From the NCBI RefSeq assembly GCF_024267655.1, contig NZ_CP100595.1, positions 1,984,001-2,048,000 of the forward strand: a stretch of 64,000 nucleotides of DNA, given 5' to 3'. The notes below the pieces were generated by a model. It saw only the letters and a list, made by a program, of their open reading frames with translations. It was not told the origin of the DNA and made no database searches. The stretch is from Arcobacter roscoffensis (GTDB lineage Bacteria; Campylobacterota; Campylobacteria; Campylobacterales; Arcobacteraceae). Shown piece by piece: positions 1-64,000 of the stretch (positions are counted from its first letter, which is position 1; each line of letters starts with the position of its first letter). A program made the translations under genes and the position numbers.

Positions 1-858
1 TCTTTCATCATTTTCATCAATCATCATGAAATTAAAAGCTTTATCCAAAACTTTTTTCAGCTCATAGGTATTTGTATTTAATTTATAATTTTGAGAAACA
101 ACTTTTTCAATTCTTGAAAAATCATTTACTAATGAATCTAAATTCTCAAAAATATTTACCATTCTATTTTTTTGTTTTTCATCATCAATTAATTCACTTA
201 CAATTCTTCCTTTTGCAATAGGTGTTTTTAATTCATGCATAATTGTTCTTAAAAAAAGTTGTCTTGAATTCAAAAGTAGTGATGTTTTTTTTGCCATATT
301 ATTAAACTCATTTACTACTTGAGCTATTTCATCTTTTCCATCACTTTTAGAAGAAGTCTCATATTCCCCATTTGCAAATTGTTTTATTTCTTTTTTCAAA
401 ATTGATAAGGGTTTTAAGGCTTTTAAAATCCAAAGATAAATAAACATAAGTAAAAAGAAAACCATGATAAACATAACATAAGGATAAATATTTTTTTCAT
501 ATTTATTTGAGTCTTCAAACAATATTCTAAAATGAGGTGTTCTTATATGAAAATATAGTTTATCTTCAAATCTAAAACTTTCATAGCCAGCTGTAGAAAA
601 TGCTGTTTTCTTACCATCTAAGACTCTTCTTACATCCTCAACCTTTTTAAAATTCAATGACAAAATATACTCTTCTAATTCATAAGGATTCAATCTGTAA
701 AAATGTGCATAATCAGAAATAGCTTTATGTTTACTTTGAATCTCTTTTGAGATTGAGTCTTCTTCAAATTTTAGAAAAGGTATAAATGCAGCCAAGAAAA
801 GTATAAAAGCTATAAAAAATCCTATAGATATATTCGTTTTTAAAGAGCTAAAAATCAT
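1..858 (-). CDS. ArsS-like sensor histidine kinase (C-terminus beyond window edge)
   Basis: Membrane sensor kinase, cut by the left edge of the window so the ATPase domain is missing. The start ATG overlaps the stop of the upstream response regulator gene (ATGA), typical of translational coupling. A first membrane segment lies at about residues 8-28 and a second at about 125-145, enclosing a periplasmic sensor region of about 95 residues. A HAMP-like linker and the H-box 'IMHELKTPIAKGR' follow, with the phospho-accepting His at about residue 208. This H-box with 'TPIAKGR' resembles the ArsS (acid-response) kinase family of Campylobacterota as I remember it. The stimulus cannot be read from the sequence. 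Partner: the response regulator immediately upstream. Confidence 0.85.
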   Translation of the reverse strand, partial: MIFSSLKTNISIGFFIAFILFLAAFIPFLKFEEDSISKEIQSKHKAISDYAHFYRLNPYELEEYILSLNFKKVEDVRRVLDGKKTAFSTAGYESFRFEDKLYFHIRTPHFRILFEDSNKYEKNIYPYVMFIMVFFLLMFIYLWILKALKPLSILKKEIKQFANGEYETSSKSDGKDEIAQVVNEFNNMAKKTSLLLNSRQLFLRTIMHELKTPIAKGRIVSELIDDEKQKNRMVNIFENLDSLVNDFSRIEKVVSQNYKLNTNTYELKKVLDKAFNFMMIDENDER

Positions 859-1526
859 TGAGACAGCTTATAACCAAGGCCACGTATTGAGTGTATATAT
901 TTTGTATTTTTAGAATTATCACCTAACTTAATTCTTAACCTGCTTATAATCACATCTAAGCTTTTACTATAACTGTCACTTAGACTTATAGAACTATTAA
1001 CTATTTGTTCCCTAGAAATAATTGAATTTTTGTTTTCTAGAAGAATTAATAAAACTTCATATTCAGCTTGAGTTAATACTAGCTCTCTACCTTTAAAAAC
1101 TATCTTTTGTTTGCTTTTATCCCAGTTAAAATCACTACAAGACTCAAAAGTATTTTCAGTGTTGTTTTTATTCTTTCGTCTAAGTAAACTTAGAATAACG
1201 GCATACATTTCTTTTGGATCATAAGGCTTAGGTAAGTAATAGTCAGCCCCTATCTGTAAACCAAGGACTTTATCTGTAATATCAGATCTTGCACTTGAAA
1301 TTATAATTGGTATATCATAATTGGCAGATATTTGTTTACAGACATCAAGTCCATCAATTCCCGGCAAAGTTAAATCTAAAATTAATATATCATATGAACT
1401 AATATTTGAAGAAAGACCTAAATAAGGATCCTCAAAGTTTGTAATTTTCATATTATATTTTGATAAAAACTCTCCTAAAAAAATAGAAAAATCAGGATCA
1501 TCTTCTATCATAAGAATATCAATCAT
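855..1526 (-). CDS. OmpR/PhoB-family response regulator
   Basis: Two-component transcription factor of 223 residues, the partner of the kinase that overlaps its stop codon. The receiver domain spans about residues 1-115: acidic pocket at E8-D9-D10, phospho-Asp D51 in 'LILDLTLPG', conserved Lys K100 in 'YYLPKPYDP'. The C-terminal winged-helix DNA-binding domain covers about 128-222 and ends with the usual 'IHSIRGLGYKL'. It sits 13 bp after a Ser-rich protein gene transcribed the same way, so all three genes probably share a promoter. Two tandem 10-bp repeats upstream of that promoter are candidate binding sites for this regulator (inference). Confidence 0.93.
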   Translation of the reverse strand: MIDILMIEDDPDFSIFLGEFLSKYNMKITNFEDPYLGLSSNISSYDILILDLTLPGIDGLDVCKQISANYDIPIIISSARSDITDKVLGLQIGADYYLPKPYDPKEMYAVILSLLRRKNKNNTENTFESCSDFNWDKSKQKIVFKGRELVLTQAEYEVLLILLENKNSIISREQIVNSSISLSDSYSKSLDVIISRLRIKLGDNSKNTKYIHSIRGLGYKLSQ

Positions 1527-1539
1527 TTATATTCCATTT

Positions 1540-2166
1540 TTAAGCATAAAAGGATGTTGAATTATAGTTGTTCTCATTACTTAAAATATCTTGCAAAGAG
1601 TTTTTTATGATATTACTTACATCGCTTGATGATAATTGAGTACTATCTGGTTTATAATTTTCAAATAAATCCATTACTTGGTTTTTTGCATCATCATTTA
1701 AACTCAATATTCTACTTGTATAATCTAAAACACTATCAAATGTAGTACTATTACTATTATAAGCATTTGAATTGGATGTATTCGTGTTATCATCATCTTC
1801 ATCATCCCCATATAAAAGCTCAGATAAAATATCACTAATCTCATCTTCACTCTCTTTTGGTGGTGGAGGGGGAGGCATACCACCTTGTCCTTGGGGACCA
1901 ACACCAGCTAAATCACCAATTTCTTTAGCATCAAAGCCTAAACTACTTAATGCATTTTCAAAACTTCTTGAAGGTTCTATATTTGCATTTTGAAATGCAC
2001 TTACAATTTCTAAAGCATCAGAACTTGAAAGATTATTTGAATCATAATTTGATAAAACATCTTGAATAGTCTCTTGTTGATCTAAAGATAAAGAAGAATC
2101 ACTTGAACTTCGAGTGCTTGAAGAAGTATAATTATAAGAGCCTAAGGCAGATAATGAATCAATCAT
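1540..2166 (-). CDS. Ser-rich, polyproline protein heading a two-component operon
   Basis: I do not recognise a named family. The 208-residue protein has a Ser/Tyr-rich N-terminus, a helical segment at about 28-85 ('LSNYDSNNLSSSDALEIV'), a Gly-Gln patch running into six consecutive prolines near residue 100, an acidic stretch (EDEISD..., GDDEDDD) and a second segment with a similar 'LSSSDV' motif near the C-terminus. The two 'LSSSDa' segments may be diverged repeats. No signal peptide or membrane helix is evident. Six prolines would normally need EF-P during translation. It is the first gene of the operon with the response regulator and kinase, so it may be an accessory or output protein of that system; this is inference from position only. 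Start ATG has an AAAAGGA SD. Confidence 0.75.
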   Translation of the reverse strand: MIDSLSALGSYNYTSSSTRSSSDSSLSLDQQETIQDVLSNYDSNNLSSSDALEIVSAFQNANIEPSRSFENALSSLGFDAKEIGDLAGVGPQGQGGMPPPPPPKESEDEISDILSELLYGDDEDDDNTNTSNSNAYNSNSTTFDSVLDYTSRILSLNDDAKNQVMDLFENYKPDSTQLSSSDVSNIIKNSLQDILSNENNYNSTSFYA

Positions 2167-2183
2167 TTTAAATCCTTTTTTTT

Positions 2184-2248
2184 ATTATAACAAAATTTTA
2201 TCTAAGTTAATTAAATAAAGATTTAATAGAAAGTAAATGAAAGTAAAT
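2184..2248 (-). promoter_or_regulatory. Promoter and tandem 10-bp repeat upstream of the two-component operon
   Basis: On the minus strand a TATAAT -10 box (2184-2189) lies about 18 bp upstream of the start codon of the Ser-rich protein gene. Forty bases further upstream are two perfect head-to-tail copies of GAAAGTAAAT (plus-strand reading, 2229-2238 and 2239-2248). One-helical-turn spacing and a position about 50-70 bp upstream of the predicted transcript start fit OmpR-family activator sites, so autoregulation is plausible. In the rest of this 356-bp gap (2249-2475) I see only AT-rich sequence with no ORF or strong structure. Confidence 0.55.
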
Positions 2249-2475
2249 CAGTACTTACACTACTAGTTAAGTTTATACAATATTTACAAAATGATAAAGC
2301 TAAAATACTAATAAACATATTACATTTACAGATAAAATAGAATAAAAGTCAAATGTTTTCTATTTGTATGTATAAGTTTTAATATGCAATTTTTATTATC
2401 TTTATTTGAAGTAAAAGTACTATTTTAAGGCTTTTTATTAAGTTTTATGGATTTTTTATTTATCTTGATGGAGAG

Positions 2476-2502
2476 AAAAGATTTACTTAAAGTAAATCTT
2501 TT
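2476..2502 (-). terminator. Terminator after the recombinase-like gene
   Basis: A 13-bp inverted repeat (AAAAGATTTACTT / AAGTAAATCTTTT) followed on the minus strand by a T-rich run. It is about 20 bp downstream of the recombinase-like stop codon and works structurally in both directions. Confidence 0.6.
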
Positions 2503-2505
2503 TAA

Positions 2506-2542
2506 CCCTTGATATTGATTTTTTAGCTTGCTATATCAAGGG
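2506..2542. repeat. 10-bp inverted repeat across the 3' end of the recombinase-like gene
   Basis: CCCTTGATAT (2506-2515) and its exact reverse complement ATATCAAGGG (2533-2542) are separated by 17 bp and straddle the stop codon of the recombinase-like gene; the right arm encodes part of its last residues. It could be part of the transcript end structure or a protein-binding site. There is no second copy near the gene's promoter that I can see. Confidence 0.45.
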
Positions 2543-3164
2543 TACTAGGCAAATTTTCTCTGATTTTTCTCTTTTTAACATAATTATTTAATCCGATATG
2601 ATTATTGTATCCAAGAAGTTTTGCTATCTTTCGTACAGATAAACCTACAGATAAAAGCTCTTCAATTTTATCTCTTTGTTTATCAAATTTAGACTTTTGA
2701 ATAGTACCTTTTGGTTTCCCTAAACTTGCACCACTTAATTTTTTAGCAGTTAAGGCCTCTTTTGTTCTTAAACTCATTAAATCTTTATCAAGATTTACTG
2801 TCATTGATATTACACCTAATATCATTTGAGTTAACATATCCTTATCATCAACTAAGTCTAAATTTTGGTTTGCAACAAGAATTCTAATCTTATTTGAAAG
2901 TAAGAATTTCACAATCTCTAAAATATTCTCTACAGTACGACCAAATACATTTAAATCAGCAACAACAATTGTAGAGTTTCTTTCACAACCTTTAAGAAGT
3001 TCTAAAATATTTTTCTCATCACTTGAACTATTTATTTCAATTTCAATGCACTTATAAACATCAATTTTATTCTTTTCTACATAAGCATCTAAACTATCTT
3101 TTTGTGCTTGTGTATACTTTTCATTATTTTTGTTAATTCTTATGTATGTGAAATTCTTAGACAT
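2523..3164 (-). CDS. Serine-recombinase-fold protein lacking the catalytic serine
   Basis: 213 residues with the resolvase/invertase fold: an N-terminal catalytic-type domain (about 5-145), the hinge 'LGKPKG' near 153, and a C-terminal helix-turn-helix (about 165-195, 'LLSVGLSVRKIAKLLGY'). In active serine recombinases the first strand reads Y-x-R-V-S-T, the Ser being the nucleophile. Here the equivalent is 'YIRINK', so Asn11 replaces it. The usual D-R-L-G-R motif reads 'NVFGRT', so one catalytic Arg is Val73 while Arg76 remains. Strand cleavage is therefore unlikely; a DNA-binding regulatory role is more plausible (inference). The gene is divergent from ubiX and monocistronic. Confidence 0.8.
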   Translation of the reverse strand: MSKNFTYIRINKNNEKYTQAQKDSLDAYVEKNKIDVYKCIEIEINSSSDEKNILELLKGCERNSTIVVADLNVFGRTVENILEIVKFLLSNKIRILVANQNLDLVDDKDMLTQMILGVISMTVNLDKDLMSLRTKEALTAKKLSGASLGKPKGTIQKSKFDKQRDKIEELLSVGLSVRKIAKLLGYNNHIGLNNYVKKRKIRENLPSTLDIAS

Positions 3165-3386
3165 ATTTTAACCTTTACAATAAGTATATTATTTAAATTA
3201 ATATAAAAACATAGTGTTTACTTATATACATTTAAAATTTATACAAAATGTTATTATACATACACTTAATAAAAGCTTAAAACATTATTATAAACAAGTA
3301 CTTTTTGTTATTAATTTTCTTTGTTTGAATTCAAAGCTTTTTTTTGATATTATTTTTTTACTTTATAAACAACAGAAAGGTTTCAT

Positions 3387-3941
3387 TTGAAAATTACAGT
3401 TGCTATATCTGGGGCTAGTGGGTCTAATCTTGGACTTAATTTCATAAAAAAAATCCCCGAAAGTATTGAAGTTTTTTTGGTTGTTTCAAAAAGTGCAAAA
3501 ACTGCACTAAAACTTGAAACAGGTATGTCATTAAGAAAAGAGTTTGAACAAAGAGACAATGTCACTATTTTTGATGACTCAAATATAGCTGCACCAATAG
3601 CATCTGGTTCTTTTCAAGTTGATAAAATGATTGTAATTCCTTGTTCAATGAATACTTTGGCGAAGTGTTCAGTAGGAATTTCTGATTCTTTAATTACAAG
3701 AGCCTTTACTGTTATGCTAAAAGAAAGAAGAGAAATCATTCTATGTCCAAGAGAAATGCCTTTTAATCCTATTGCTTTAGAAAACATGTTAAAACTATCA
3801 AAACTAGGAGTGACTATTGCTCCTCCTGTTTTAGGATATTATTCAGAGCAAAAAAGTTTAGAAGATATGGAAAACTTTTTAATTGGAAAATGGTTTGATT
3901 TATTAGAAATAGAACACAATTTATTTAAAAGATGGGAATAG
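3387..3941 (+). CDS. ubiX: UbiX-family flavin prenyltransferase
   Basis: Makes prenylated FMN, the cofactor of UbiD-type decarboxylases, from FMN and dimethylallyl phosphate. The 184-residue cytoplasmic flavoprotein opens with 'KITVAISGASGSNLG', the Rossmann-like FMN site, and carries 'VIPCSMNTLAKCSVGISD' and 'REMPFNPIALENM' typical of the family. The start is TTG, placed 6 bp after AGAAAGG; there is no ATG nearby. It is the first gene of a tight operon (4-bp spacing to coaD). No ubiD partner is visible in this window. Confidence 0.93.
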   Translation: MKITVAISGASGSNLGLNFIKKIPESIEVFLVVSKSAKTALKLETGMSLRKEFEQRDNVTIFDDSNIAAPIASGSFQVDKMIVIPCSMNTLAKCSVGISDSLITRAFTVMLKERREIILCPREMPFNPIALENMLKLSKLGVTIAPPVLGYYSEQKSLEDMENFLIGKWFDLLEIEHNLFKRWE

Positions 3942-3945
3942 TAAA

Positions 3946-4434
3946 ATGTCTGAAACACAAGATAATACAACATATAGAAAAGCTATTTATAGTGGAACTT
4001 TTGATCCTATTACAAATGGTCATTTAGATATTATAAGAAGAGCTTCAAATATCTTTGATGAAGTAATCATTGCAGTTGCAAAAAGTGAAAGAAAAGGACC
4101 TATGTTCTCTCATGAAGATAGGGTTAAATTTACTGAAGCATCAACATCTCACATAAAAAATGTAAGAGTTGAAGGTTTTGATACCTTACTTGTAGAGTTT
4201 GCTACACAACAAAAAGTAAATACTATTATTAGAGGTTTAAGAGCAGTGTCTGATTTTGAGTATGAACTTCAAATGGGTTATGCAAACTCTTCAATCAATA
4301 ATAAAATAGAAACTTTATATCTAATGCCTACATTAGAGAATGCCTTTGTTTCATCTACAATTGTAAGAGAAATTATTAGATTTGATGGAAAATTCCAACA
4401 CCTTGTACCAAAAGAAGTTTTAGAATGTATATAG
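3946..4434 (+). CDS. coaD: Phosphopantetheine adenylyltransferase
   Basis: Penultimate step of coenzyme A synthesis: 4'-phosphopantetheine plus ATP gives dephospho-CoA. The 162-residue protein has the nucleotidyltransferase signature 'SGTFDPITNGHLDII' (residues 16-30, the HxGH-like site), 'IIRGLRAVSDFEYELQM' in the middle and 'SSTIVREI' near the end, all standard for CoaD. Length matches the family. The stop overlaps the start of tmk by 10 bp, so the two are translationally coupled. Confidence 0.97.
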   Translation: MSETQDNTTYRKAIYSGTFDPITNGHLDIIRRASNIFDEVIIAVAKSERKGPMFSHEDRVKFTEASTSHIKNVRVEGFDTLLVEFATQQKVNTIIRGLRAVSDFEYELQMGYANSSINNKIETLYLMPTLENAFVSSTIVREIIRFDGKFQHLVPKEVLECI

Positions 4435-4994
4435 TAATTGAAGGAATTGACACAGCAGGAAAGTCAACACAACTTGCATTATTACAAGAAAAATATAAAG
4501 AAGCTATTTTTACAAAAGAGCCAGGGGGAACACCTATTGGCTCAAAGTTAAGAACTATGGCACTAAATGGTGAAGCAAACTCAAATATTGCAGAAATGTT
4601 TCTGTTTTTAGCAGACAGAGCTGAACATATAGAAGAAGTTGTAGTAAAAAATAAAGAAAAAGTTGTAATATCAGATAGGTCAATGATTTCAGGAATTGCC
4701 TATGCATCACTTTTTGAATTAGATAAAATGATAGAGTTGAATTTATTAGCAACTAATAACACTTTACCAACTCATGCAATTTTATTAGAGTTATCACCTT
4801 CTGAGTTAAAACATAGATTATCTCAAAAACAAAATGATGCTATTGAGCTTAGAGGAATTAACTACTTACTAAACATTCAAAATAGAATGAAAGAAACAAT
4901 AAAAAAACTTGGAATTAATCATAAGTTTATTGATGCAAGTTTAAGTATAGAAGAAATAGAAAAACAAATAGAGGAATTTTTAAATGGCAAATAA
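4425..4994 (+). CDS. tmk: Thymidylate kinase
   Basis: Phosphorylates dTMP to dTDP. The 189-residue P-loop kinase has Walker A 'GIDTAGKST' at residues 7-15, the substrate-contacting 'FTKEPGGTPIG', and 'ISDRSMISGIAY' (the DR(S/Y) motif). The C-terminal third is somewhat shorter than in E. coli Tmk, as usual in this phylum. Its start lies within the 3' end of coaD and its stop overlaps hisS by 11 bp, giving a three-gene overlapping chain. Confidence 0.95.
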   Translation: MYIVIEGIDTAGKSTQLALLQEKYKEAIFTKEPGGTPIGSKLRTMALNGEANSNIAEMFLFLADRAEHIEEVVVKNKEKVVISDRSMISGIAYASLFELDKMIELNLLATNNTLPTHAILLELSPSELKHRLSQKQNDAIELRGINYLLNIQNRMKETIKKLGINHKFIDASLSIEEIEKQIEEFLNGK

Positions 4995-6219
4995 ACAAAA
5001 CAATCAAACTATTCAAAGTCTAAGAGGAATGAAAGATATAGTAAATGATGAGAGCAAACTATTTACATATTTTGTGGATAACGCTTGTGCCATTGCTAAA
5101 AAATATGGCTTTTCATATATTGAAACTCCTATTTTAGAAGAGACTGCTTTATTTAAAAGATCAGTGGGTGAAAGTTCTGATATTGTAAACAAAGAGATGT
5201 ACAACTTTGTTGATAAGGGTGAAAACCATGTTTGTATGAGACCTGAGGGAACAGCAGGTGTTGTAAGACACTTTGTAGAGAAAAAGCTTGATAGAGCTGG
5301 TGGAACTCAAAGATGGTACTACTATGGGCCTATGTTTAGATATGAAAGACCACAAAAAGGAAGACTAAGAGAATTTCATCAGTTTGGATGTGAAGTATTT
5401 GGAGTTGATTCTGTAATAGAAGATGCAAATATCATTATGATGATAAAAGATATTTTAGATTTCTTTGGTATTGGATTTAAACTTCAATTAAACTCACTAG
5501 GTGATCATAACTGTATGCCTCAATATAAAGAGAGTTTAGTTGAGCATTTAAACTCATTTAAAGATGATCTTTGTGAAGATTGTCAAAAAAGAATTGAAAC
5601 TAATCCTATTAGAGTTTTAGATTGTAAAGTTGAATCTTGTCAAGAAAAACTTGTAGATGCTCCAAAAATTACTCATAACTTATGTGAAGCATGTGATACT
5701 GATTTTGAAAAACTAAAAGAGATTTTAGACTTCAATGGTGTAGATTATGAAATAGATACAAACTTAGTTAGAGGTTTAGACTACTACTCTAAAACTGCAT
5801 TTGAGTTTGTAAGTGATGAAATTGGTGCTCAAAGTGCAATAGCAGGGGGTGGAAGATATGACAGACTTGTAGAGTTTTTAGGTGGAAGACCAACTGCTGG
5901 TGTTGGATTTGCTATTGGGATTGAAAGATTACTTGAACTTGTAAAAATGAAAGAAGAAAGAGAAGATGTAGTTTATATTGGTGCTTTAGATGAAGCTTCA
6001 TTAAATACAGCTATTAAACTTGCTATTCAAAAAAGAAAAACAACAAAGACTTTAATAGAGTATACTCCAAGAGGTTTTGGTAAACACTTTAAACTTGCAG
6101 AAAAACAAGGTGCTAATATAGTTGCCCTAATTGGTGAAAAAGAGTTAACTGATGGAACAATATTTGTAAAAGATATTGAAAAAAGAGAAGAAAGTACTAT
6201 TAAACAAGAGGAATTTTAA
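4984..6219 (+). CDS. hisS: Histidyl-tRNA synthetase
   Basis: Charges tRNA-His. The 411-residue class II synthetase shows motif 2 'YGPMFRYERPQKGRLREFHQFG', the His-specific 'LVRGLDYYSKTAFEF' and 'GGGRYDRLVEFLGG', and motif 3 'GFAIGIERL', followed by the C-terminal anticodon-binding domain. Overlap with tmk (11 bp) and a 2-bp gap to speA place it in the ubiX-cysE operon. The usual length is 410-430, so it is complete. Confidence 0.97.
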   Translation: MANKQNNQTIQSLRGMKDIVNDESKLFTYFVDNACAIAKKYGFSYIETPILEETALFKRSVGESSDIVNKEMYNFVDKGENHVCMRPEGTAGVVRHFVEKKLDRAGGTQRWYYYGPMFRYERPQKGRLREFHQFGCEVFGVDSVIEDANIIMMIKDILDFFGIGFKLQLNSLGDHNCMPQYKESLVEHLNSFKDDLCEDCQKRIETNPIRVLDCKVESCQEKLVDAPKITHNLCEACDTDFEKLKEILDFNGVDYEIDTNLVRGLDYYSKTAFEFVSDEIGAQSAIAGGGRYDRLVEFLGGRPTAGVGFAIGIERLLELVKMKEEREDVVYIGALDEASLNTAIKLAIQKRKTTKTLIEYTPRGFGKHFKLAEKQGANIVALIGEKELTDGTIFVKDIEKREESTIKQEEF

Positions 6220-6221
6220 TA

Positions 6222-8018
6222 TTGAATAATTATGGTATTGATATATGGAGTGATGAGAACTTCATAATTGAAGATGGCTTAGCAAAAGTAAATCATAAGT
6301 GCAAGCCATCTTTAATCTCACTTGTAAGACAAATAAGAGAGCAAGATTTTAAAGGTCCCCTACTTTTAAGATTTCCACATATTACAAAAAAACAAATTAG
6401 TACTCTTTATGATACTTTTAATAATAGTATTAGTGAGTATAACTACAAAGGAAATTTTAATGCTGTTTTTCCTTTAAAAGTAAATCAGCTTCCAAACTTT
6501 GTACATCCTTTGATAAAGAATGGTGAAGAGTTCAATTATGGATTAGAAGCTGGAAGTAAAGCTGAACTTGTAATAGCAATGACTTATAACAATTCAAACT
6601 CTCCTATTACAGTAAATGGATTCAAAGATAAAGAGATGATTCATTTAGCTTTTATTGCAAAAAGCAAGGGTCATGATATAACTGTAATCATTGAGGGTCT
6701 AAATGAACTTGAAACTATTATTCAAGTACAAAGTGAAACAAACCTTCCTTGTCCAAATATTGGCTTAAGAGTTAGACTTCATAGTGGAGGAAGTGGACTT
6801 TGGGCAAAAAGTGGAGGTATAAACTCTAAATTTGGTTTATCTTCTACTGAGATTATTGAAGCCTATGAATTACTTGAAGAAAATAAAATGCTTGAATTCT
6901 TAACAATGATTCATTTTCATATTGGCTCAGATATGAATTCAATTAAGCCTTTGAAAAAAGCTTTAAGAGAATCAGGACATATTTATGCAGAACTTAAAAA
7001 TCTTGGAGCAACTAGCTTAAACAATATTAATATTGGTGGTGGTTTAGCTGTTGAGTACTCTTCTTATGAAAGAACTAGATTTTATTCATTAAGAGAGTTT
7101 GCAAGTGATGTTATCTTTACATTAAAAGATATTGCAAAACAAAAAGGCGTTGATGAACCAAATATCTTTACAGAATCAGGAAGATTTATTTCTGCTGGCT
7201 CAACTGTTTTAATTACGCCAGTACTTGAGCTATTTTCTTCTGAGTATGATTTAAAGCATTTAAATCTAAAAGAAAACAATCCCCCTTTAATTGCTGAATT
7301 AAATGCCCTATATACGGATATGATAAAAAGAACAGCTTATGAGTATATGCATGATGCTATGGATCACATGGAATCACTTTTAACTCTATTTGATTTAGGT
7401 TATATAGATTTACAAGATAGATCAAATGCAGAGATTTTAACTCATCAAATTATCAAAAAAGCAATTGCCCTACTTGAAGTTGAAGATTATGAAGATTTAA
7501 AAAAGCTTGATGAGAATATTCAAGAAAAATATCTTTTAAACTTTTCTATGTTCCAATCATTACCTGATTATTGGGGAATAGACCAAGAGTTTCCAGTAAT
7601 GCCTCTAACTCATCTAGATAAAAAGCCTACAAGAAGTGCAAGTTTATGGGATATTACTTGTGATAGTGATGGAGAACTTCCTTTTAACTCACAAAGACCT
7701 TTATATCTACATGATGTAAATTTAGAAAAAGAAGATTACTTCTTAGGTTTTTTTAATGTAGGAGCTTATCAGGATACTTTAGGAATGAAACATAACCTAT
7801 TTTCACAACCAACAGAAGTAAATGTTGTTTTTAAAGAAAATGAGGTAAAACTAGAAAAAATCATAGAATCACAAAAGATTATTGATATTCTTGATGATAT
7901 TGACTATGATACACGAGATATAAAAGACAGATTAAAAGAAAATTTAGATACTAATACATATCAAATATTAAAAAAATATTTAAATGAGAACAGTTATTTA
8001 AAGACGACATGGAGCTAA
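6222..8018 (+). CDS. speA: Biosynthetic arginine decarboxylase
   Basis: PLP-dependent decarboxylation of arginine to agmatine, first step of polyamine synthesis. The 598 residues show the fold type III Lys in 'AVFPLKVNQ' (K86), 'YGLEAGSKAEL', 'MIHFHIGSDMNSI', the glycine-rich phosphate loop 'NIGGGLAVEYSS' and 'TESGRFISAGS'. Slightly shorter than E. coli SpeA. It starts with TTG, 9 bp after AGAGGA, just 2 bp beyond the hisS stop, so it is co-transcribed. No agmatine-processing genes are adjacent. Confidence 0.95.
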   Translation: MNNYGIDIWSDENFIIEDGLAKVNHKCKPSLISLVRQIREQDFKGPLLLRFPHITKKQISTLYDTFNNSISEYNYKGNFNAVFPLKVNQLPNFVHPLIKNGEEFNYGLEAGSKAELVIAMTYNNSNSPITVNGFKDKEMIHLAFIAKSKGHDITVIIEGLNELETIIQVQSETNLPCPNIGLRVRLHSGGSGLWAKSGGINSKFGLSSTEIIEAYELLEENKMLEFLTMIHFHIGSDMNSIKPLKKALRESGHIYAELKNLGATSLNNINIGGGLAVEYSSYERTRFYSLREFASDVIFTLKDIAKQKGVDEPNIFTESGRFISAGSTVLITPVLELFSSEYDLKHLNLKENNPPLIAELNALYTDMIKRTAYEYMHDAMDHMESLLTLFDLGYIDLQDRSNAEILTHQIIKKAIALLEVEDYEDLKKLDENIQEKYLLNFSMFQSLPDYWGIDQEFPVMPLTHLDKKPTRSASLWDITCDSDGELPFNSQRPLYLHDVNLEKEDYFLGFFNVGAYQDTLGMKHNLFSQPTEVNVVFKENEVKLEKIIESQKIIDILDDIDYDTRDIKDRLKENLDTNTYQILKKYLNENSYLKTTWS

Positions 8019-8021
8019 ATC

Positions 8022-8801
8022 ATGAGTGAAGAAAAAAACATACATGAAGAAATAAAAGAAAAAATATTAAAAGAACAAAGTAGTATTAGTCTTTGGCAAC
8101 AAATAAAAGAAGATTTTTCAGTACCAAAACAAAACGACCCTGCACTTAATTCAAACTTTGAACTATTTTTAAATTACCCAGGTGTTTGGGCTATAGTAAA
8201 TCACAGAATTGCAAATAGACTATACAACAAAGGTTGGACTAAACTTTCAAGATTTATTTCAGGAATCGGTTCACTATTTACAAAAACAGATATACATCCT
8301 GCTGCAACTATTGGAAGAAGAGTATTTATTGACCATGCTATTGGTGTAGTTATTGGTGCAACTTGTGTGATTGAAGAAGATGTATTAATCTACCAAGGTG
8401 TAACACTTGGTGGAGTAAGTCTTGATAAAGGAAAAAGACACCCTACTGTAAAAGCAAATGCTGTTATAGGAAGTGGAGCAAAGGTTTTAGGAAATATCAT
8501 AATTGGTAAAAACTCAAAAGTTGGAGCAAACTCTGTTGTAGTTTGTGATGTACCAAAAAACTCAACAGCAGTTGGAGTTCCTGCTAAAATTATCAAAAAA
8601 GATAATAAAAACTGCAAGCTTGCACATGGTGACTTACCTGATATTAATAAAGAAATGTTTAAGTACCTTATTGAAAGAATTCATGTTCTAGAAGTTGCAC
8701 TAAAAGAACAAGATGGAATTGATGTAAGTGACAAAGATAAAAAACTTGAAGAAGACTATAATAAGTTCATAAATGCAATGAACTCAATAAAAAAGAAATA
8801 A
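8022..8801 (+). CDS. cysE: Serine O-acetyltransferase
   Basis: Acetylates L-serine with acetyl-CoA to give O-acetylserine for cysteine synthesis. The 259-residue protein has an N-terminal helical region (about 1-75) and a left-handed beta-helix of hexapeptide repeats ('IDHAIGVVIGATCVIEEDV', 'TLGGVSL', 'GAKVLGNIIIGKNSKVGANSVV'), with the catalytic-type His in 'FIDHAIG'. A charged C-terminal tail of about 50 residues may be involved in complex formation with cysteine synthase. Three bp separate it from speA and one from the next gene. Confidence 0.95.
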   Translation: MSEEKNIHEEIKEKILKEQSSISLWQQIKEDFSVPKQNDPALNSNFELFLNYPGVWAIVNHRIANRLYNKGWTKLSRFISGIGSLFTKTDIHPAATIGRRVFIDHAIGVVIGATCVIEEDVLIYQGVTLGGVSLDKGKRHPTVKANAVIGSGAKVLGNIIIGKNSKVGANSVVVCDVPKNSTAVGVPAKIIKKDNKNCKLAHGDLPDINKEMFKYLIERIHVLEVALKEQDGIDVSDKDKKLEEDYNKFINAMNSIKKK

Positions 8802-8802
8802 T

Positions 8803-9534
8803 ATGTTTGAATTAGCATCTTTTGGAATATTAACTGGGTTTATATCAGGTTTCTTTGGTGTAGGTGGAGGAATGATTCTTATACCTATGCTTTTAGTATC
8901 TGGTTTTGTGATGAAAGAAGCTATTGCTATTTCAATTATGCAAATGGTTTTTTCATCAATCTATGGCTCTTTTTTAAATACAAGAAAAGCCAAAAATATT
9001 CTAAAAGATGGTCTGATAATAGGAATCGGTGGATTTGTAGGAGGCTTACAAAGTGGCTTTATAGTTTCAAATGTATCAAATCTTACATTACAATATTTAT
9101 TTATAGCTATATTAATTTTCTCAATTATAAAAATATTTATAGCTCCTGCTGAAAATAAAGGCGAAACACAAGAAAAAAGTAAACTAACACTTTTTGTAAT
9201 TGGTTTTATTACAGGAATTATTGCGATGAGTATAGGTGTTGGAGGAGCTGTTCTTTTAACTCCAATCTTAGTTGGCTTTTTAAACTATGATTTAAAAGCT
9301 GCAACTGCTCTTGGTCTATTTTTTGTAATCTTCTCATCAGTTGCAGGATTTACATCTTTATCTTTAAATGGTCATATGCTTTTTACGGAAGGTGCTATAG
9401 TTGGACTTGCTTCACTTGTGGGTGTTTACTTTGGAATCAAAGTAAAAAACATGGTTCATTCAAACTCATATAAAAAGTATATTCTTTTACTAAATACAAT
9501 TATTTTAATTGTAATGTTGTATAAAACTTTATAA
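8803..9534 (+). CDS. TauE/SafE-family anion exporter
   Basis: Inner-membrane permease of 243 residues with about eight hydrophobic segments arranged as two repeats, each opened by a Gly-rich motif: 'GFFGVGGGMILIP' near residue 17 and 'MSIGVGGAVLLTP' near residue 145. The family moves sulfite, sulfoacetate or other organosulfur anions. Its place directly after cysE suggests a sulfur-metabolism role, but the substrate cannot be deduced. Last gene of the operon; no clear terminator follows. Confidence 0.88.
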   Translation: MFELASFGILTGFISGFFGVGGGMILIPMLLVSGFVMKEAIAISIMQMVFSSIYGSFLNTRKAKNILKDGLIIGIGGFVGGLQSGFIVSNVSNLTLQYLFIAILIFSIIKIFIAPAENKGETQEKSKLTLFVIGFITGIIAMSIGVGGAVLLTPILVGFLNYDLKAATALGLFFVIFSSVAGFTSLSLNGHMLFTEGAIVGLASLVGVYFGIKVKNMVHSNSYKKYILLLNTIILIVMLYKTL

Positions 9535-9605
9535 ATTTAATAAAAAATTTGATTTGTAAACTACTTTTCAGTACTATTCGTAATAAATAAAATATAAGGT
9601 TTAAT

Positions 9606-11423
9606 TTGAAAAATAACTTTTTGAAGTTTATTGTTGAGAATAGTAGTGATATAGCTTATGAAATCGATTTAAAAACTAGAAAAATAAAATGGTATAAAGA
9701 TATAAACACTATATTAGAGTACGAAAAAGAGAAGAATCTTAGTAATATAGACTCTTTTATTGAAATTATTAAAAAAAATCATCAAAAATACTTTTTAGAA
9801 AAAATTGACTCTAAAGATAATGAACAAAAAGAAATCAAATACAAAATTAAGAAAAATAATAAAGACTATCAAGAGTGGATAGATACTTTTATAAAAGTAG
9901 AAAATAAAATATATGGTATTTGTAAAATCAACTATAAAAAATTATCTGTTGAATTAAAAAAGAGTAAAAAAAGATACCAAAAACTTTTTGAAGCAAATAA
10001 AATACCTGTACTTGTAACCTCACTTAAAACAGGTAAATTAGTTAAAGTAAATAAAGCTGCTAATAAATTTTATGGATATACAAATAAAGAGTTTAAAAAG
10101 CTACATATTACAGATATAAATACACTTCCTTTTGATGAGATAAGAAGTGAAGTTTCAAAATCTTTAAATGGTGACAAAGATTGTTTTAACTTCAAACATA
10201 AGATTAAAAGTGGAAGAGTAATAGATGTTGAAGTTTATACAGGACCTATATCTTTAAAAAATGAAGATCTTTTATACTCTATAGTTTTTGATATTACAAA
10301 AAGAAAACAAGCCTTAAAAAAACTAAAACTATCTGATACTATTTATGAAAATACTAAAGAGGGAATTTTTATTACAGATTTAGATACAAGAATTTTATCT
10401 GTAAATAAAGCCTTTGAAGATATTACAGGATACAAAGAAGAAGAAGTAGTAAATAAAAAAGTAAGTATCTTAAAATCAAACAAACACTCAAAAGCCTTTT
10501 ATAATAACCTATGGGGTTCAATAAAGTCAAAAGGTTCATGGGAAGGCGAGATTATAAACAGAAATAAAAGAGGTAACTTCTTCCATCAATGGGTTACAAT
10601 AAATAGTGTTTATGATGATAATAACAAGCCTACAAACTACATCTCTGTATTTACAGATTTTACAAAACTAAAAGAACAAGAACAGCTTTTAAGAGAAAAA
10701 GATAAAATCATGTTCCAACAATCAAAGATGGCTTCAATGGGTGAAATGCTAAAAAACATAGCTCACCAATGGAGACAGCCTTTATCAGTTATAACCTCAT
10801 CAGCCTCAGGTCTAAAACTTAAAAAAGAGTTTGGGATGCTAAGTGATGAAGACTTTAATGAATTTGCAGAAGGTATTTTAAAATCAGCAACATACCTTTC
10901 TCAAACAATAGATGATTTTTCAAACTACTTCAAAAATAGTTCAGACCAAGAAGTGTTTTTAGTAAATGATGTTATTGAAAAAGCTATTCAGTTAACAGAT
11001 TCATCTTTAAAAAGTTGGGATATAAGTGTAAATACAAACTTTAAAAAAGATTGTGAGATATTTGGAATTAAAAATGAACTAATCCAAGTTCTACTAAACA
11101 TCATAAATAACTCAAAAGATGCCTACAAAAATCAGAAAGACATAAAAAAAGTAATTGAGATTGAAACAAAAGAAGAATTATTAAACTCAAGTATTACAAT
11201 AAAAGATTTTGCAGGTGGAATCGATGAGGGAATTTTAGACAAAATCTTCGAGCCATACTTTACTACAAAACATCAAAGCCAAGGAACAGGAATAGGACTT
11301 TATATGTCTAAACAAATTGTTGAAGATAGATTAAATGGTTCTATAAATGTGGAAAATATATATGAAGAGAATAAAAAAGGTGTAATGTTTAAAATACTTA
11401 TTCCTATAAATGAGAATAAATAA
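9606..11423 (+). CDS. Cytoplasmic multi-PAS sensor histidine kinase
   Basis: 605 residues without a membrane segment. Order: a PAS-like region (about 1-110), a second PAS (120-233, 'IPVLVTSLKTGKLVKVNKAA'), a third PAS with PAC (238-355, 'GIFITDLDTRILSVNKAF'), a short coiled-coil linker, the H-box 'MGEMLKNIAHQWRQP' with His387, and a HATPase ('NIINNSKDAY', 'DFAGGID', 'GTGIGLYMSKQIV'). This 'HQWRQP' class is abundant in Arcobacter-type genomes. No response regulator is adjacent, so the partner is unknown. The start is TTG following AAGGT. Confidence 0.92.
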   Translation: MKNNFLKFIVENSSDIAYEIDLKTRKIKWYKDINTILEYEKEKNLSNIDSFIEIIKKNHQKYFLEKIDSKDNEQKEIKYKIKKNNKDYQEWIDTFIKVENKIYGICKINYKKLSVELKKSKKRYQKLFEANKIPVLVTSLKTGKLVKVNKAANKFYGYTNKEFKKLHITDINTLPFDEIRSEVSKSLNGDKDCFNFKHKIKSGRVIDVEVYTGPISLKNEDLLYSIVFDITKRKQALKKLKLSDTIYENTKEGIFITDLDTRILSVNKAFEDITGYKEEEVVNKKVSILKSNKHSKAFYNNLWGSIKSKGSWEGEIINRNKRGNFFHQWVTINSVYDDNNKPTNYISVFTDFTKLKEQEQLLREKDKIMFQQSKMASMGEMLKNIAHQWRQPLSVITSSASGLKLKKEFGMLSDEDFNEFAEGILKSATYLSQTIDDFSNYFKNSSDQEVFLVNDVIEKAIQLTDSSLKSWDISVNTNFKKDCEIFGIKNELIQVLLNIINNSKDAYKNQKDIKKVIEIETKEELLNSSITIKDFAGGIDEGILDKIFEPYFTTKHQSQGTGIGLYMSKQIVEDRLNGSINVENIYEENKKGVMFKILIPINENK

Positions 11424-11454
11424 ACTGCTTGTTTAATAAGTGGTTTATTTTTTT
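11418..11454 (+). terminator. Intrinsic terminator after the PAS kinase
   Basis: An 8-bp stem AAATAAAC / GTTTATTT, with an additional CTT/AAG pairing inside, is followed directly by T residues. It begins within the last codons of the kinase gene. Confidence 0.7.
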
Positions 11455-11473
11455 ATTAAAGCATCTTAAAGTA

Positions 11474-11520
11474 TCAGGTGTTGAATTGTTAATTTGATTT
11501 TCTAAAAGTGAAAGTTTATA
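11474..11520 (+). repeat. Degenerate REP-like element (copy A)
   Basis: The left half matches the two better copies at 13007 and 15035 (AGGTGTTGAATTG followed by AATTTGA and TAAAAGTG), but the right arm AATTCA-nn-ACCT has decayed. It lies 500 bp from the RAYT gene and reads in the same direction as the other copies. Confidence 0.6.
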
Positions 11521-11527
11521 AACTAAA

Positions 11528-11553
11528 GATGATTAGTTATTTTACTAATCATC
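11528..11553. terminator. Hairpin between convergent genes
   Basis: Perfect 10-bp inverted repeat GATGATTAGT / ACTAATCATC with a 6-nt loop, lying just past the stop of the small periplasmic protein gene (minus strand). T-rich sequence follows on both sides, so it may end transcripts from either direction. Confidence 0.6.
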
Positions 11554-11562
11554 TCCTTTTAT

Positions 11563-11817
11563 TTAATAGTTACTTTTTTTCCCAACACCTGGTGCATCAC
11601 CAATTTTATGAAATGACTTTTTAGAATCCCAATCAATTCTAGTTTTTTGAGCATCTTTATATTGTATGAAAAAGTCACCTGATTGACAAGAGTAAATAGC
11701 TTCATAGTTAGAAATATCAGTTTTAACACATTTTTCTAAATGTTTTGGTGTTACTGTAGTGTTGTTTGCAAGCATCACACTAGAGATAAATAATGATGAT
11801 AATAATATTTTTTTCAT
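11563..11817 (-). CDS. Small predicted periplasmic protein
   Basis: 84 residues with a clear Sec signal peptide (positive MKK, hydrophobic 'ILLSSLFISSVML', cleavage probably after 'MLA' at about residue 17). The mature part has two cysteines (C30 and C44) that could form a disulfide in 'LEKCVKTDISNYEAIYSCQSGDFF'. No family is recognised. ATG start follows AAAGG. It is monocistronic and convergent with the PAS kinase. Confidence 0.75.
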   Translation of the reverse strand: MKKILLSSLFISSVMLANNTTVTPKHLEKCVKTDISNYEAIYSCQSGDFFIQYKDAQKTRIDWDSKKSFHKIGDAPGVGKKSNY

Positions 11818-12028
11818 AAAGGTCCTTTAATAATTTTCATGAATAATATATTAATTATTTTTAAAACATGCTTAAATTATTACAATATTATTAAAGTACT
11901 ACAAAGATTCAGTCGCCACCCTAAAATAACTTCAAAATTTTTCATTTTAAAATTATACAAATAGTTTTTTCTCTAATTCTTCAAACATATTTTCATGTGA
12001 GATAGTTTTATTATTTTCAAAATTACAA

Positions 12029-12055
12029 GGGATCAGGTCATGAATTTCCACTTTT
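12029..12055 (-). repeat. REP half-element (copy D) containing the RAYT stop codon
   Basis: These 27 bp are the reverse complement of 13036-13062 with a single mismatch, so the RAYT region is bounded by near-identical inverted copies about 1 kb apart. On the minus strand the element supplies the last sense codons (K-S-G-N-S) and the TGA of the transposase. Only the right arm of the REP hairpin is present here. Confidence 0.8.
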
Positions 12056-12805
12056 TATAATTTTTGATATTGTAGAACTAGAAAGCCCTAAATATTTTGA
12101 TATTTCGCTTTGTTTATATCCATCGTTAAATGCTTCTATTATAAACTTATCTCTTTCATCTTTAGTATTTACATTTTTGAAGTATTCATTTAATGTTTTT
12201 ATTTTCTCTTTTTGTACTAAATTGTCTTCAATTTTGAACTTTTCTTTATGTAATTTTTCTATTGATTTAACTTCTCTTTCTGAAATCGGAATACTTAAAT
12301 ACATAGCTAGTTCTTTTACACTAAAGTTTTCTAATACAAAAGATTTTTTACAACAAGAAAGAAGATTGTTATTTAACATTGTAAAAGAAGATGAATAAGG
12401 GTATTGACCTATTCTTTTTGTCATATTTACTTTTACAGGATTTGATTCTATATATTTAAAAAGAATATATAAATAGTCTTCATCTAAGACATACCAAGAT
12501 TTAAACCCATCTTGCCAAAGATGACCTACTCTTTTGTATTTTTTATTGTAATAACTTGCATACTTTGAATTTATCTGTCTCATAGCCAATGATAAGTTTT
12601 CTAACTTATTCTCTACTAAAAGATGGTAATGATTATCCATAATACAATAAGAATGAACAACCAACTTATATTTGTGCGCTGTTTCATTTACAATCTCTAA
12701 AAACTTGTCTTTATCTTTGTAGTTTTGTAAAATATATTTTCTTTCAACTGCTCTATTATATACGTGGTGATAACCTGCTAATTCTATTCTTGGTCTTCTT
12801 GGCAT
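12038..12805 (-). CDS. REP-associated tyrosine transposase (RAYT, Y1-type HUH)
   Basis: Single-stranded DNA transposase/endonuclease of the IS200/IS605-like Y1 superfamily. The 255-residue protein has the HUH motif in 'MDNHYHLLVE' (His59, His61) and the catalytic Tyr in 'FKYIESNPVK' (Tyr118), so it looks intact. A C-terminal helix-turn-helix (about 228-252, 'GYKQSEISKYLGLSSSTISKI') is an addition common in this clade. ATG start follows AAAAAGGAA. It is flanked by REP-like hairpins, and its final codons lie within one. RAYTs are usually single-copy domesticated transposases that act on REP hairpins rather than moving themselves (established for the family). Confidence 0.9.
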   Translation of the reverse strand: MPRRPRIELAGYHHVYNRAVERKYILQNYKDKDKFLEIVNETAHKYKLVVHSYCIMDNHYHLLVENKLENLSLAMRQINSKYASYYNKKYKRVGHLWQDGFKSWYVLDEDYLYILFKYIESNPVKVNMTKRIGQYPYSSSFTMLNNNLLSCCKKSFVLENFSVKELAMYLSIPISEREVKSIEKLHKEKFKIEDNLVQKEKIKTLNEYFKNVNTKDERDKFIIEAFNDGYKQSEISKYLGLSSSTISKIIKSGNS

Positions 12806-12921
12806 TCTATATTCCTTTTTTACATTATAGCATATTAATAACTTTTTACATTATATATATCACTATAGCTTGCTACTTAATTTTAGAATTCATAGAAAAT
12901 ATTGAATTTTTAAATAGTTTT

Positions 12922-12978
12922 TTATATAAATTAGTTGTGTTAGTTTTAATATTTTCAATTTTAGCAGTTGAGTTATAT
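12922..12978 (+). pseudogene. Relict copy of the 20-residue hydrophobic peptide gene
   Basis: Nineteen codons encode LYKLVVLVLIFSILAVELY, differing from the intact small ORF at 15262 by three Val/Ile exchanges and otherwise by synonymous changes (6 of 57 bases differ). The start codon, SD hairpin and stop codon are missing here, so translation as a peptide is unlikely. The remaining sequence between the RAYT start and the REP at 13007 is AT-rich with no recognisable gene; a longer open frame through it has no start of its own outside the RAYT gene. Confidence 0.65.
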
Positions 12979-13006
12979 TTTTATCAAGAACTGAAAATTG
13001 AGGGAT

Positions 13007-13062
13007 AGGTGTTGAATTGAAAATTTGACTTTTTTAAAAGTGGAAATTCATGACCTGACCCC
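13007..13062 (+). repeat. REP-like hairpin element (copy B, best preserved)
   Basis: Imperfect hairpin: AGGT-gt-TGAATT on the left pairs with AATTCA-tg-ACCT on the right, and an inner ACTTTT / AAAAGT pairing closes a 2-nt loop. It ends in GACCTGACCCC, a tail I associate with RAYT-linked REPs in other proteobacteria. It lies 200 bp upstream of the RAYT start codon. The stretch from here to the next gene holds only a short GGTAG/CTACC inverted repeat. Confidence 0.75.
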
Positions 13063-13210
13063 TATTTAAAAGCGGTAGTTAATAAATGGCTACCATGGAT
13101 TATTATTCTTTTTCTGATTGATTCATAGGCTTATTCTATAGCATAATCTCCTAAGAAAAAAAATGCTAACATATATTATAAATCATGGATATACTTCCAA
13201 AAGGTTAACA

Positions 13211-14995
13211 TTGAAAATTATAATAGTTTTTTTATTAGTAATAAGCACTTTATATTCAAATATAATTATAGACAATGATATTCGTAAAAAAGACAATTTC
13301 ACTCTAGAAATGTTTTACGATGATTCTAAAAAACTTACAATTGAAACCCTTCAAAATAAAACATTTAAAAAAATACCGAGTCAATTTACTTTTGGACATA
13401 AAAGAGGTAATTTTTGGTTCAAATTTACAATTGAGAATCATAGCACTAGTAAAGATTTTATTTTAAATTTCAGCGAACCATATTATGAAGAAATGAGTCT
13501 TTACAAAAAGGTAAATAACTATTGGGTAGAAGAGAAAAATGGTTTAATAAAACCTTTAAAGCAACGAGATGTTTTAAACCACAATCCAAGTTTTGAGCTA
13601 AAAATAAAACCAAATCAAATCAAAACTTTTTATGTAAAATCAAACTCTAAATTGACTACATCAGGAGAATTTGAAATATATAAAAAAAAGTATTTCAATT
13701 CTATACATGGTTATTATCATGATAATTTATATATGTTTTACTTTGGGATACTCTTTATTATTACAATAATAAACTTATTTATTTATTTTAGATTAAAAGA
13801 GAATATTTATCTTTATTACAGTGGATACACGTTTTTTTATCTTCTATGGGTTAGTGCTTATAGTGGGTTGATTTTATATACTCCGTTAGAAGAGTACTAC
13901 TATAATTTTCTTATGGTTACACCTATGTTTATTATGTTCTTGATTCTTTTTTCATCTGAATTTTTAAATGTAGAAAAATATTTACCAAAAATCTATAAAC
14001 CTTTAAATATCTTTGGATATATTTTTGGGGTGTTAGCACTTCTAATAGCTTTTAGTTTTGAACCTTGGTTTGAAATCATGAATAAATTAGCTTCTGTATT
14101 ATTTTTAGTTTTATTCTCGGTAGCTATTTATATTCTAAGAAAAAAGAATAATACAAACACAAAATATTATCTTTTTGCTATGAGTATTTACATGATAACA
14201 ATTTCATTAATGTCTGCAATGGTAAATGGCTGGATTGAAAATAATGACATCAATAGATACTCTTTCTTATATGGATCAATTTTTGAAATATTGTTTTTTA
14301 CAATGTTTCTTGTAAATCGATTTTATGTATTTCAAAATGAAAAACTTACTATACAAAAAGAACTGTTAGAGTTGAAAGATAAAAATGAGATTATTTTAGA
14401 GGCAAAAGTACAAGACAGAACAAATAGCTTAACAATTGCAAATGAGGAGCTGAACCATTTAATGCAAGAAAAAGAATTGTTACTCAAAGACTTAAAACTA
14501 CTTGCAATTACTGATTCAATGACAAAGTTATATAACAGAAGATATTTTACTGAAGTATCAGAAAATATTGTATCTTTATCTAGAAGAAAAAAAGAACTAT
14601 TATCAATAATTATGATTGATATTGATAAGTTTAAAAATATTAATGATACATACGGACACCAATTTGGTGATGATGTGATAATATTATTATCAAATATACT
14701 TATTAAGAGTCAAAGAAAGAGTGATATTGTTTGTAGATATGGGGGAGAAGAATTTGCAATATTACTTCCTGATACCTCACTTAATTCAGCGGTAGCTGTA
14801 GCAGAAAAAATACGCCTACTTGTAGAATCATCAAGTATTACTCTTTTATCAAAAAAAGATTTTCATTTTACTATAAGTTCAGGTGTATCTCAAGTAAACC
14901 TAGAAAGTGAAAATAGTGTTGAAACTGCTTTAAAACGAGCTGACAATGCACTCTATCAAGCTAAAAATAGTGGTCGTAACAAAGTTTGTATATGA
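13211..14995 (+). CDS. Diguanylate cyclase with 7TMR-DISM sensor
   Basis: Membrane receptor that makes cyclic di-GMP. I place the start at TTG because AAAAGG lies 6 bp upstream and a signal peptide follows at once ('KIIIVFLLVISTLYS'); an in-frame ATG at 13163 lacks a good SD and adds 16 polar residues. Order (594-residue numbering): signal sequence, extracellular 7TMR-DISM beta domain (about 25-165), seven membrane segments (about 173-370), coiled coil (375-430), GGDEF domain with 'RYGGEEF' near 511 and an RxxD inhibitory site (RKSD) five residues before it. Both active and feedback sites look intact. The ligand is unknown. Confidence 0.9.
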   Translation: MKIIIVFLLVISTLYSNIIIDNDIRKKDNFTLEMFYDDSKKLTIETLQNKTFKKIPSQFTFGHKRGNFWFKFTIENHSTSKDFILNFSEPYYEEMSLYKKVNNYWVEEKNGLIKPLKQRDVLNHNPSFELKIKPNQIKTFYVKSNSKLTTSGEFEIYKKKYFNSIHGYYHDNLYMFYFGILFIITIINLFIYFRLKENIYLYYSGYTFFYLLWVSAYSGLILYTPLEEYYYNFLMVTPMFIMFLILFSSEFLNVEKYLPKIYKPLNIFGYIFGVLALLIAFSFEPWFEIMNKLASVLFLVLFSVAIYILRKKNNTNTKYYLFAMSIYMITISLMSAMVNGWIENNDINRYSFLYGSIFEILFFTMFLVNRFYVFQNEKLTIQKELLELKDKNEIILEAKVQDRTNSLTIANEELNHLMQEKELLLKDLKLLAITDSMTKLYNRRYFTEVSENIVSLSRRKKELLSIIMIDIDKFKNINDTYGHQFGDDVIILLSNILIKSQRKSDIVCRYGGEEFAILLPDTSLNSAVAVAEKIRLLVESSSITLLSKKDFHFTISSGVSQVNLESENSVETALKRADNALYQAKNSGRNKVCI

Positions 14996-15034
14996 TAAGT
15001 TTACAATGGTTCCTTTTTTACTAAAAAAAGGTAC

Positions 15035-15082
15035 AGGTATTGAATTGTGAATTTTAAAGAGTGGAAATTCATAACCTCTCCC
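15035..15082 (+). repeat. REP-like hairpin element (copy C)
   Basis: Same outer hairpin as copy B with a different, still unpaired dinucleotide: AGGT-at-TGAATT ... AATTCA-ta-ACCT, followed by a C-rich tail (CTCCC). The inner loop is shorter and unlike copy B. It ends 15 bp before the promoter of the candidate antitoxin RNA. Confidence 0.7.
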
Positions 15083-15096
15083 TTATTTACTAAATA

Positions 15097-15125
15097 TTGA
15101 CTTTCTAAATACTTTTTAGTATAAT
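15097..15125 (+). promoter_or_regulatory. Consensus sigma-70 promoter of the candidate antitoxin RNA
   Basis: TTGACT (15097-15102), a 17-bp spacer and TATAAT (15120-15125). Transcription should begin near A15132. No ORF of useful length starts between it and the terminator at 15191, which points to a non-coding transcript. Confidence 0.75.
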
Positions 15126-15131
15126 TAAACT

Positions 15132-15219
15132 AATTTATACAATACATTGAAACTCTTGTAGGAGTGACTACCTACTAGATTTACACTGAAGGTAAGGGTA
15201 AAACCTTACCTTTTTTTTT
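15132..15219 (+). ncRNA. Candidate type I antitoxin small RNA
   Basis: About 88 nt, bounded by a consensus promoter and a perfect intrinsic terminator. The 5' region (15129-15155) is complementary to 15254-15278, which covers the SD, start and first codons of the small ORF downstream: all 25 target bases pair, with one 2-nt bulge on the sRNA side. A central hairpin (GTAGG / CCTAC) exposes the loop AGTGACTA (15163-15170), exactly complementary to a loop in the 3' UTR of the small ORF (15338-15345). It is on the same strand as the ORF, unlike classical antisense antitoxins. It might instead act in cis, as a leader of a read-through mRNA. Expression is inferred. Confidence 0.65.
15191..15219 (+). 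terminator. Perfect intrinsic terminator of the candidate antitoxin RNA
   Basis: GGTAAGG, a 6-nt loop, CCTTACC and nine T residues. This is the strongest terminator in the window; read-through would be needed for the upstream promoter to reach the small ORF. Confidence 0.9.
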
Positions 15220-15244
15220 GCGGGTAGTGTTGGGTGGGAGTGTT

Positions 15245-15264
15245 CATTGAAAGGAGTTTCAATG
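15245..15264 (+). promoter_or_regulatory. Hairpin enclosing the SD and start codon of the small hydrophobic ORF
   Basis: CATTGAAA and TTTCAATG form a perfect 8-bp stem with GGAG, the SD core, as the tetraloop; the ATG is the last three bases of the right arm. The left arm sequence CATTGAAA is repeated in the upstream small RNA, so the RNA can replace the left arm and pair with the SD loop as well. Confidence 0.75.
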
Positions 15265-15324
15265 TTGTATAAATTAGTAGTGTTAATTTTAATATTTTCA
15301 GTTTTAGCAATTGAATTATATTAA
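15262..15324 (+). CDS. 20-residue hydrophobic peptide, candidate type I toxin (Ibs-like)
   Basis: ORF MLYKLVVLILIFSVLAIELY: one short membrane-spanning segment after a single Lys, ending in an aromatic residue. The pattern resembles the Ibs toxins of E. coli (18-19 residues, K/R near the start, I/L/V core, terminal AY), although this is a similarity of form, not demonstrated homology. The SD is strong (AAAGGAG, 5 bp from ATG) but held in a hairpin. A diverged copy 2.3 kb upstream differs only by synonymous and Val/Ile changes, which suggests past selection on the peptide. No separate promoter is visible between the upstream terminator and the SD. If it is a toxin it would act at the inner membrane. 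Confidence 0.6.
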   Translation: MLYKLVVLILIFSVLAIELY

Positions 15325-15350
15325 TAAAAGGGGGAATTAGTCACTCCCCT
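15323..15350 (-). terminator. Terminator of the aconitase-like gene, overlapping the small ORF's 3' end
   Basis: On the minus strand AGGGGA and TCCCCC enclose a 9-nt loop followed by TTTTATT, right at the aconitase-like stop codon. Read on the plus strand the same sequence forms the AGGGG/CCCCT hairpin whose loop is complementary to the small RNA. Confidence 0.6.
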
Positions 15351-17857
15351 GTCACTACTTCACTCAACAAATAATTTATAACCCCTTTATTTTTAAAATA
15401 CTCTAACTCTAAATCATTTAGAAGTTTTACTTGAACTTCTATGATTTCAAGCTCATCAAATCTTTTTATTTTTATTTCTATTTTGCTATTTGAAGTTATA
15501 TTTTCACAATCTATTGAAATAGTTTCATGACCTTTTAGTTTTAAACTTTCAATATCATCCTCTATAAAACATAAAGGAAGAATTCCCATTTTTACTAAGT
15601 CTGCTCTATGTTCTTCATCAAAAGATTTTGCAATCACACAGTTTACTCCTAAAAGCTTTGTAGCTTTAGCAGCCCAATCTGTAGACTCTCCTAGTCCATA
15701 GTTTTGCCCTGCTATTAAAACTAAATCATGGTTTTGCTCTTTCATTCTATGGCAAAACTCATATATTGGTAAAACTTCATAAGAGTCAAAGTCTTTTGTA
15801 TATCCACCCTCTTTTGGTAACACCATCTTATTTTTTACACTTATATTTGAAAATGCCCCTCTTTTTAACAACTCACTATTTGATCTTCGTTTAGAAAAAG
15901 TATTAAATTCATCAGGTCGTAAACCCTTATCAAGTAAATAAAACGCAGCAGGAGAGTATGGTGGGATATTTCCACTAGGTGAGATAAGTTCACTTTCCAT
16001 ATTATCACCCAATAAAGCCACTATTTTTGCATCTTTTATTTCTAAGTTTTCTTTATCTATTATATGATAATCAGATTTTTGAATATAACTAGACTCATCA
16101 TTCCAAGGGTAAGTTTCACTTTCTTTACACTCAATACCTTGCCAATACTCATCACCTTTAAATACATCCTTATAAACATTTTCATACATTTGGCTACTTA
16201 TTTTTGATAAGTAGTCATTTACTTCTGAGATACTAGGCCATAAATCACTTAAAAATATATCTGTATTAATAGGCTCTTTTGTAACTGAAAAATTCATATT
16301 TCCTTTTAAACAATAAGCCACAACTAAAGCAGGAGACATTAACCAATTTGATCTTACTTGATCCCTTGATAAGCTTTCTAAATCAACTCCTGAATTTACA
16401 GATGATACATTTAGGTTAAACTTTTGGATATCTAAAACAACACTTTCTCTTAGCTCGTGGGTGTCACTTGCTAAATCTAAACTATTTATATCAACTATTT
16501 TAAAACCTAATTGCTCAAAATACTTCAATAAATCCAACTCTTCTAAATAGTTCTTTATTACAAGTGAGCCTAAAGTTAAACTTCTTTTGATGTTTTTATT
16601 TATTGTAAGATTTAGCATACAAGCTTTTTTTGCAAGCAAGCCTGCTTGAATTAGTAAAGTAGGATTTGAAGTTAAAGTACATGAAACAATATTTGCTAAA
16701 ACTATATCATTGTCTTTTACAAAGTTTCCTATTTTAAAAGATTGAAGTTTTGAGGGTACATGCTCAACTGTTACTCTTTGCTCTTCACTTTTAGGTCCAG
16801 AAACTAAGGGTTTTATTTTTGAAAGTTCAAATATAAACTTTTTATCATAATCAAAGTCCCAAATATCTATAGAGTTATTAAATAAACCTTGCTTTTGAAA
16901 ATAAGTTTTTATTAAAGTAGCGTCAACACCTCTTGTTTTCTCAATAAAATCAATTGTATTATTATCAATACAAAAGTATCCACAAGCAGCTCCACACTCA
17001 ACAACTATTTGTGATAAATATGCCCTATCTTCAACTGAAATATTTTTTATTCCAGGTCCAAAAAACTCTATTATGGTATCACTTAAATCATCTTTTTCTA
17101 AAAGAGTTGATAGATTTAGTGTTGCATCTAAGATACTAACCCCTTGGGCTAGTGAACCAACAACCTCAACTCCTATTACTTTTGGAATGTGCATTTTTAC
17201 TTTTGGCTCTAAAATAACACCTTGAGTTTCCAAAGTATTTAACTTCCAAGCTAAAATACCTAAAGAGTTTGTCATCGTAGCATTAAAATCAGTTCCAACA
17301 ACACTTTCAGGGCATAAAAATATTTTCTCTTCTGAAGCTTTTACATCAAGCATAGTTACTAAGTGTTCTAAATTTACTTGATGATAAATACCAAAGCCAG
17401 GGGGAACTACTGTTAAGTTTTCATATCTATTTTCACACCATTTTATAAAGTGATGTCTTTGTTTGTTTCTTTGCATAGATTTATCTTGATTATCATCTAC
17501 ACTATCTTTTACAACTAAGTCTAAAGGAATTTTTGGTTTTACAAAATCTTTATTTTCTAAATTTTGCCTATCTTCATTTAGTGAACTTAAATCAACTAAA
17601 ACAGGAACTCCATAATAATCATCCATTATTGCTCTATTTGGATAAAAGCTAATTCTTCTAAAACTATTTCTTTTTATAAAAGCATCAAGAATATAGTTTA
17701 AGTTCTCTTCTTGTTCATTTCTGATATTAGCTTCTAAAAGCAGTTTCAAACTAGCAGGCAGTCTTCTTAAAGATAAATCAGAGTCAATTATCTTTTTTAA
17801 GTCATAATAAAAAAAAGTATTGCCATTAAACTCAAAACTACTTATAAACTTATTCAA
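15341..17857 (-). CDS. AcnA-like aconitase-fold protein with degenerate active site
   Basis: 838 residues with clear AcnA-type homology throughout ('VVPPGFGIYHQVNLEHL', 'SPALVVAYCLKG', 'DWAAKATKLLGV', 'KMGILPL'), but hallmark residues are gone. Of the three Fe-S cysteines only C393 in 'SCTLTSNP' remains; the 'GYGCTTCIGNSG' segment is replaced by 'DINSLDLASDTHEL'. The catalytic His of 'TDSHT' is Asn192 ('TDFNAT'). The Ser-Ser-Arg of 'GSSRDWAAKG' reads Glu-Ser-Thr (724-726). 'GDSVTTDHISPAG' reads 'GDNMESELISPSG', and 'GNRNFEGR' is missing. The frame is open, so it seems maintained as a pseudoenzyme or for a different role. Starts with TTG after AAGGAA. The true TCA enzyme (AcnB in this phylum) is not in the window. 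Confidence 0.85.
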   Translation of the reverse strand: MNKFISSFEFNGNTFFYYDLKKIIDSDLSLRRLPASLKLLLEANIRNEQEENLNYILDAFIKRNSFRRISFYPNRAIMDDYYGVPVLVDLSSLNEDRQNLENKDFVKPKIPLDLVVKDSVDDNQDKSMQRNKQRHHFIKWCENRYENLTVVPPGFGIYHQVNLEHLVTMLDVKASEEKIFLCPESVVGTDFNATMTNSLGILAWKLNTLETQGVILEPKVKMHIPKVIGVEVVGSLAQGVSILDATLNLSTLLEKDDLSDTIIEFFGPGIKNISVEDRAYLSQIVVECGAACGYFCIDNNTIDFIEKTRGVDATLIKTYFQKQGLFNNSIDIWDFDYDKKFIFELSKIKPLVSGPKSEEQRVTVEHVPSKLQSFKIGNFVKDNDIVLANIVSCTLTSNPTLLIQAGLLAKKACMLNLTINKNIKRSLTLGSLVIKNYLEELDLLKYFEQLGFKIVDINSLDLASDTHELRESVVLDIQKFNLNVSSVNSGVDLESLSRDQVRSNWLMSPALVVAYCLKGNMNFSVTKEPINTDIFLSDLWPSISEVNDYLSKISSQMYENVYKDVFKGDEYWQGIECKESETYPWNDESSYIQKSDYHIIDKENLEIKDAKIVALLGDNMESELISPSGNIPPYSPAAFYLLDKGLRPDEFNTFSKRRSNSELLKRGAFSNISVKNKMVLPKEGGYTKDFDSYEVLPIYEFCHRMKEQNHDLVLIAGQNYGLGESTDWAAKATKLLGVNCVIAKSFDEEHRADLVKMGILPLCFIEDDIESLKLKGHETISIDCENITSNSKIEIKIKRFDELEIIEVQVKLLNDLELEYFKNKGVINYLLSEVVTGE

Positions 17858-17917
17858 GAGTATTCCTTAAATTACTATATATTATTAATATTAAGATAAC
17901 TAAGTTATGGTTAATAA

Positions 17918-18418
17918 CTATTTAAAAATAGTAAATAAACTTGAGTAAAGAAAGATAATAAAGAAAAAAGATGCAAGAACTATCAAAACATCAATTAAGA
18001 TTTTTTTATTTTCTTCTTTTCTTGTGGATGAAGTATAAAGTTTTTTTATAAAGTTTTGATTTTCTTCTTCTTGTTGTATTTTTAAACTATTTATTTTTCC
18101 CAAAGAAGTGTAAGAAATAGTTTTGAGTAAAGCTATCCAAAATGCTAATATCATAGGTAAAAGTAGCCAATCTTGTTTAAAAAAGGCTATCAAAAAAGAG
18201 CCTGTAAAACCTGTGATATAAAAATAGATTACTGTATTATATGAAAAATAGTAATTTCTTCTTAAAAAGAAAAACATACTAAAGCATACAAGCATTAAAA
18301 TAGAGCTAATACCTACTGCTTTATAAGTGGAGTAATCCAAAATTTGAAAAATTGCAATTGTTAATGGCACCATTGCTATTAAGGCATAAGGCCATTGTAT
18401 CTTAGTGTTTAAATTCAT
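17918..18418 (-). CDS. Multi-spanning membrane protein of unknown function
   Basis: 166 residues with about four hydrophobic segments in the first 105 residues (for example 'YALIAMVPLTIAIFQIL', 'ISSILMLVCFSMFFFL', 'FTGSFLIAFF'), then a charged cytoplasmic-type loop ('QQEEENQNFIKKLY', 'TRKEENKK') and a final helix 'LIVLASFFFIIFLYSSLF'. No family recognised. It is transcribed toward the aconitase-like gene with 60 bp between them and is divergent from uvrA. Confidence 0.7.
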   Translation of the reverse strand: MNLNTKIQWPYALIAMVPLTIAIFQILDYSTYKAVGISSILMLVCFSMFFFLRRNYYFSYNTVIYFYITGFTGSFLIAFFKQDWLLLPMILAFWIALLKTISYTSLGKINSLKIQQEEENQNFIKKLYTSSTRKEENKKILIDVLIVLASFFFIIFLYSSLFTIFK

Positions 18419-18485
18419 TTTAAGCCATTCTTTTATTATTTACTATTATATATTTTATTTTATAAAACTTCCTTTATCGATAATT

Positions 18486-18505
18486 ATACATATGTATCAT
18501 ATAAT
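18486..18505 (+). promoter_or_regulatory. uvrA promoter region with a 12-bp palindrome
   Basis: ATACATATGTAT is a perfect palindrome two bases upstream of a TATAAT -10 box (18500-18505), where the core promoter would be occluded by a bound protein. The start codon is 31 bp further on, preceded by AAAGG. No regulator can be assigned. Confidence 0.4.
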
Positions 18506-18535
18506 ACTAGCTTCAAAAATTCAAAGGTTATATTT

Positions 18536-21358
18536 ATGCAAGATACTATTAAGATTTTTAACGCAAAAGAAAACAATTTAAAAAATATAGATTTAGAGAT
18601 ACCAAAAAATAAGCTTATTGTATTTACAGGACTTTCAGGGTCTGGTAAATCTACACTAGCTTTTGATACATTATACGCAGAAGGTCAAAGACGATATATA
18701 GAGTCACTATCAGCATATGCAAGACAGTTCTTAGACAAGGTTGGGAAACCCGATGTTGAAAGAATTGAGGGATTAACTCCTGCAATTGCTATTGATCAAA
18801 AGACAACATCAAAAAACCCAAGATCAACAGTCGGAACGATTACAGAAGTTTATGATTACTTTAGACTTTTATATGCAAGAGTTGGGAAACAACACTGTCA
18901 CCAGTGTGGAGAGCCTATTTCAGAGATGAGTGCTTCTGATATTATTGAGCAAGTTTTAAAACTACCTGATAATTCAAAAGTAGTTTTATTAGCTCCTTTG
19001 ATTAATAGAAAAAAAGGTACATTTGCTGATTTACTAGAAAGTCTTAGAGGAAAAGGTTATGTAAGAGCCATGATTGATGGCGTTATGGCTAGACTTGATG
19101 AAGATATAGAACTAGAAAAAAATAAAATGCACACTATTAAAGTAGTAATTGATAGAGTTGTAGTAAAAGAAGAAAATAAAGAAAGAATTGCCCAAGATGT
19201 AGAAAAAGGTCTAAAAGAGTCTTATGGAGAACTTGAAATTGAAGTTTTAAATCATGAAGATGTTGGAGTAGAGAAACATATACATTATAGTGAACACATG
19301 GCATGTTTTTCTTGTAAAATCTCTTTTGAACCACTAGAGCCTTTATCATTCTCATTTAACTCACCAAAAGGAGCTTGTACTTCTTGTGATGGTTTAGGAA
19401 TAAGATATGCTTTAGATATGAAAAAAGTTGTAAATGAAGATTTACCTTTAGAAGATGGAGCTATTAGAATTATCTATGGCTTTAATAAAGGTTTTTATTT
19501 CAAAATGCTTATAGCTTATTGTGAAGCTGCAAAGATTGACACTACTATTCCTTTTAGAGACTTACCACAACATCAACAAAAAGCTGTTTTACATGGTGGA
19601 GTTGAAGAAGCTAAATTTACTTGGAAAAGACACAATCTTACTAGAAAATGGGAAGGTATAGTAAAATTAGCCTATGACATGATAAAAGATGAAAAAGATA
19701 TGGCTGAATATATGACTGAAAAAGTTTGTGACTCATGTAATGGAAATAGACTAAAGCCCTCTTCTCAAAGTGTTATTGTTGCAGATAAAACAATAGGTGA
19801 TGTTATAAATAAACCTATTGAAGAAGCCCATGCCTTTTTCCAAGATGAAAAAAACTTTGAATACTTCAATCCTCAAGAAAAAATGATTGCAGCACCGATT
19901 TTAAAAGAGATAAAAGAGAGAATTTTCTTCTTACATGATGTAGGACTTGGATATATTACTTTAGGAAGAGATGCAAGGACTATTTCAGGTGGCGAAGCCC
20001 AAAGAATTAGAGTTGCTTCTCAGATTGGTTCTGGTCTTACAGGTGTTATGTATGTGCTTGATGAACCTTCAATTGGTTTACACGAAAGAGATACAAATAA
20101 ACTTATTAAAACACTAAAAGCCTTACAAGAAAAAGGTAATACTGTAATAGTAGTTGAGCATGACAAAGAGACTATTGAAGCTTCTGATTTTATAGTTGAT
20201 ATTGGTCCAAATGCTGGTAAATATGGTGGAGAGGTTGTATTTGCTGGTACTTTAAAACAAATGCAAAAAGCCAAAACTTTAACAGCCCAATATATGACTG
20301 GAAAGAAAAAGATAGATTATGTTCATAATAGACCACAAGAAGAGTTTATTAAAATCAAAAATGTAACTATTAATAATATTAAAGATTTAGATGTTCAAAT
20401 TCCACTTAAAAATCTTTGTGCTATTACAGGGGTTTCGGGAAGTGGTAAATCATCTCTTATATTACAAACACTTTTACCAGTTGCAAAAGAGCTTTTAAAT
20501 CATGCTAAAAAAGTTAAAAAAGTTGATGGTGTAGAAATTGAAGGTTTAGAAAGTCTTGATAAAGTAATCTACCTTGACCAAAGTCCTATTGGAAGAACTC
20601 CAAGAAGTAATCCAGCAACTTATACAGGTCTTATGGATGAAATAAGAACACTATTTTCTAAAACAAAAGAAGCACAACTTAGAGGTTATAAAATAGGAAG
20701 ATTCTCATTTAATGTTAAAGGCGGAAGATGTGAGAAGTGTCAAGGTGAAGGTGAAATAAAAATCGAAATGCACTTCTTACCAGATATTATGGTTAAGTGT
20801 GATGATTGTGGTGGTCAAAGATATAACCCTCAAACTTTAGAGATTTTATATAAAGGTAAAAATATATCTGATGTTTTAAATATGAGTGTTAGTGAAGCCT
20901 TAGAATTCTTTGTAAAAGTACCTAAAATTCATGCTAAACTAAAAACATTAACAGATGTAGGTCTTGGATATATTACTTTAGGTCAAAATGCAGTAACACT
21001 ATCAGGTGGTGAGGCTCAAAGAATTAAACTATCAAAAGAGTTAAGTAAAAAAGATACAGGAAATACATTATATGTATTAGATGAACCAACTACTGGTCTT
21101 CACTTTGCTGATGTTGATAGACTTACAAAAGTTTTACACCATTTAGTTGATTTAGGAAACTCTGTATTAGTTATTGAGCATAATTTAGATGTTGTTAAAA
21201 ACTCTGACTGGGTTATTGATATAGGACCTGAGGGTGGTAATAAAGGTGGTTCACTTGTGGATGAGGGAACACCTGAACAATTAGCTTCAAGACATAAAAA
21301 AACTGGCTCTTATACAGGATACTATTTAGAAAAAGAACTTGAAGAAATGAAAAGATAA
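18536..21358 (+). CDS. uvrA: Excinuclease ABC subunit A
   Basis: DNA-damage recognition ATPase of nucleotide excision repair. The 940 residues carry two ABC modules: Walker A 'GLSGSGKST' near residue 32 and 'GVSGSGKSS' near 635, signature motifs 'SGGEAQRIRVASQIG' and 'SGGEAQRIKLSKEL', and zinc-binding cysteine clusters ('CHQCGEP', 'CEKCQGEGEIKIEM', 'CDDCGGQRYNP'). Full length for the family. Its stop overlaps the ATG of the DUF309 gene (TAATG). Confidence 0.98.
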   Translation: MQDTIKIFNAKENNLKNIDLEIPKNKLIVFTGLSGSGKSTLAFDTLYAEGQRRYIESLSAYARQFLDKVGKPDVERIEGLTPAIAIDQKTTSKNPRSTVGTITEVYDYFRLLYARVGKQHCHQCGEPISEMSASDIIEQVLKLPDNSKVVLLAPLINRKKGTFADLLESLRGKGYVRAMIDGVMARLDEDIELEKNKMHTIKVVIDRVVVKEENKERIAQDVEKGLKESYGELEIEVLNHEDVGVEKHIHYSEHMACFSCKISFEPLEPLSFSFNSPKGACTSCDGLGIRYALDMKKVVNEDLPLEDGAIRIIYGFNKGFYFKMLIAYCEAAKIDTTIPFRDLPQHQQKAVLHGGVEEAKFTWKRHNLTRKWEGIVKLAYDMIKDEKDMAEYMTEKVCDSCNGNRLKPSSQSVIVADKTIGDVINKPIEEAHAFFQDEKNFEYFNPQEKMIAAPILKEIKERIFFLHDVGLGYITLGRDARTISGGEAQRIRVASQIGSGLTGVMYVLDEPSIGLHERDTNKLIKTLKALQEKGNTVIVVEHDKETIEASDFIVDIGPNAGKYGGEVVFAGTLKQMQKAKTLTAQYMTGKKKIDYVHNRPQEEFIKIKNVTINNIKDLDVQIPLKNLCAITGVSGSGKSSLILQTLLPVAKELLNHAKKVKKVDGVEIEGLESLDKVIYLDQSPIGRTPRSNPATYTGLMDEIRTLFSKTKEAQLRGYKIGRFSFNVKGGRCEKCQGEGEIKIEMHFLPDIMVKCDDCGGQRYNPQTLEILYKGKNISDVLNMSVSEALEFFVKVPKIHAKLKTLTDVGLGYITLGQNAVTLSGGEAQRIKLSKELSKKDTGNTLYVLDEPTTGLHFADVDRLTKVLHHLVDLGNSVLVIEHNLDVVKNSDWVIDIGPEGGNKGGSLVDEGTPEQLASRHKKTGSYTGYYLEKELEEMKR

Positions 21359-21726
21359 TGAAAATAGATTATTCAGTATTTAATCAAAAAACAGCAATAG
21401 ATAGATTTATCTTTGCTGTTGAAGAGGGTTATTATAGAGAAGCCCATGAACTTCTTGAAGATGATTGGAATGAATATAAAAGATTAGGTTTAAAGAAAAA
21501 AGCTTTAGCACTTAAAGGTTTAATAAATGGTGCAACAGCACTTGCTTTGTTTCATATCAAAAAAAGACCCCATGCTTATGCAAAAGTATGGCCTGTTTTT
21601 ATAAAATACATGCCTTTATTAGAAGAAGTTGAGTTGGAAAATAAAGATAAGTTTTATTATGCAAGAGATTTATTAATAAAACTTAATAAAAAAATAGAAA
21701 ATAAAAGCCAAGCTATTTTAGCTTGA
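21358..21726 (+). CDS. DUF309 domain protein
   Basis: 122 residues, mostly helical. The segment 'EGYYREAHELLEDDWNEYK' is the characteristic HxxLExxW-type motif of DUF309, and the 'KGLINGATALALFHIKKRPHA' that follows fits the same family. The biochemical role of DUF309 is unknown to me. Translational coupling with uvrA through TAATG means the two are co-expressed. The gene ends inside a bidirectional terminator. Confidence 0.85.
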   Translation: MKIDYSVFNQKTAIDRFIFAVEEGYYREAHELLEDDWNEYKRLGLKKKALALKGLINGATALALFHIKKRPHAYAKVWPVFIKYMPLLEEVELENKDKFYYARDLLIKLNKKIENKSQAILA

Positions 21727-21731
21727 CTTTT
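21703..21731. terminator. Bidirectional terminator between convergent genes
   Basis: AAAAG-C-CAAGCTA, loop TTT, TAGCTTG-A-CTTTT: a 12-bp stem with one mismatch, with A/T flanks acting as the U-tract in either direction. It overlaps the stop codons of both neighbours. Confidence 0.8.
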
Positions 21732-22089
21732 ATGAAGCACTCTCTTTAGCTTGATTCATTAAAAAAGCTTTTAATTTCATCATATCTTCTGTAGGAAACT
21801 GATTTTCAGACTCCCCTCTTTGTGTTCTCACATAAAAATCTTTTGAAGAACTATTAAATCCAAAGTTCATATTAGTTAATGTATATTCATAACTATTAGA
21901 TGCTGTTTCATTTTTTGCTTTTTCAACTTGCGCAGCTTCACCTGCTTTTAAGAACTCTTCTCTTCTAAGCTCAGATAAATTGTTTCTTTCACCAAGTTTT
22001 GAAGTTTGAGTTGAGGCATGTACTTGTTCTAATTCAATTGTTTTATTGTCCCTAAATTGGTCAATATTTGATATTAATCCATATTCCAT
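21730..22089 (-). CDS. Conserved-looking small cytoplasmic protein, unknown
   Basis: 119 residues, no signal or membrane helix. The N-terminal half is charged and probably disordered or helical ('LSELRREEFLKAGEAAQVEKA'). The C-terminal half reads 'NFGFNSSSKDFYVRTQRG' then 'FPTEDMMKLKAFLMNQ', a pattern loosely reminiscent of FlaG-type flagellar proteins (beta strand followed by a short helix), but the match is too weak for a call. A consensus promoter lies 38-67 bp upstream, and the ATG has an AAAAGGAG SD. Confidence 0.65.
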   Translation of the reverse strand: MEYGLISNIDQFRDNKTIELEQVHASTQTSKLGERNNLSELRREEFLKAGEAAQVEKAKNETASNSYEYTLTNMNFGFNSSSKDFYVRTQRGESENQFPTEDMMKLKAFLMNQAKESAS

Positions 22090-22126
22090 AACATACTCCT
22101 TTTATTAAAACTCGCTTAATAAATTT

Positions 22127-22156
22127 ATTATACACAATTATGCTTATGTTTGTCAA
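22127..22156 (-). promoter_or_regulatory. Consensus sigma-70 promoter
   Basis: Minus strand TTGACA, an 18-bp spacer and TATAAT, about 38 bp upstream of the start codon of the small cytoplasmic protein gene. It is among the best -35/-10 pairs in the window. Confidence 0.75.
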
Positions 22157-22215
22157 AAATTAAGTTTATTTTGATATGATTAGTTACTATTTTTTTTAAT
22201 TTAAAGGAGTCTTTA

Positions 22216-22275
22216 TTGGAAGATAATTCCCCGAGGTGCAGTTTTATACAAAGTGAGCCCCAATGGAAATATTAG
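22216..22275 (+). CDS. Possible 19-codon upstream ORF overlapping the CNNM gene start
   Basis: TTG with a strong SD (AAAGGAG, 6 bp upstream) opens a frame encoding MEDNSPRCSFIQSEPQWKY and stopping 10 bp beyond the ATG of the CNNM/CorC-type gene in another frame. Ribosomes ending here could couple or block initiation on the main gene. It resembles leader-peptide arrangements upstream of Mg2+ transport genes in other bacteria, but no conservation evidence is available. Confidence 0.35.
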   Translation: MEDNSPRCSFIQSEPQWKY

Positions 22276-23315
22276 TCTTACTATTCTTAGTAGTTGTTGG
22301 AACATCTTTCTTATGTTCTATTTTAGAATCAATCCTACTTTCAACTAATGTATCATACATTTCTGTTCTTGAAAACAAGAATCCAAGTGCAGGAAAGCTT
22401 CTTAAAAAACTTAAAACAGATATTGACAGTTCTATTGCTTCAATTTTGATTTTAAATACTATTGCAAATACTTTAGGTGCAACTGCAATTGGTGTTCAAG
22501 CTCAAAATGTATTTGGTGGTGATAAAACACTAGTAATGGTAACTTCAATTGTTTTAACATTCTTGATTCTGTTTTTTGCTGAAATAATTCCCAAAACAAT
22601 AGGTGCAGTTTATTGGAAGCAACTAGCTCCTCTTGCAGGAAGAATTATAAATATGTTTATTTTCGTAACATACCCTATTATTAAAATTACACAGTTTGTA
22701 ACTAAAAAAATAGGTTCAGATAACAGTGACTCAATATCAAGAGAAGAGCTTATACACTCCACTTTACTGAGTGAAGAGGAAGGTGTTATTGGTGATTTAG
22801 AATCAGATATTATTGAAAATACTTTAACTTTAAACAATATGAAGATTAAAGAGATTTTAACACCTAGGTCTGTAGTATATGCAGTGGATAAAGAAACTTC
22901 AATAAAAGATATTATTGAAGATAAGAGAACTTTTAAGTTCTCAAGAGTTCCTGTATATGATGAAAGCATTGATAATATTGTGGGTTTAGTTCTAACTAAA
23001 AAACTATTCAAACAAGCTATCATAGATCAGGATGTTAGTATTGAATCAATAATGAAACCTGTAATTTCATTAAATGAGAACATTCCTGTTTCAAAAGCAT
23101 TAAATATGTTTATCCAAAAAAAGGAACATATGTTTATTGTTGCTGATTCTTATGATCAAACTGAAGGTATTGTTACATTAGAAGATTGTATCGAGACACT
23201 TCTAGGATTAGAAATAATGGATGAGTCTGATACTACAGCTGATATGAGAAGACTTGCTTTAAATAAAATGAAAGCAAAGAGAAAAGAGAAGGAGAGAGAA
23301 AAAAATGAGTTCTAA
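22263..23315 (+). CDS. CNNM/CorC-type protein (DUF21 plus CBS pair)
   Basis: Predicted magnesium/cobalt-handling membrane protein, often annotated as hemolysin. 350 residues: DUF21 transmembrane domain (about 1-160, three or four helices, 'SILESILLS' and 'FAEIIPKTIGAVYW'), then a CBS pair (about 195-310, 'ILTPRSVVYAVD', 'VTLEDCIETLLGLEI') and a charged tail without the CorC-HlyC domain. A paralogue of similar length lies at 46381. The ATG has a weak SD within a possible upstream ORF. It overlaps the carbonic anhydrase gene by 11 bp. Confidence 0.88.
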   Translation: MEILVLLFLVVVGTSFLCSILESILLSTNVSYISVLENKNPSAGKLLKKLKTDIDSSIASILILNTIANTLGATAIGVQAQNVFGGDKTLVMVTSIVLTFLILFFAEIIPKTIGAVYWKQLAPLAGRIINMFIFVTYPIIKITQFVTKKIGSDNSDSISREELIHSTLLSEEEGVIGDLESDIIENTLTLNNMKIKEILTPRSVVYAVDKETSIKDIIEDKRTFKFSRVPVYDESIDNIVGLVLTKKLFKQAIIDQDVSIESIMKPVISLNENIPVSKALNMFIQKKEHMFIVADSYDQTEGIVTLEDCIETLLGLEIMDESDTTADMRRLALNKMKAKRKEKEREKNEF

Positions 23316-24051
23316 AAGCACTATTATTAGTATTTTTGTTGTATTTGTTGTTGCATTGATGTTGGCTGAGGGTGAGCCAAAACCTCTAGCACCATGGTCT
23401 TATTCAGAAGATGAGGGTCCTGCAAAATGGTCTGAACTTGATGAAAGATACGCTATGTGTGAAAATGGTTTAAACCAATCACCAATTAACATTACAAATA
23501 CAATTGATGCTAATTTAGTACCATTAAAATTTGAAGGTAACTCAAAAGGAACTGTATTTGAAAATACAGGACATGGAGTAAAAGTAGCTGTTTCAGGTGG
23601 AAATAAATTAACAATTGATGGAGAAGAATATTCATTAAGACAAATGCATTTCCATACACCAAGTGAAAATACAATTGATGGTAAATCATTCCCAATGGAA
23701 GCACATTTAGTTCATTCTAAAGGTTCAAGTTTAGCAGTTGTTGCTGTTATGTTTGAAGTTGGTGAAGATAACTTAGTATTAAATAAATTATTAAGAAATT
23801 TACCTGAAACTGAAGGTGACAAAAATGACTTAAAATCTGATGTTCAAGGATATGAGATTTTACCAGCAAACCAAGAATACTTTAGATTTAATGGTTCTTT
23901 AACAACTCCTCCTTGTACAGAGGGTGTTAAATGGTTAGTTTTAAAAACACCAGTAGAATTATCTCAAAGTCAATTAGAAGATTTCGAAGCTGTAATGGGT
24001 GAAAATAATAGACCTGTTCAAGATATTAACGCTAGAACTATTCTACACTAA
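23305..24051 (+). CDS. Alpha-class carbonic anhydrase, exported
   Basis: Interconverts CO2 and bicarbonate in the periplasm. 248 residues: N-terminal signal sequence (about 1-21, 'IFVVFVVALMLAEG'), then the alpha-CA fold. Zinc ligands are H115 and H117 in 'QMHFHTPSEN' and H134 in 'EAHLVH'; the active-site Thr is in 'GSLTTPPCTEGVKW'. Two cysteines (in 'AMCENG' and 'PPCTEG') match the usual disulfide pair. It starts inside the CNNM gene after AAGGAGAGAG, so the two proteins are probably co-produced. Confidence 0.95.
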   Translation: MSSKSTIISIFVVFVVALMLAEGEPKPLAPWSYSEDEGPAKWSELDERYAMCENGLNQSPINITNTIDANLVPLKFEGNSKGTVFENTGHGVKVAVSGGNKLTIDGEEYSLRQMHFHTPSENTIDGKSFPMEAHLVHSKGSSLAVVAVMFEVGEDNLVLNKLLRNLPETEGDKNDLKSDVQGYEILPANQEYFRFNGSLTTPPCTEGVKWLVLKTPVELSQSQLEDFEAVMGENNRPVQDINARTILH

Positions 24052-24055
24052 ACAC

Positions 24056-24091
24056 TACATTAAAGGAGAAATCCTTTAATGTAAACTTTTA
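24056..24091 (+). terminator. Terminator after the carbonic anhydrase gene
   Basis: A perfect 12-bp stem TACATTAAAGGA / TCCTTTAATGTA around a GAAA tetraloop, then AACTTTTAT. It ends the CNNM-carbonic anhydrase transcript. Confidence 0.8.
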
Positions 24092-24156
24092 TATAAATCA
24101 ACACTTAAACTATTTCATGTTATAAATACTTCAAAATTTAATATAAGAAGTATTTA

Positions 24157-24651
24157 ATGAAAAATGAAAAACTAATAGAATTCCTAAACTCGTTTCAAAG
24201 CCTTGTAATAAACTCTTTAGATGAGAACAAAAACCCTTTTTCTTCATATGCCCCATTTGTAAAATATGAGAACAGATATTATGTATATTTATCTAGTATG
24301 GCAAAACACTCTCATAATCTAAAACAAAATCCCAAAGCAAGTATTTTCTTTTGTGAAGATGAAAGCTCTTGTGAAAACATATTTGCTAGAAAAAGAGTAA
24401 CAATGCAGTGTGATGTTATAACTTTAGAGAAAAACAGTTCAAAATATGAAGATATTCTTGACTCATTTGAAGAAAAATTTGATAAAAGTATGGTTCAAAC
24501 ACTAAGAGGAATGAGTGACTTTAATCTTTATGAATTCAAAGCATTTTATGGTGAAGCTGTATTTGGATTTGGAAAAGCCTATAATCTAGGTGGTGAAAAC
24601 TTTAATGAGCTTGTTCAAAGAGAAAATACAAAAGGACATGGACATAAATAA
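24157..24651 (+). CDS. HugZ-like / pyridoxamine phosphate oxidase-fold protein
   Basis: 164 residues with the split-barrel flavin-binding fold: 'KNPFSSYAPFVKYENRYYVYLSSMAKHSHNL' is typical of the HugZ/ChuZ-type haem-degrading proteins of Campylobacterota, as is the His-rich end 'TKGHGHK' (a C-terminal His ligates haem in HugZ). It is shorter than H. pylori HugZ, lacking most of the N-terminal region. A role in haem utilisation is likely but not certain; a general PNPOx-like flavoprotein is the alternative. Single gene between terminators. Confidence 0.75.
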   Translation: MKNEKLIEFLNSFQSLVINSLDENKNPFSSYAPFVKYENRYYVYLSSMAKHSHNLKQNPKASIFFCEDESSCENIFARKRVTMQCDVITLEKNSSKYEDILDSFEEKFDKSMVQTLRGMSDFNLYEFKAFYGEAVFGFGKAYNLGGENFNELVQRENTKGHGHK

Positions 24652-24672
24652 AGTAGTTTTATAAACTACTTT
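24650..24672. terminator. Bidirectional terminator between convergent genes
   Basis: AAAGTAGTTT / AAACTACTTT, a 10-bp perfect stem with a 3-nt loop, lying between the HugZ-like gene and the ankyrin gene. Confidence 0.75.
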
Positions 24673-24675
24673 ACT

Positions 24676-25182
24676 TTAAACTAAAGACTCAAACTTTTTT
24701 ATTAAGTATTGGATTTTTAAATCATATGCTAAACTTAAGGCACTATTTCCTAGCATATCTTCATGTTTAACACAAGCATTGTTTTCAACTAGATAATCTA
24801 CGCTTTTTATTTTATTATACAAAACTGCGTATATTAATGCCGTAGAGTTTACATCATCAAGTTCATTTAAATCCAAACCACAATTTTTTAAGCATTTTAA
24901 GACTTTTACATCGTTTTTATAAACTGCATAATTTATAGCTGTTAATGAGCTTGTAACTTTTGTACTAACTCCTAATTCAAGTAGTTTTTTGATTATATTT
25001 ATTTGTCTATGATAAATAGCCCAAAAAAGTGCATTTCTACCTTTTGTATCTCTAAAGTTTATATCTACACCTAAATTTATTAAATCATCTATTTTTTCTT
25101 GCTTACCTTTTGATATAGCACTAAATAGTTCATTACATAAAATATTTGAAAAGTCTTTATTTATTAAGATATTATTTGACAT
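24676..25182 (-). CDS. Ankyrin-repeat protein
   Basis: 168 residues with about four ankyrin repeats ('KGRNALFWAIYHRQINIIKKLLELG', 'LTAINYAVYKNDVKVLKCLKNCG', 'VNSTALIYAVLYNKIKSVDYLVENNA', 'GNSALSLAYDL'). No signal peptide, so a cytoplasmic protein-binding scaffold. Partner unknown. Confidence 0.88.
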   Translation of the reverse strand: MSNNILINKDFSNILCNELFSAISKGKQEKIDDLINLGVDINFRDTKGRNALFWAIYHRQINIIKKLLELGVSTKVTSSLTAINYAVYKNDVKVLKCLKNCGLDLNELDDVNSTALIYAVLYNKIKSVDYLVENNACVKHEDMLGNSALSLAYDLKIQYLIKKFESLV

Positions 25183-25265
25183 TTTCTTTCCTCTTTAATA
25201 TTGATAATTGTTATCATATATAAGATAGGCTTAAAAGAAGATAAATATTAAAAGATAAAAAGAGC

Positions 25266-26387
25266 TTATTTCTCTTTTTTATCTTTACTCTTAGGATCAA
25301 AGATTTTACCATCTCCTGAGATTAGAATTGCTAAACCTTTTGTATTTTCAAATTGCGAAAGTATTATTAGTAAAATCATCATTAAAGGAACTGATAAAAA
25401 CATCCCTACAGTTCCCCACATTGCTCCCCAAAGAACAAGTGATAATATTACAACAAATTGAGAGATATTAAGTTTATTTCCCATTAATCTTGGATAAATA
25501 ATATTTCCTACTGTAAATTGAACAACAGCTAAAGAAGCTAATAAAAACAATACAGGTGAGAGTTCATTAAACTGAACTAGTGAAAAAAGTGTTGGTATTA
25601 CAACAGCAATAATACTTCCAATAGTAGGAATAAAATTAAGAATAAAAGCTAAGAATCCCCAAAGAACTGCACCTTGTAAAGAAAAGAACTCACAAATAAA
25701 ATAAGTAAGTATTCCAGTAAACAAACTAATAATTGTTGTAATTGATAAGTACATTCTAATAGTTTTTGAAACAGATTCTAAAACCTCTTTTGCCTTTGCT
25801 CTTGTATCATAGTTTTTAAATAAAGCATTTATTTTTGCATTAAAAAACCTTTGATCTATCAATAAAAAAAGTACATATAAAAGTATTTGCATAATATTAC
25901 TTACAATTGAACTAAAAGCAGAGATTACTTTATTTATAAGTGATGCTAAACTAAACTGTTCAAAAAGCTTTTCAAACTTCTGGGATACATCAAAACCTGC
26001 CATTGAAGATAACTTCTCAATTATTGAAGTAAATTTACTATCAAGTTGAGAGATTGTGCCACTTAACTCAACCATATTTGAAGCAATAAAACTTCCTATT
26101 TCAAACATCAAATAGACTATAACAACTAAAGATAAAGGAATTGCAATCATATTTCCTATATTTGAATCAAAGTAAGGAAGCCTTTTTATTTGATTTGCAA
26201 GAGCGTTTATTAAAAACCAAATTAAAATAGCAATAGCAAGTGGAGTTAAGATATTATTTAAAGTAGATAAAGTATAAACTACTAAAAACATAAAAGCTAA
26301 AAAATAGAATGCCGAAGCAAAATTTGTATTATAGATTTTATCTTCTGATTTTGTCTTAGTGACAACATTTTTATTTAGATGGTCCAA
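25266..26387 (-). CDS. AI-2E/PerM-family membrane permease
   Basis: 373 residues: N-terminal pair of helices (about 25-65), a further helix near 85, a soluble stretch with amphipathic helices (about 115-200), then four to five helices with the conserved 'FILNFIPTIGSIIAVVIPTL' and 'VQFTVGNIIYPRLMGN' motifs. The family includes AI-2 exporters and Na+/H+ antiporters; the substrate here is not deducible. It has a charged C-terminal tail (KSKDKKEK). Monocistronic. Confidence 0.88.
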   Translation of the reverse strand: MDHLNKNVVTKTKSEDKIYNTNFASAFYFLAFMFLVVYTLSTLNNILTPLAIAILIWFLINALANQIKRLPYFDSNIGNMIAIPLSLVVIVYLMFEIGSFIASNMVELSGTISQLDSKFTSIIEKLSSMAGFDVSQKFEKLFEQFSLASLINKVISAFSSIVSNIMQILLYVLFLLIDQRFFNAKINALFKNYDTRAKAKEVLESVSKTIRMYLSITTIISLFTGILTYFICEFFSLQGAVLWGFLAFILNFIPTIGSIIAVVIPTLFSLVQFNELSPVLFLLASLAVVQFTVGNIIYPRLMGNKLNISQFVVILSLVLWGAMWGTVGMFLSVPLMMILLIILSQFENTKGLAILISGDGKIFDPKSKDKKEK

Positions 26388-26446
26388 AATATTAACCTTG
26401 TATTATTTTTAGCTAATAATAACAAATTAAATATTTAAAAGATATT

Positions 26447-27097
26447 TTAGTTCTCTAAGTGTTTTGATTCAAGTTCTTTTTGAAAATCAGTTTTTAGCAT
26501 CTCTTGGATTTTTTTATCAATTATATCAAGTGTTTTTGATTCTGTTTCTTTTGAAACATTAGGTAATTCTTGCTGAAAAAGTTTTTGTGCTTCAAAGAAA
26601 CCATCTTCGATTCCCTGTCTTGACTCTTTTAAAGCTTGTGGTTCATTTCCTGTTAAGTCCTCAACAAATTTAACTAATCTTTTTGAAGTCTCTTCTGAAC
26701 CAAAAAACCCTTCATTTGAAAGTAATTCTTTTGCTTCTTCTTTTGAAAGTTGAGAGATAGGCTTTCCTGTATAACCCATCTCTTCTAATGTTAAAGTTTT
26801 TTCAAATTTTCTACCTTCAAAAAAGTTAACATAGTCAACCTTCCCTACTTCAAGATTTGATAAAACTTGTTGTGCGTTTGTATTTCCTTTCGAAAATTCT
26901 GCACTTTTTACATTTAAATAGTTTTGGATATTATGTGTTGATATAGAAATTGATACAGCAGCATTATGAAGTTTGCTTTCGCTTACTTCATCAATATAAT
27001 TAGAAGCTGTAATATCTTTATTATCAAGTAAAGTTGTGTTCTTTTCATTAAAATTATTAAGATTCAAACTTAATTGATCTAGTCCTAAACCGTACAT
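26447..27097 (-). CDS. Conserved Campylobacterota-type protein, unknown function
   Basis: 216 residues, soluble and acidic. The central part reads 'MGYTGKPISQLSKEEAKELL', 'GFFGSEETSKRLVKFV' and 'KESRQGIEDGFFEAQKLF'. I recall this block from proteins that automated pipelines name hydrogenase-4 component G, a label with no biochemical basis here since no hydrogenase genes are near. The N-terminal 60 residues are Asn/Ser rich. Start ATG is preceded by AAAGGATAC. Confidence 0.7.
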   Translation of the reverse strand: MYGLGLDQLSLNLNNFNEKNTTLLDNKDITASNYIDEVSESKLHNAAVSISISTHNIQNYLNVKSAEFSKGNTNAQQVLSNLEVGKVDYVNFFEGRKFEKTLTLEEMGYTGKPISQLSKEEAKELLSNEGFFGSEETSKRLVKFVEDLTGNEPQALKESRQGIEDGFFEAQKLFQQELPNVSKETESKTLDIIDKKIQEMLKTDFQKELESKHLEN

Positions 27098-27137
27098 TAT
27101 GTATCCTTTATGATACTATATTATACTTTTACAATTC

Positions 27138-27728
27138 TTATTTTTTTCTTAAAGAACCTTTAAACTCTTCAATCTCCTCTTTCATGGTATTTGCATACCC
27201 TTTTGCACTTGTGTATAAATAGAAAATCGATTGAACCATAAAGAAATAAAAGGCATTTACGTAACCAATGTAAACAAATATCACATCTGCAAGAAAAAAA
27301 CAAATGAACGCTATTCCTCTTGTTTTATGATTCTTACTTGATAATAAAAAGCTTCCGTATATGGCAATAGCTGATGCTATTAAATCTACAGGTAATACAG
27401 TAAAATCAATATTTGACATATTTGGAAGAACTTTTAAATATAAAATAAAAAGATAAACAAATAAAATTATACTAATTAAAGAAACATCTCTTTTTCTTTC
27501 ATTTGTTAATTTATAAATACCTAAAACTGCTGTTACAAAAAAGAGTATCATTTGAATAATCACAGGAACTTTTCCATTTAAAGTAAAGAAAGTTAAAAGG
27601 GCTAAATTTGAGATAAAAAAACTAACAAAACCCCAATAAATAGGTCGTGTATCAGCCTTTGTACTTCTGGACATAAGATATGCACCTATTATAGAAAAGA
27701 TGGCTCCTACTGCTTCTAGTATTATCAT
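27138..27728 (-). CDS. Seven-helix-type membrane protein, unknown
   Basis: 196 residues with about seven hydrophobic segments ('AVGAIFSIIGAYLMS', 'FFISNLALLTFFTL', 'IIQMILFFVTAVLGIY', 'IILFVYLFILYL', 'LIASAIAIYGSFLLS', 'IAFICFFLADVIFVYIGY', 'FFMVQSIFYLYT') and a charged C-terminal tail. The layout recalls small transporters such as the PnuC or YgjV groups, but no diagnostic motif is visible. It is 40 bp upstream of the preceding unknown gene in the transcription direction, possibly co-transcribed. Confidence 0.7.
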   Translation of the reverse strand: MIILEAVGAIFSIIGAYLMSRSTKADTRPIYWGFVSFFISNLALLTFFTLNGKVPVIIQMILFFVTAVLGIYKLTNERKRDVSLISIILFVYLFILYLKVLPNMSNIDFTVLPVDLIASAIAIYGSFLLSSKNHKTRGIAFICFFLADVIFVYIGYVNAFYFFMVQSIFYLYTSAKGYANTMKEEIEEFKGSLRKK

Positions 27729-27838
27729 GTATTCACTTTTATATTAAATTTTTGCAATTATATTCAATTTAGCAAAAATTACAATAAATATAATAAGTAT
27801 TTAACTATAATTCTATAAAAAATTAAAGATTAAAATTA

Positions 27839-28462
27839 ATGAACAAACAAGAATTTAAAAAGTGTTATAAGTGTTTTCGTCCAAAAAGCTCATGTAGCTG
27901 TAAAAATATTAAAACTCCCCTTGATACAAATACAAAATTTGTAATACTTATGCATCCAAAAGAGTTTAAAAAAACAAAAAATGGTACAGGGTATATGACT
28001 AAAAACTCTATTAAAAACTGTGAAATAATAATTGGTGTTGATTTTTCTGAAAACAATAGAGTAAATGAATTAATAAATAGCAAAATATACAGCCCCTATC
28101 TTTTATACCCAGATGAAAATAGCATTAAAATAAATAAAGAGATTATAAATGAAAATAAAAAACTTCTAATATTTATACTTGATTCAACATGGCCTTGTTC
28201 TAAAAAAATGTTAAAATCAAGTTCTAATTTACAGAATATTCCAAAACTTAGTTTTGAACATGATTTAAAATCAAATTTTAAAATTAAAGCACAACCTAAG
28301 GACTACTGTTTGTCAACAATTGAATCGACTTTTTGTTTACTTCAAGAGCTAAATAAACAAAGCTTAGAGAATATTGAAGCTAGTGATTTAAACATGTTTT
28401 TGCAACCTTTTAATAAAATGGTAGAATATCAAGTAAATTGCAGTAAGTTACATAGCAATTAA
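27839..28462 (+). CDS. DTW-domain tRNA-uridine aminocarboxypropyltransferase-like protein
   Basis: 207 residues. Zinc-type cysteines at the start ('CYKCFRPKSSCSC'), then the SPOUT-like DTW domain with the name-giving motif in 'FILDSTWPCSKKML' and the later 'DYCLSTIESTF'. Members such as E. coli TapT transfer an aminocarboxypropyl group from SAM to a uridine in tRNA (acp3U47). Function assigned by family. Single gene, ATG start. Confidence 0.88.
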   Translation: MNKQEFKKCYKCFRPKSSCSCKNIKTPLDTNTKFVILMHPKEFKKTKNGTGYMTKNSIKNCEIIIGVDFSENNRVNELINSKIYSPYLLYPDENSIKINKEIINENKKLLIFILDSTWPCSKKMLKSSSNLQNIPKLSFEHDLKSNFKIKAQPKDYCLSTIESTFCLLQELNKQSLENIEASDLNMFLQPFNKMVEYQVNCSKLHSN

Positions 28463-28512
28463 AGATATATTTGTATATAATTTAATAACTCAAAAGGATT
28501 ATACGATTAATT

Positions 28513-30405
28513 ATGTTTAAAATTTTACTTACACTTTTTGTATTGCTTAATATAAGCTCTTATGCAAATGAAAATATCAACAAAAATGACACTCAAATAG
28601 AAGAGATAAAAGAAGCCACTTTTAAAGAAAAAAGTCAAGAAACTATTAAAAACCTATTAAAAAATAAAAAAACAAAAACAATGTTTCTATCAAGGCACTC
28701 TTTAAGAAAATACTACAAACAGTTTGATTACCAACTAATTTGGGTTGATGAAAATGGAATAAAAGATATAGCTACTAATCTTTTTAAAACAATTAAAACA
28801 GACCCTGTTTTAAAGCCTGAGGTTGAGAAAATATTTAGATTTAGTCGTCTTATAAAAAAACTAGACAAACTAGATAAAAGACCTGAAAAATATATTGAGA
28901 GTATGGCAAAAATTGATTTTATGCTTGTTAGTATTTATAGTAAATATATGTCATATCTTGGAAGTGGATATATAAATTGGAAAGGTTTTAAAGCAACAAT
29001 TAAAAAACTTGAAGAAAAAGATGACATTCATGTGGGATGGGAAAAATACAATATTAGAAAAAACAAAATCAAACTTTTAAAAGAAGCTTTAGAAAAAGAT
29101 GATTTATCTGTGGCTTTTGATGCTGTAAATTATACTTTTCCTCAAGCAAGACAATTAGAAGATAAAATAAAAGAGTTTGAACAACTAGCACAAGCTGGTG
29201 GTTATGTAAAACTTCCTAAATTTAAAGTTTTAAAAGAAGGTTCAAATAGTAAAGCAGTAAATATTTTAAGACAAAGGCTATTACAAAGTAATGATTTAGT
29301 GAAGAATGAATGTGAAGTCATAATACATACTGAGAATCTAGTAACTAATACAATAGCAAAAAACAATCATACAGATGATAGTTTAAATGAAAATATGATT
29401 AGCAATCAAAATTCAAATATTATAGAAAATGATTGCTACAATGTTTTTGATAAAAATGTCAAAGAAGGGGTTATGTCTTTTCAAAAAAATCATGGTTTAG
29501 TAGCAGATGGAATAGTGGGGGCTCAAACTAGAAGAGCTCTAAATATGTCTGTTGAAAAAAAACTTGTAAAAATGAGACTAAACTTAGAGCGAATGAGATG
29601 GATGCCAAGAACTCTAGGAGAGAAGTTTTTACTTGTAAATATTCCTGAATATAAACTAAGAATGTACAAAAACAATGAAGTTGCTTTAGATATGAATATA
29701 GTAGTAGGAAAAAGAAAACACCCTACTCCGATTTTTTCTAATAGAGTATCTTATGTAGTTTTAAATCCTTATTGGAAAATTCCTGAAAGTATTGTGGAAA
29801 AAGAGCTTATTCCAAAAGTTCTGAAAAACCCTAATTACTTAAAAGAAAAAGGTATCAATATTCACGAGAATTGGGATTATAAATCAGATACATATGAGTT
29901 AAATGAAATAGATATTAAAGCTATGTTACCAAAAGAAGAAAATAAAGATATAGAAGAAATAAATCTTGAAGATGAAACAATTGTTCAAAATCAAGAAGTT
30001 ATGCAAGAGCAAATAAAATATAGATTTATTCAAGTTCCAAGTAATACAAATCCACTTGGTAGAATGAAGTTCATGTTTCCAAATAGATATTCTGTTTATT
30101 TACATGACTCTCCTGCTAAAAAATACTTTAACTATACAAAAAGAGCATATTCTCACGGTTGTGTTAGATTAGCTGAACCTAAAAAACTTTTAGAAGCAAT
30201 ATCGAAAGAAGATAATAATTTTGATTTTGATGAAGCAAAAGAAGTATTAACGCAAATTGATAAAAAATCAATCGACTTAAAAAAGCAAATACCTGTACAT
30301 ATGGTATATCTTACATCTTGGGTTGATGAAAACGGTAAATTACAGTTTAGAAATGATATTTATAGATACGATAGAATTCAAAAAAAGCTTTTATATAGAA
30401 TGTAA
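28513..30405 (+). CDS. L,D-transpeptidase (YcbB-like, with peptidoglycan-binding domain)
   Basis: Periplasmic cell-wall cross-linking enzyme, 630 residues. Signal peptide (about 1-19), a long helical N-terminal domain with 'YKQFDYQLIWVDENG', a peptidoglycan-binding domain interrupted by an Asn-rich insertion (about 245-345, 'GSNSKAVNILRQRLL' ... 'FQKNHGLVADGIVGAQT'), and a YkuD catalytic domain with the active-site Cys550 in 'YSHGCVRLAEP'. A second acidic insertion near 470-500 (EENKDIEEINLEDE) interrupts the catalytic domain. ATG start; a terminator overlaps the stop. Confidence 0.92.
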   Translation: MFKILLTLFVLLNISSYANENINKNDTQIEEIKEATFKEKSQETIKNLLKNKKTKTMFLSRHSLRKYYKQFDYQLIWVDENGIKDIATNLFKTIKTDPVLKPEVEKIFRFSRLIKKLDKLDKRPEKYIESMAKIDFMLVSIYSKYMSYLGSGYINWKGFKATIKKLEEKDDIHVGWEKYNIRKNKIKLLKEALEKDDLSVAFDAVNYTFPQARQLEDKIKEFEQLAQAGGYVKLPKFKVLKEGSNSKAVNILRQRLLQSNDLVKNECEVIIHTENLVTNTIAKNNHTDDSLNENMISNQNSNIIENDCYNVFDKNVKEGVMSFQKNHGLVADGIVGAQTRRALNMSVEKKLVKMRLNLERMRWMPRTLGEKFLLVNIPEYKLRMYKNNEVALDMNIVVGKRKHPTPIFSNRVSYVVLNPYWKIPESIVEKELIPKVLKNPNYLKEKGINIHENWDYKSDTYELNEIDIKAMLPKEENKDIEEINLEDETIVQNQEVMQEQIKYRFIQVPSNTNPLGRMKFMFPNRYSVYLHDSPAKKYFNYTKRAYSHGCVRLAEPKKLLEAISKEDNNFDFDEAKEVLTQIDKKSIDLKKQIPVHMVYLTSWVDENGKLQFRNDIYRYDRIQKKLLYRM

Positions 30406-30420
30406 AAGCTTTTTATTCTT
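30382..30420. terminator. Bidirectional terminator after the L,D-transpeptidase gene
   Basis: AAAAAGCTTTTA and TAAAAGCTTTTT form a perfect 12-bp stem with a 9-nt loop, continuing into TATTCTTT. It includes the last codons of the transpeptidase gene and serves the convergent gene's 3' end too. Confidence 0.8.
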
Positions 30421-31552
30421 TGATTAAGAAAAGTTTATCTTTTATGAAATTAATATTTTTTACATAAAGCTTATGCTTATCTTCTAAAACTTTCATGAAA
30501 AACCTAACTTCTGCATTTGTAAAGCCATCTGGTTCTTTATCTTTTATAGATGCTTCACCATCTTCCATAAGTCTTATTCTTTTTAATACACCATTTGTAA
30601 GTTTAGCATAGTAAACAATATCTAATTGAGTTTGATTCACTTTTTCAATTGTTACTATAACTCTGTCATCTCTAACACTCATATTAAACGTAGGATATAA
30701 AACTGCAAAATCTTCACTATTTATATAACCAATATAAAGCTTAGTATAAATATCAAAATAAAGTCCAAGTTTGTAAGAAGAAAAGAACTTCAAATCAACA
30801 ATAAATTTAGGATTTGATCTTGACTTTGTCAAAATCCACTCTAAAGTTGGGAAGTACTGAAATTTTTTGTATCTAACACTTAAAGCCTCAATAAACTTTT
30901 TATGAACTGGTGGCTTTAGAGTTTTTATATTTTTTTTATTTCTTTTTGAAAAGATAATCTTTTTGATTAAATCTTCATCTGATAAATCTTTTGTAACCCA
31001 TACAGTTGCATAATCTGGAAAGTTTCTAATTCCAATAGAACCTTGAGTTAAAACTATTAAAGCTCTTATTTGCAAAGTAGGAAAAATCATTTTAAGTAAG
31101 GCATATTTTTTTGCAAGTCTTTTATTTAAACTTGAAGTTTTTTTAGATGTACTCATTTCTACAAAATAAACAGAATCTTTTGTAAAAAATAGTGCATCAA
31201 ATTCACTTATATCTTTATATGCTGACTTATATACTATTTGAGAACTTCTATCTATTAAAAGTCCACTTTTAATGTATTTGTTTTCTTTGTCTTGATATGG
31301 ACCTTTTACCACAAACCTAGTTATAAGCTCTTCTGTTTGGGCAAACTCCATTAGCAATTCATAAACTATGTTCTCGTAAACCTCTCCTCTAAAACTTCCA
31401 TATGCTGATATGTAAGAAGGGTCATCTTCTGATATATTTTTTTTAAATAATGCCCTTAAGCTCTTACTATCATAAGAGTAGTGAAAAAGATTGTCTTTAA
31501 TATTTGATATATCTAAATTTTTTATTTTTTGTGTAATTTTAAATTGATGCAA
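30413..31552 (-). CDS. Unknown protein with PD-(D/E)xK-like nuclease pattern
   Basis: 379 residues, no signal peptide. An N-terminal pattern 'GSFRGEVYENIVYELLMEF', then 'ISEFDALFFTKDSVYFVEMSTSKK' resembles the restriction-nuclease core E...D-x(n)-E-x-K, with Ser in place of the usual Lys (E-M-S) but a Lys two positions on. 'RALIVLTQGS' would be the next strand. The C-terminal 180 residues look beta-rich and are unlike anything I recognise. Function unknown; a nuclease-fold protein is my best structural guess. Confidence 0.7.
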   Translation of the reverse strand: MHQFKITQKIKNLDISNIKDNLFHYSYDSKSLRALFKKNISEDDPSYISAYGSFRGEVYENIVYELLMEFAQTEELITRFVVKGPYQDKENKYIKSGLLIDRSSQIVYKSAYKDISEFDALFFTKDSVYFVEMSTSKKTSSLNKRLAKKYALLKMIFPTLQIRALIVLTQGSIGIRNFPDYATVWVTKDLSDEDLIKKIIFSKRNKKNIKTLKPPVHKKFIEALSVRYKKFQYFPTLEWILTKSRSNPKFIVDLKFFSSYKLGLYFDIYTKLYIGYINSEDFAVLYPTFNMSVRDDRVIVTIEKVNQTQLDIVYYAKLTNGVLKRIRLMEDGEASIKDKEPDGFTNAEVRFFMKVLEDKHKLYVKNINFIKDKLFLIKE

Positions 31553-31672
31553 TTGTCTTTAAGTCTATAATAAACTTATTTCCTTTTTAAGTTGAAATTA
31601 TTATATCTAAATAGATTTTAATAAAGATTAACATAATATAATACACTAAATAATACACATAAAAGGTACTTA

Positions 31673-32362
31673 ATGTCAAAAAATATTTTAATCACAGGAT
31701 GTAGTTCTGGTCTTGGTTTAGCCCTTACTAACTTGTATCTACAAAAAGGTTTCAAAGTTTATGGAATTAGTAGAACAAAACCTGAAATACAAAATGATAA
31801 TTTTATTTATAAAGAGTTTGATTTAGCTAATATTGAACAAATTAAACCTTCACTTCAAGAGTTTATTCAAAATATACATGATATTGAAACAGTATATTTA
31901 AATGCTGGAATGCTAGGAGAGATTAAAGCTTCAATTGATTTAGAAGTGCCACAATTAAAAGAAGTTTATGAGCTAAATGTATATGCAAATAAAGAGCTTT
32001 TAGATATATTTTCAACTATTAATGTAAATAATATTATTGCTATTTCTTCAGGAGCTTCTGTAAATGGCTCAAAAGGTTGGGCTTCATACTCACTATCAAA
32101 AGCAGGAGTTAATATGCTTATAAATCTTTATGCTAAAGAGTTATTAAATACAAAACTATTAGCAGTTGCACCTGGAGTTATTGAAACACCAATGACTGAT
32201 TATATAAGATTTGATATAAATGATGAAGAGTTTCCATCAGCAAAAAGATTAAAAGAATCACATATTCAAAAGCCAGAAGAAGCAGCTCAAAGACTTCATG
32301 ACCTAGTTATAAATATTGATAAGTTTACAAGTGGTGATTTTATAGATGTAAGAAATATTTAA
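31673..32362 (+). CDS. Short-chain dehydrogenase/reductase
   Basis: 229 residues. NAD(P) loop 'ITGCSSGLGLAL' at residues 7-18, 'NAG' in 'LNAGMLGE', active-site Ser in 'AISSGASVNG' and the Tyr-x-x-x-Lys pair in 'SYSLSKAG'. After the catalytic Lys comes 'VAPGVIETPM', also standard. Substrate unknown. Transcribed alone with AAAGG upstream of the ATG. Confidence 0.9.
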   Translation: MSKNILITGCSSGLGLALTNLYLQKGFKVYGISRTKPEIQNDNFIYKEFDLANIEQIKPSLQEFIQNIHDIETVYLNAGMLGEIKASIDLEVPQLKEVYELNVYANKELLDIFSTINVNNIIAISSGASVNGSKGWASYSLSKAGVNMLINLYAKELLNTKLLAVAPGVIETPMTDYIRFDINDEEFPSAKRLKESHIQKPEEAAQRLHDLVINIDKFTSGDFIDVRNI

Positions 32363-32486
32363 ATTCTGTTATTTATCTAGTTATATTCCTTTAAATCTTA
32401 TTTTACATGGTTATTATTAAATTTTAAAATAATATTTTAAATATTAATAGGTTACAATATAAAATCTTTGTAAAATAAGGTTCCTT

Positions 32487-35042
32487 ATGCAAAAAACTTT
32501 CAAAAACTATATATTTTCAAGTAAAATTCTCTTAGTTTCCATTATATTTATAATATGCTTTATATTTAGTACTTACTTACACACTACTTTAACAAAAGAA
32601 GAAGCATTAAAACAGTCAAATACTATTTCGAACCAAGTATTTTCATCTATGTATCAAATAATGAGAAAAGGATGGAGTAGAGAAGATTTAAACCTATTTA
32701 CAAAATCCCTTGAAGAGAACTTCAAAAATAGTAACTATGAAATAAATATATATAGAGCCCAAAGTGTAAAAGATTTATTTGGAGAGATTAAAGAGAATCC
32801 AAAAGATCAAATATTACTAGATGTATTAAACTCAAATCAAGATGAAATAAAGTCTTTTGAAAACAATATCGTAAGAAATATTTTACCACTTAAGGCAAAT
32901 CAAGAGTGTATGCAGTGTCATACAAATGTAAAAGAAGGTGATACATTAGGTGTTGTGGAAGTTACACAAGACTTAAGTGATATTTTTTATGAATCAAAGT
33001 TTCAATATATCATATTTTTCTTGATAATCATTCCTATATTTTATATTTCAGCTTTTATATCTTCAAGATATACAAGTAAAAAAATATCTAAAAGTTTAGA
33101 CTTATTTAAAGAAAAAGTAGAAAACATCAACTCAATTGATGATTTTAAGAAATTTGACTCTAAAAATATAGACCTATACTTCAAAGAATTCAATGAAATT
33201 ATTGTAAATGTTAATGGAATGGCTGATAAATTAAAAAATGTAGCTGTGGATAAAGAGCTTTTAGAGTTTGAGATTAAATTGCTTGATAAATTTATCATAA
33301 CATCAGATGTTGTAAAAGATTGGAGAGAATATATAAGTGATTTACTTTTAGAAATAAATAAAATCATGGAAACCTATACTTTAATGACAATGTTTAGAGT
33401 TGGTGATGATCAATTTGAAGTTGATATTTTTTGGCTTGCAATTCCCCAGGAAGATGTTAAAGTAGTCTTTGAAGAGTATGTAGAAAATATGCTAAAAGAG
33501 TCTGAACATTTTAAAGGCATGAGTGATTTTAAAATAAAACATATTATTGCAAATAGACATGAAAAACTTGTAAACCTAAAAAAAGAAGATATAGAATACA
33601 GGTCAAAATCACTTTTCTTAGAGAGTCCTAAAATTGGTGGAATTGTAGGAATTGGTCTTCAATCAGCATTAACAGTTGATCCTGTAAGATATATAGTTAT
33701 TGACTCTATTTTAACAACTATGGCAAACTTAGTTGGTTCTGTAAAAGCTATTCATAAATATACACAAGATTTAGAGTATTATGCAGCAAGAGATCCTTTA
33801 ACTGATTTATTTAATCAAAGAGTTTTTAATGACATGATGTCATATGAAATTAAAAGAGCAAAAAGACATAATTACTCTTTTGCTTTAATGATTATAGATT
33901 GTGACAACTTCAAACATATAAACGACAATCATGGACATAGCTTTGGAGATAAGTTCTTACAAACAATTGCTGATATATTAGAAACCCACAAAAGAGATGA
34001 AGATATAGTTGCAAGATATGGTGGCGATGAGTTTACTATTATTCTTCCTGAGTGTGATGAAAATGGGGCTCAAACAGTTGCAAATAGAATATCAAAAGAG
34101 ATTGATAATACAAAATTAGAAACTCCTGATGGAACAAAAATTGGACTTACTATATCAACAGGGATATGTGTTTATCCTACTCATACCATGTCACAAAAAG
34201 AGATGTTTATTATTGCTGATCATATGATGTATCAAGCAAAAGAAGAAGGTAAAAACCTTGTAAAACTTCCAACTCAAGAAGATATTACTTATGTGCTTAA
34301 ACAAAATCAAGAAAAGTCACTACTTCTTTTAAATGCAATTGAAAACAATCAAATATACCCTTATTTTCAACCTATAAAACCAAGCCCAAGTAATGAGAAT
34401 GATGTAATAATTCATGAACTACTAATGAGAATAAAACATGAAGATAAAATCATTTCAGCATATGAGTTTATAGAAATTGCCGAAGCTAGAGGCCTAATCA
34501 ATAAAATGGATTTAATAGTTATAGAAAAAGCCTTTGAGCAAATAAAGAAGACTAATTATAAAGGCTTATTATTTATAAATTTATCTCCCAAATCCCTAAT
34601 AGTAGGTGATTTTATAAATAAAATAAATGATTTAGTAAAAGAGTACGAAATACAAAAAGATCATATTGTTTTTGAAATCACAGAAAGAGAAACTGTTAAA
34701 AACTTCTCACTATTAGAAAGATTTGTACAAAATCTAAAAGCTGAGGGATATAAGTTTGCTATTGATGACTTTGGTTCTGGATTTTCTTCATTTCATTATA
34801 TTAAGAAGTTTCCTATTGATTATCTTAAAATTGATGGAGATTTTATTATCAATATCAATAAAGATGAAAAAGATAAAGCCTTTGTAAATAGTATTTCAAC
34901 ACTTGCACAAGAATTAAATGTCAAAACAATTGCTGAGTTTGTAGAAAATCAGGAGATAGTTGAAACCTTAGATACTTTAAATATAGATTACTGTCAAGGT
35001 TATCATATGGGAAGACCAGCTTTAGAGTTTCAATCTAAATAA
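32487..35042 (+). CDS. DUF3365 haem-type sensor with GGDEF and EAL domains
   Basis: 851 residues. Membrane helix (about 12-30), periplasmic DUF3365/Tll0287-like domain (to about 165) with a c-type haem motif CMQCH, a second helix (about 172-192), a HAMP-like and GAF-like linker, GGDEF (about 425-590) with an intact 'RYGGDEF' and RxxD inhibitory site, and EAL (about 610-850). The EAL signature reads 'HELLMR' (Ala replaced by Leu), while 'FEITERET' and 'AIDDFGSGFSSF' are present, so phosphodiesterase activity is plausible but not certain. It probably couples a redox or gas signal to cyclic di-GMP. Confidence 0.9.
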   Translation: MQKTFKNYIFSSKILLVSIIFIICFIFSTYLHTTLTKEEALKQSNTISNQVFSSMYQIMRKGWSREDLNLFTKSLEENFKNSNYEINIYRAQSVKDLFGEIKENPKDQILLDVLNSNQDEIKSFENNIVRNILPLKANQECMQCHTNVKEGDTLGVVEVTQDLSDIFYESKFQYIIFFLIIIPIFYISAFISSRYTSKKISKSLDLFKEKVENINSIDDFKKFDSKNIDLYFKEFNEIIVNVNGMADKLKNVAVDKELLEFEIKLLDKFIITSDVVKDWREYISDLLLEINKIMETYTLMTMFRVGDDQFEVDIFWLAIPQEDVKVVFEEYVENMLKESEHFKGMSDFKIKHIIANRHEKLVNLKKEDIEYRSKSLFLESPKIGGIVGIGLQSALTVDPVRYIVIDSILTTMANLVGSVKAIHKYTQDLEYYAARDPLTDLFNQRVFNDMMSYEIKRAKRHNYSFALMIIDCDNFKHINDNHGHSFGDKFLQTIADILETHKRDEDIVARYGGDEFTIILPECDENGAQTVANRISKEIDNTKLETPDGTKIGLTISTGICVYPTHTMSQKEMFIIADHMMYQAKEEGKNLVKLPTQEDITYVLKQNQEKSLLLLNAIENNQIYPYFQPIKPSPSNENDVIIHELLMRIKHEDKIISAYEFIEIAEARGLINKMDLIVIEKAFEQIKKTNYKGLLFINLSPKSLIVGDFINKINDLVKEYEIQKDHIVFEITERETVKNFSLLERFVQNLKAEGYKFAIDDFGSGFSSFHYIKKFPIDYLKIDGDFIININKDEKDKAFVNSISTLAQELNVKTIAEFVENQEIVETLDTLNIDYCQGYHMGRPALEFQSK

Positions 35043-35045
35043 AAA

Positions 35046-35066
35046 GAAGCACTAAACTAGTGCTTC
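35046..35066. terminator. Terminator between convergent genes
   Basis: GAAGCACTA / TAGTGCTTC, a 9-bp stem with a 3-nt loop. On the minus strand it is followed by TTTTT, so it mainly serves the ZIP transporter gene, whose stop lies within it. Confidence 0.75.
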
Positions 35067-35759
35067 ACTCAACATTCCTATAACAAAACCTAAATTAACT
35101 CCCATTGCCAAAAATCTACTATTTTTAATTCTAATTGATGGAGCTATATCTTGAAAAATCAAATAAAGTATTCCACCTGCTGCAAATATCATTAAAGCAG
35201 ATGTTATCTCATAAGTATCTTTTAATAAATAGTATCCCAATAAAGAAAAAATAAGCCCTATAAAACTCAAACAAAAAAGTATAACTAAAGACTTATATTT
35301 AGAAAAATGAGAATTTCTTAATTCAATATAAGAATTAAAAGATTCAGGGAAATTTTGAAATGCAATAAAAATAGCAAGTAGCACACCTACATTATGATCA
35401 TATACAAATAGTGCTCCTAAAGCTATTGATTCAGGAATAAAGTCTAAAAGCATTGCTAAAACCTGAGGAATATTAGCACTATTCTTTTCAATAAAACTAT
35501 CTAAGTAGTAAAATGTAAGTGCCCCTAATAAAAATATAACTACACTAGAGCCAATATTTAAACCTTCCATACCCTTTGGAATTAAAACAAATGCTACAGC
35601 AGACAACATAATACCAGTTACAAAAGCCGTCAAAAAATGAACTATTTTTCTTTTTACGACTCTATTTGTAATAGTTTTTTCAAAAAAGTATGAGATTAAA
35701 CCACCTAAAAATACAGTGATACCCGCAATAAATGAAAAGAGAATAATCTCAATAAGCAT
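35052..35759 (-). CDS. ZIP-family metal permease
   Basis: 235 residues with about eight membrane segments. The helix carrying 'LLDFIPESIALGAL' and 'AIFIAFQNFPESF' corresponds to the metal-binding HN-x-P-E-(G/S) and H-x-x-P-E signatures of ZIP transporters, with Gln-Asn in place of the more usual His-Asn. A His-rich cytoplasmic loop is absent. Metal specificity cannot be inferred; the family moves Zn2+, Fe2+ or Mn2+. Confidence 0.82.
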   Translation of the reverse strand: MLIEIILFSFIAGITVFLGGLISYFFEKTITNRVVKRKIVHFLTAFVTGIMLSAVAFVLIPKGMEGLNIGSSVVIFLLGALTFYYLDSFIEKNSANIPQVLAMLLDFIPESIALGALFVYDHNVGVLLAIFIAFQNFPESFNSYIELRNSHFSKYKSLVILFCLSFIGLIFSLLGYYLLKDTYEITSALMIFAAGGILYLIFQDIAPSIRIKNSRFLAMGVNLGFVIGMLSEALV

Positions 35760-35814
35760 AATTAACCCTATAAATATAATATTTCTATTATATCATAGAG
35801 TTAATTTTTAAGTA

Positions 35815-37062
35815 TTAATTCTTTTGTTTTTTCTTTTTTTCAATAGTTTTAATATTTATAAGCATTAATATTGAAACTATAAAAGCAAGTACAAAGAATC
35901 CAGCAAAAACATATAGTGTTTGAGAATAAGACCCTGTTGAGTCTTTTACAAGTGAGATAATTAAAGGACCAACTAATCCTGCTGCTGCCCAAGCTGTAAG
36001 TATATAACCATGAATAGCACCTAATTCTTTTGTTCCAAAAATATCTCCAATATAAGCAGGTATTGAAGCAAAACCTCCACCATAACAGCTCATAATAAAG
36101 TAAATAATCACTTGGAAAATAACTATCTCAGTAATTGAAGGAAGTACATAAAATGCAATTGCTTGTGTTAAAAAGAAGATTATATAAACAACAGGTCTTG
36201 TTAAATAATCAGATAATGAGGCCCATACAATTCTTCCTGCACCATTAAATATTCCCATAAGTCCAACAGCAGCAGCTGCTGCTATTGCTGAAATACCTAT
36301 AACTTCTTGAAGCAAGGGTGAAGCAACACCAATTAGTGCAATACCACATGTTACATTGATAAATAGCATTATCCAAAGACCATAAAATCTTGGTGTTTTA
36401 ATAGCTTCATTTAATGTCAATAATGATAAATCTTCTTTTAATTTCTTTTTACCCTCTTTTAGTTTCTTTTTAAACTTTTTAGGAAGATAATTCTCTTCTG
36501 GCTTTTCTAAATACAGTGCAGAAGCAAACATCACTACAAAATAAATAGCCCCTAAAATAAAGAATGTTCCAGAAATTCCAACTTTTTCAATCAAGATTTT
36601 AATAGTAGGCCCCCAAACAGCAGAAGCAAAACCAAATCCCATTATTGCTAAACCTGTAGCCATACCTCTTTTATCAGGGAACCATTTTACTAAAGTTGAT
36701 ACAGGTGAAATATACCCTATTCCTAATCCACATCCACCTAAAACTCCATAAAAAAAGTATAAAAGCAGTTTTGACTCCATCAAAATTGCTAAACCAGAAC
36801 CAGCTGTTCCTAAACCAAAAAGTGATGCTGCAATAATTGCAGATACTCTAGGACCATTTTTCTCAACAAACTTCCCCATAAGTGCTGCTGATAATCCTAA
36901 AAAGAAAATTGCAATACTAAATGCAATTGTAACATCAGTTAATGTCCAAGACATTTGCTCTTGTATTGGATTTACATATACACTCCAAGCATATACAGAC
37001 CCAATACAAATATGTACACCCACAGCACTTAATGCCATAAGCCATCTATTTTTTTCAACCAT
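35815..37062 (-). CDS. OFA-type major facilitator transporter
   Basis: 415 residues, 12 predicted membrane helices. It opens with 'NRWLMALSAVGVHICIGSVYAWSVYVNPI', typical of the oxalate/formate antiporter branch of the MFS, and has 'GLGIGYISPVSTLVKWFPDKRGMATGLA' between helices 4 and 5. A basic loop (KKFKKKLKEGKKKLK) separates the two halves. The substrate is a small carboxylate by analogy only. Monocistronic. Confidence 0.9.
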   Translation of the reverse strand: MVEKNRWLMALSAVGVHICIGSVYAWSVYVNPIQEQMSWTLTDVTIAFSIAIFFLGLSAALMGKFVEKNGPRVSAIIAASLFGLGTAGSGLAILMESKLLLYFFYGVLGGCGLGIGYISPVSTLVKWFPDKRGMATGLAIMGFGFASAVWGPTIKILIEKVGISGTFFILGAIYFVVMFASALYLEKPEENYLPKKFKKKLKEGKKKLKEDLSLLTLNEAIKTPRFYGLWIMLFINVTCGIALIGVASPLLQEVIGISAIAAAAAVGLMGIFNGAGRIVWASLSDYLTRPVVYIIFFLTQAIAFYVLPSITEIVIFQVIIYFIMSCYGGGFASIPAYIGDIFGTKELGAIHGYILTAWAAAGLVGPLIISLVKDSTGSYSQTLYVFAGFFVLAFIVSILMLINIKTIEKKKKQKN

Positions 37063-37147
37063 AACTCTTCTTTCTTATAAAATGTAAATGAATTTTATAA
37101 AAAGATTGTATAAGAGTATATTAAGTATATGACTTATATGAGATAAA

Positions 37148-38056
37148 TCATTTTTTAAAAACTAAATTTTTAAGACTTCTTTCTTCATCACTACTTGGAA
37201 AAGTATCTAAATTACTTAATCTTTTTACATACTGGAAACTTCTTGCATTTTTTGAAAATATATCTTTTAAAAATTGAACATCAAGTTCTGGGGCATTTAA
37301 ACAAGCTAAAACAACACACTCATCATTTGCTAGTTCATCAAGTTTTTTTATAATCTTTTCATAATCTTTTGTAGCTGCAAAACTTCCTTTTTGAAAGCTT
37401 GGTGGATCAATAATGATAATATCATAGGGTCCATCTTTTCTTATTCTACTCCAAGATTTCAAAATATTATATGGCATAAACTTAATATTTTTAGTATCCA
37501 AATTATTTATATGATGATTTTTACGCCCTTGACTTAAAGCGCCTTTTGACATATCAACATTTACTACCTTTGAAGCTTTTGACTTACTTGCTACAACAGA
37601 AAAAGCACAAGTATAAGAAAAAAGGTTTAAGACATTTTTATTTTCACAAATAGAAGAAATGAACTCACGACCTTTTTTCATATCAAAAAATAAGCCTATA
37701 TTTTTGTTTTTGAAGTTTAAAGTATATTTCAAGTCATTCTCAAGAGTAAAAGAGTCTTCTTTTAACTCTCCTTTTATAAGTTCAATAGGAGAATTAGACA
37801 AAAATCTTTTTTGAAGTAAAAGAGTTTCAAATTCATACTCCTCATAGATTTCTAAAAAAAGCTTTTTTAAATCTTCTTCTAATCCTAAAGGAATTTTCTC
37901 AAATAAACTTACATATAAAATCTTATCAATTGAATCAATTGTTAAAAAGTTGTAAGCCCTATAAAAATTACCTCTACCATGAAAAACTCTTTTAACTTCA
38001 TCTGTTTTATTATTTAGATTATTTTTTATAATTAATTTTAACTCTTCTATATTCAT
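37148..38056 (-). CDS. RlmI/RlmL-type SAM methyltransferase
   Basis: 302 residues. The C-terminal Rossmann domain has motif I 'VLNLFSYTCAFSVVASK', motif II 'VVNVDMSK' and the catalytic-type 'IIIDPPSFQKG', the pattern of rRNA cytosine/guanine methyltransferases of the RlmI/RlmK group (Methyltrans_SAM). The N-terminal part differs from E. coli RlmI: no PUA domain is obvious. The precise target is unknown. It lies 8 bp after greB in the same direction, so it is in an operon with it. Confidence 0.85.
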   Translation of the reverse strand: MNIEELKLIIKNNLNNKTDEVKRVFHGRGNFYRAYNFLTIDSIDKILYVSLFEKIPLGLEEDLKKLFLEIYEEYEFETLLLQKRFLSNSPIELIKGELKEDSFTLENDLKYTLNFKNKNIGLFFDMKKGREFISSICENKNVLNLFSYTCAFSVVASKSKASKVVNVDMSKGALSQGRKNHHINNLDTKNIKFMPYNILKSWSRIRKDGPYDIIIIDPPSFQKGSFAATKDYEKIIKKLDELANDECVVLACLNAPELDVQFLKDIFSKNARSFQYVKRLSNLDTFPSSDEERSLKNLVFKK

Positions 38057-38064
38057 TATCTACC

Positions 38065-38547
38065 TTATGATAAACTTGCCATTTTTATCTCTATTATTTC
38101 ATACTCAAAAATTTTTGAGTTTATACTAAATTCAAATTCATCATCTATGCTTTTGCCAAAAAGTGCTTTCCCTAAGGGTGATTTTATTGAAATTCTATTT
38201 GCACTAGGATTTGTCTCATATGTTCCCACTATTGTAAACTCTTTTGTTTCATTGTTTTCCAAATCAAGAAGCTTTACATGTGAACCAAAGTTTACTTTTT
38301 GATGATTTAGTGTTGTAATATCAATTACCTCTGAATTATTTATAATTTTATCCAAAAATCTCAATCTCTTATCTATATTTCTTATTTGTTCTTTTGCACT
38401 AATATATTCTGCATTTTCACTTCTGTCCCCATGTTGGGCTGCTATTTGTTTTTCTTTTACCCAGTAAGGTTTTTGGTTTTGAAGTAAATCTTTAAACTCT
38501 TTAAGGATTTTATCGTAGCCATTTAAACTAATTAATTCTTTTTTCAT
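38065..38547 (-). CDS. greB: Transcript cleavage factor, GreB-like
   Basis: Rescues backtracked RNA polymerase. 160 residues: N-terminal coiled coil (about 1-75) with the acidic tip 'GDRSENAEY', where the Arg and Asp-Arg-Ser-Glu-Asn order matches GreB more than GreA (GDLSENAEY); C-terminal FKBP-like domain (about 80-158, 'GTYETNPSANRISIKSPLGKALFGK'). The polymerase-contacting acidic pair is intact. First gene of a two-gene unit with the methyltransferase. Confidence 0.87.
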   Translation of the reverse strand: MKKELISLNGYDKILKEFKDLLQNQKPYWVKEKQIAAQHGDRSENAEYISAKEQIRNIDKRLRFLDKIINNSEVIDITTLNHQKVNFGSHVKLLDLENNETKEFTIVGTYETNPSANRISIKSPLGKALFGKSIDDEFEFSINSKIFEYEIIEIKMASLS

Positions 38548-38687
38548 TCTCTTATTATATTTAATTTTTCAAAAAAAGTCATAAAATTTGTATTTAAACT
38601 ATCTTTATGCTAAAATAATTTTAGTACTGGGTTTTATATTTAAACAATATATTCAATTGCAAATAGAAAAAAACCAAGGTAGATACT

Positions 38688-41042
38688 ATGAAATCTATAT
38701 TTTTTAAACTAACTATTATACTTCTTTTAATCAACACACTATTTGCAAATTCTAGAATTAGAGAAAATAATGAAAATGTAATACTACAATTGCAGTGGAA
38801 AAACCAATTTCAATTTGCAGGATACTACATAGCAAAAGAAAAAGGTTTCTACAAAGACTATAAAATAAATGTAACTATAAAACAAAGAGAATACGGACAA
38901 AATGTTGTAAATGAAGTATTAAATAAAAAAGCACACTTTGCTACAGGTAGATCATCTCTTATAATAGACAGAGTAGATGGTAAAAAAGTGGTTTTATTAG
39001 CCTCTATTTTTCAATCTTCCCCTGATATATTAATAGCACTTAAAAATTCTAATATTAAAAACTTACAAGACTTAAAAAATAAAAGAGTTATGATTACAGG
39101 AAATGCAAAAAATGATATAGTTCTAAAAAGTATGCTTTTTTCAAAAAAGATACAAGATAAAGATATTATCGTTCAAAAACATACATTTGATTTAGCTGAT
39201 TTAGTCTATGGAAATACTGATGTTATGGCTTCTTATATTTCAAATGAACCTTTTATTTTAAAAAATAAGTACCATTTAGAAAGTAAAATCTTTGACCCTA
39301 AAGATTATGGTTTTGATTTTTACTCAGATATTTTATTTACCCATGAAGATTTTGTTAAGAAAAACCCTATGTTAGTCAAAAAGTTTAAACAAGCTTCATT
39401 AAAAGGTTGGGAGTATGCCTTTGAAAATATAAATGAAACTGTAAATATTATATATGAAAAATATAATACTCAAAACAAATCTAAAAAAGCCCTACTTTAT
39501 GAAGCAAAAGAGTTAAAAAAACTTGCTTTTTATAATACAAAAAAATTAGGTGAAATCAAAAAAGAAAAAGTGGAAAAAATATATAACTTCTATAAATTAA
39601 TGGGAGAAGTTAATAAAGAAATAGACTATGATAAATTTATTTTTAAAAGCAATGCTTTGCAACTTAACTCTACGCAGTTACAGTATTTAGAAAATAAAAA
39701 AAGATTAAAGCTATGTATTGATCCAAACTGGCTTCCTTTTGAAAAGTTTGATAAAAATAAAAAACATGTGGGATTAACAAAAGATTATTATGATATGTTC
39801 TCAAAAAAATTAAAAATTGATATAAAGCCTGTTTATACAAACTCTTGGAATCAAACCTTAGAGTTTATCAAAGAAAAAAAGTGTGATATTTTATCCCTAG
39901 CAATGCAAACAAAAAAAAGAGAAGAGTATCTTAATTTTACAAGTAGTTATGTAACTGTTCCTTTAGTATTAGCAACAAAAATAAATATTCCTTTTGTAGA
40001 TAATCTAATGCAAATAAAAAATAAAAAAGTTGGTATTGTTAGTGGATATGCCTTTGAAGAAACTCTTAAAAATCATTATAAAGACATTGAGTTTGTATCT
40101 ATTAAAAATATCAAAGATGGACTAAAGAAAGTCGCTGAAGAGAAAATATTTGGAGTTATAAGTAGTATTGCTGATATAAGCTTTGAAATTAGAAACAACT
40201 ATACAAATGAACTTAAAATCACTGCTAAATTGGATGAGAAACTTGAAATGGCAATAGGTCTTAGAAAAGATGAACCTATTTTAAAAGATATTTTTCAAAA
40301 ACTTTTAGACAATTTAAACCCTAAATTTATTACAGATATTCAAAATAAATACTTTAGTTCTCAAGTTGAAAAATACAAAGATTATACACTTTTTTGGCAA
40401 ACTACTATTTTCTTCTTATTTATAATTACAATTATTTTATATTGGAGTTATAAACTAAAAATAGAAAAAACTAGAAATGAAGAGATTTTAAAAGAGTTAA
40501 AAGCTACACAAAATGAATTAAAAATAAAAAATAAAAGATTAAAGTTTTTAGCTAGAGTTGATAAACTCACAGGAGTATACAACAGAACAAAACTAGATGA
40601 AGTTTTAGAAAAAGAGATAAATAGATCAAAAAGATTTAAAAGAGATTTTTCTATTATGTTAATAGATATTGATGATTTTAAAAATATAAATGATACATAT
40701 GGTCATCTAGTTGGAGATAAAATACTTATTGCCCTAGCAGATCTTCTAAAAATACACACTAGAAATGTAGATACTGTTGGTAGATGGGGTGGAGAGGAGT
40801 TTTTGATTATTTGTCCTGAAACAGATAAACTAGGTGCAGTAAAACTTGCTAAATATTTACAAGTAAAAATAAATGAATTTACTTTTGAAGAAAATCTAAA
40901 AATCACTGTTAGTATAGGTCTTTCAATGTTCAAAGAAGACACAAGCGATACAATCCTTAAAAAAGCAGATATAGCCTTATATGATGTAAAAGAGAATGGG
41001 AAAAACTCTATTGAATTTATGGATGATTTACCTAAGGATTGA
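38688..41042 (+). CDS. Periplasmic binding domains fused to a GGDEF diguanylate cyclase
   Basis: 784 residues in the order: signal sequence (1-20), NMT1/THI5-like substrate-binding domain (about 28-300, 'LQWKNQFQFAGYYIAKEKGFY'), a second solute-binding domain of the SBP_bac_3 type (about 340-560, 'LCIDPNWLPFEKF'), membrane helix ('TIFFLFIITIILYWSY', near 570), coiled coil, and GGDEF (about 625-780) with 'RWGGEEF' and RxxD (RNVD). All catalytic residues look intact. It senses a pyrimidine-like or amino-acid-like ligand outside and makes cyclic di-GMP inside; the ligand is unknown. Its 3' end overlaps the kinase gene on the other strand. Confidence 0.9.
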   Translation: MKSIFFKLTIILLLINTLFANSRIRENNENVILQLQWKNQFQFAGYYIAKEKGFYKDYKINVTIKQREYGQNVVNEVLNKKAHFATGRSSLIIDRVDGKKVVLLASIFQSSPDILIALKNSNIKNLQDLKNKRVMITGNAKNDIVLKSMLFSKKIQDKDIIVQKHTFDLADLVYGNTDVMASYISNEPFILKNKYHLESKIFDPKDYGFDFYSDILFTHEDFVKKNPMLVKKFKQASLKGWEYAFENINETVNIIYEKYNTQNKSKKALLYEAKELKKLAFYNTKKLGEIKKEKVEKIYNFYKLMGEVNKEIDYDKFIFKSNALQLNSTQLQYLENKKRLKLCIDPNWLPFEKFDKNKKHVGLTKDYYDMFSKKLKIDIKPVYTNSWNQTLEFIKEKKCDILSLAMQTKKREEYLNFTSSYVTVPLVLATKINIPFVDNLMQIKNKKVGIVSGYAFEETLKNHYKDIEFVSIKNIKDGLKKVAEEKIFGVISSIADISFEIRNNYTNELKITAKLDEKLEMAIGLRKDEPILKDIFQKLLDNLNPKFITDIQNKYFSSQVEKYKDYTLFWQTTIFFLFIITIILYWSYKLKIEKTRNEEILKELKATQNELKIKNKRLKFLARVDKLTGVYNRTKLDEVLEKEINRSKRFKRDFSIMLIDIDDFKNINDTYGHLVGDKILIALADLLKIHTRNVDTVGRWGGEEFLIICPETDKLGAVKLAKYLQVKINEFTFEENLKITVSIGLSMFKEDTSDTILKKADIALYDVKENGKNSIEFMDDLPKD

Positions 41043-42885
41043 TAGGTAAATCAACATAGAAACATGCTCCCTCTTTGCCATTATAAACTCCTATTTCACC
41101 ATTAAAATGCTTTTCTACAATAGTTTTGCACATATAAAGACCTAAACCTGTACCTGATTTTTCATCTTTTGTACTAAAATATGGTTCAAATAGTTTATCT
41201 GTAATATTTTCAGGAATACCACCTGCGTTATCGCATATTGTAGTTCTTAATATTTTATCATTTAATGTAAATATCTTAACTCTTACTTCTCTTTTTTCTT
41301 TCCTGTTTTGAACCAAGGCTTCTTTAGCATTCTTAAAGATATTTAAATACACTTGAAGTAATTCTCTTGAATAAAGCATAACTTCAATAGAACTAGTTTC
41401 ATCAATAATAATCTCTATCTCATTATTTTCTAAAGCTTTTTCCATAATTTTTAAAGATTCTTCTAAAACTCTTAAGCATGTTGTTTTCTCTTTTTCTTTA
41501 TTGGGTCTAAAGAAATCTCTAAAATCTTCTATAGTTTGAGATAAATATTTAGTTTGTTCTAACATAGACTCTGTATTTTCTCTTAATTCATCATTATCAA
41601 GCATTTCAAGTTCTATATCTGCTAAAGTATTATTTGCAGCCATTGCAATAACAGATATAGGCTGTCTCCATTGGTGAGCAATCATTGAAATCATCTCACC
41701 CATAGCTGCATGTCTTGATTGGGCTATCATAATCTCCTCTTTATCTTTTAGCTCTTGTTTTAACTCTTCTATTTTTGTAATATCAGCATGAACACCAAGC
41801 ATTCTAACAGCTTGACCTTTTTCATCAAAAATAGTTTTACCCTTATCTAAAATCCAAACCCAAGAACCATCTTTATGCTTTATTCTATGAATATTTTCAT
41901 AAAATTCAGTCTCTCCTGCTTGATTTGCTTTTATTTGGGAAATTGCTTTTTGTTTATCATCAGGATGAACTCTAGTTTCCCAAGACTCTAGTAAACTAGG
42001 TAATTCTTCATCTTCAAAACCTAACATTTTTTTCCAAATTTTTGAGAAATAAACTTCATTTGTTTTCAAATTCCAATCCCATAAACCAAGATTTGATCCA
42101 GTAACTGCATAATCATATCTATCGTAAAGAATTTTATATTTGTTTTTTAACTCTCTTACATGTAATTGATTTTTATAAATCCTATTGATAATCATAAATA
42201 AAATAATAAAAATAATAATTGCAAAACCAACAACCAATACTCTTTGATAAGTATAGTTTTGATTTAATACTTCAAAATTCTCTTCATAAACTTCCAAGGG
42301 TATGGTAACTCTAATTCCACCTCTTGTTTGACCTATTTCATAACCTTGCACGGCATGACATTGTAAACAACTTTCCTTCACTGTAAGTTTACCCATAAAA
42401 TTGAAAACGTCATTTTCTTTATCAAGTTTTGTATAATAATTAATATCTGGATTCTTATCAAACTCACTTAAAGCCTCAACTTCAAACCCATAAGCTTTAT
42501 TATCAGGATTCATAGGCTTTAAACTTGTGATTTTATAATTATAATCAGTTAAGATATTCATCATTTCTGAAACTTGTTTTGTCATCCAAGCAGGGTTGAT
42601 TTTAATTAATCTCTCACCTTCATTTGTAAATAGCTGATTATTTACCAAATATTTATTAGGTTTTATACCTTCTTGCTCTTTTACATAAACGCCATTATAT
42701 TGGGCATTCCAAGCTCTAAAGACTTTAAAATACTCAAAATGAGTTTGTGCTTCTTGAAAGATTGTTTTATTAAAATACTCTTTATTAGTTTCATGTATTT
42801 TTTTTTGATAAGTTAATATTTGAAAAGTAAAAATAAATATTAAAGCAAATACACTTAGAATTATTAGATTTTTTATATTTTTCAT
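41032..42885 (-). CDS. DUF3365 haem-type sensor histidine kinase with PAS
   Basis: 617 residues: membrane helix (about 5-25), periplasmic DUF3365-like domain with c-type haem motif CLQCH near 177, second helix (about 210-235), PAS/PAC domain (about 255-375, 'GSNLGLWDWNLKTNEVYFSKIW'), H-box 'MGEMISMIAHQWRQP' (His near 405) and HATPase with 'NAGGIPE' and 'GTGLGLYMCKTIVEKHF'. Last gene of a unit with an HDOD protein and a response regulator, 7 bp after the regulator, which is its likely partner. Confidence 0.92.
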   Translation of the reverse strand: MKNIKNLIILSVFALIFIFTFQILTYQKKIHETNKEYFNKTIFQEAQTHFEYFKVFRAWNAQYNGVYVKEQEGIKPNKYLVNNQLFTNEGERLIKINPAWMTKQVSEMMNILTDYNYKITSLKPMNPDNKAYGFEVEALSEFDKNPDINYYTKLDKENDVFNFMGKLTVKESCLQCHAVQGYEIGQTRGGIRVTIPLEVYEENFEVLNQNYTYQRVLVVGFAIIIFIILFMIINRIYKNQLHVRELKNKYKILYDRYDYAVTGSNLGLWDWNLKTNEVYFSKIWKKMLGFEDEELPSLLESWETRVHPDDKQKAISQIKANQAGETEFYENIHRIKHKDGSWVWILDKGKTIFDEKGQAVRMLGVHADITKIEELKQELKDKEEIMIAQSRHAAMGEMISMIAHQWRQPISVIAMAANNTLADIELEMLDNDELRENTESMLEQTKYLSQTIEDFRDFFRPNKEKEKTTCLRVLEESLKIMEKALENNEIEIIIDETSSIEVMLYSRELLQVYLNIFKNAKEALVQNRKEKREVRVKIFTLNDKILRTTICDNAGGIPENITDKLFEPYFSTKDEKSGTGLGLYMCKTIVEKHFNGEIGVYNGKEGACFYVDLPINP

Positions 42886-42892
42886 TTTAATC

Positions 42893-44032
42893 CTATGAAT
42901 GCTGGAATTTTTCTTTAAATTCTTCGATTAATTCTGCTTCTCTTTTAAAAATAAATTTTTGTAAAGTAGATTCTGTTTTAACATTTTCTTCTTTTATTAA
43001 AACTCTCATATCCACACTATTATTATCTTGGTGATCAATTTTAAATAAAGTAAGATTTAAATTTAAATACTCAATTGGTTTTTGATTTTCATCAATTGAT
43101 AAAATAAGCACCAGTTTTAATACATCATGTTTATCGTAAATAAATTTGTCTTCTTCCATATTTAAAAATAATTCTTTTCTTGAAATACCTAAAACCTTAA
43201 CTTCAATTCTTGTTTTAGCATCTTTTAAAATATAAGCTTTCATGGATTCGTGGGGTTGAACTATTATCTCATCCCTTTGTTTAGAATCAGGATAAAACAC
43301 TTCTTCTTTTTTTAACACTACTTCATAGTCATCATTTTTTATCTCTACTAGTGAGCATTTTATATCTTCACTAACTAGTGAGGAATCAAGAATAGCAAAA
43401 CCTTCTTCTTTGATTGCTAGAAGTTGAATATTTGTAGTTCTTAAAGTAATATTATCATCTTCTATTTTTACTATTTTGCCACTATTTATTATTGGTACGC
43501 CTTTATAATGATTTACAATATCTAATTTCGTGCCATTCTCATATAAAAACTTTAAAATCTCTGAACTATCCTTACTTAACTCACCTACTCCTCCAGCTAA
43601 CTCTAGAAACTGGTACTCTTTTCTTTTCAGATTTGATAATACTTTTAGAAAAACAGTTATCATTTTGGGAGCATTAACAGGCTTTGCTATAAAATCACTA
43701 ACTCCTATATGAAAAGACTTCATTAAAGTTTCACTATCTGAGTGAGCTGACAAGATTATAATTTCAGCATCAGGATTTATTTTTTTTATTTCTCTTATCA
43801 TTTCATGACCTGTCATCTTTGGCATCGTAAGATCAGTCAAAATTAAATCGGGCTTTTTATCTTCATACATTATTAAGCCTTCTTGTCCATCAGAAGCTAC
43901 ATAAACTTCTTTAAATAGTTTACTTAAAAACTTCATTATTTGTTTTTGTAAAGCCTTACTATCTTCAACAAAAAGTATTGTATGATTTTTTGCGATTTCT
44001 TTTAACTTAACTATATGTTCCATATTTTCCAT
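42893..44032 (-). CDS. Response regulator with long non-DNA-binding C-terminal output
   Basis: 379 residues. CheY-type receiver (about 15-135) with acidic pair E23-D24, phospho-Asp D67 in 'LILTDLTMPKM' and Lys K117 in 'DFIAKPVN'. The rest (about 140-379) contains no HTH, GGDEF or HD; it looks beta-rich and may be one or two diverged PilZ-like modules ('SMKAYILKDAKTRIEVKVLGISRKELFL'), which would fit cyclic di-GMP read-out in a genome region rich in GGDEF proteins. That is inference. It is 10 bp after the HDOD gene and 7 bp before the kinase. Confidence 0.85.
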   Translation of the reverse strand: MENMEHIVKLKEIAKNHTILFVEDSKALQKQIMKFLSKLFKEVYVASDGQEGLIMYEDKKPDLILTDLTMPKMTGHEMIREIKKINPDAEIIILSAHSDSETLMKSFHIGVSDFIAKPVNAPKMITVFLKVLSNLKRKEYQFLELAGGVGELSKDSSEILKFLYENGTKLDIVNHYKGVPIINSGKIVKIEDDNITLRTTNIQLLAIKEEGFAILDSSLVSEDIKCSLVEIKNDDYEVVLKKEEVFYPDSKQRDEIIVQPHESMKAYILKDAKTRIEVKVLGISRKELFLNMEEDKFIYDKHDVLKLVLILSIDENQKPIEYLNLNLTLFKIDHQDNNSVDMRVLIKEENVKTESTLQKFIFKREAELIEEFKEKFQHS

Positions 44033-44042
44033 ATCTAAATCC

Positions 44043-44837
44043 TTATGACCTATATTGTTTTTCTAAAGTATCAATTATTTCTCTTAATTTATTTGTATCT
44101 AAACCAAAGTTTTCACTAAGTTCTAATGCTTTTAAAATATTATCTTTTCCAAAAGGTTTTGTAAAATCACCTAAAGTACTTATAACCCTTAGAATTCTAC
44201 TCTCGCTTATAGTATTTACATCATCTAAAGACTCAATTATATTAATAAAAGTATCGTTAATTTCCCATTTTCTTAATATCTTAGCACTTAAATCATTTGA
44301 TTTTATACCTACAAAACTATCTTCTATTTGATAAATATTACTTTGTTTTATCAAAGCATTAAAGTTTGAACTTTTACCTTCTTTTACTAAGTAATCAGAT
44401 ATAAAAAACTTTCCAATATCTTTTAAAAAAAGCGGTAATATCAAGTTCTCTTTTAAAGAGGCTTTATCCTCACTTATCCAAGAAAAAAGAGTTTTAAATA
44501 AGAAATCATTTAATTTTGTAAACTCACTTATTTGTATTCCATAAGGTTTTAAATTAAACCTAAGTGAATTTAATATTAACTCAACTACACAAACACAAAC
44601 AGTAAAATTTAAACCAAATAAACTTGAAGCTTGTGTTGCACTATAAATCTTATTTGTAAAACCAAAATGTTTTGAATTTGCTAATTGAAGTATTCTTGTG
44701 GATAAAATTGGATCATATTCAATAATTTGTGATAATTTTTTTGTATCGTAATTTCCACTGCTTTTTATATCTAAAAGTATATTTACTTTATCAGGTAATA
44801 TGGGTAGTTTTTCAAGTCTTTGTGCTATATTTAACAT
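44043..44837 (-). CDS. HDOD-domain signalling protein
   Basis: 264 residues covering most of a single HDOD domain: 'LEKLPILPDKVNILLDIKSSGNYDTKKLSQIIEYDPILSTRILQLANSKHFGF' is the standard opening. HD-type metal ligands are not evident, as usual in this family. HDOD proteins are regulatory, often linked to chemotaxis or c-di-GMP signalling. First gene of the operon with the PilZ-like response regulator and the haem sensor kinase. Confidence 0.88.
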   Translation of the reverse strand: MLNIAQRLEKLPILPDKVNILLDIKSSGNYDTKKLSQIIEYDPILSTRILQLANSKHFGFTNKIYSATQASSLFGLNFTVCVCVVELILNSLRFNLKPYGIQISEFTKLNDFLFKTLFSWISEDKASLKENLILPLFLKDIGKFFISDYLVKEGKSSNFNALIKQSNIYQIEDSFVGIKSNDLSAKILRKWEINDTFINIIESLDDVNTISESRILRVISTLGDFTKPFGKDNILKALELSENFGLDTNKLREIIDTLEKQYRS

Positions 44838-44943
44838 GATGTTATACTCTATTATTTTTATTTATAATAACATAATATTTTTTACTTTAACGAAAAAAAA
44901 GATAAGTTTAGTATTATTATACAATTTATTGTAAAGGTATGTA

Positions 44944-45645
44944 ATGAAATTTGAAAAACTATATAAGGGTAAACTAGTAAAAAGATATAAAAGATTTTTA
45001 GCTGATGTTATTTTAGAAAACGAAGAAGAAGTAACTGCTCATGTACCAAATAGCGGTGCTATGACTTCATGTATTGAAGATAATTGTCCTGTTTGGGTCA
45101 CTTATCATGACAATCCAAAAAGAAAATTAAAATACACATTAGAACTTACAAAAATGGGTGAAAACCTAATCTGTACAAATACAGGAGTTGCAAATAAAAT
45201 AGCAATTGAAGCAATTAAAAATAAAACTATAAAAGAACTGCAAGGCTATGATACTTTAAAGCCAGAACAAAAATATGGTCAAAACAGCAGAATTGATATT
45301 TTACTTTCAAATGAAAATGATGAAAAAAAATGTTATGTAGAAATAAAAAGTGTAAGTCTAAGACTTGATAATACATTGGCATTTCCAGATGCTGTTACAA
45401 CAAGAGGAACAAAACATCTAAATGAGTTAATGGATATGGTAAAAGAAGGACATAGAGCTGTTATGCTTTATATTATTCAAAGAACTGATGATTTAGGATT
45501 TGAGATTGCCAAACAAATTGATCCTAAGTATTTTGAAGCTTTCCAAATTGCCAAGGATAAAGGTGTTGAAATATTAGTTTATCAATCAGATATAAGTTTA
45601 GATGGAATAAATGTAGCAAAAAAAGTTGAGTTTAAAAGCCTATAA
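44944..45645 (+). CDS. sfsA: SfsA family protein
   Basis: 233 residues matching SfsA along the whole length: 'KRYKRFLADVILENEEEVTAHVPNSGAM' at the start, 'NTGVANKIAIEAI', 'NSRIDILLSN' and the nuclease-like 'CYVEIKSVSLR' with 'FPDAVTTRGTKHLNEL'. SfsA was named for sugar fermentation stimulation, and the fold (OB plus PD-(D/E)xK) supports a nucleic-acid nuclease role. Single gene, AAAGG SD. Confidence 0.95.
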   Translation: MKFEKLYKGKLVKRYKRFLADVILENEEEVTAHVPNSGAMTSCIEDNCPVWVTYHDNPKRKLKYTLELTKMGENLICTNTGVANKIAIEAIKNKTIKELQGYDTLKPEQKYGQNSRIDILLSNENDEKKCYVEIKSVSLRLDNTLAFPDAVTTRGTKHLNELMDMVKEGHRAVMLYIIQRTDDLGFEIAKQIDPKYFEAFQIAKDKGVEILVYQSDISLDGINVAKKVEFKSL

Positions 45646-45756
45646 AAACATAATATAAGTAATTCCTAACTTTAGTATAAGTATAACTAATTCTTATTAA
45701 ATTTAATGTAAGCTATATAAGTTATAATTATAGTATAAATTAAAAAAGGAATTAAA

Positions 45757-45951
45757 ATGAATAAGTTTGATAAATTTAGAGCATTTTGTAGACCGTTTAG
45801 AGTTGTTATAGGATTAGTTCTTATTGCGATAGGTTTTTTTACAGGGATTGCTTGGTTTTATTTAGGAGTTATTCCACTTATTGCAGGACTTGCAGACTTC
45901 TGTCCTTTATGTATGATAACAAAAAAATGTACTCCAAAAAATTTAAATTAG
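45757..45951 (+). CDS. DUF2892 small membrane protein
   Basis: 64 residues, two hydrophobic segments ('VVIGLVLIAIGFFTGI', 'FYLGVIPLIAGLADFC'), then 'CPLCMITKKCTP' with three cysteines. This matches the DUF2892 family of short two-helix inner-membrane proteins, often linked to rhodanese-type or sulfur genes elsewhere. No such neighbour here. Good SD (AAAAGGA). A strong terminator follows. Confidence 0.8.
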   Translation: MNKFDKFRAFCRPFRVVIGLVLIAIGFFTGIAWFYLGVIPLIAGLADFCPLCMITKKCTPKNLN

Positions 45952-45959
45952 ATATAAAA

Positions 45960-45984
45960 AAAGCTTAGCTTTACGCTAAGCTTT
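45960..45984. terminator. Bidirectional terminator
   Basis: AAAGCTTAGC / GCTAAGCTTT, a perfect 10-bp stem with a 5-nt loop, flanked by A/T runs. It serves the DUF2892 gene and the convergent zinc-ribbon gene. Confidence 0.85.
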
Positions 45985-46270
45985 AGTTTAATTCTACTCC
46001 ACAGTTCTGACAGTTTTTTCTAAACCATCCACGTCCTGGATACTTACCACACTTTGGACATTTCCACATCAAAAACATAAATCCAAGATATATAACAAAT
46101 CCTGCAATTGAAGCATTTAGCCAAGTATCTTTTGGTAATCCAAACATTTCTGTTTTTTCTTTCACTGTAAGTACTAAACTTGGAGTGAATAGTATAAAAA
46201 ATAGTGCAGCTGTTATCTTAGCATTTCTAATAACCTTTGCAAACTCTTTTTTTACATCTTGATCTTTCAT
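45983..46270 (-). CDS. Two-helix membrane protein with C-terminal zinc ribbon
   Basis: 95 residues: two hydrophobic segments (about 20-36 'ALFFILFTPSLVLTV' and 50-67 'IAGFVIYLGFMFLMW') and a C-terminal CPKCG ... CQNCG zinc ribbon facing the cytoplasm by the charge pattern. Function unknown; such proteins are common small membrane zinc-ribbon hypotheticals. Divergent from the second CNNM gene. Confidence 0.75.
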   Translation of the reverse strand: MKDQDVKKEFAKVIRNAKITAALFFILFTPSLVLTVKEKTEMFGLPKDTWLNASIAGFVIYLGFMFLMWKCPKCGKYPGRGWFRKNCQNCGVELN

Positions 46271-46380
46271 TCACTTCCCTTAAAAAAATTTGAATATTGT
46301 ATCTTTTTATATTTTTTTTGTCAAAATAAACATAAAAAATGATAGAATTATGAAAATTCAAAATAACAAGGCAAATATAA

Positions 46381-47445
46381 ATGTTGATGTTGACATATTT
46401 CCTAATAGCAGTAGGAATATCATTTTTATGTTCAATACTTGAAGCAGTATTACTATCAATAACACAAGCTCATATAGAAATCGTTAAAAATAAAAACTCT
46501 ACACTTGGTAACTTAATGCAACACCAAAAAGATAATATTGATTTATCAATTGGTGCTATTTTAACTTTAAATACATTCGCACATACACTAGGTGCAGCAG
46601 GAGTAGGAGCAGAGGCTGTGAAACTGTTTGGGGAAGAGTATATGTTTTATATATCAGCTATTCTAACTCTACTTATTTTAGTATTTTCTGAAATTATCCC
46701 TAAAACACTGGGTGCTTATTATTGGAGTTCATTAAGTGGAATCTGTAGTAGAATAATAAAAGTATTAGTTTTAATAACTTACCCTCTTTTAATAATCATG
46801 AATAAAATGACAAATCTTCTAACTCCAAAAGAAAAAAGAGATAAAATTACAAAAGAAGAGATAAATGCAGCAGCAAATATCGCTCAAGAAAATGGAATTA
46901 TAAAAGATAAAGATAGTGATATTATTGAAAATCTTCTTAATTTAGAAGATATAAAAGTAAAAGATATTCATACTCCAAGAAGTGTTATGGTTGCTTTTAA
47001 TGAAGACGTAGTAATTGAAAGTTTTGAAGATGGTGAAAAAAACTTAGATTTCTCAAAATTAAAAGAATACTCAAGAATACCTGTATATTCTTCAAATGTA
47101 GATAATATCGTAGGTATGTTTTTCTCAAAAGAATACTTCCATGAGTATGTAGAAAACAATATGAAAGATAAAAGTAAAATCATCAAGCCTATTTTCAAAG
47201 TAAATGAAAACATTCCTATTTCAAAACTTTTAGATTTATTCTTATCAAGAAAAGAACAACTATTTTTAGTTGTTGATAACTATGGTCAAACTGAGGGTGT
47301 TGTAACCTTAGAAGATGCGATTGAGACTCTTTTAGGAATAGAAATAGTTGATGAACATGACCAAAATATCGACATGAGACAAGTTGCAAAAAATAGGATG
47401 AAACTTGTAAGAAACAATATTCTAAAAAAGAAAACTACTAACTAA
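46381..47445 (+). CDS. CNNM/CorC-type protein (DUF21 plus CBS), second paralogue
   Basis: 354 residues, paralogue of the protein at 22263 with the same layout: DUF21 helices (about 1-160, 'SILEAVLLS', 'FSEIIPKTLGAYYW'), CBS pair ('IHTPRSVMVAF', 'VTLEDAIETLLGIEI') and a short basic tail, without the CorC-HlyC domain. The middle region carries an extra acidic loop ('SFEDGEKNLDFSKLKEY'). Unlike the first copy there is no upstream ORF or carbonic anhydrase partner. Convergent with the kinase gene, overlapping by 8 bp. Confidence 0.88.
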   Translation: MLMLTYFLIAVGISFLCSILEAVLLSITQAHIEIVKNKNSTLGNLMQHQKDNIDLSIGAILTLNTFAHTLGAAGVGAEAVKLFGEEYMFYISAILTLLILVFSEIIPKTLGAYYWSSLSGICSRIIKVLVLITYPLLIIMNKMTNLLTPKEKRDKITKEEINAAANIAQENGIIKDKDSDIIENLLNLEDIKVKDIHTPRSVMVAFNEDVVIESFEDGEKNLDFSKLKEYSRIPVYSSNVDNIVGMFFSKEYFHEYVENNMKDKSKIIKPIFKVNENIPISKLLDLFLSRKEQLFLVVDNYGQTEGVVTLEDAIETLLGIEIVDEHDQNIDMRQVAKNRMKLVRNNILKKKTTN

Positions 47446-49198
47446 GATTTTTTGGTAAAGAGATTTTAAAAACAGCTCCCTCTTTACCATTTTCTACACT
47501 AAGTTCGCCCTCAAAATGTTTTTCAATTATAGTTTTACACATATAAAGCCCTAATCCTGTACCTTTAAACTTGTGTTTTGTAGTAAAATATGGATCAAAA
47601 ACTTTTGCTAAATTCTCTTCACTAATACCACCTGCATTATCTTCAATAATAATTTGTACAAACTTTACATCTTCTAAAAGATTTATTTTCACAAATCTAC
47701 TACTTTTTATATCATTTTGAACAAAAGCATCTTTTGCATTATTCAATATATTTATTAAAACTTGTGAGAGTTCTTGTCCAACAATTTTTAACCTTACTTC
47801 TTTTTCATAATCAATATTGTTTACAAGTGTGATATGATTGTTTTTTAAAGATGCACTAACTATTTTTAGACTTTCATCAATTCTTTTTTGAAGGAGCTCT
47901 TCATTTTTGACTTTTTTTTCTTTTATAAAGTCTTGAAAGGTATCAATAGTTTCTGATAAATATTTACAATTAGACACAATAATATCCATACTCTTTGGAA
48001 TATCTTCTTTTTTAATCATTTCTAATTCATGATTTAGTTTCACACCACTTGCCGCTGTTGATATGGTACTTAAAGGTTGTCTCCATTGATGGGCTATATT
48101 TGCAATCATTTCTCCCATTTGAGCCATCTTTGACTGTTCTAAGAGCTGTTTATCTTTTTGTATTATTTTATTAAAATTCTCTTTTAGTATAAGTCGTTTT
48201 AGATTTTGCTGATACACTACAAAAACAATTAGTGCAATTAAAATAAATACCATAAATTTTATCATTTTATAGTAATCATTTAAAGCTCTAAACTCATGAC
48301 CTTGACTAATAATTGCTACAAATGCTAACTGATCATAACTTATACTATTTAGTATCGGTATAGTAGTGATTATTACATCGTCACTATCTAGAAACATAGA
48401 GTTTATGTTTTTTCTTTCAGCTTGGGAATAAATAGTTCTAGATGTATTCTTTGAAGGTTTTATTTCTTTTAGACTTTTATTAGCTACCCTTTGAAGCTCT
48501 TTTAAAACCTTAGTATTATGCAAAAAACCTTCATTATGAGCTTTTTGATATACATTATTTGTTTCTAAAAAACCTTTATCAAAATATTTTTCTTTTATGA
48601 TTATATTACTTAGGATACTATAGTCTCTCATTAAAGAAGAAGTTAAAAATTGTTCTGAAAAAGTAATCTCAATTAAACCTAAATATTTTTTATCTTTAAA
48701 TATAGGGTAAATTGAACTAAACCCTGCACTATTATTTTGAATATTATATGTATGAAGTGGAGTTTTATTCTTATAAACATAAGAATAAAGTTTTGAGTCT
48801 TTATTTATTTTGCTTGTAGCAATAAAAATATCATTTTTAAATGAAACTAACTTTATACTTTTTACAAAATTCTTATCTAAACTATTTACTCTTTTTTTTA
48901 ACTTACTTAAAATTGTGTTATTGATATGATTTTTTTGTTCTTGAGTTTTGTTTTTATAATCTAAAATAATGTCTTGAAGTTCTGTTATTTCTAATATGCC
49001 TGAATAAATAACTTGTGATAGTTGTTTTTGTTGTGAAATAATATTAGTATATGCATTTGTATATATTTTTTGCACATCTTTTAAGTACTTTTTATTGTTT
49101 TCATTTTTATTAAGACCTACGATTAGGTAACTTAAAATAAATGTGATTATAAAAATGATAAAGAATTTGATTTTTAAAGATAATTTATTTCGTTCGAT
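47438..49198 (-). CDS. Membrane sensor histidine kinase, probable ATC (or ATT) start
   Basis: Sensor kinase: membrane helix, cache-type extracytoplasmic domain, second helix ('MIKFMVFILIALIVFVVYQQ'), H-box 'MGEMIANIAHQWRQP', HATPase ('NILNNAKDAF', 'GTGLGLYMCKTIIEKHF'). The first canonical in-frame start is GTG at 49075, but the open frame continues upstream without stop and encodes a perfect signal anchor ('LSLKIKFFIIFIITFILSYL'). That extension has no ATG, GTG or TTG. A TATAAT at 49228-49233 and AAAGGA at 49204-49209 lead directly to ATC (49198) or ATT (49201). I therefore place the start at ATC, giving 586 residues. A sequencing error is the main alternative. Confidence 0.8.
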   Translation of the reverse strand: MERNKLSLKIKFFIIFIITFILSYLIVGLNKNENNKKYLKDVQKIYTNAYTNIISQQKQLSQVIYSGILEITELQDIILDYKNKTQEQKNHINNTILSKLKKRVNSLDKNFVKSIKLVSFKNDIFIATSKINKDSKLYSYVYKNKTPLHTYNIQNNSAGFSSIYPIFKDKKYLGLIEITFSEQFLTSSLMRDYSILSNIIIKEKYFDKGFLETNNVYQKAHNEGFLHNTKVLKELQRVANKSLKEIKPSKNTSRTIYSQAERKNINSMFLDSDDVIITTIPILNSISYDQLAFVAIISQGHEFRALNDYYKMIKFMVFILIALIVFVVYQQNLKRLILKENFNKIIQKDKQLLEQSKMAQMGEMIANIAHQWRQPLSTISTAASGVKLNHELEMIKKEDIPKSMDIIVSNCKYLSETIDTFQDFIKEKKVKNEELLQKRIDESLKIVSASLKNNHITLVNNIDYEKEVRLKIVGQELSQVLINILNNAKDAFVQNDIKSSRFVKINLLEDVKFVQIIIEDNAGGISEENLAKVFDPYFTTKHKFKGTGLGLYMCKTIIEKHFEGELSVENGKEGAVFKISLPKNLS

Positions 49199-49203
49199 AA
49201 TGA

Positions 49204-49233
49204 TCCTTTGGAAAATTACTTTGAAATATTATA
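49204..49233 (-). promoter_or_regulatory. Promoter -10 and SD defining the kinase start
   Basis: TATAAT (49228-49233, read on the minus strand) would start transcription near 49221. AAAGGA follows about 12 bases later, leaving a leader of some 23 nt before the proposed ATC start. Confidence 0.55.
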
Positions 49234-49272
49234 ACATTATTTTGTGATTATTGGAAAGTGTTTTGTAAGAAT

Positions 49273-49349
<77 letters not shown>

Positions 49350-49462
49350 TCTTGTCTTTGTTGATGGGATTGTAGCTGTTTAAACTTAAAGGAATATCAA
49401 TAAAGACTCTTTTATCAAGTAATTTGTGATATTATTGCAAATTCGCAAAAAAAGGATTGAAA

Positions 49463-49750
49463 TTGTCAAAAGCCAGTGCAAGACATATACTAGTAAACAG
49501 TGAAAAACTAGCAAAAAAACTAAAAAAAGAGATTATCTCAAAAGATATCACATTTGAAAAAGCTGCAAAAAAGTTTTCAAAATGTCCATCAGGAAAAAGA
49601 GGTGGAAGTTTAGGAACATTTTCAAAAGGAGAAATGGTAAAAGAGTTTGATAATGTGATTTTTGCAAAAGATGCACAAATAAACAGAATCCAAGGTCCTA
49701 TAAAAACACAATTTGGATTTCATCTAATAGAGATTTTAGCTAAGTATTAA
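49463..49750 (+). CDS. Parvulin-type peptidyl-prolyl isomerase
   Basis: 95 residues, a free-standing PpiC domain with no signal peptide: 'ARHILVNSEKLAKKL', 'FSKCPSGKRGGSLGTFSKGEMV', 'VIFAKDAQINRIQGPIKTQFGFHLIEIL' are the signature blocks. This is close to the cytoplasmic PpiC length. I use the TTG 8 bp after AAAGG; an in-frame TTG two codons earlier is only 3 bp from the SD. A perfect terminator follows. Confidence 0.9.
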   Translation: MSKASARHILVNSEKLAKKLKKEIISKDITFEKAAKKFSKCPSGKRGGSLGTFSKGEMVKEFDNVIFAKDAQINRIQGPIKTQFGFHLIEILAKY

Positions 49751-49780
49751 AAAGAAGGTAAACTAATCCCTTCTTTTTAT
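49749..49780. terminator. Intrinsic terminator after the parvulin gene
   Basis: AAAAAGAAGG / CCTTCTTTTT, a 10-bp perfect stem with a 10-nt loop, running into further T residues. It also sits at the end of the convergent membrane protein gene. Confidence 0.85.
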
Positions 49781-49783
49781 TTA

Positions 49784-50221
49784 TTAAGAGTTATGTCCAT
49801 TTCCTGCTGCTATTAATACACCTAGGATTGGTATTAAAATTAAAAATAGTAATTGTACTCTTTGAAACATAACTATTTTTTTAGGAATAACTACAATTTC
49901 ATCTGTAGTATTCTTATTTTTACGATAATACATTGTTGGAACTATTGAAAATAAAGCCATAAGAACAAACATAGTAAATTTTACATGAAAAAGTGGATTT
50001 GAACTATAAAAGCTAGCTTCTTTTCCAACTCCTAACCATAATAAAAGACCTGTTATTAATACAACTAAGGCACTTAAACCATAAAAAATATCTGTTTTAC
50101 ATACATCTTTAAAGTTTGCGTTTGTAACATCACCTCTTAAAAGTAAATGTTGATGAGCTAAAGTACCACTTAAAAATATAATTCCAATAAAATGAAAATA
50201 TCTAACAATTAAATCTTCCAA
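49784..50221 (-). CDS. DUF2214-type membrane protein
   Basis: 145 residues with four membrane segments: 'YFHFIGIIFLSGTLAHQHLLL', 'IFYGLSALVVLITGLLLWLGVG', 'FTMFVLMALFSIVPTMYY', 'LLFLILIPILGVLIAAGNG'. Conserved His residues in the first helix and after helix 2 fit the DUF2214 family. Role unknown. Only 12 bp after the PQQ-type dehydrogenase gene, so likely co-transcribed and possibly connected to electron transfer in the same membrane (inference). Confidence 0.82.
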   Translation of the reverse strand: MEDLIVRYFHFIGIIFLSGTLAHQHLLLRGDVTNANFKDVCKTDIFYGLSALVVLITGLLLWLGVGKEASFYSSNPLFHVKFTMFVLMALFSIVPTMYYRKNKNTTDEIVVIPKKIVMFQRVQLLFLILIPILGVLIAAGNGHNS

Positions 50222-50233
50222 TAAAAAATCCTT

Positions 50234-51328
50234 CTAAAATTTTGGTTTTAAAAGAAGTATTTTACCACTATCTGTAGAAAAATAGATTAAACCATTTGGC
50301 GATTGGACTATATTTCTTATTCTTTCATTTAAATTTTCAAGAATTCTTGTCTCTTTTAGAATATTGTTTTTACTATCTACTGTTAAAATATTTATATGAG
50401 TTAGCTTTAAAGCTCCTGCTAAAAGCTTACCTTTTAACTCTTTATACACATTACCATTATATACAATAAGTGAACTTGGTGAAATTGAAGGAACATAGTA
50501 CTTTATAGGTTGAAGCATACCTTTTTTATGCGTACCCTCACCAACATCAAGTGGTCCCCAATACTCTTTTCCATAAGATATCACAGGCCAACCATAGTTT
50601 GCACCTCCTTGGATAAGATTTACCTCATCACCACCTCTTGGACCATGCTCAATTGCCCAAAAAGTACCTCTTTTCTTATCATAAAAAATACCTTGTGGAT
50701 TTCTATGACCATATGAATATATCTCATCTAAAGCATTTTTATCATTTACAAAAGGGTTGTCTTTAGGAATTGAGCCGTCTAAATTAAGTCTTATTATTGT
50801 TCCAGCATGATTTGAAAGGTTTTGAGCAGTATCTCGAACCCCTCTATCTCCTACACTAAAAAACAAATGACCTTTTTCATCAAAGGTAATTCTACTTCCA
50901 AAATGTCTTGTTGTTGATGTGTTTGATTTTGTAATAAGTAAATCTTCATGTTTTACAAAACTATTGTTTTCTAATTTTGCTCTAGCAAGAGTAGTTGCAC
51001 CTTGGTTATTGATATTTTTTGAGTAAGTAAAATATATCCAAGAATCTTTTTTATAATTTGGTGAGACTTTTATATCAAGTAAACCACCCTGCCCTTTATA
51101 AAAAACTTTAGGAATATTTTTTATTTCTTGTAAAGCTTTTGTTCTTAAATCTAAAACAAAAACCTTTCCATTTTTTTGAGTTAAAATAAGTCTATTTTCA
51201 TCTAAAAAATCCATACCCCAAATAACACCAAGATTTGATACTATTTCTTGTGTTTTATAAGTTGTACTTGCAAATACACCTAAATTTAAAAATATTAAAA
51301 AAACTAAAGATTTTAATAAAACCTTCAT
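50234..51328 (-). CDS. PQQ-dependent soluble aldose (glucose/sorbosone-type) dehydrogenase
   Basis: 364 residues: signal peptide (1-20, 'MKVLLKSLVFLIFLNLGVFA') and a six-bladed propeller. Family blocks: 'VIWGMDFLDENRLILTQKNGKVFVLD', 'GQGGLLDIKVSPNYKKDSWIYFTYS', 'HFGSRITFDEKGHLFFSVGDRG', 'YSYGHRNPQGIFYDKKRGTFWAIEHGPRGGDEVNLI'. The His and Asp/Arg residues that hold PQQ are recognisable. Homologues are often of uncertain substrate, so periplasmic sugar oxidation is the family assignment. It lies 11 bp after the DEAD-box helicase gene. Confidence 0.88.
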   Translation of the reverse strand: MKVLLKSLVFLIFLNLGVFASTTYKTQEIVSNLGVIWGMDFLDENRLILTQKNGKVFVLDLRTKALQEIKNIPKVFYKGQGGLLDIKVSPNYKKDSWIYFTYSKNINNQGATTLARAKLENNSFVKHEDLLITKSNTSTTRHFGSRITFDEKGHLFFSVGDRGVRDTAQNLSNHAGTIIRLNLDGSIPKDNPFVNDKNALDEIYSYGHRNPQGIFYDKKRGTFWAIEHGPRGGDEVNLIQGGANYGWPVISYGKEYWGPLDVGEGTHKKGMLQPIKYYVPSISPSSLIVYNGNVYKELKGKLLAGALKLTHINILTVDSKNNILKETRILENLNERIRNIVQSPNGLIYFSTDSGKILLLKPKF

Positions 51329-51339
51329 AGTAACTCCTT

Positions 51340-52575
51340 TTATTTGCTACTTGTTTTTCCTTGTTGTTCTCTTAATTTATCTTTTTTACTCTTTCTTTTA
51401 CCTTTTACAGGAGCTTTACCTTTAGGCTTTGTAAATTCTCCAATTAACTCAAAGCCTTCAATAGTTTCAAGCTCTAAATCTATCTTTAAACGCTTTTGTA
51501 TTAACTTAAAATGCTCGTAATTATCTAATGTAATAAAAGATATAGCAATACCAGTTTTACCAGCTCTTGCTGTTCTTCCAATTCTATGGACATAATCAGC
51601 AGGAGATCTAGGTAAATCATAGTTTACTACACAATCAATATCATCTATATGTAAACCCCTAGAAGCTATATCAGAAGAAAAAAGAATATTGATTTTTTTA
51701 GCTTTAAAATCTTCTAAAGTATAGTTTCTCTCTTCTTGCTCTAAATTACCATGAAAAGACTCTGCATTAAAACCGTATTTTCTAAACTTGTTAGCTATAT
51801 TATCAGCTGCTCTATTATTTGCCATAAATACTAAAACTTTTTTATATTTATTTGACTTTATCAACTCTCTTAAAAGAGTTGATCTATTTTCTTGATTTAC
51901 TTTTATAGCTCTTTGTTTTATTAAATCTACTGTTTCATTTTCTTCTAAAACTACTTCTTTATACTCTTGACTTATTTTTGAAGCTATTTGTAATATTTTT
52001 GGTGAGTATGTAGCTGAAAAAAGTAGATTTTGTCTACTTTTTGGAAGTTCTTTTAAAAGTTGTTCTAACTCTTCGCTAAAACCTAAATCAAGCATTTTAT
52101 CTGCTTCATCTATTACAAACTTTTCTACTTTTTCAAAGTTTATTTGATTTTTTCTATAAATATCAAGTAATCTTCCAGGAGTTGCTACAACTATATCACA
52201 GCCCTTTTGTACATCTAAAAGCTGTTGAGATATACCCTCTCCACCTATTATAGTTACTACTTTAGGTAATTTCTTGAAGTATTTACTTAAAGTTTCAAAA
52301 TTACTTGAAACCTGTAAAGCTAACTCTCTTGTTGGTGCTAAAACCAGTACTTTTAGTTTAGCTTTGCCCTCATAAGGATTATTTAACCAATCATTTAAAA
52401 TAGGCAGTGTAAAACTAGCTGTTTTTCCTGTACCTGTTTGAGCTTTAGCTACAACATCATGTCCTTGTAAAACTAAAGGTATTACTTCTTTTTGAATTTG
52501 CGTGGGTTCTTTGTAGTTATTTTCTTCTAAAGCTTGTGTAAATAAAGAAGATAAGTTAAATTGAGAAAATGCCAT
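51340..52575 (-). CDS. DEAD-box RNA helicase, RhlE-like
   Basis: 411 residues. Q motif 'FNLSSLFTQALEENNYKEPTQIQ', Walker A 'AKAQTGTGKTASF', 'PTRELALQ', Walker B 'VIDEADKMLDLGF', 'LFSATYSP', and helicase C motifs 'VFMANNRAADNIANKF', 'SRGLHIDDIDCVVNYDLPRSPADYVHRIGRTARAG'. A basic tail (PKGKAPVKGKRKSKKDK) probably binds RNA. The closest E. coli counterpart by layout is RhlE. In an operon upstream of the PQQ-type dehydrogenase, with ATG after AAAGG. Confidence 0.94.
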   Translation of the reverse strand: MAFSQFNLSSLFTQALEENNYKEPTQIQKEVIPLVLQGHDVVAKAQTGTGKTASFTLPILNDWLNNPYEGKAKLKVLVLAPTRELALQVSSNFETLSKYFKKLPKVVTIIGGEGISQQLLDVQKGCDIVVATPGRLLDIYRKNQINFEKVEKFVIDEADKMLDLGFSEELEQLLKELPKSRQNLLFSATYSPKILQIASKISQEYKEVVLEENETVDLIKQRAIKVNQENRSTLLRELIKSNKYKKVLVFMANNRAADNIANKFRKYGFNAESFHGNLEQEERNYTLEDFKAKKINILFSSDIASRGLHIDDIDCVVNYDLPRSPADYVHRIGRTARAGKTGIAISFITLDNYEHFKLIQKRLKIDLELETIEGFELIGEFTKPKGKAPVKGKRKSKKDKLREQQGKTSSK

Positions 52576-52640
52576 ATATAATTGTCCTTTTAAATCTATA
52601 TGGCATTTTAGAGTTTTTTTCCTTTAATATACTCTTTTAT

Positions 52641-53333
52641 CTATTTTTTCATCCATTTATCTATTAAAGTACTTAAATCTTCTGGTACTTCCAAAGGAAT
52701 ATTATGGCTAGTTCCTTCTCTACATACAACTTTCATTTTATGCTCAACAGTATCAAGTCTGTGAATAGAGTTTTGATTTAGTAATCTATCATCTTTACTA
52801 TAGAAGAACCAAATAGGTATATCTAAATGAGTTAAGTCTTCAAACAAATCTTTTCTATAAAAAGTAGATGTAAGTTGAGATACAAAAGTCTCTTTACCTA
52901 AATCTAAAAACATATCTTGAATTATTTTTATAAGTTCTTCATCTTCTTGCTTTTCTACTAAAGACTTTGCTTTATCATATGTAAGACCTTGAAAGCCTTC
53001 TTTTTCTATTACAATAAACTTCTCTTTTCTTCTTTCAATCTCTGCTTCTGTTGAAGCACCAGGAGTTGCTGCTACGGTAAAAAGCTTGTTTACTCTGTTT
53101 GGATAAGTAATAGCAAAATATGAAGCAATATATCCTCCTAAAGAAAACCCTATAAGATTTACTTTCTCTTCTGTAAACTGCTCAAACAATATATCAATAA
53201 TCTCATCAAAATCCTCACTATGAGGAATAGGAGTATGTACTATTTCATATTTATCTTCTAATAGTGGCGTTATTCTACTCCAAAGTCTCTCATCAGTCAT
53301 AAGACCTGGTATCATATAAATTTTTTCTTTCAT
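52641..53333 (-). CDS. Alpha/beta hydrolase
   Basis: 230 residues: oxyanion region 'IPGLMTDERLWSRI', nucleophile elbow 'LIGFSLGGYIA' with Ser64, acid in 'FFYSKDDRLL' and His in 'CREGTSHNIPLE'. A typical single-domain esterase-like hydrolase, with substrate unknown. Start ATG (AAAGG-like upstream). It precedes an SDR gene region transcribed in the same direction but 83 bp apart. Confidence 0.87.
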   Translation of the reverse strand: MKEKIYMIPGLMTDERLWSRITPLLEDKYEIVHTPIPHSEDFDEIIDILFEQFTEEKVNLIGFSLGGYIASYFAITYPNRVNKLFTVAATPGASTEAEIERRKEKFIVIEKEGFQGLTYDKAKSLVEKQEDEELIKIIQDMFLDLGKETFVSQLTSTFYRKDLFEDLTHLDIPIWFFYSKDDRLLNQNSIHRLDTVEHKMKVVCREGTSHNIPLEVPEDLSTLIDKWMKK

Positions 53334-53416
53334 AACAATCCTATACTTTATAATATTTATAATGTTGTATCAAAAATATTATTAAAATAGTTTTAACATC
53401 AAAAAATTATAATATA

Positions 53417-54160
53417 TTATTGACAAGTATATCCACCATCAACTGGTACTAAAGAGCCTGTCATAAAACTATTTTCATCAGATAGTAAATAACAAGCCAT
53501 ATTTGCTATTTCCTCAGGTTTTGCAATTCTTTGAATAGGTTGGGCTTCTTCTAAAAGTTTTACAACCTCATCATTTTGCATACCAGTTAAAGATTTGAAT
53601 TTATCAACAGCCTTATCTAAAAGTGGAGTATCTATAGTTCCTGGACATATACAATTTACTTTTATGTTATAAGGTGCATAATCAATTGCTGTACTTTTTG
53701 TAAGTTGAGCAATAGCCCCTTTAGTTAAACCATAAGCAGAGCTTTTTCCTTTTCCTACAAAAGATTGATCTGAGCCCATAAGTAAGATTTTACCTTCATT
53801 TTGAGACTTCATAATAGGAATAATTTCTTTTAAAATATAGTAAACCCCTTTGATATTTACATCAAGTACTTTTTCAAACTCTTCGATAGAAGTTTCTTCT
53901 ATATTTGCAAATAAGTGAATCCCTGCATTTGCAAAAAGTAAATCGATTTTACTTTCTTTTTCAAGGACTTTTTTAACAGCACTTTTTACACTAGTATAAT
54001 CACTTACATCACATTTAACAAAGTTAATACCTTTATGCTCTTTTTGAACTATATCTAGATTATAAACCTTTGCGTTTAAAGAAAGTAACTTTTTAGCTGT
54101 TGCCTCACCAATCCCTGTAGATGCACCTGTAATAATAAGCACTTTTTGAGTAAAATCCAT
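53417..54160 (-). CDS. Short-chain dehydrogenase/reductase
   Basis: 247 residues, classical SDR: 'ITGASTGIGEATAKKL' near the N-terminus, 'CDVSDYTSVKSAV', 'FANAGIHLF', Ser in 'LLMGSDQSFVG', Tyr-x-x-x-Lys in 'YGLTKGA', 'CICPGTIDTPLLDK' and the C-terminal 'SLVPVDGGYTCQ'. The closing 'DGGYT' is typical of NAD-dependent members. Substrate unknown. Confidence 0.92.
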   Translation of the reverse strand: MDFTQKVLIITGASTGIGEATAKKLLSLNAKVYNLDIVQKEHKGINFVKCDVSDYTSVKSAVKKVLEKESKIDLLFANAGIHLFANIEETSIEEFEKVLDVNIKGVYYILKEIIPIMKSQNEGKILLMGSDQSFVGKGKSSAYGLTKGAIAQLTKSTAIDYAPYNIKVNCICPGTIDTPLLDKAVDKFKSLTGMQNDEVVKLLEEAQPIQRIAKPEEIANMACYLLSDENSFMTGSLVPVDGGYTCQ

Positions 54161-54342
54161 AATGTTTCCTATAATATTTAATTTATAATAAAATTATATA
54201 TGTTTATACTTTTATTTTTGATTAATTTTCATAAGTTTATTTATACTATTTTCTCTAACTTAAAAGTATATAATTTCATATAAATAATCTATTTATTACA
54301 TAAAAATTGCTATATTACATTTATTAAAATATTAGGAAAACT

Positions 54343-55191
54343 ATGAGTAAACTTCTAAAAAATGAAGAGTTAAAAAACTATTTACTAATCACCTTTGCTT
54401 CTATTATTTTAGCCTTAGGTGTTGTTGGTTTTTTCACTCCAAATATGATTATTACAGGTGGAACAGCAGGACTTTCACTTCTTTTGTATTATATTACAGA
54501 TTTAAGTATTGGTACTTTAATTGTAGCTGTTAATATTCCTTTGCTTATTGTGGGCTGGAAATATTTAGGAAAAATGTTTGCAATAAAAACTGTATTTACT
54601 ATTGCTATAATATCTTTACTTATTGATTTTTTTGACAAGGTTTTAAATATACAAGCTTTTGTAAAAGACCCTTTTTTAGGTTCAATATTTGGTGGTATTT
54701 TTATTGGTATAGGATTAGCTCTAGTTATAAAAGCAAATGCAAGTGCAGGTGGTTCAACTATTGTTGCTAAAATAGTAGCATCAAAAAGTGAGATAAAACC
54801 CTCAACTGTTATTATGGTAATAGATTCATTCATTATTCTTTCTTCACTATTTATCTTTGATGATACGGCAAGGGTCTTATATAGTATTGTAAGTATCTAT
54901 GTAAGTTCTAAAATAATTGATACAATTTTAACAGGTAGGCTAAATAAAAAAGTGGTTTACCTTGTAACAAATGAAACAGAACTTCTAAGAAAACTAATAG
55001 CAAAGCAACTTGGACCTGAAGGAACTATAATAAAAGGTGATGGTTTATACCAAGACCAAGAGAAAAAAATGATTTTGTTAGTTGTAGAAGTTGGAAAACT
55101 ACAAGTTCTAAGACAGATTGTAAAACAAAACGATCCAGATGGCTTCTTAATAATCACAGAAGCCACTGAAATGCTAGGGAGAGGTCACTAA
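54343..55191 (+). CDS. YitT-family membrane protein (DUF161 plus DUF2179)
   Basis: 282 residues: five or six membrane segments in two Gly-rich repeats ('MIITGGTAGLSLLLYYIT', 'ANASAGGSTIVAKIVASKS') and a C-terminal cytoplasmic DUF2179 domain (about 205-280, 'GPEGTIIKGDGLYQDQEKKMILLVVEV'). The family is widely conserved but of unknown function, possibly a transporter. A terminator overlaps its stop. Confidence 0.92.
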   Translation: MSKLLKNEELKNYLLITFASIILALGVVGFFTPNMIITGGTAGLSLLLYYITDLSIGTLIVAVNIPLLIVGWKYLGKMFAIKTVFTIAIISLLIDFFDKVLNIQAFVKDPFLGSIFGGIFIGIGLALVIKANASAGGSTIVAKIVASKSEIKPSTVIMVIDSFIILSSLFIFDDTARVLYSIVSIYVSSKIIDTILTGRLNKKVVYLVTNETELLRKLIAKQLGPEGTIIKGDGLYQDQEKKMILLVVEVGKLQVLRQIVKQNDPDGFLIITEATEMLGRGH

Positions 55192-55204
55192 ACCTCTTTT
55201 TAGT
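55180..55204. terminator. Terminator between convergent genes
   Basis: AGAGGT / ACCTCT, a 6-bp stem with a 6-nt loop, followed by TTTTT on the plus strand. It serves the YitT gene. Confidence 0.65.
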
Positions 55205-55658
55205 CTCTCAAATTTGAAAGTGTTTCTTTGGCATTTGACATTCTTGCAGCTTGCGCCACTTCTTTATCAACAACAGTTTTTCCAATAGGAGCTAAAGAAA
55301 TAGCAGCTAATTTTAAATGTTGTATAGAAAAAGGTATTCCTATAATAGTAATAAAACAAGCAATTGCAGAAATCATATGACCTATTGCTAGCCAAATACC
55401 TGCAAAAATAAACCATAAGATATTTCCAATAAGACCAAATTCACTAGTTCCGATATCTTCTTTATGTGTTAGCTCATCTCTTGAAATAGCTTCTCTTCCA
55501 AAGGGAAAAAAAGAAAAGCCAGATATCACAAAACAAGCCCTACCCCAAGGTATTCCAATAATACTTACAAAAGCCAAAAGACCAAAAAATGCCCAAGCAA
55601 TTCCCATAAATATTCCACCAAAAATAAACCAAATTATATTTCCCAAAAGACTAAGCAT
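55200..55658 (-). CDS. YccF-domain membrane protein
   Basis: 152 residues with duplicated YccF domains: 'LGNIIWFIFGGIFMGIAWAFFGLLAFVSIIGIPWGRACF' and 'IGNILWFIFAGIWLAIGHMISAIACFITIIGIPFSIQHLKLA'. This is a classic two-repeat inner-membrane protein of unknown role. ATG start, single gene. Confidence 0.92.
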   Translation of the reverse strand: MLSLLGNIIWFIFGGIFMGIAWAFFGLLAFVSIIGIPWGRACFVISGFSFFPFGREAISRDELTHKEDIGTSEFGLIGNILWFIFAGIWLAIGHMISAIACFITIIGIPFSIQHLKLAAISLAPIGKTVVDKEVAQAARMSNAKETLSNLRD

Positions 55659-55775
55659 TTTTTATACCTTTAAATTTATAATATGACATATTATCCAAAT
55701 TATATTTAGAATTAGAAAATAAGTATTTTTAGATAAAATGTCAAAAATAAATATGTAAAAGAGATAAAATATAAC

Positions 55776-56165
55776 ATGACAACAAGAAACCTTTTTATAA
55801 TTACATTTATCGCAATTATTGGTGTATATTTATATGTATTTGGAGAAATAAAAACAATAGAAATGTTAAAAGAAGAATATCTTTTTCTTTTAGCATTAGT
55901 TCCATTATTACTTGTATTTGTATTTTTTAAAGTTAAACTTAAAAACTATGAGTTAATAGATTTTAATAAAAACAGTAATCTATCCCTAAAGACTACTATT
56001 ATATTTTTTCTAGTATTTCAAGTAATTGACTATGTATCTTATGATGGTTTTATAGGAATGATAAGTCAATGGATTTTATACTGGATTATGGGACTTATTG
56101 CCCTACTAGTAATAGAAAATATAAACTTTTATAGAAATTATAAACTAGCCAATAATAAGTCTTAA
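55776..56165 (+). CDS. Small membrane protein, unknown
   Basis: 129 residues, four hydrophobic segments ('LFIITFIAIIGVYLYVFG', 'LFLLALVPLLLVFVFF', 'TTIIFFLVFQVIDYVSYDGF', 'GLIALLVIENI'). No family recognised. The start ATG overlaps no neighbour; 110 bp of AT-rich sequence separates it from the divergent YccF gene. Confidence 0.65.
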   Translation: MTTRNLFIITFIAIIGVYLYVFGEIKTIEMLKEEYLFLLALVPLLLVFVFFKVKLKNYELIDFNKNSNLSLKTTIIFFLVFQVIDYVSYDGFIGMISQWILYWIMGLIALLVIENINFYRNYKLANNKS

Positions 56166-56181
56166 AAACTTGTTATTTTAG

Positions 56182-56748
56182 CTACTTTATTTTAATAGGT
56201 AGTAAACTCAAAAAGCTTAAAGCCTCAGGCAAAGAAAACACTGCATTTTCTATATCGTTTTGTTTTGGGTCAATCAAATAGTTTTTTGAATTCTCAAAAT
56301 TTGCATTTTTTAAGTCATTGTTATAAAAAGTAGTAAGTTCTAAATCACAGTTTTGAAACACTGCTTTTTGTAAATCACACTCTTCAAAACCAGTATCTTT
56401 AATAAGTGAATCTTTAAACTTCATACTTCGTAAATTCATAAGATGAAAAGAGTTTTGTGAGATATTACAATTATTGAAAATTACATCATAAGGTTCATCA
56501 CAAGAACTCCATGAAATACCAATTAGCTTAGAGTCTTTAAACTCTACATCATTGAAAGTACAAGATTTCAAACTAGTAAGGGATAAATCACAATTTATAA
56601 AAGTACATTCTGTAAACTTACAGCCTTGCATAATACTTTTTGTAAAATCACACTTTACAAAAGTACATGAGTCAAAATATATTTTATCAAACTGTTTTTC
56701 TTGAAGTTTTGTAAACTCTTCTTCCCAATAATCATTAGTTTTAAACAT
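56182..56748 (-). CDS. Pentapeptide-repeat protein
   Basis: 188 residues with repeats of the A(D/N)LxF/C type from about residue 25 to 150 ('CDFTKSIMQGCKFTECTFINCDL', 'CTFNDVEFKDSKLIG', 'FKDSLIKDTGFEECDLQKAVFQNCDL'), unusually rich in Cys at repeat positions. It should fold as a right-handed quadrilateral beta-helix, as in Qnr/MfpA DNA-mimic proteins. Whether it protects gyrase is unknown; most members have other or unknown roles. Confidence 0.9.
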   Translation of the reverse strand: MFKTNDYWEEEFTKLQEKQFDKIYFDSCTFVKCDFTKSIMQGCKFTECTFINCDLSLTSLKSCTFNDVEFKDSKLIGISWSSCDEPYDVIFNNCNISQNSFHLMNLRSMKFKDSLIKDTGFEECDLQKAVFQNCDLELTTFYNNDLKNANFENSKNYLIDPKQNDIENAVFSLPEALSFLSLLPIKIK

Positions 56749-56791
56749 GCAAATCTTTTTTATTTGGATTTTAACATATTTTCAAAAAAGT

Positions 56792-57679
56792 CTATTTAAA
56801 AAACTTCCTAAACTCTTCTATTACTTGTGTTGCTGATTCTTCTGCTAAAAAGTGACCACAGTCTAAACTTTTGCCTTCAATATTTGAAGCATACTGTTTC
56901 CAAACATCTACTACATCGTAAGTTTTTTCTATGAAACCTTGTGCTCCCCACAGAACAAGTAAAGGCATTTCGATTTTTTTTGATAAGTCTTTTTCATCAT
57001 CTTCCAAATCAATAGTAGCAGCAGCCCTATAATCTTCACATGTTGCATGAATATCTTCATAAGTTTTAAAACATCTTATATATTCATCAACAGCTTCTTT
57101 TTTGAAAGTTGAGTTATTTGCACTCCATCTAAAAAGTTTTTCCATTAGATAATACTTAGGATTGCCAGCAATCATATTTTCAGGTAAATCATTTGGCTGA
57201 ATTAAAAAATACCAGTGATAATAGCCTGTAGCAAAATCTTGGTTAGTATTTTTAAACATATAATCAGTTGGAACAATATCAAGCATACAAGCTTTTTCAA
57301 TCATAGAAGAATAATCTTTAGTCATTCTATGTAAAACTCTAGCTCCCCTATCATGACCTGCTGCGAAAAACTTATCATATCCTAAGTGTTTCATCAAGGT
57401 TATAATATCTTTACTCATATTTTTTTTACTATAAAGTTCATGGCTTTCATCTTTTGAGTTAGGTTTTGAGCTATCACCATAACCTCTTAAATCAGGACAA
57501 ACTATATGGTAATTTAAATTTAATTCATTTGCTATGTGATGCCACATCACATGAGTCTGAGGAAAACCATGTAATAAAAGTAATGGCTTTTTTCCATAGT
57601 TATCATTGTGTCTAAAGTTTATTATTATATCTTCTTGTACTTCTAATTGTTCAAGCTTAAAATTTTTTTCAAATAACAT
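56792..57679 (-). CDS. Alpha/beta hydrolase, haloacetate dehalogenase-like
   Basis: 295 residues. 'LLLHGFPQTHVMWHHIA' and 'CPDLRGYGDSSKP' lead to the nucleophile motif 'AAGHDRGARVLHRM', where the elbow residue is Asp rather than Ser, as in fluoroacetate/haloacetate dehalogenases and some epoxide hydrolases. The catalytic His is in 'LDCGHFLAEE'. C-F or C-Cl cleavage of a haloacid is the family-level prediction; epoxide hydrolase activity is the alternative. The upstream region has two palindromes that may be operators. Confidence 0.85.
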   Translation of the reverse strand: MLFEKNFKLEQLEVQEDIIINFRHNDNYGKKPLLLLHGFPQTHVMWHHIANELNLNYHIVCPDLRGYGDSSKPNSKDESHELYSKKNMSKDIITLMKHLGYDKFFAAGHDRGARVLHRMTKDYSSMIEKACMLDIVPTDYMFKNTNQDFATGYYHWYFLIQPNDLPENMIAGNPKYYLMEKLFRWSANNSTFKKEAVDEYIRCFKTYEDIHATCEDYRAAATIDLEDDEKDLSKKIEMPLLVLWGAQGFIEKTYDVVDVWKQYASNIEGKSLDCGHFLAEESATQVIEEFRKFFK

Positions 57680-57718
57680 GATGACTTTCTTTATAGTGTT
57701 TGTTTAAATATGATTAGA

Positions 57719-57776
57719 AGTTTATAAACTCTTATAACTTCGCCTTTTATATAAGCCAAAAAGATTATATAAAAGG
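57719..57776 (-). promoter_or_regulatory. Two inverted repeats upstream of the dehalogenase-like gene
   Basis: AGTTTATAAACT (57719-57730) is a perfect 12-bp palindrome. CCTTTTATATAA (57743-57754) and TTATATAAAAGG (57765-57776) form a perfect 12-bp inverted repeat with a 10-bp spacer. They lie 40-97 bp upstream of the start codon. The second could also end the HAD gene's transcript, but it has no T-run in that direction. Confidence 0.5.
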
Positions 57777-57810
57777 ATTGTAGCAATAAAGTAGTAATTT
57801 TGTTATATTT

Positions 57811-58281
57811 CTAATTTCTTAAAGTAGCGATCAATCTATTTTCATCTTTTAAGTATGCAAAAACATCAAAAATACTCTTAACTAAAATATCAGAATTTAG
57901 TAGAGTTTCAGTACATAATCCCTCATCTTGTAGTATGGCAATACCTAATACTGAATGCTTTAACATAAACTTATCATTTCGTCCATTTCCAACACTTAAA
58001 GTATTCTTTGCACCAATACTTTCAATAAACTCTAACTTACTCTTATCCTGTGTATTCTTGCCTATTGTAATCACATCACATTTTGTATTCTCAAGCTCTT
58101 TTTGTACGCTTCCATAGGTATCAGCTGTTATCACATAAAAGCTAAAACTACTTGAAAGTTCATTTATAATTTCAGATACACCTTCTATTAGTTTTCCATC
58201 AATAGCAATAGTGCCATTATAATCAAAAACAATATTTTTTATCTCTAGTACTTCTCTTCCCGGGATATCTATCTTCATCAT
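57811..58281 (-). CDS. Soluble P-type-ATPase-like HAD protein (COG4087 type)
   Basis: 156 residues, a minimal HAD core without cap domain. Motif I is 'FDYNGTIAID', where the second Asp of DxDGT is Asn; motif II Thr is in 'YVITADTYGS', motif III Lys in 'KSKLEF', and motif IV 'SVGNGRNDKFML' has the Asp. This D-x-N-G-T pattern and small size match the soluble P-type ATPase-like proteins (COG4087) I remember from archaea and some bacteria. Phosphatase or phosphotransfer activity is inferred from family only. Confidence 0.82.
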   Translation of the reverse strand: MMKIDIPGREVLEIKNIVFDYNGTIAIDGKLIEGVSEIINELSSSFSFYVITADTYGSVQKELENTKCDVITIGKNTQDKSKLEFIESIGAKNTLSVGNGRNDKFMLKHSVLGIAILQDEGLCTETLLNSDILVKSIFDVFAYLKDENRLIATLRN

Positions 58282-58353
58282 TAACCTTAAACAAAATTTT
58301 TAATTTATATCTTTCATTTTAAATATATATAGAAAAAGAGTATACTAAATATT

Positions 58354-59196
58354 ATGAAAAAGTTATATTTAATGATTTGCGTTTTACTTTTAAATTGCAA
58401 TATTATTTATGCTTTTACTTGGGAGGATTGTGTAGAAAGATATGAGAAAGTAAAACAGTTTAGTGATAATATCCGATTATCATATCTGTATTTAAAATCT
58501 ACAAGAACTTGTTTAGTAAAATTCAAAACTATTTTACTACAAAATCCCAACCCTGATTTTACAGTAGAAGCTATGAATGATAATATCAATATGATTGATA
58601 AAAATATAAAAAACTTATTGCCAAAATATATACATCCCAAAAATAGCTTACAAGATATTCCAAAATATATAAATATCAATACAGAAAACCCTTTAATAAA
58701 CAAAAAATATACCTACATCAAAAAGTTTAAAAACTGCAATGGCATACATGCAAACAATAAAATATACACAGCAAAACACTGTAATATCAAAGATTCAAAG
58801 AATCTTCATTTTGACCTTGACTATATAAAAACAAAAACTAATTCTAAATTAAAAATAGGAAGACTTGATTTAAATAAAACAGGCGTTTTTAAATACTACT
58901 CTATGTCAAAAGTAGGAAGATTTTATACAACTCCACTAAAAGAAAAAAACTGTAAATTTTATGAGGCTAAAAACAGTATAGCAGGACTTAATCTTACTCT
59001 TGATTTAACAGATCTTACAAAAAAAGTAGAGATTAGAAGTACTTGTCTGGCAATTCCCTCAAATAGTGGTGGAGGAGTATTTCAAAATGGAAAGCTTGTT
59101 GCTATTATTTCAAAAACTGTATTTAACAAAAATAGATTTTTATATAGTATAGTTGAACCTATTATTCCAAGAAATGAAATAATAGCTTCAAATTAA
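58354..59196 (+). CDS. Exported trypsin-like serine protease
   Basis: 280 residues with a signal peptide ('MKKLYLMICVLLLNCNIIYAF', cleavage after about residue 20). About 110 residues of helical/Cys-bearing propeptide-like sequence precede a chymotrypsin-fold segment: 'GIHANNKIYTAKHC' supplies the catalytic His, and 'CLAIPSNSGGGVFQNGKLVAIISK' the Ser (S-N-S-G-G, replacing the usual G-D-S-G-G). The catalytic Asp is less clear, perhaps in 'FDLDYIK'. Cysteine pairs suggest disulfides. Substrate unknown. Confidence 0.72.
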   Translation: MKKLYLMICVLLLNCNIIYAFTWEDCVERYEKVKQFSDNIRLSYLYLKSTRTCLVKFKTILLQNPNPDFTVEAMNDNINMIDKNIKNLLPKYIHPKNSLQDIPKYININTENPLINKKYTYIKKFKNCNGIHANNKIYTAKHCNIKDSKNLHFDLDYIKTKTNSKLKIGRLDLNKTGVFKYYSMSKVGRFYTTPLKEKNCKFYEAKNSIAGLNLTLDLTDLTKKVEIRSTCLAIPSNSGGGVFQNGKLVAIISKTVFNKNRFLYSIVEPIIPRNEIIASN

Positions 59197-59197
59197 A

Positions 59198-60073
59198 CTA
59201 CTTCTTACTAACTAAAATACCACCTAAAACAATAAGTGAAATTCCTATGAATGTATACATATCAGGTATTGAGTCACCTAAAATAACACCAAAACCAATA
59301 GCAAATGGTATATTTGAGTAACTTACAACTCCAATAATACTTGCCTTACTTAAACTATATGCACGAGTTAAAAACCATTGTGAAGCAGTTGAGATGATAG
59401 CCATAAAACAAATCAATCCCCAAATAAAAGGGTCAGTATGTAGTTTAAAATCAGCATAAGGAGTAAAAAATAAAGCAATAGGAATAATCATTCCAACACC
59501 CATAAATGAAAGCATAATAAGCCTTGCATCATATATTTCTTTTATTCTTTTGATAGTTGCATAAGCTGCTGCTGCAAAAAAACCACCTAAAACACCTAAG
59601 ATATGTTCAAATGATACCTCGACACCAAAAGGTTTCATAATAAATATAATTCCTAAAAAACCAATAATTAAAGCAAAAAATGTTCTAAGACTTATTGTTT
59701 CTTTCATTAGATAATATGCAAGTATTGTTACAAAAAATGGCGAAGTTTTATTTAAAACAACAGCTTCACCTAAGGGTATTGTAGCAATTGTATAGAAGAA
59801 TAAAACCATAGCAAGAGCTCCAAATACTCCTCTTAAAAGTAATAAATGAACCTTTGATGTATCAAAAGAAACAGTTACTTTTTTCAGACTATAAAGAACG
59901 ATTAAAACCCCTAAAAAATTCCTATAAAAAACAATCTCCATAGGATCCATGCTTTGAGATAAAAACTTTGCAACTGCTCCGTTTAATGCACCGATTAAAG
60001 TACTCAGAAGCATAAAAAGTATGCCTTTGTCTATGGACTTAAAAAATGATAAATTATTTGTATTTTCTGACAT
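59198..60073 (-). CDS. EamA/DMT-family transporter
   Basis: 291 residues, ten membrane helices in two EamA repeats (5+5). 'SQSMDPMEIVFYRNFLGVLIVL' and 'RAYSLSKASIIGVVSYSNIPFAIGFGVILGDSIP' are typical. The substrate is unknown; the family exports small metabolites such as amino acids. Stops 2 bp from the protease gene's stop in convergent orientation. Confidence 0.9.
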   Translation of the reverse strand: MSENTNNLSFFKSIDKGILFMLLSTLIGALNGAVAKFLSQSMDPMEIVFYRNFLGVLIVLYSLKKVTVSFDTSKVHLLLLRGVFGALAMVLFFYTIATIPLGEAVVLNKTSPFFVTILAYYLMKETISLRTFFALIIGFLGIIFIMKPFGVEVSFEHILGVLGGFFAAAAYATIKRIKEIYDARLIMLSFMGVGMIIPIALFFTPYADFKLHTDPFIWGLICFMAIISTASQWFLTRAYSLSKASIIGVVSYSNIPFAIGFGVILGDSIPDMYTFIGISLIVLGGILVSKK

Positions 60074-60123
60074 TAAATTCCTTTGAAGATGGAATTGTAG
60101 TCAAAATTTATAAAAAAAGAGTT

Positions 60124-60927
60124 TTAAATACAACTCTTTTGATATTGTTCTTGAAAGAATGAAGGCATAACTTCAATTGTAAAAGGATACTCTTTTAAAA
60201 TCTGAATTAATACATCGTATATAACTGTAGTATCTTCAGAGGCATATTTGATTTGACTTGTACTTAAATCTTTTGATTCCCAATTTGACTTTGACATTTT
60301 TTTTGATTTTTGGAGATTTTTATCTAAGATTATTAGAGCTGCTCTTTTTGCACCTAATTGGTTTTTTGAAGATAAGCTTTTGAAGACATTTTCTAAATCA
60401 ATTGTTGATTTTAATTTTAATCTAAACTGTCTAAAAAGGGCTTCTTTATCACCTCTTAAACCACTACCTACTTTTATTATATTTTCATCTTCTAAGATAG
60501 CTATTAAAGGCTTTAAATCCCTTACTTGTTTTGTTTGAATAATATAACATTTTGATTTTGTTGCAAGTTGGATGATAGAAATACCATGCGAGGCCTCACC
60601 TTTTTTAAATGTAGGTTTTTGCTCACTATCAAAAGCTACAAAAGGAGTTTTCTCAATAGTTTTCATAGCATTTGCTAACTGTTCTGAGGTATTTATTAGT
60701 TCAATAGTTCTATTTCCTATATTATAAGAAGCTTCATTTGGCTTGATTTGCATTTCATGGGCATTATCTATTAGTGTAAAAAGTTTTATCATTGATTTTA
60801 AAGACTCTGAACCATTTGCTATGAGCTCTTGTAAATTCTTTTCTACTTTCTCTTCAAAATTATCATCTGAAAATTTTTGAATAAGGTCTAATCTATCTTT
60901 ATTAAATAAGGTGTTTGCTATTTTGAT
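60124..60927 (-). CDS. RNase D-like 3'-5' exonuclease, probable ATC start
   Basis: DEDDy exonuclease: Asp and Glu of motif I in 'FVAFDSEQKP', motif II in 'KVGSGLRGDKEAL', and the Tyr/Asp pair of motif III in 'YASEDTTVIYDV'. The first ATG (60792) is preceded by 45 in-frame codons without a stop that read like protein (starting KIANTLFNKDRLDLIQKF). A TATAAT (60963-60968) and AGGAG (60934-60938) lie upstream of this extension, with ATC (60927) 6 bp after the SD. No ATG, GTG or TTG is available in the extension. I take ATC as the start, giving 267 residues; the shorter form would leave a leader of about 160 nt. Confidence 0.8.
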   Translation of the reverse strand: MKIANTLFNKDRLDLIQKFSDDNFEEKVEKNLQELIANGSESLKSMIKLFTLIDNAHEMQIKPNEASYNIGNRTIELINTSEQLANAMKTIEKTPFVAFDSEQKPTFKKGEASHGISIIQLATKSKCYIIQTKQVRDLKPLIAILEDENIIKVGSGLRGDKEALFRQFRLKLKSTIDLENVFKSLSSKNQLGAKRAALIILDKNLQKSKKMSKSNWESKDLSTSQIKYASEDTTVIYDVLIQILKEYPFTIEVMPSFFQEQYQKSCI

Positions 60928-60933
60928 TTGATA

Positions 60934-60968
60934 CTCCTAAATAGTTTGGAAACGTTTTGCGTATTATA
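60934..60968 (-). promoter_or_regulatory. Promoter -10 and SD for the exonuclease gene
   Basis: TATAAT on the minus strand (60963-60968) predicts transcription from about 60956, and AGGAG (60934-60938) follows. The spacing fits a start at ATC 60927 rather than at the downstream ATG. Confidence 0.55.
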
Positions 60969-61016
60969 GCATAAATTAGTAGTTTATTTTTTAAGAAATA
61001 AGGAAAAACAAAGATG

Positions 61017-61036
61017 AAAAGAGATATTTCTCTTTT
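61017..61036 (-). terminator. Terminator after the NifX-like gene
   Basis: AAAAGAGA / TCTCTTTT, an 8-bp stem with a 4-nt loop, just past the stop codon of the minus-strand gene. Confidence 0.65.
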
Positions 61037-61045
61037 TATCCTTGA

Positions 61046-61438
61046 TTATACAAATTTAGATGATAATTCATTTAAAATTTTTGGTACTTCAAAAGACTCA
61101 CCATTATATTTAACTATCTTTATACCTTCACTTGTAAATGACCTTGCCGTATTTTTACAAGCAGTTTTAACTACTATATAATCACACTCATTTAAAACTC
61201 TTCCCATTTTATTGTGCTGTTCAATATGATCTGCATCATCAGAAGAGTGATTACAAGCATGATCTTCTTCAGGATTATCATGGTCTATATCATTTCTTGG
61301 ATTTTGTTTTATTTCATTTAGATTAAACGATTTAAACATACCATTCCCTGCCATAGTATAAACTGCAAACTTTGGAGTATGTCCTGCATTTGCAAAAAAG
61401 TTTAAGTTTTCATCTTTTACTGGAATTGCTATTTTCAT
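61046..61438 (-). CDS. Dinitrogenase iron-molybdenum cofactor-binding family protein
   Basis: 130 residues of the NifX/NifB C-terminal fold: 'MKIAIPVKDENLNFFANAGHTPKFAVYTM' and 'VLNECDYIVVKTACKNTARSFTSEGIKIV'. A His/Asp-rich insertion (residues about 52-75, with HDN, HACNHSSDDADHIEQHN) could bind metal. Free-standing members outside nitrogen-fixation clusters handle or sense Fe-S or Mo clusters in unclear ways. No nif genes are near. Confidence 0.85.
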   Translation of the reverse strand: MKIAIPVKDENLNFFANAGHTPKFAVYTMAGNGMFKSFNLNEIKQNPRNDIDHDNPEEDHACNHSSDDADHIEQHNKMGRVLNECDYIVVKTACKNTARSFTSEGIKIVKYNGESFEVPKILNELSSKFV

Positions 61439-61458
61439 TTTCTATCCTTTTTTATATA

Positions 61459-62040
61459 TCAATTTTTTAAATTTTTTAAAAGTAGTTTTTCTTCTTCAAG
61501 AGACAAAAACCTATGTTCACCACTTTTAATATCTAATTTTAATGAGCCAATACTTACACGAGTTAAGGTTACAACCTTTAAAGGTGTACCAAACTTGGGG
61601 TCTTTTAAACTTCCAAAAAGTCTTCTTATATGTCTATTTTTACCCTCATCTATTTGAACTCTTAGTTTTGTCTTTGCTCCACCCATACCAATTTTTTCAA
61701 CTTTTAAAGCCTTTAGTAAACCATATTTACTTTCAACACCTTTTAAAGCTTGAGAGATATGATCTTCTGTCACATGACCTCTAAGCCATATTTCATATAT
61801 CTTCACACAACTTCCTGGTTTTGTTAGGGCATTGTTTATCTGTCCATCTTGACTAAATAACAAAAGGCCTTTTGATTCTAAATCCAAACGTCCTATTGGC
61901 ATCCATTGATTATCATAAGCCCAAGAAGGTAAGATATCATAAACAGTTTTTCTTTTTAAATCATCAGATCGTGTAACTAAATAGCCTTTTGGTTTATTTA
62001 GCATAAATAGTTTTGCACTATAATTAGAAGTGTTATTCAT
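61459..62040 (-). CDS. Pseudouridine synthase, RsuA/RluB/RluE-type
   Basis: 193 residues, without an S4 domain. Catalytic block 'MPIGRLDLESKGLLLFSQDG' includes the active-site Asp, and 'LMLNKPKGYLVTRSDD' and 'EGKNRHIRRLFGSLKDP' are also diagnostic. The lack of S4 and the length resemble RluE (23S rRNA), but the exact target cannot be assigned. Start ATG. Confidence 0.9.
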   Translation of the reverse strand: MNNTSNYSAKLFMLNKPKGYLVTRSDDLKRKTVYDILPSWAYDNQWMPIGRLDLESKGLLLFSQDGQINNALTKPGSCVKIYEIWLRGHVTEDHISQALKGVESKYGLLKALKVEKIGMGGAKTKLRVQIDEGKNRHIRRLFGSLKDPKFGTPLKVVTLTRVSIGSLKLDIKSGEHRFLSLEEEKLLLKNLKN

Positions 62041-62156
62041 ATAAAGTATTCCTTATAGTTTTAGCAGTTGAAAACTAGGATTATTTATAATAAATAATAA
62101 TCTTTGAGTTTCTCGTGTATTAGATATATTATAGTGAAAAAATTCTATTTATAGTA

Positions 62157-62504
62157 TTATTCACCATTCAAAACTGACATTACTGTAGCTCTACTTGTTT
62201 TAAGTTCACTTGTTATCTTTGATATATTTATATCTCCACTTGAAGTATAATATTCTTCATCATCTAGCATACGTAAAATCACATCTTTTTTTTCAAGTAC
62301 TTGTTGTGATGTTGACTTTTTTTGAAAAGTGAAATCCTCTTCACTCATAGTTTCTAAGGCTTCTAAATCTCTTTTTATAGTAGGTACTGTAACCTTTAAC
62401 TCTTTTGCTAAATCTTTTGGCTCTTCAATTCCTCTATTTATAAGCTCACGCAAAGCTATTCTTCTTGTTTTTATTTTTCTTCTTCTATGATATGAAATCT
62501 TCAT
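62157..62504 (-). CDS. Putative HTH-containing DNA-binding protein
   Basis: 115 residues. N-terminal basic patch 'YHRRRKIKTRRIALRELINRG', then a helix-turn-helix-like 'EEPKDLAKELKVTVPTIKRDLEAL' (DeoR/HTH_11-like), and a possible second one near the end ('INISKITSELKTSRATVMSVL'). No ligand domain. Targets unknown. ATG start. Confidence 0.72.
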   Translation of the reverse strand: MKISYHRRRKIKTRRIALRELINRGIEEPKDLAKELKVTVPTIKRDLEALETMSEEDFTFQKKSTSQQVLEKKDVILRMLDDEEYYTSSGDINISKITSELKTSRATVMSVLNGE

Positions 62505-62615
62505 TTTTCTTTATTCCATAAGTTTTTTTCTATTATATCATCAAAAATAAACAGCAAAATTAAAAAAATAAGGTTAAGAAGATATAATTTTATAAACATA
62601 ACTACGGACGGATAA

Positions 62616-63422
62616 ATGAACTTAAAAAAATGGATATTCATAGCAGTACTTTTAGTGATATTTTACTATGCCTTTATTGTTAATTTTTTTATTACTCTTT
62701 CAATTATTGCTTCTTTATATGTGGCATTTAGAGTATATAAAATTTATGCAAGAAAAAAGCTAAATAAACTATCAGCTTCAAAAGAGGTATTTAGAGCAAG
62801 TGAACTTGGACACTTTATAGCACTTGTAGCAAAAGTTGCAAAGGCAGATGGAAGAGTTGATGAACTTGAAGCGCAACTAATCAGTATGATGTTTGATGAT
62901 ATAACAAAAGTTTTTGATGAAAAAGACAAAACAAGAGCTATCATGAAAGAAATCTTCAATGAAGAAAAACAAAAAGAAGATGATACAAAAGAGATAGCAC
63001 AATCTTTAAATCAGTTGTTAGGTAAAGGTTTACATAAAAGAAAACAATTTGTAGGTTTTTTGATTCAACTTGCCTTTATAGATAATGGAATAAGTAAAGA
63101 TGAAGATAAAGTCTTAAGAATCATCACAAATGAACTTGGAATTTCAACAGAAATATATGAATCTATCATAAGAAACTTTGAAAATAAGATGAAAAATAAA
63201 CAGCAAACTATGAATCCGCAAGAAGCCTATAAAATTTTAGGTGTAAGTGAAAGTGATGATATGAATACAATCAAAAAAGCTTATAGAAAACTAATAAGAG
63301 AATACCATCCAGATATAATAAGTTCACAAAATAAAGATGAAGCTTACATAGAAGAAGCTACAGCAAAAACTCAAGAAATAAACCAAGCATATCAACTTAT
63401 AAAAGACTTAAAAGGGAAATAA
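62616..63422 (+). CDS. Membrane-anchored TerB/DnaJ protein, DjlA-like
   Basis: 268 residues: two N-terminal hydrophobic stretches (about 5-42), a TerB-like helical domain (about 58-185, 'IALVAKVAKADGRVDELEAQLIS') and a C-terminal J domain (about 200-265) with the intact HPD in 'IREYHPDII'. Layout as in DjlA, a co-chaperone that activates DnaK at the inner membrane. The stop lies within a perfect inverted repeat. Confidence 0.88.
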   Translation: MNLKKWIFIAVLLVIFYYAFIVNFFITLSIIASLYVAFRVYKIYARKKLNKLSASKEVFRASELGHFIALVAKVAKADGRVDELEAQLISMMFDDITKVFDEKDKTRAIMKEIFNEEKQKEDDTKEIAQSLNQLLGKGLHKRKQFVGFLIQLAFIDNGISKDEDKVLRIITNELGISTEIYESIIRNFENKMKNKQQTMNPQEAYKILGVSESDDMNTIKKAYRKLIREYHPDIISSQNKDEAYIEEATAKTQEINQAYQLIKDLKGK

Positions 63423-63434
63423 ACTCCCTTTTAA
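63408..63434. terminator. Inverted repeat ending convergent genes
   Basis: TTAAAAGGGA / TCCCTTTTAA, a perfect 10-bp stem with a 7-nt loop, including the stop codons of both neighbours. Confidence 0.65.
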
Positions 63435-63901
63435 ACAACTATATATTTGCAGTTGTAAGAATCATTAGATAGTATTTTCATTGCAGATTTATGCAATACA
63501 GCAGGATAAACTATCGCATATCTAAACTCTACTTCTTTATCATCTAAATCATTTGTTTTAATATAATTCTTTGCATCATTAATAAAATCTTTTATATCTT
63601 CTGCTAAGATTGATTTTGATTCATTTGCATTATTACATTTTATAAGTAGTATTTTATTGGCTTTGAAACAGTATACATCTAGCCCTTGTTCTTTATCATA
63701 TGAAATCTCATACCCTAAATCTTCGTATTTTTTACCTACACGAGATTGTAAACTTAAACCTTGTTTTTCATGTTCTTCACTAATTTTAATTCTTCGTTTT
63801 TTGTCTTTTGAATTTAGTAACTTTCTAAATAGTATAATACCAATAATTATCGGTATTATGTGCCAGATTTTTAAAAAAGATGCGATTACCATATCAAGCA
63901 T
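63431..63901 (-). CDS. Membrane-anchored Mrr/restriction-endonuclease-like protein
   Basis: 156 residues. An N-terminal helix ('IWHIIPIIIGIILFRKLL') is followed by a short domain resembling Mrr-type nucleases: 'RVGKKYEDLGYEISYDKEQGLDVYCFKANKILLIKCNN' has the D-x(n)-x-x-K pattern, with Ile-Lys-Cys-Asn in place of the usual Gln-Cys-Lys. The N-terminal helix is unusual for a nuclease. DNA cleavage is uncertain. Its start is 15 bp from the upstream gene's stop. Confidence 0.68.
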   Translation of the reverse strand: MLDMVIASFLKIWHIIPIIIGIILFRKLLNSKDKKRRIKISEEHEKQGLSLQSRVGKKYEDLGYEISYDKEQGLDVYCFKANKILLIKCNNANESKSILAEDIKDFINDAKNYIKTNDLDDKEVEFRYAIVYPAVLHKSAMKILSNDSYNCKYIVV

Positions 63902-63916
63902 TTTATTTCTCTTTTA

Positions 63917-64000
63917 TTATTCTTGTGATTCAGTAGAATCTTCAGGATCTTTGTTTTCTTTTGCAGCTTGTTTCTTAAGACGTTTTTCTTCTTTTTTCTT
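63917..64000 (-). CDS. Lys/Glu-rich C-terminal end of a gene running off the window
   Basis: Only the last 27 codons are visible: a highly charged tail 'KKKEEKRLKKQAAKENKDPE' ending in TESQE. Probably the cytoplasmic tail of a membrane or secretion-related protein; the identity cannot be determined. Co-directional with the Mrr-like gene, 15 bp before it. Confidence 0.6.
   Translation of the reverse strand, partial: KKKEEKRLKKQAAKENKDPEDSTESQE

What the first reader, a model, noticed from the sequence alone, without database searches (positions are those of the whole stretch)
49198..49233. Sensor kinase that appears to start at ATC or ATT
The frame extends 41 codons beyond the first canonical start and encodes a textbook signal anchor, needed to place the sensor domain outside. 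TATAAT, a short leader and AAAGGA precede ATT/ATC, and no ATG, GTG or TTG exists in the extension. Non-AUG starts of this type are known mainly from infC and pcnB, where IF3 controls them.
Basis: partly seen in the sequence, partly recalled or inferred. Interest (0 to 1): 0.5.

Follow-up and report, generated by a model that had tools for sequence, protein, structure and literature searches.

The report
Conserved non-AUG start of sensor kinase
A bacterial sensor gene appears to begin protein synthesis at an unusual codon (ATC instead of ATG); the related genes in 12 other genomes do the same with ATA, ATT or ATC, so it is not a sequencing error, and at least two more gene families in these bacteria show the same habit.

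Summary
The kinase frame (47438-49228, minus strand) has no ATG/GTG/TTG before GTG 49075; AAGGA ends 5 nt before ATC 49198-49196. Twelve orthologues, all in one other genus of the same family, have at that codon ATA (6), ATT (4) or ATC (2), never ATG, and AAGG(A/C/G) ends 5-7 nt upstream in all 13 genomes. Four have an in-frame stop touching the Shine-Dalgarno (SD) sequence; four have no canonical codon until residue 126-129. Of 86 other sensor kinases, 81 have a canonical codon by the first membrane helix. It is not the only such gene: an RNase D-like exonuclease in the window (ATC 60927-60925) has ATC/ATT in 16 of 16 close orthologues, and a small lipoprotein elsewhere has AUH (AUA/AUU/AUC) in 67 of 100 family genomes, while two genomes carry ATG at exactly that codon. 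infC itself most likely starts at TTG here. Most likely these genes initiate weakly at AUH, as infC/pcnB do in E. coli and ccpN in S. aureus. IF3 sensitivity is inferred, not shown; neutral decay of the start codon in AT-rich genomes is not excluded.

The parts
49228..49233 (-). -10-like TATAAT of the kinase promoter
   Evidence: read; TATAAT-like box at a similar place in 11 of 12 orthologues, by eye
49204..49209 (-). Shine-Dalgarno AAAGGA, ending 5 nt before the ATC
   Evidence: AAGG[A/C/G] ends 5-7 nt before AUH in 13 of 13
49196..49198 (-). non-AUG start codon ATC
   Evidence: AUH at this aligned column in 13 of 13 orthologues counting the window, ATG in none
47438..49198 (-). sensor histidine kinase: N-terminal membrane anchor, sensor domain, HisKA and HATPase_c
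   Evidence: Pfam HisKA and HATPase_c; dCache_3 in 7 of 13 orthologous sensor parts at E<=1, not in the window's own; 12 orthologues
49073..49075 (-). GTG, the first canonical in-frame codon (read here as an internal Val, not the start)
   Evidence: four orthologues have no canonical codon before residue 126
49273..49349 (-). tRNA-Met (CAT) directly upstream, initiator type by eye; neighbour, probably not part of the mechanism
   Evidence: ARAGORN; no tRNA in the fetched loci of the 12 orthologues, about 1.5 kb upstream
60925..60927 (-). second conserved non-AUG start in the window: ATC of an RNase D-like exonuclease (SD AGGAG, 6 nt spacing)
   Evidence: ATC or ATT in 16 of 16 close orthologues counting the window
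60124..60927 (-). 3'-5' exonuclease gene (PF01612) starting at that ATC

Best explanation
The kinase mRNA starts a short way downstream of TATAAT. The 30S subunit is placed by AAGGA, and the initiator tRNA starts at AUC 49198-49196 (AUA, AUU or AUC in orthologues) with one codon-anticodon mismatch. The protein therefore has its N-terminal membrane anchor and an outside sensor domain. That the gene starts at this codon is well supported by comparison (the confidence given is for this step). That the start was kept for its weakness is inferred, at about even odds: IF3 rejects most AUH initiation complexes, so output stays low and would follow IF3 activity or ribosome availability. The kinase belongs to a small set of genes in this bacterial family that keep AUH starts, together with an RNase D-like exonuclease and a small lipoprotein.
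For: AUH at the same aligned codon in 13 of 13 orthologues with an SD ending 5-7 nt upstream. In-frame TAA touching the SD in four orthologues rules out an upstream start there. First canonical codon at residue 126-129 in four orthologues, although codons 2-118 are under purifying selection (dN/dS 0.037 to 0.173 in five pairs). Parsimony minimum of 6 third-base changes among A, T and C on the best tree, none to G. Controls: 81 of 86 other kinases have a canonical codon by TM1+6. Same arrangement in the exonuclease, 16 of 16, and the lipoprotein, 67 of 100 genomes; in two more (L260, L261) ATG stands at exactly the AUH position behind a nearly identical leader. Reporter precedent: AUH sites gave about 10% (ccpN up to 30% in rich medium) of AUG in S. 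aureus (PMC13009471, passages).
Against: No protein, ribosome-profiling or expression data. IF3 dependence is untested. The absence of G at the third base is not evidence of selection by itself: G is only 4.1% at fourfold sites of these genes, so 13 independent codons would all lack it with probability 0.58. Two orthologues (L038, L047) have a TTG near the membrane helix, without an SD. The 12 orthologues are all from one genus, so they are not 12 independent cases, and poorly supported branches make the count of six changes soft. The nearest non-orthologous relatives (L114, L049) and the full-length relatives in other genera (L006, L016, L122-L125) have canonical starts, so for the kinase the habit is confined to two genera.
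Confidence: 0.9

Rival explanations
1. The gene does start at AUH, but for no regulatory reason: in an AT-rich genome the third base of a start codon drifts away from G in genes where little protein is enough, and rarely drifts back. (This competes with the reason given above, not with the start codon.)
For: G is 4.1% at fourfold sites; third bases at the start vary like a synonymous site; isolated AUH starts occur where relatives read keep canonical codons (kinase L055 in G112; perhaps peroxidase L224 in G000).
Against: AUH is kept in 13 of 13 kinase orthologues, 16 of 16 close exonuclease orthologues and 67 of 100 lipoproteins over ten genera, with a well-placed SD, while most genes keep ATG/GTG/TTG. 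Drift alone should give more mixtures within a genus; for the lipoprotein only genus g5 shows one (8 AUH, 2 ATG).
Confidence: 0.35
2. Translation starts at a canonical codon downstream (GTG 49075) and the extension is untranslated leader.
For: GTG is in frame.
Against: Four orthologues have no canonical codon before residue 126; the extension carries the membrane anchor and is under purifying selection in orthologues; no AGG-type SD before the GTG by eye.
Confidence: 0.03
3. Sequencing error or frameshift hides a normal start.
For: None found.
Against: The same arrangement is present in 13 genomes; three of the contigs match named public records by length (CANLWY010000001, QKDL01000081, JABXII010000006).
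Confidence: 0.01
4. Translation depends on the upstream cistron (coupling) and the start codon matters little.
For: In L044 the upstream gene stops 2 nt before the AUA.
Against: In the window the upstream gene is a tRNA; in the other 11 orthologues the upstream stop is 24-53 nt away.
Confidence: 0.05

Closest known systems
infC (IF3): AUU start in E. coli, AUA in S. aureus (passages)
   Same: AUH start with SD; IF3 lowers initiation at it
   Different: infC encodes IF3 and regulates itself; in the lineage studied here infC most likely starts at TTG in 13 of 13 genomes, so that loop is not visible
pcnB AUU start, E. coli (Binns & Masters 2002, seen only as cited)
   Same: a non-infC gene kept low by an AUH start
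   Different: different protein; the AUH-started RNase D-like exonuclease of this window is the closer functional parallel (RNA 3'-end metabolism, inferred)
ccpN (AUA) and cvfC1 (AUU) in Staphylococcus (PMC13009471, passages seen)
   Same: conserved AUH start with strong SD; low efficiency measured there; ccpN medium-dependent
   Different: other phylum and proteins; shown by experiment there, only by comparison here

Membership tests
genes with an AUH start codon (infC/pcnB/ccpN kind) | AUA, AUU or AUC at the initiation position with no usable canonical codon | tested here: met
   13 of 13 orthologues have AUH; 11 of 13 have no canonical codon up to TM1+6, the other two a TTG without SD
genes with an AUH start codon (infC/pcnB/ccpN kind) | well-placed Shine-Dalgarno sequence | tested here: met
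   AAGG[A/C/G] ends 5-7 nt upstream in 13 of 13
genes with an AUH start codon (infC/pcnB/ccpN kind) | non-AUG nature conserved among relatives | tested here: met
   two genera, 13 genomes, ATG in none; not in more distant relatives
genes with an AUH start codon (infC/pcnB/ccpN kind) | lower output than with AUG | not testable with these tools
   needs reporters
genes with an AUH start codon (infC/pcnB/ccpN kind) | sensitivity to IF3 | not testable with these tools
   needs infC mutants or titration
dCache sensor histidine kinase | HisKA and HATPase_c above the Pfam cut-off | tested here: met
dCache sensor histidine kinase | dCache sensor domain | tested here: inconclusive
   PF14827 in 7 of 13 orthologues at E<=1 (best 3.4e-6), not in the window's own protein; structure model poor, pLDDT 49

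The most novel reading that the evidence does not exclude
This bacterial family keeps a conserved set of AUH-start genes (this kinase, an RNase D-like exonuclease, a small lipoprotein, perhaps one to three tens per genome by extrapolation from a 15% sample) that are translated together according to IF3 activity or ribosome state: a start-codon regulon that leaves out infC itself and that gene finders restricted to ATG/GTG/TTG truncate or miss.
Probability: 0.3. Interest if true: 0.8.

Novelty: new variant of a known kind. Interest (0 to 1): 0.62.

Why it matters
Conserved non-AUG starts in bacteria are few, and the best known is infC. Here three unrelated genes in one bacterial family keep AUH starts over many species, and a sample of about 15% of one genome (464 kb, including the window that was chosen for one of them) gave four candidates, three of them conserved. 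If general, a number of proteins in these genomes would be annotated with missing N-termini (membrane anchors, lipoprotein signals). It also offers a natural set of genes for testing whether start-codon discrimination by IF3 works as a wider regulator.

Tried and rejected
Structure prediction of the sensor from four sequences was too poor to use (mean pLDDT 49), and no fold search was run. The test for selection against G at the third base was inconclusive because G is rare there. The tRNA-Met upstream was considered as a meaningful partner and rejected: no tRNA was found in the fetched loci of the 12 orthologues. My own aragorn run inside one search returned nothing even for the window locus and was discarded. 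In one search the printed codon column for residue 1 is not usable, because that separate alignment shifts the first residues; the start codons are taken. Candidates of the genome sample flagged only because the frame is open far upstream of a good ATG/TTG, or lying in repeats, were dropped by eye.

Controls dropped: of 110 control loci, the 13 orthologues apart, 24 were left out before counting (4 truncated, 4 without a membrane helix, 1 with N, 15 duplicates). Of the five control kinases without a canonical codon by TM1+6, four (L059, L072, L080, L105) have one a little further on, where the helix finder had picked an upstream stretch (read); only L055 remains. Among the relatives of L055 read none shares its AUA start (L147, with N at the start, could not be read).

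Literature: the searches listed no paper whose title or abstract start reports AUH starts in Arcobacter or Campylobacterota; this covers only the open-licence library, and most listed papers were not opened. Passages seen: PMC13009471, PMC9410913, PMC2147049. Hecht et al. 2017 is not held.

Full report
What is there. The frame 47438-49228 on the minus strand encodes a sensor histidine kinase (HisKA and HATPase_c). It is open from a TAA at 49231-49229, and its first canonical in-frame start is GTG 49075. TATAAT stands at 49233-49228 and AAAGGA at 49209-49204; the following in-frame codons are ATC (49204, sharing its A with the SD), ATT (49201) and ATC (49198). The window lies in a single-contig 3.15 Mb genome of a family that includes a record named Arcobacter.

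Orthologues. The sensor part found 12 clear orthologues, all in one other genus, g19 (12 of its 16 genomes seen; identity over the sensor part 31-38%). In a phylum-wide profile search of 397 genomes the four orthologues among them (the window's own included) scored E below 1e-120 and every other listed match 1e-41 or weaker. In the full-length alignment the only invariant column before residue 26 is Ile 11 of the open frame, which is ATC 49198-49196. The codon there is ATA in six, ATT in four and ATC in three of 13 sequences, never ATG; AAGGA (11), AAGGC (1) or AAGGG (1) ends 5-7 nt before it. In L037, L038, L042 and L043 the in-frame stop is the TAA of TAAGGA, so nothing upstream can be the start. 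In L037, L040, L042 and L044 the first canonical codon is at residue 126-129, in the middle of the sensor domain. Codons 2-118 show purifying selection in the five pairs tested: dN/dS 0.037 (L046/L047), 0.136 (L042/L043), 0.09 (L045 with L046 and with L047) and 0.173 (L046/L041) (some synonymous distances near saturation). The protein is therefore translated from at or near the AUH codon.

Controls. The same procedure on 110 other sensor-kinase loci, mostly of the same family and phylum, kept 86 after dropping truncated, duplicate, N-containing and helix-less ones. Of these, 81 have a canonical codon up to the first membrane helix + 6, 58 have an ATG there and 34 have a canonical codon with an SD-like 4-mer; of the 13 orthologues 2, 0 and 0 do. 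The nearest non-orthologous relatives (L114, L049) and the full-length relatives in other genera (L006, L016, L122-L125) have canonical starts. One control, L055 of G112, looks like a further AUA start (AAAGGA TTTAGA ATA); its relatives read have canonical codons. infC most likely starts at TTG, a few nt after GGGAG, in 13 of 13 genomes.

Not alone: the exonuclease. Of 59 window frames of at least 120 codons, three have their first canonical codon more than 20 codons in: one has an SD-supported ATG, one is the kinase, and one is a 3'-5' exonuclease at 60124-60936 (PF01612; weak match to RNase D below its cut-off). Its start reads TAG GAG TAT CAA ATC. Of 31 genomes with a match, 30 loci were read. 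The 16 at 59% identity or more, the window's own included, have ATC (9) or ATT (7) six nt after AGGAG or AAGGG, and an in-frame stop touches the SD in 15 of 16. Against this, several of the 16 carry a GTG or TTG a few codons downstream (GTG at the fifth residue in six) and L188 a TTG between SD and ATT; these are badly placed for the SD. The 14 more distant loci are mixed: TTG in nine, ATG in two (L206, L207), and L195, L203 and L204 look like AUH but were not analysed further.

Not alone: the lipoprotein. A sample of 20 evenly spaced 20-kb stretches plus the window (464 kb, 425 non-shadow frames of at least 100 codons, at least 24 of them repeat copies) gave two more candidates. One is a small lipoprotein (weak match to the HP0838 family, below its cut-off) with AAGGA TTAGAC ATC and no canonical codon before the lipobox. 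It has a match in 100 of 104 family genomes, and all 100 best matches were read. By a fixed rule, 67 have AUH with a 5-nt SD core at 5-7 nt (ATA 35, ATT 18, ATC 14) and no SD-supported canonical codon, 12 of these with a canonical codon without SD before the lipobox; 33 are canonical. AUH occurs in ten genera (g1, g3, g4, g5, g8, g10, g12, g16, g18, g19; g1, g4, g16 and g18 on one genome each), and the ten others are canonical. L260 and L261 carry ATG at the AUH position behind a nearly identical leader, which supports the position strongly.

A weak fourth candidate is a peroxidase-like gene (named by eye) in which only this genome seems to have ATC where the 29 relatives read have a canonical codon somewhere near that place; its SD spacing is 8 nt and some of those alignments begin upstream of a stop.

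Mechanism. Supported by comparison: the position of the start and its non-AUG nature. Inferred from general knowledge of IF3 and from PMC13009471 (AUH sites gave about 10%, ccpN up to 30%, of the AUG output, a process modulated by IF3; passages seen): low and possibly conditional translation. The third base behaves like a free synonymous site: parsimony needs six changes among A, T and C on the best tree, and G is only 4.1% at fourfold sites, so 13 independent codons would lack G with probability 0.58. Absence of ATG therefore does not prove selection against ATG. The argument for function is the persistence of AUH, with a well-placed SD, in three unrelated genes across species, while most genes keep ATG/GTG/TTG.

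Known and new. Conserved AUH starts are a known kind (infC, pcnB; ccpN and cvfC1 in staphylococci). What my searches did not list is their use in Campylobacterota or in a sensor kinase, or several such genes conserved in one family. The A. butzleri genome paper predicted frames with ATG, GTG and TTG only (PMC2147049, passage seen), which would hide such starts.

Noticed in passing
window 60124-60936 (-), start ATC 60927-60925: RNase D-like 3'-5' exonuclease with a non-AUG start, ATC or ATT in 16 of 16 close orthologues counting the window.
   Followed up: yes
L228:4370-4768 (-) (G000:C1:3054370-3054768): Small lipoprotein whose start is AUH in 67 of 100 family genomes, typically behind AAAGGATTAG-like leader.
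   Followed up: yes
L224:3582-4535 (-) (G000:C1:2453582-2454535): Peroxidase-like gene (by eye) with a signal-peptide-like start; this genome has no canonical codon in the first 60 codons, the 29 relatives read do.
   Followed up: partly
L055 (G112:C35:52122-53033 region): Another sensor kinase with AAAGGA TTTAGA ATA and no canonical codon before the membrane helix; relatives read have canonical codons.
   Followed up: partly
window 49273-49349 (-): tRNA-Met (CAT) of initiator type by eye, directly upstream of the kinase; three copies 94-97% alike over 71 nt elsewhere in the genome.
   Followed up: partly
L037-L048 upstream regions: In genus g19 the kinase lies behind a MazG-like gene (12 of 12) and, in 11 of 12, a gene like nucleoside deoxyribosyltransferase (both named from sequence by eye); the window's copy has a different neighbourhood.
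   Followed up: no
L227:500-19799: Long repeat region with frames recurring every 405 nt.
   Followed up: no
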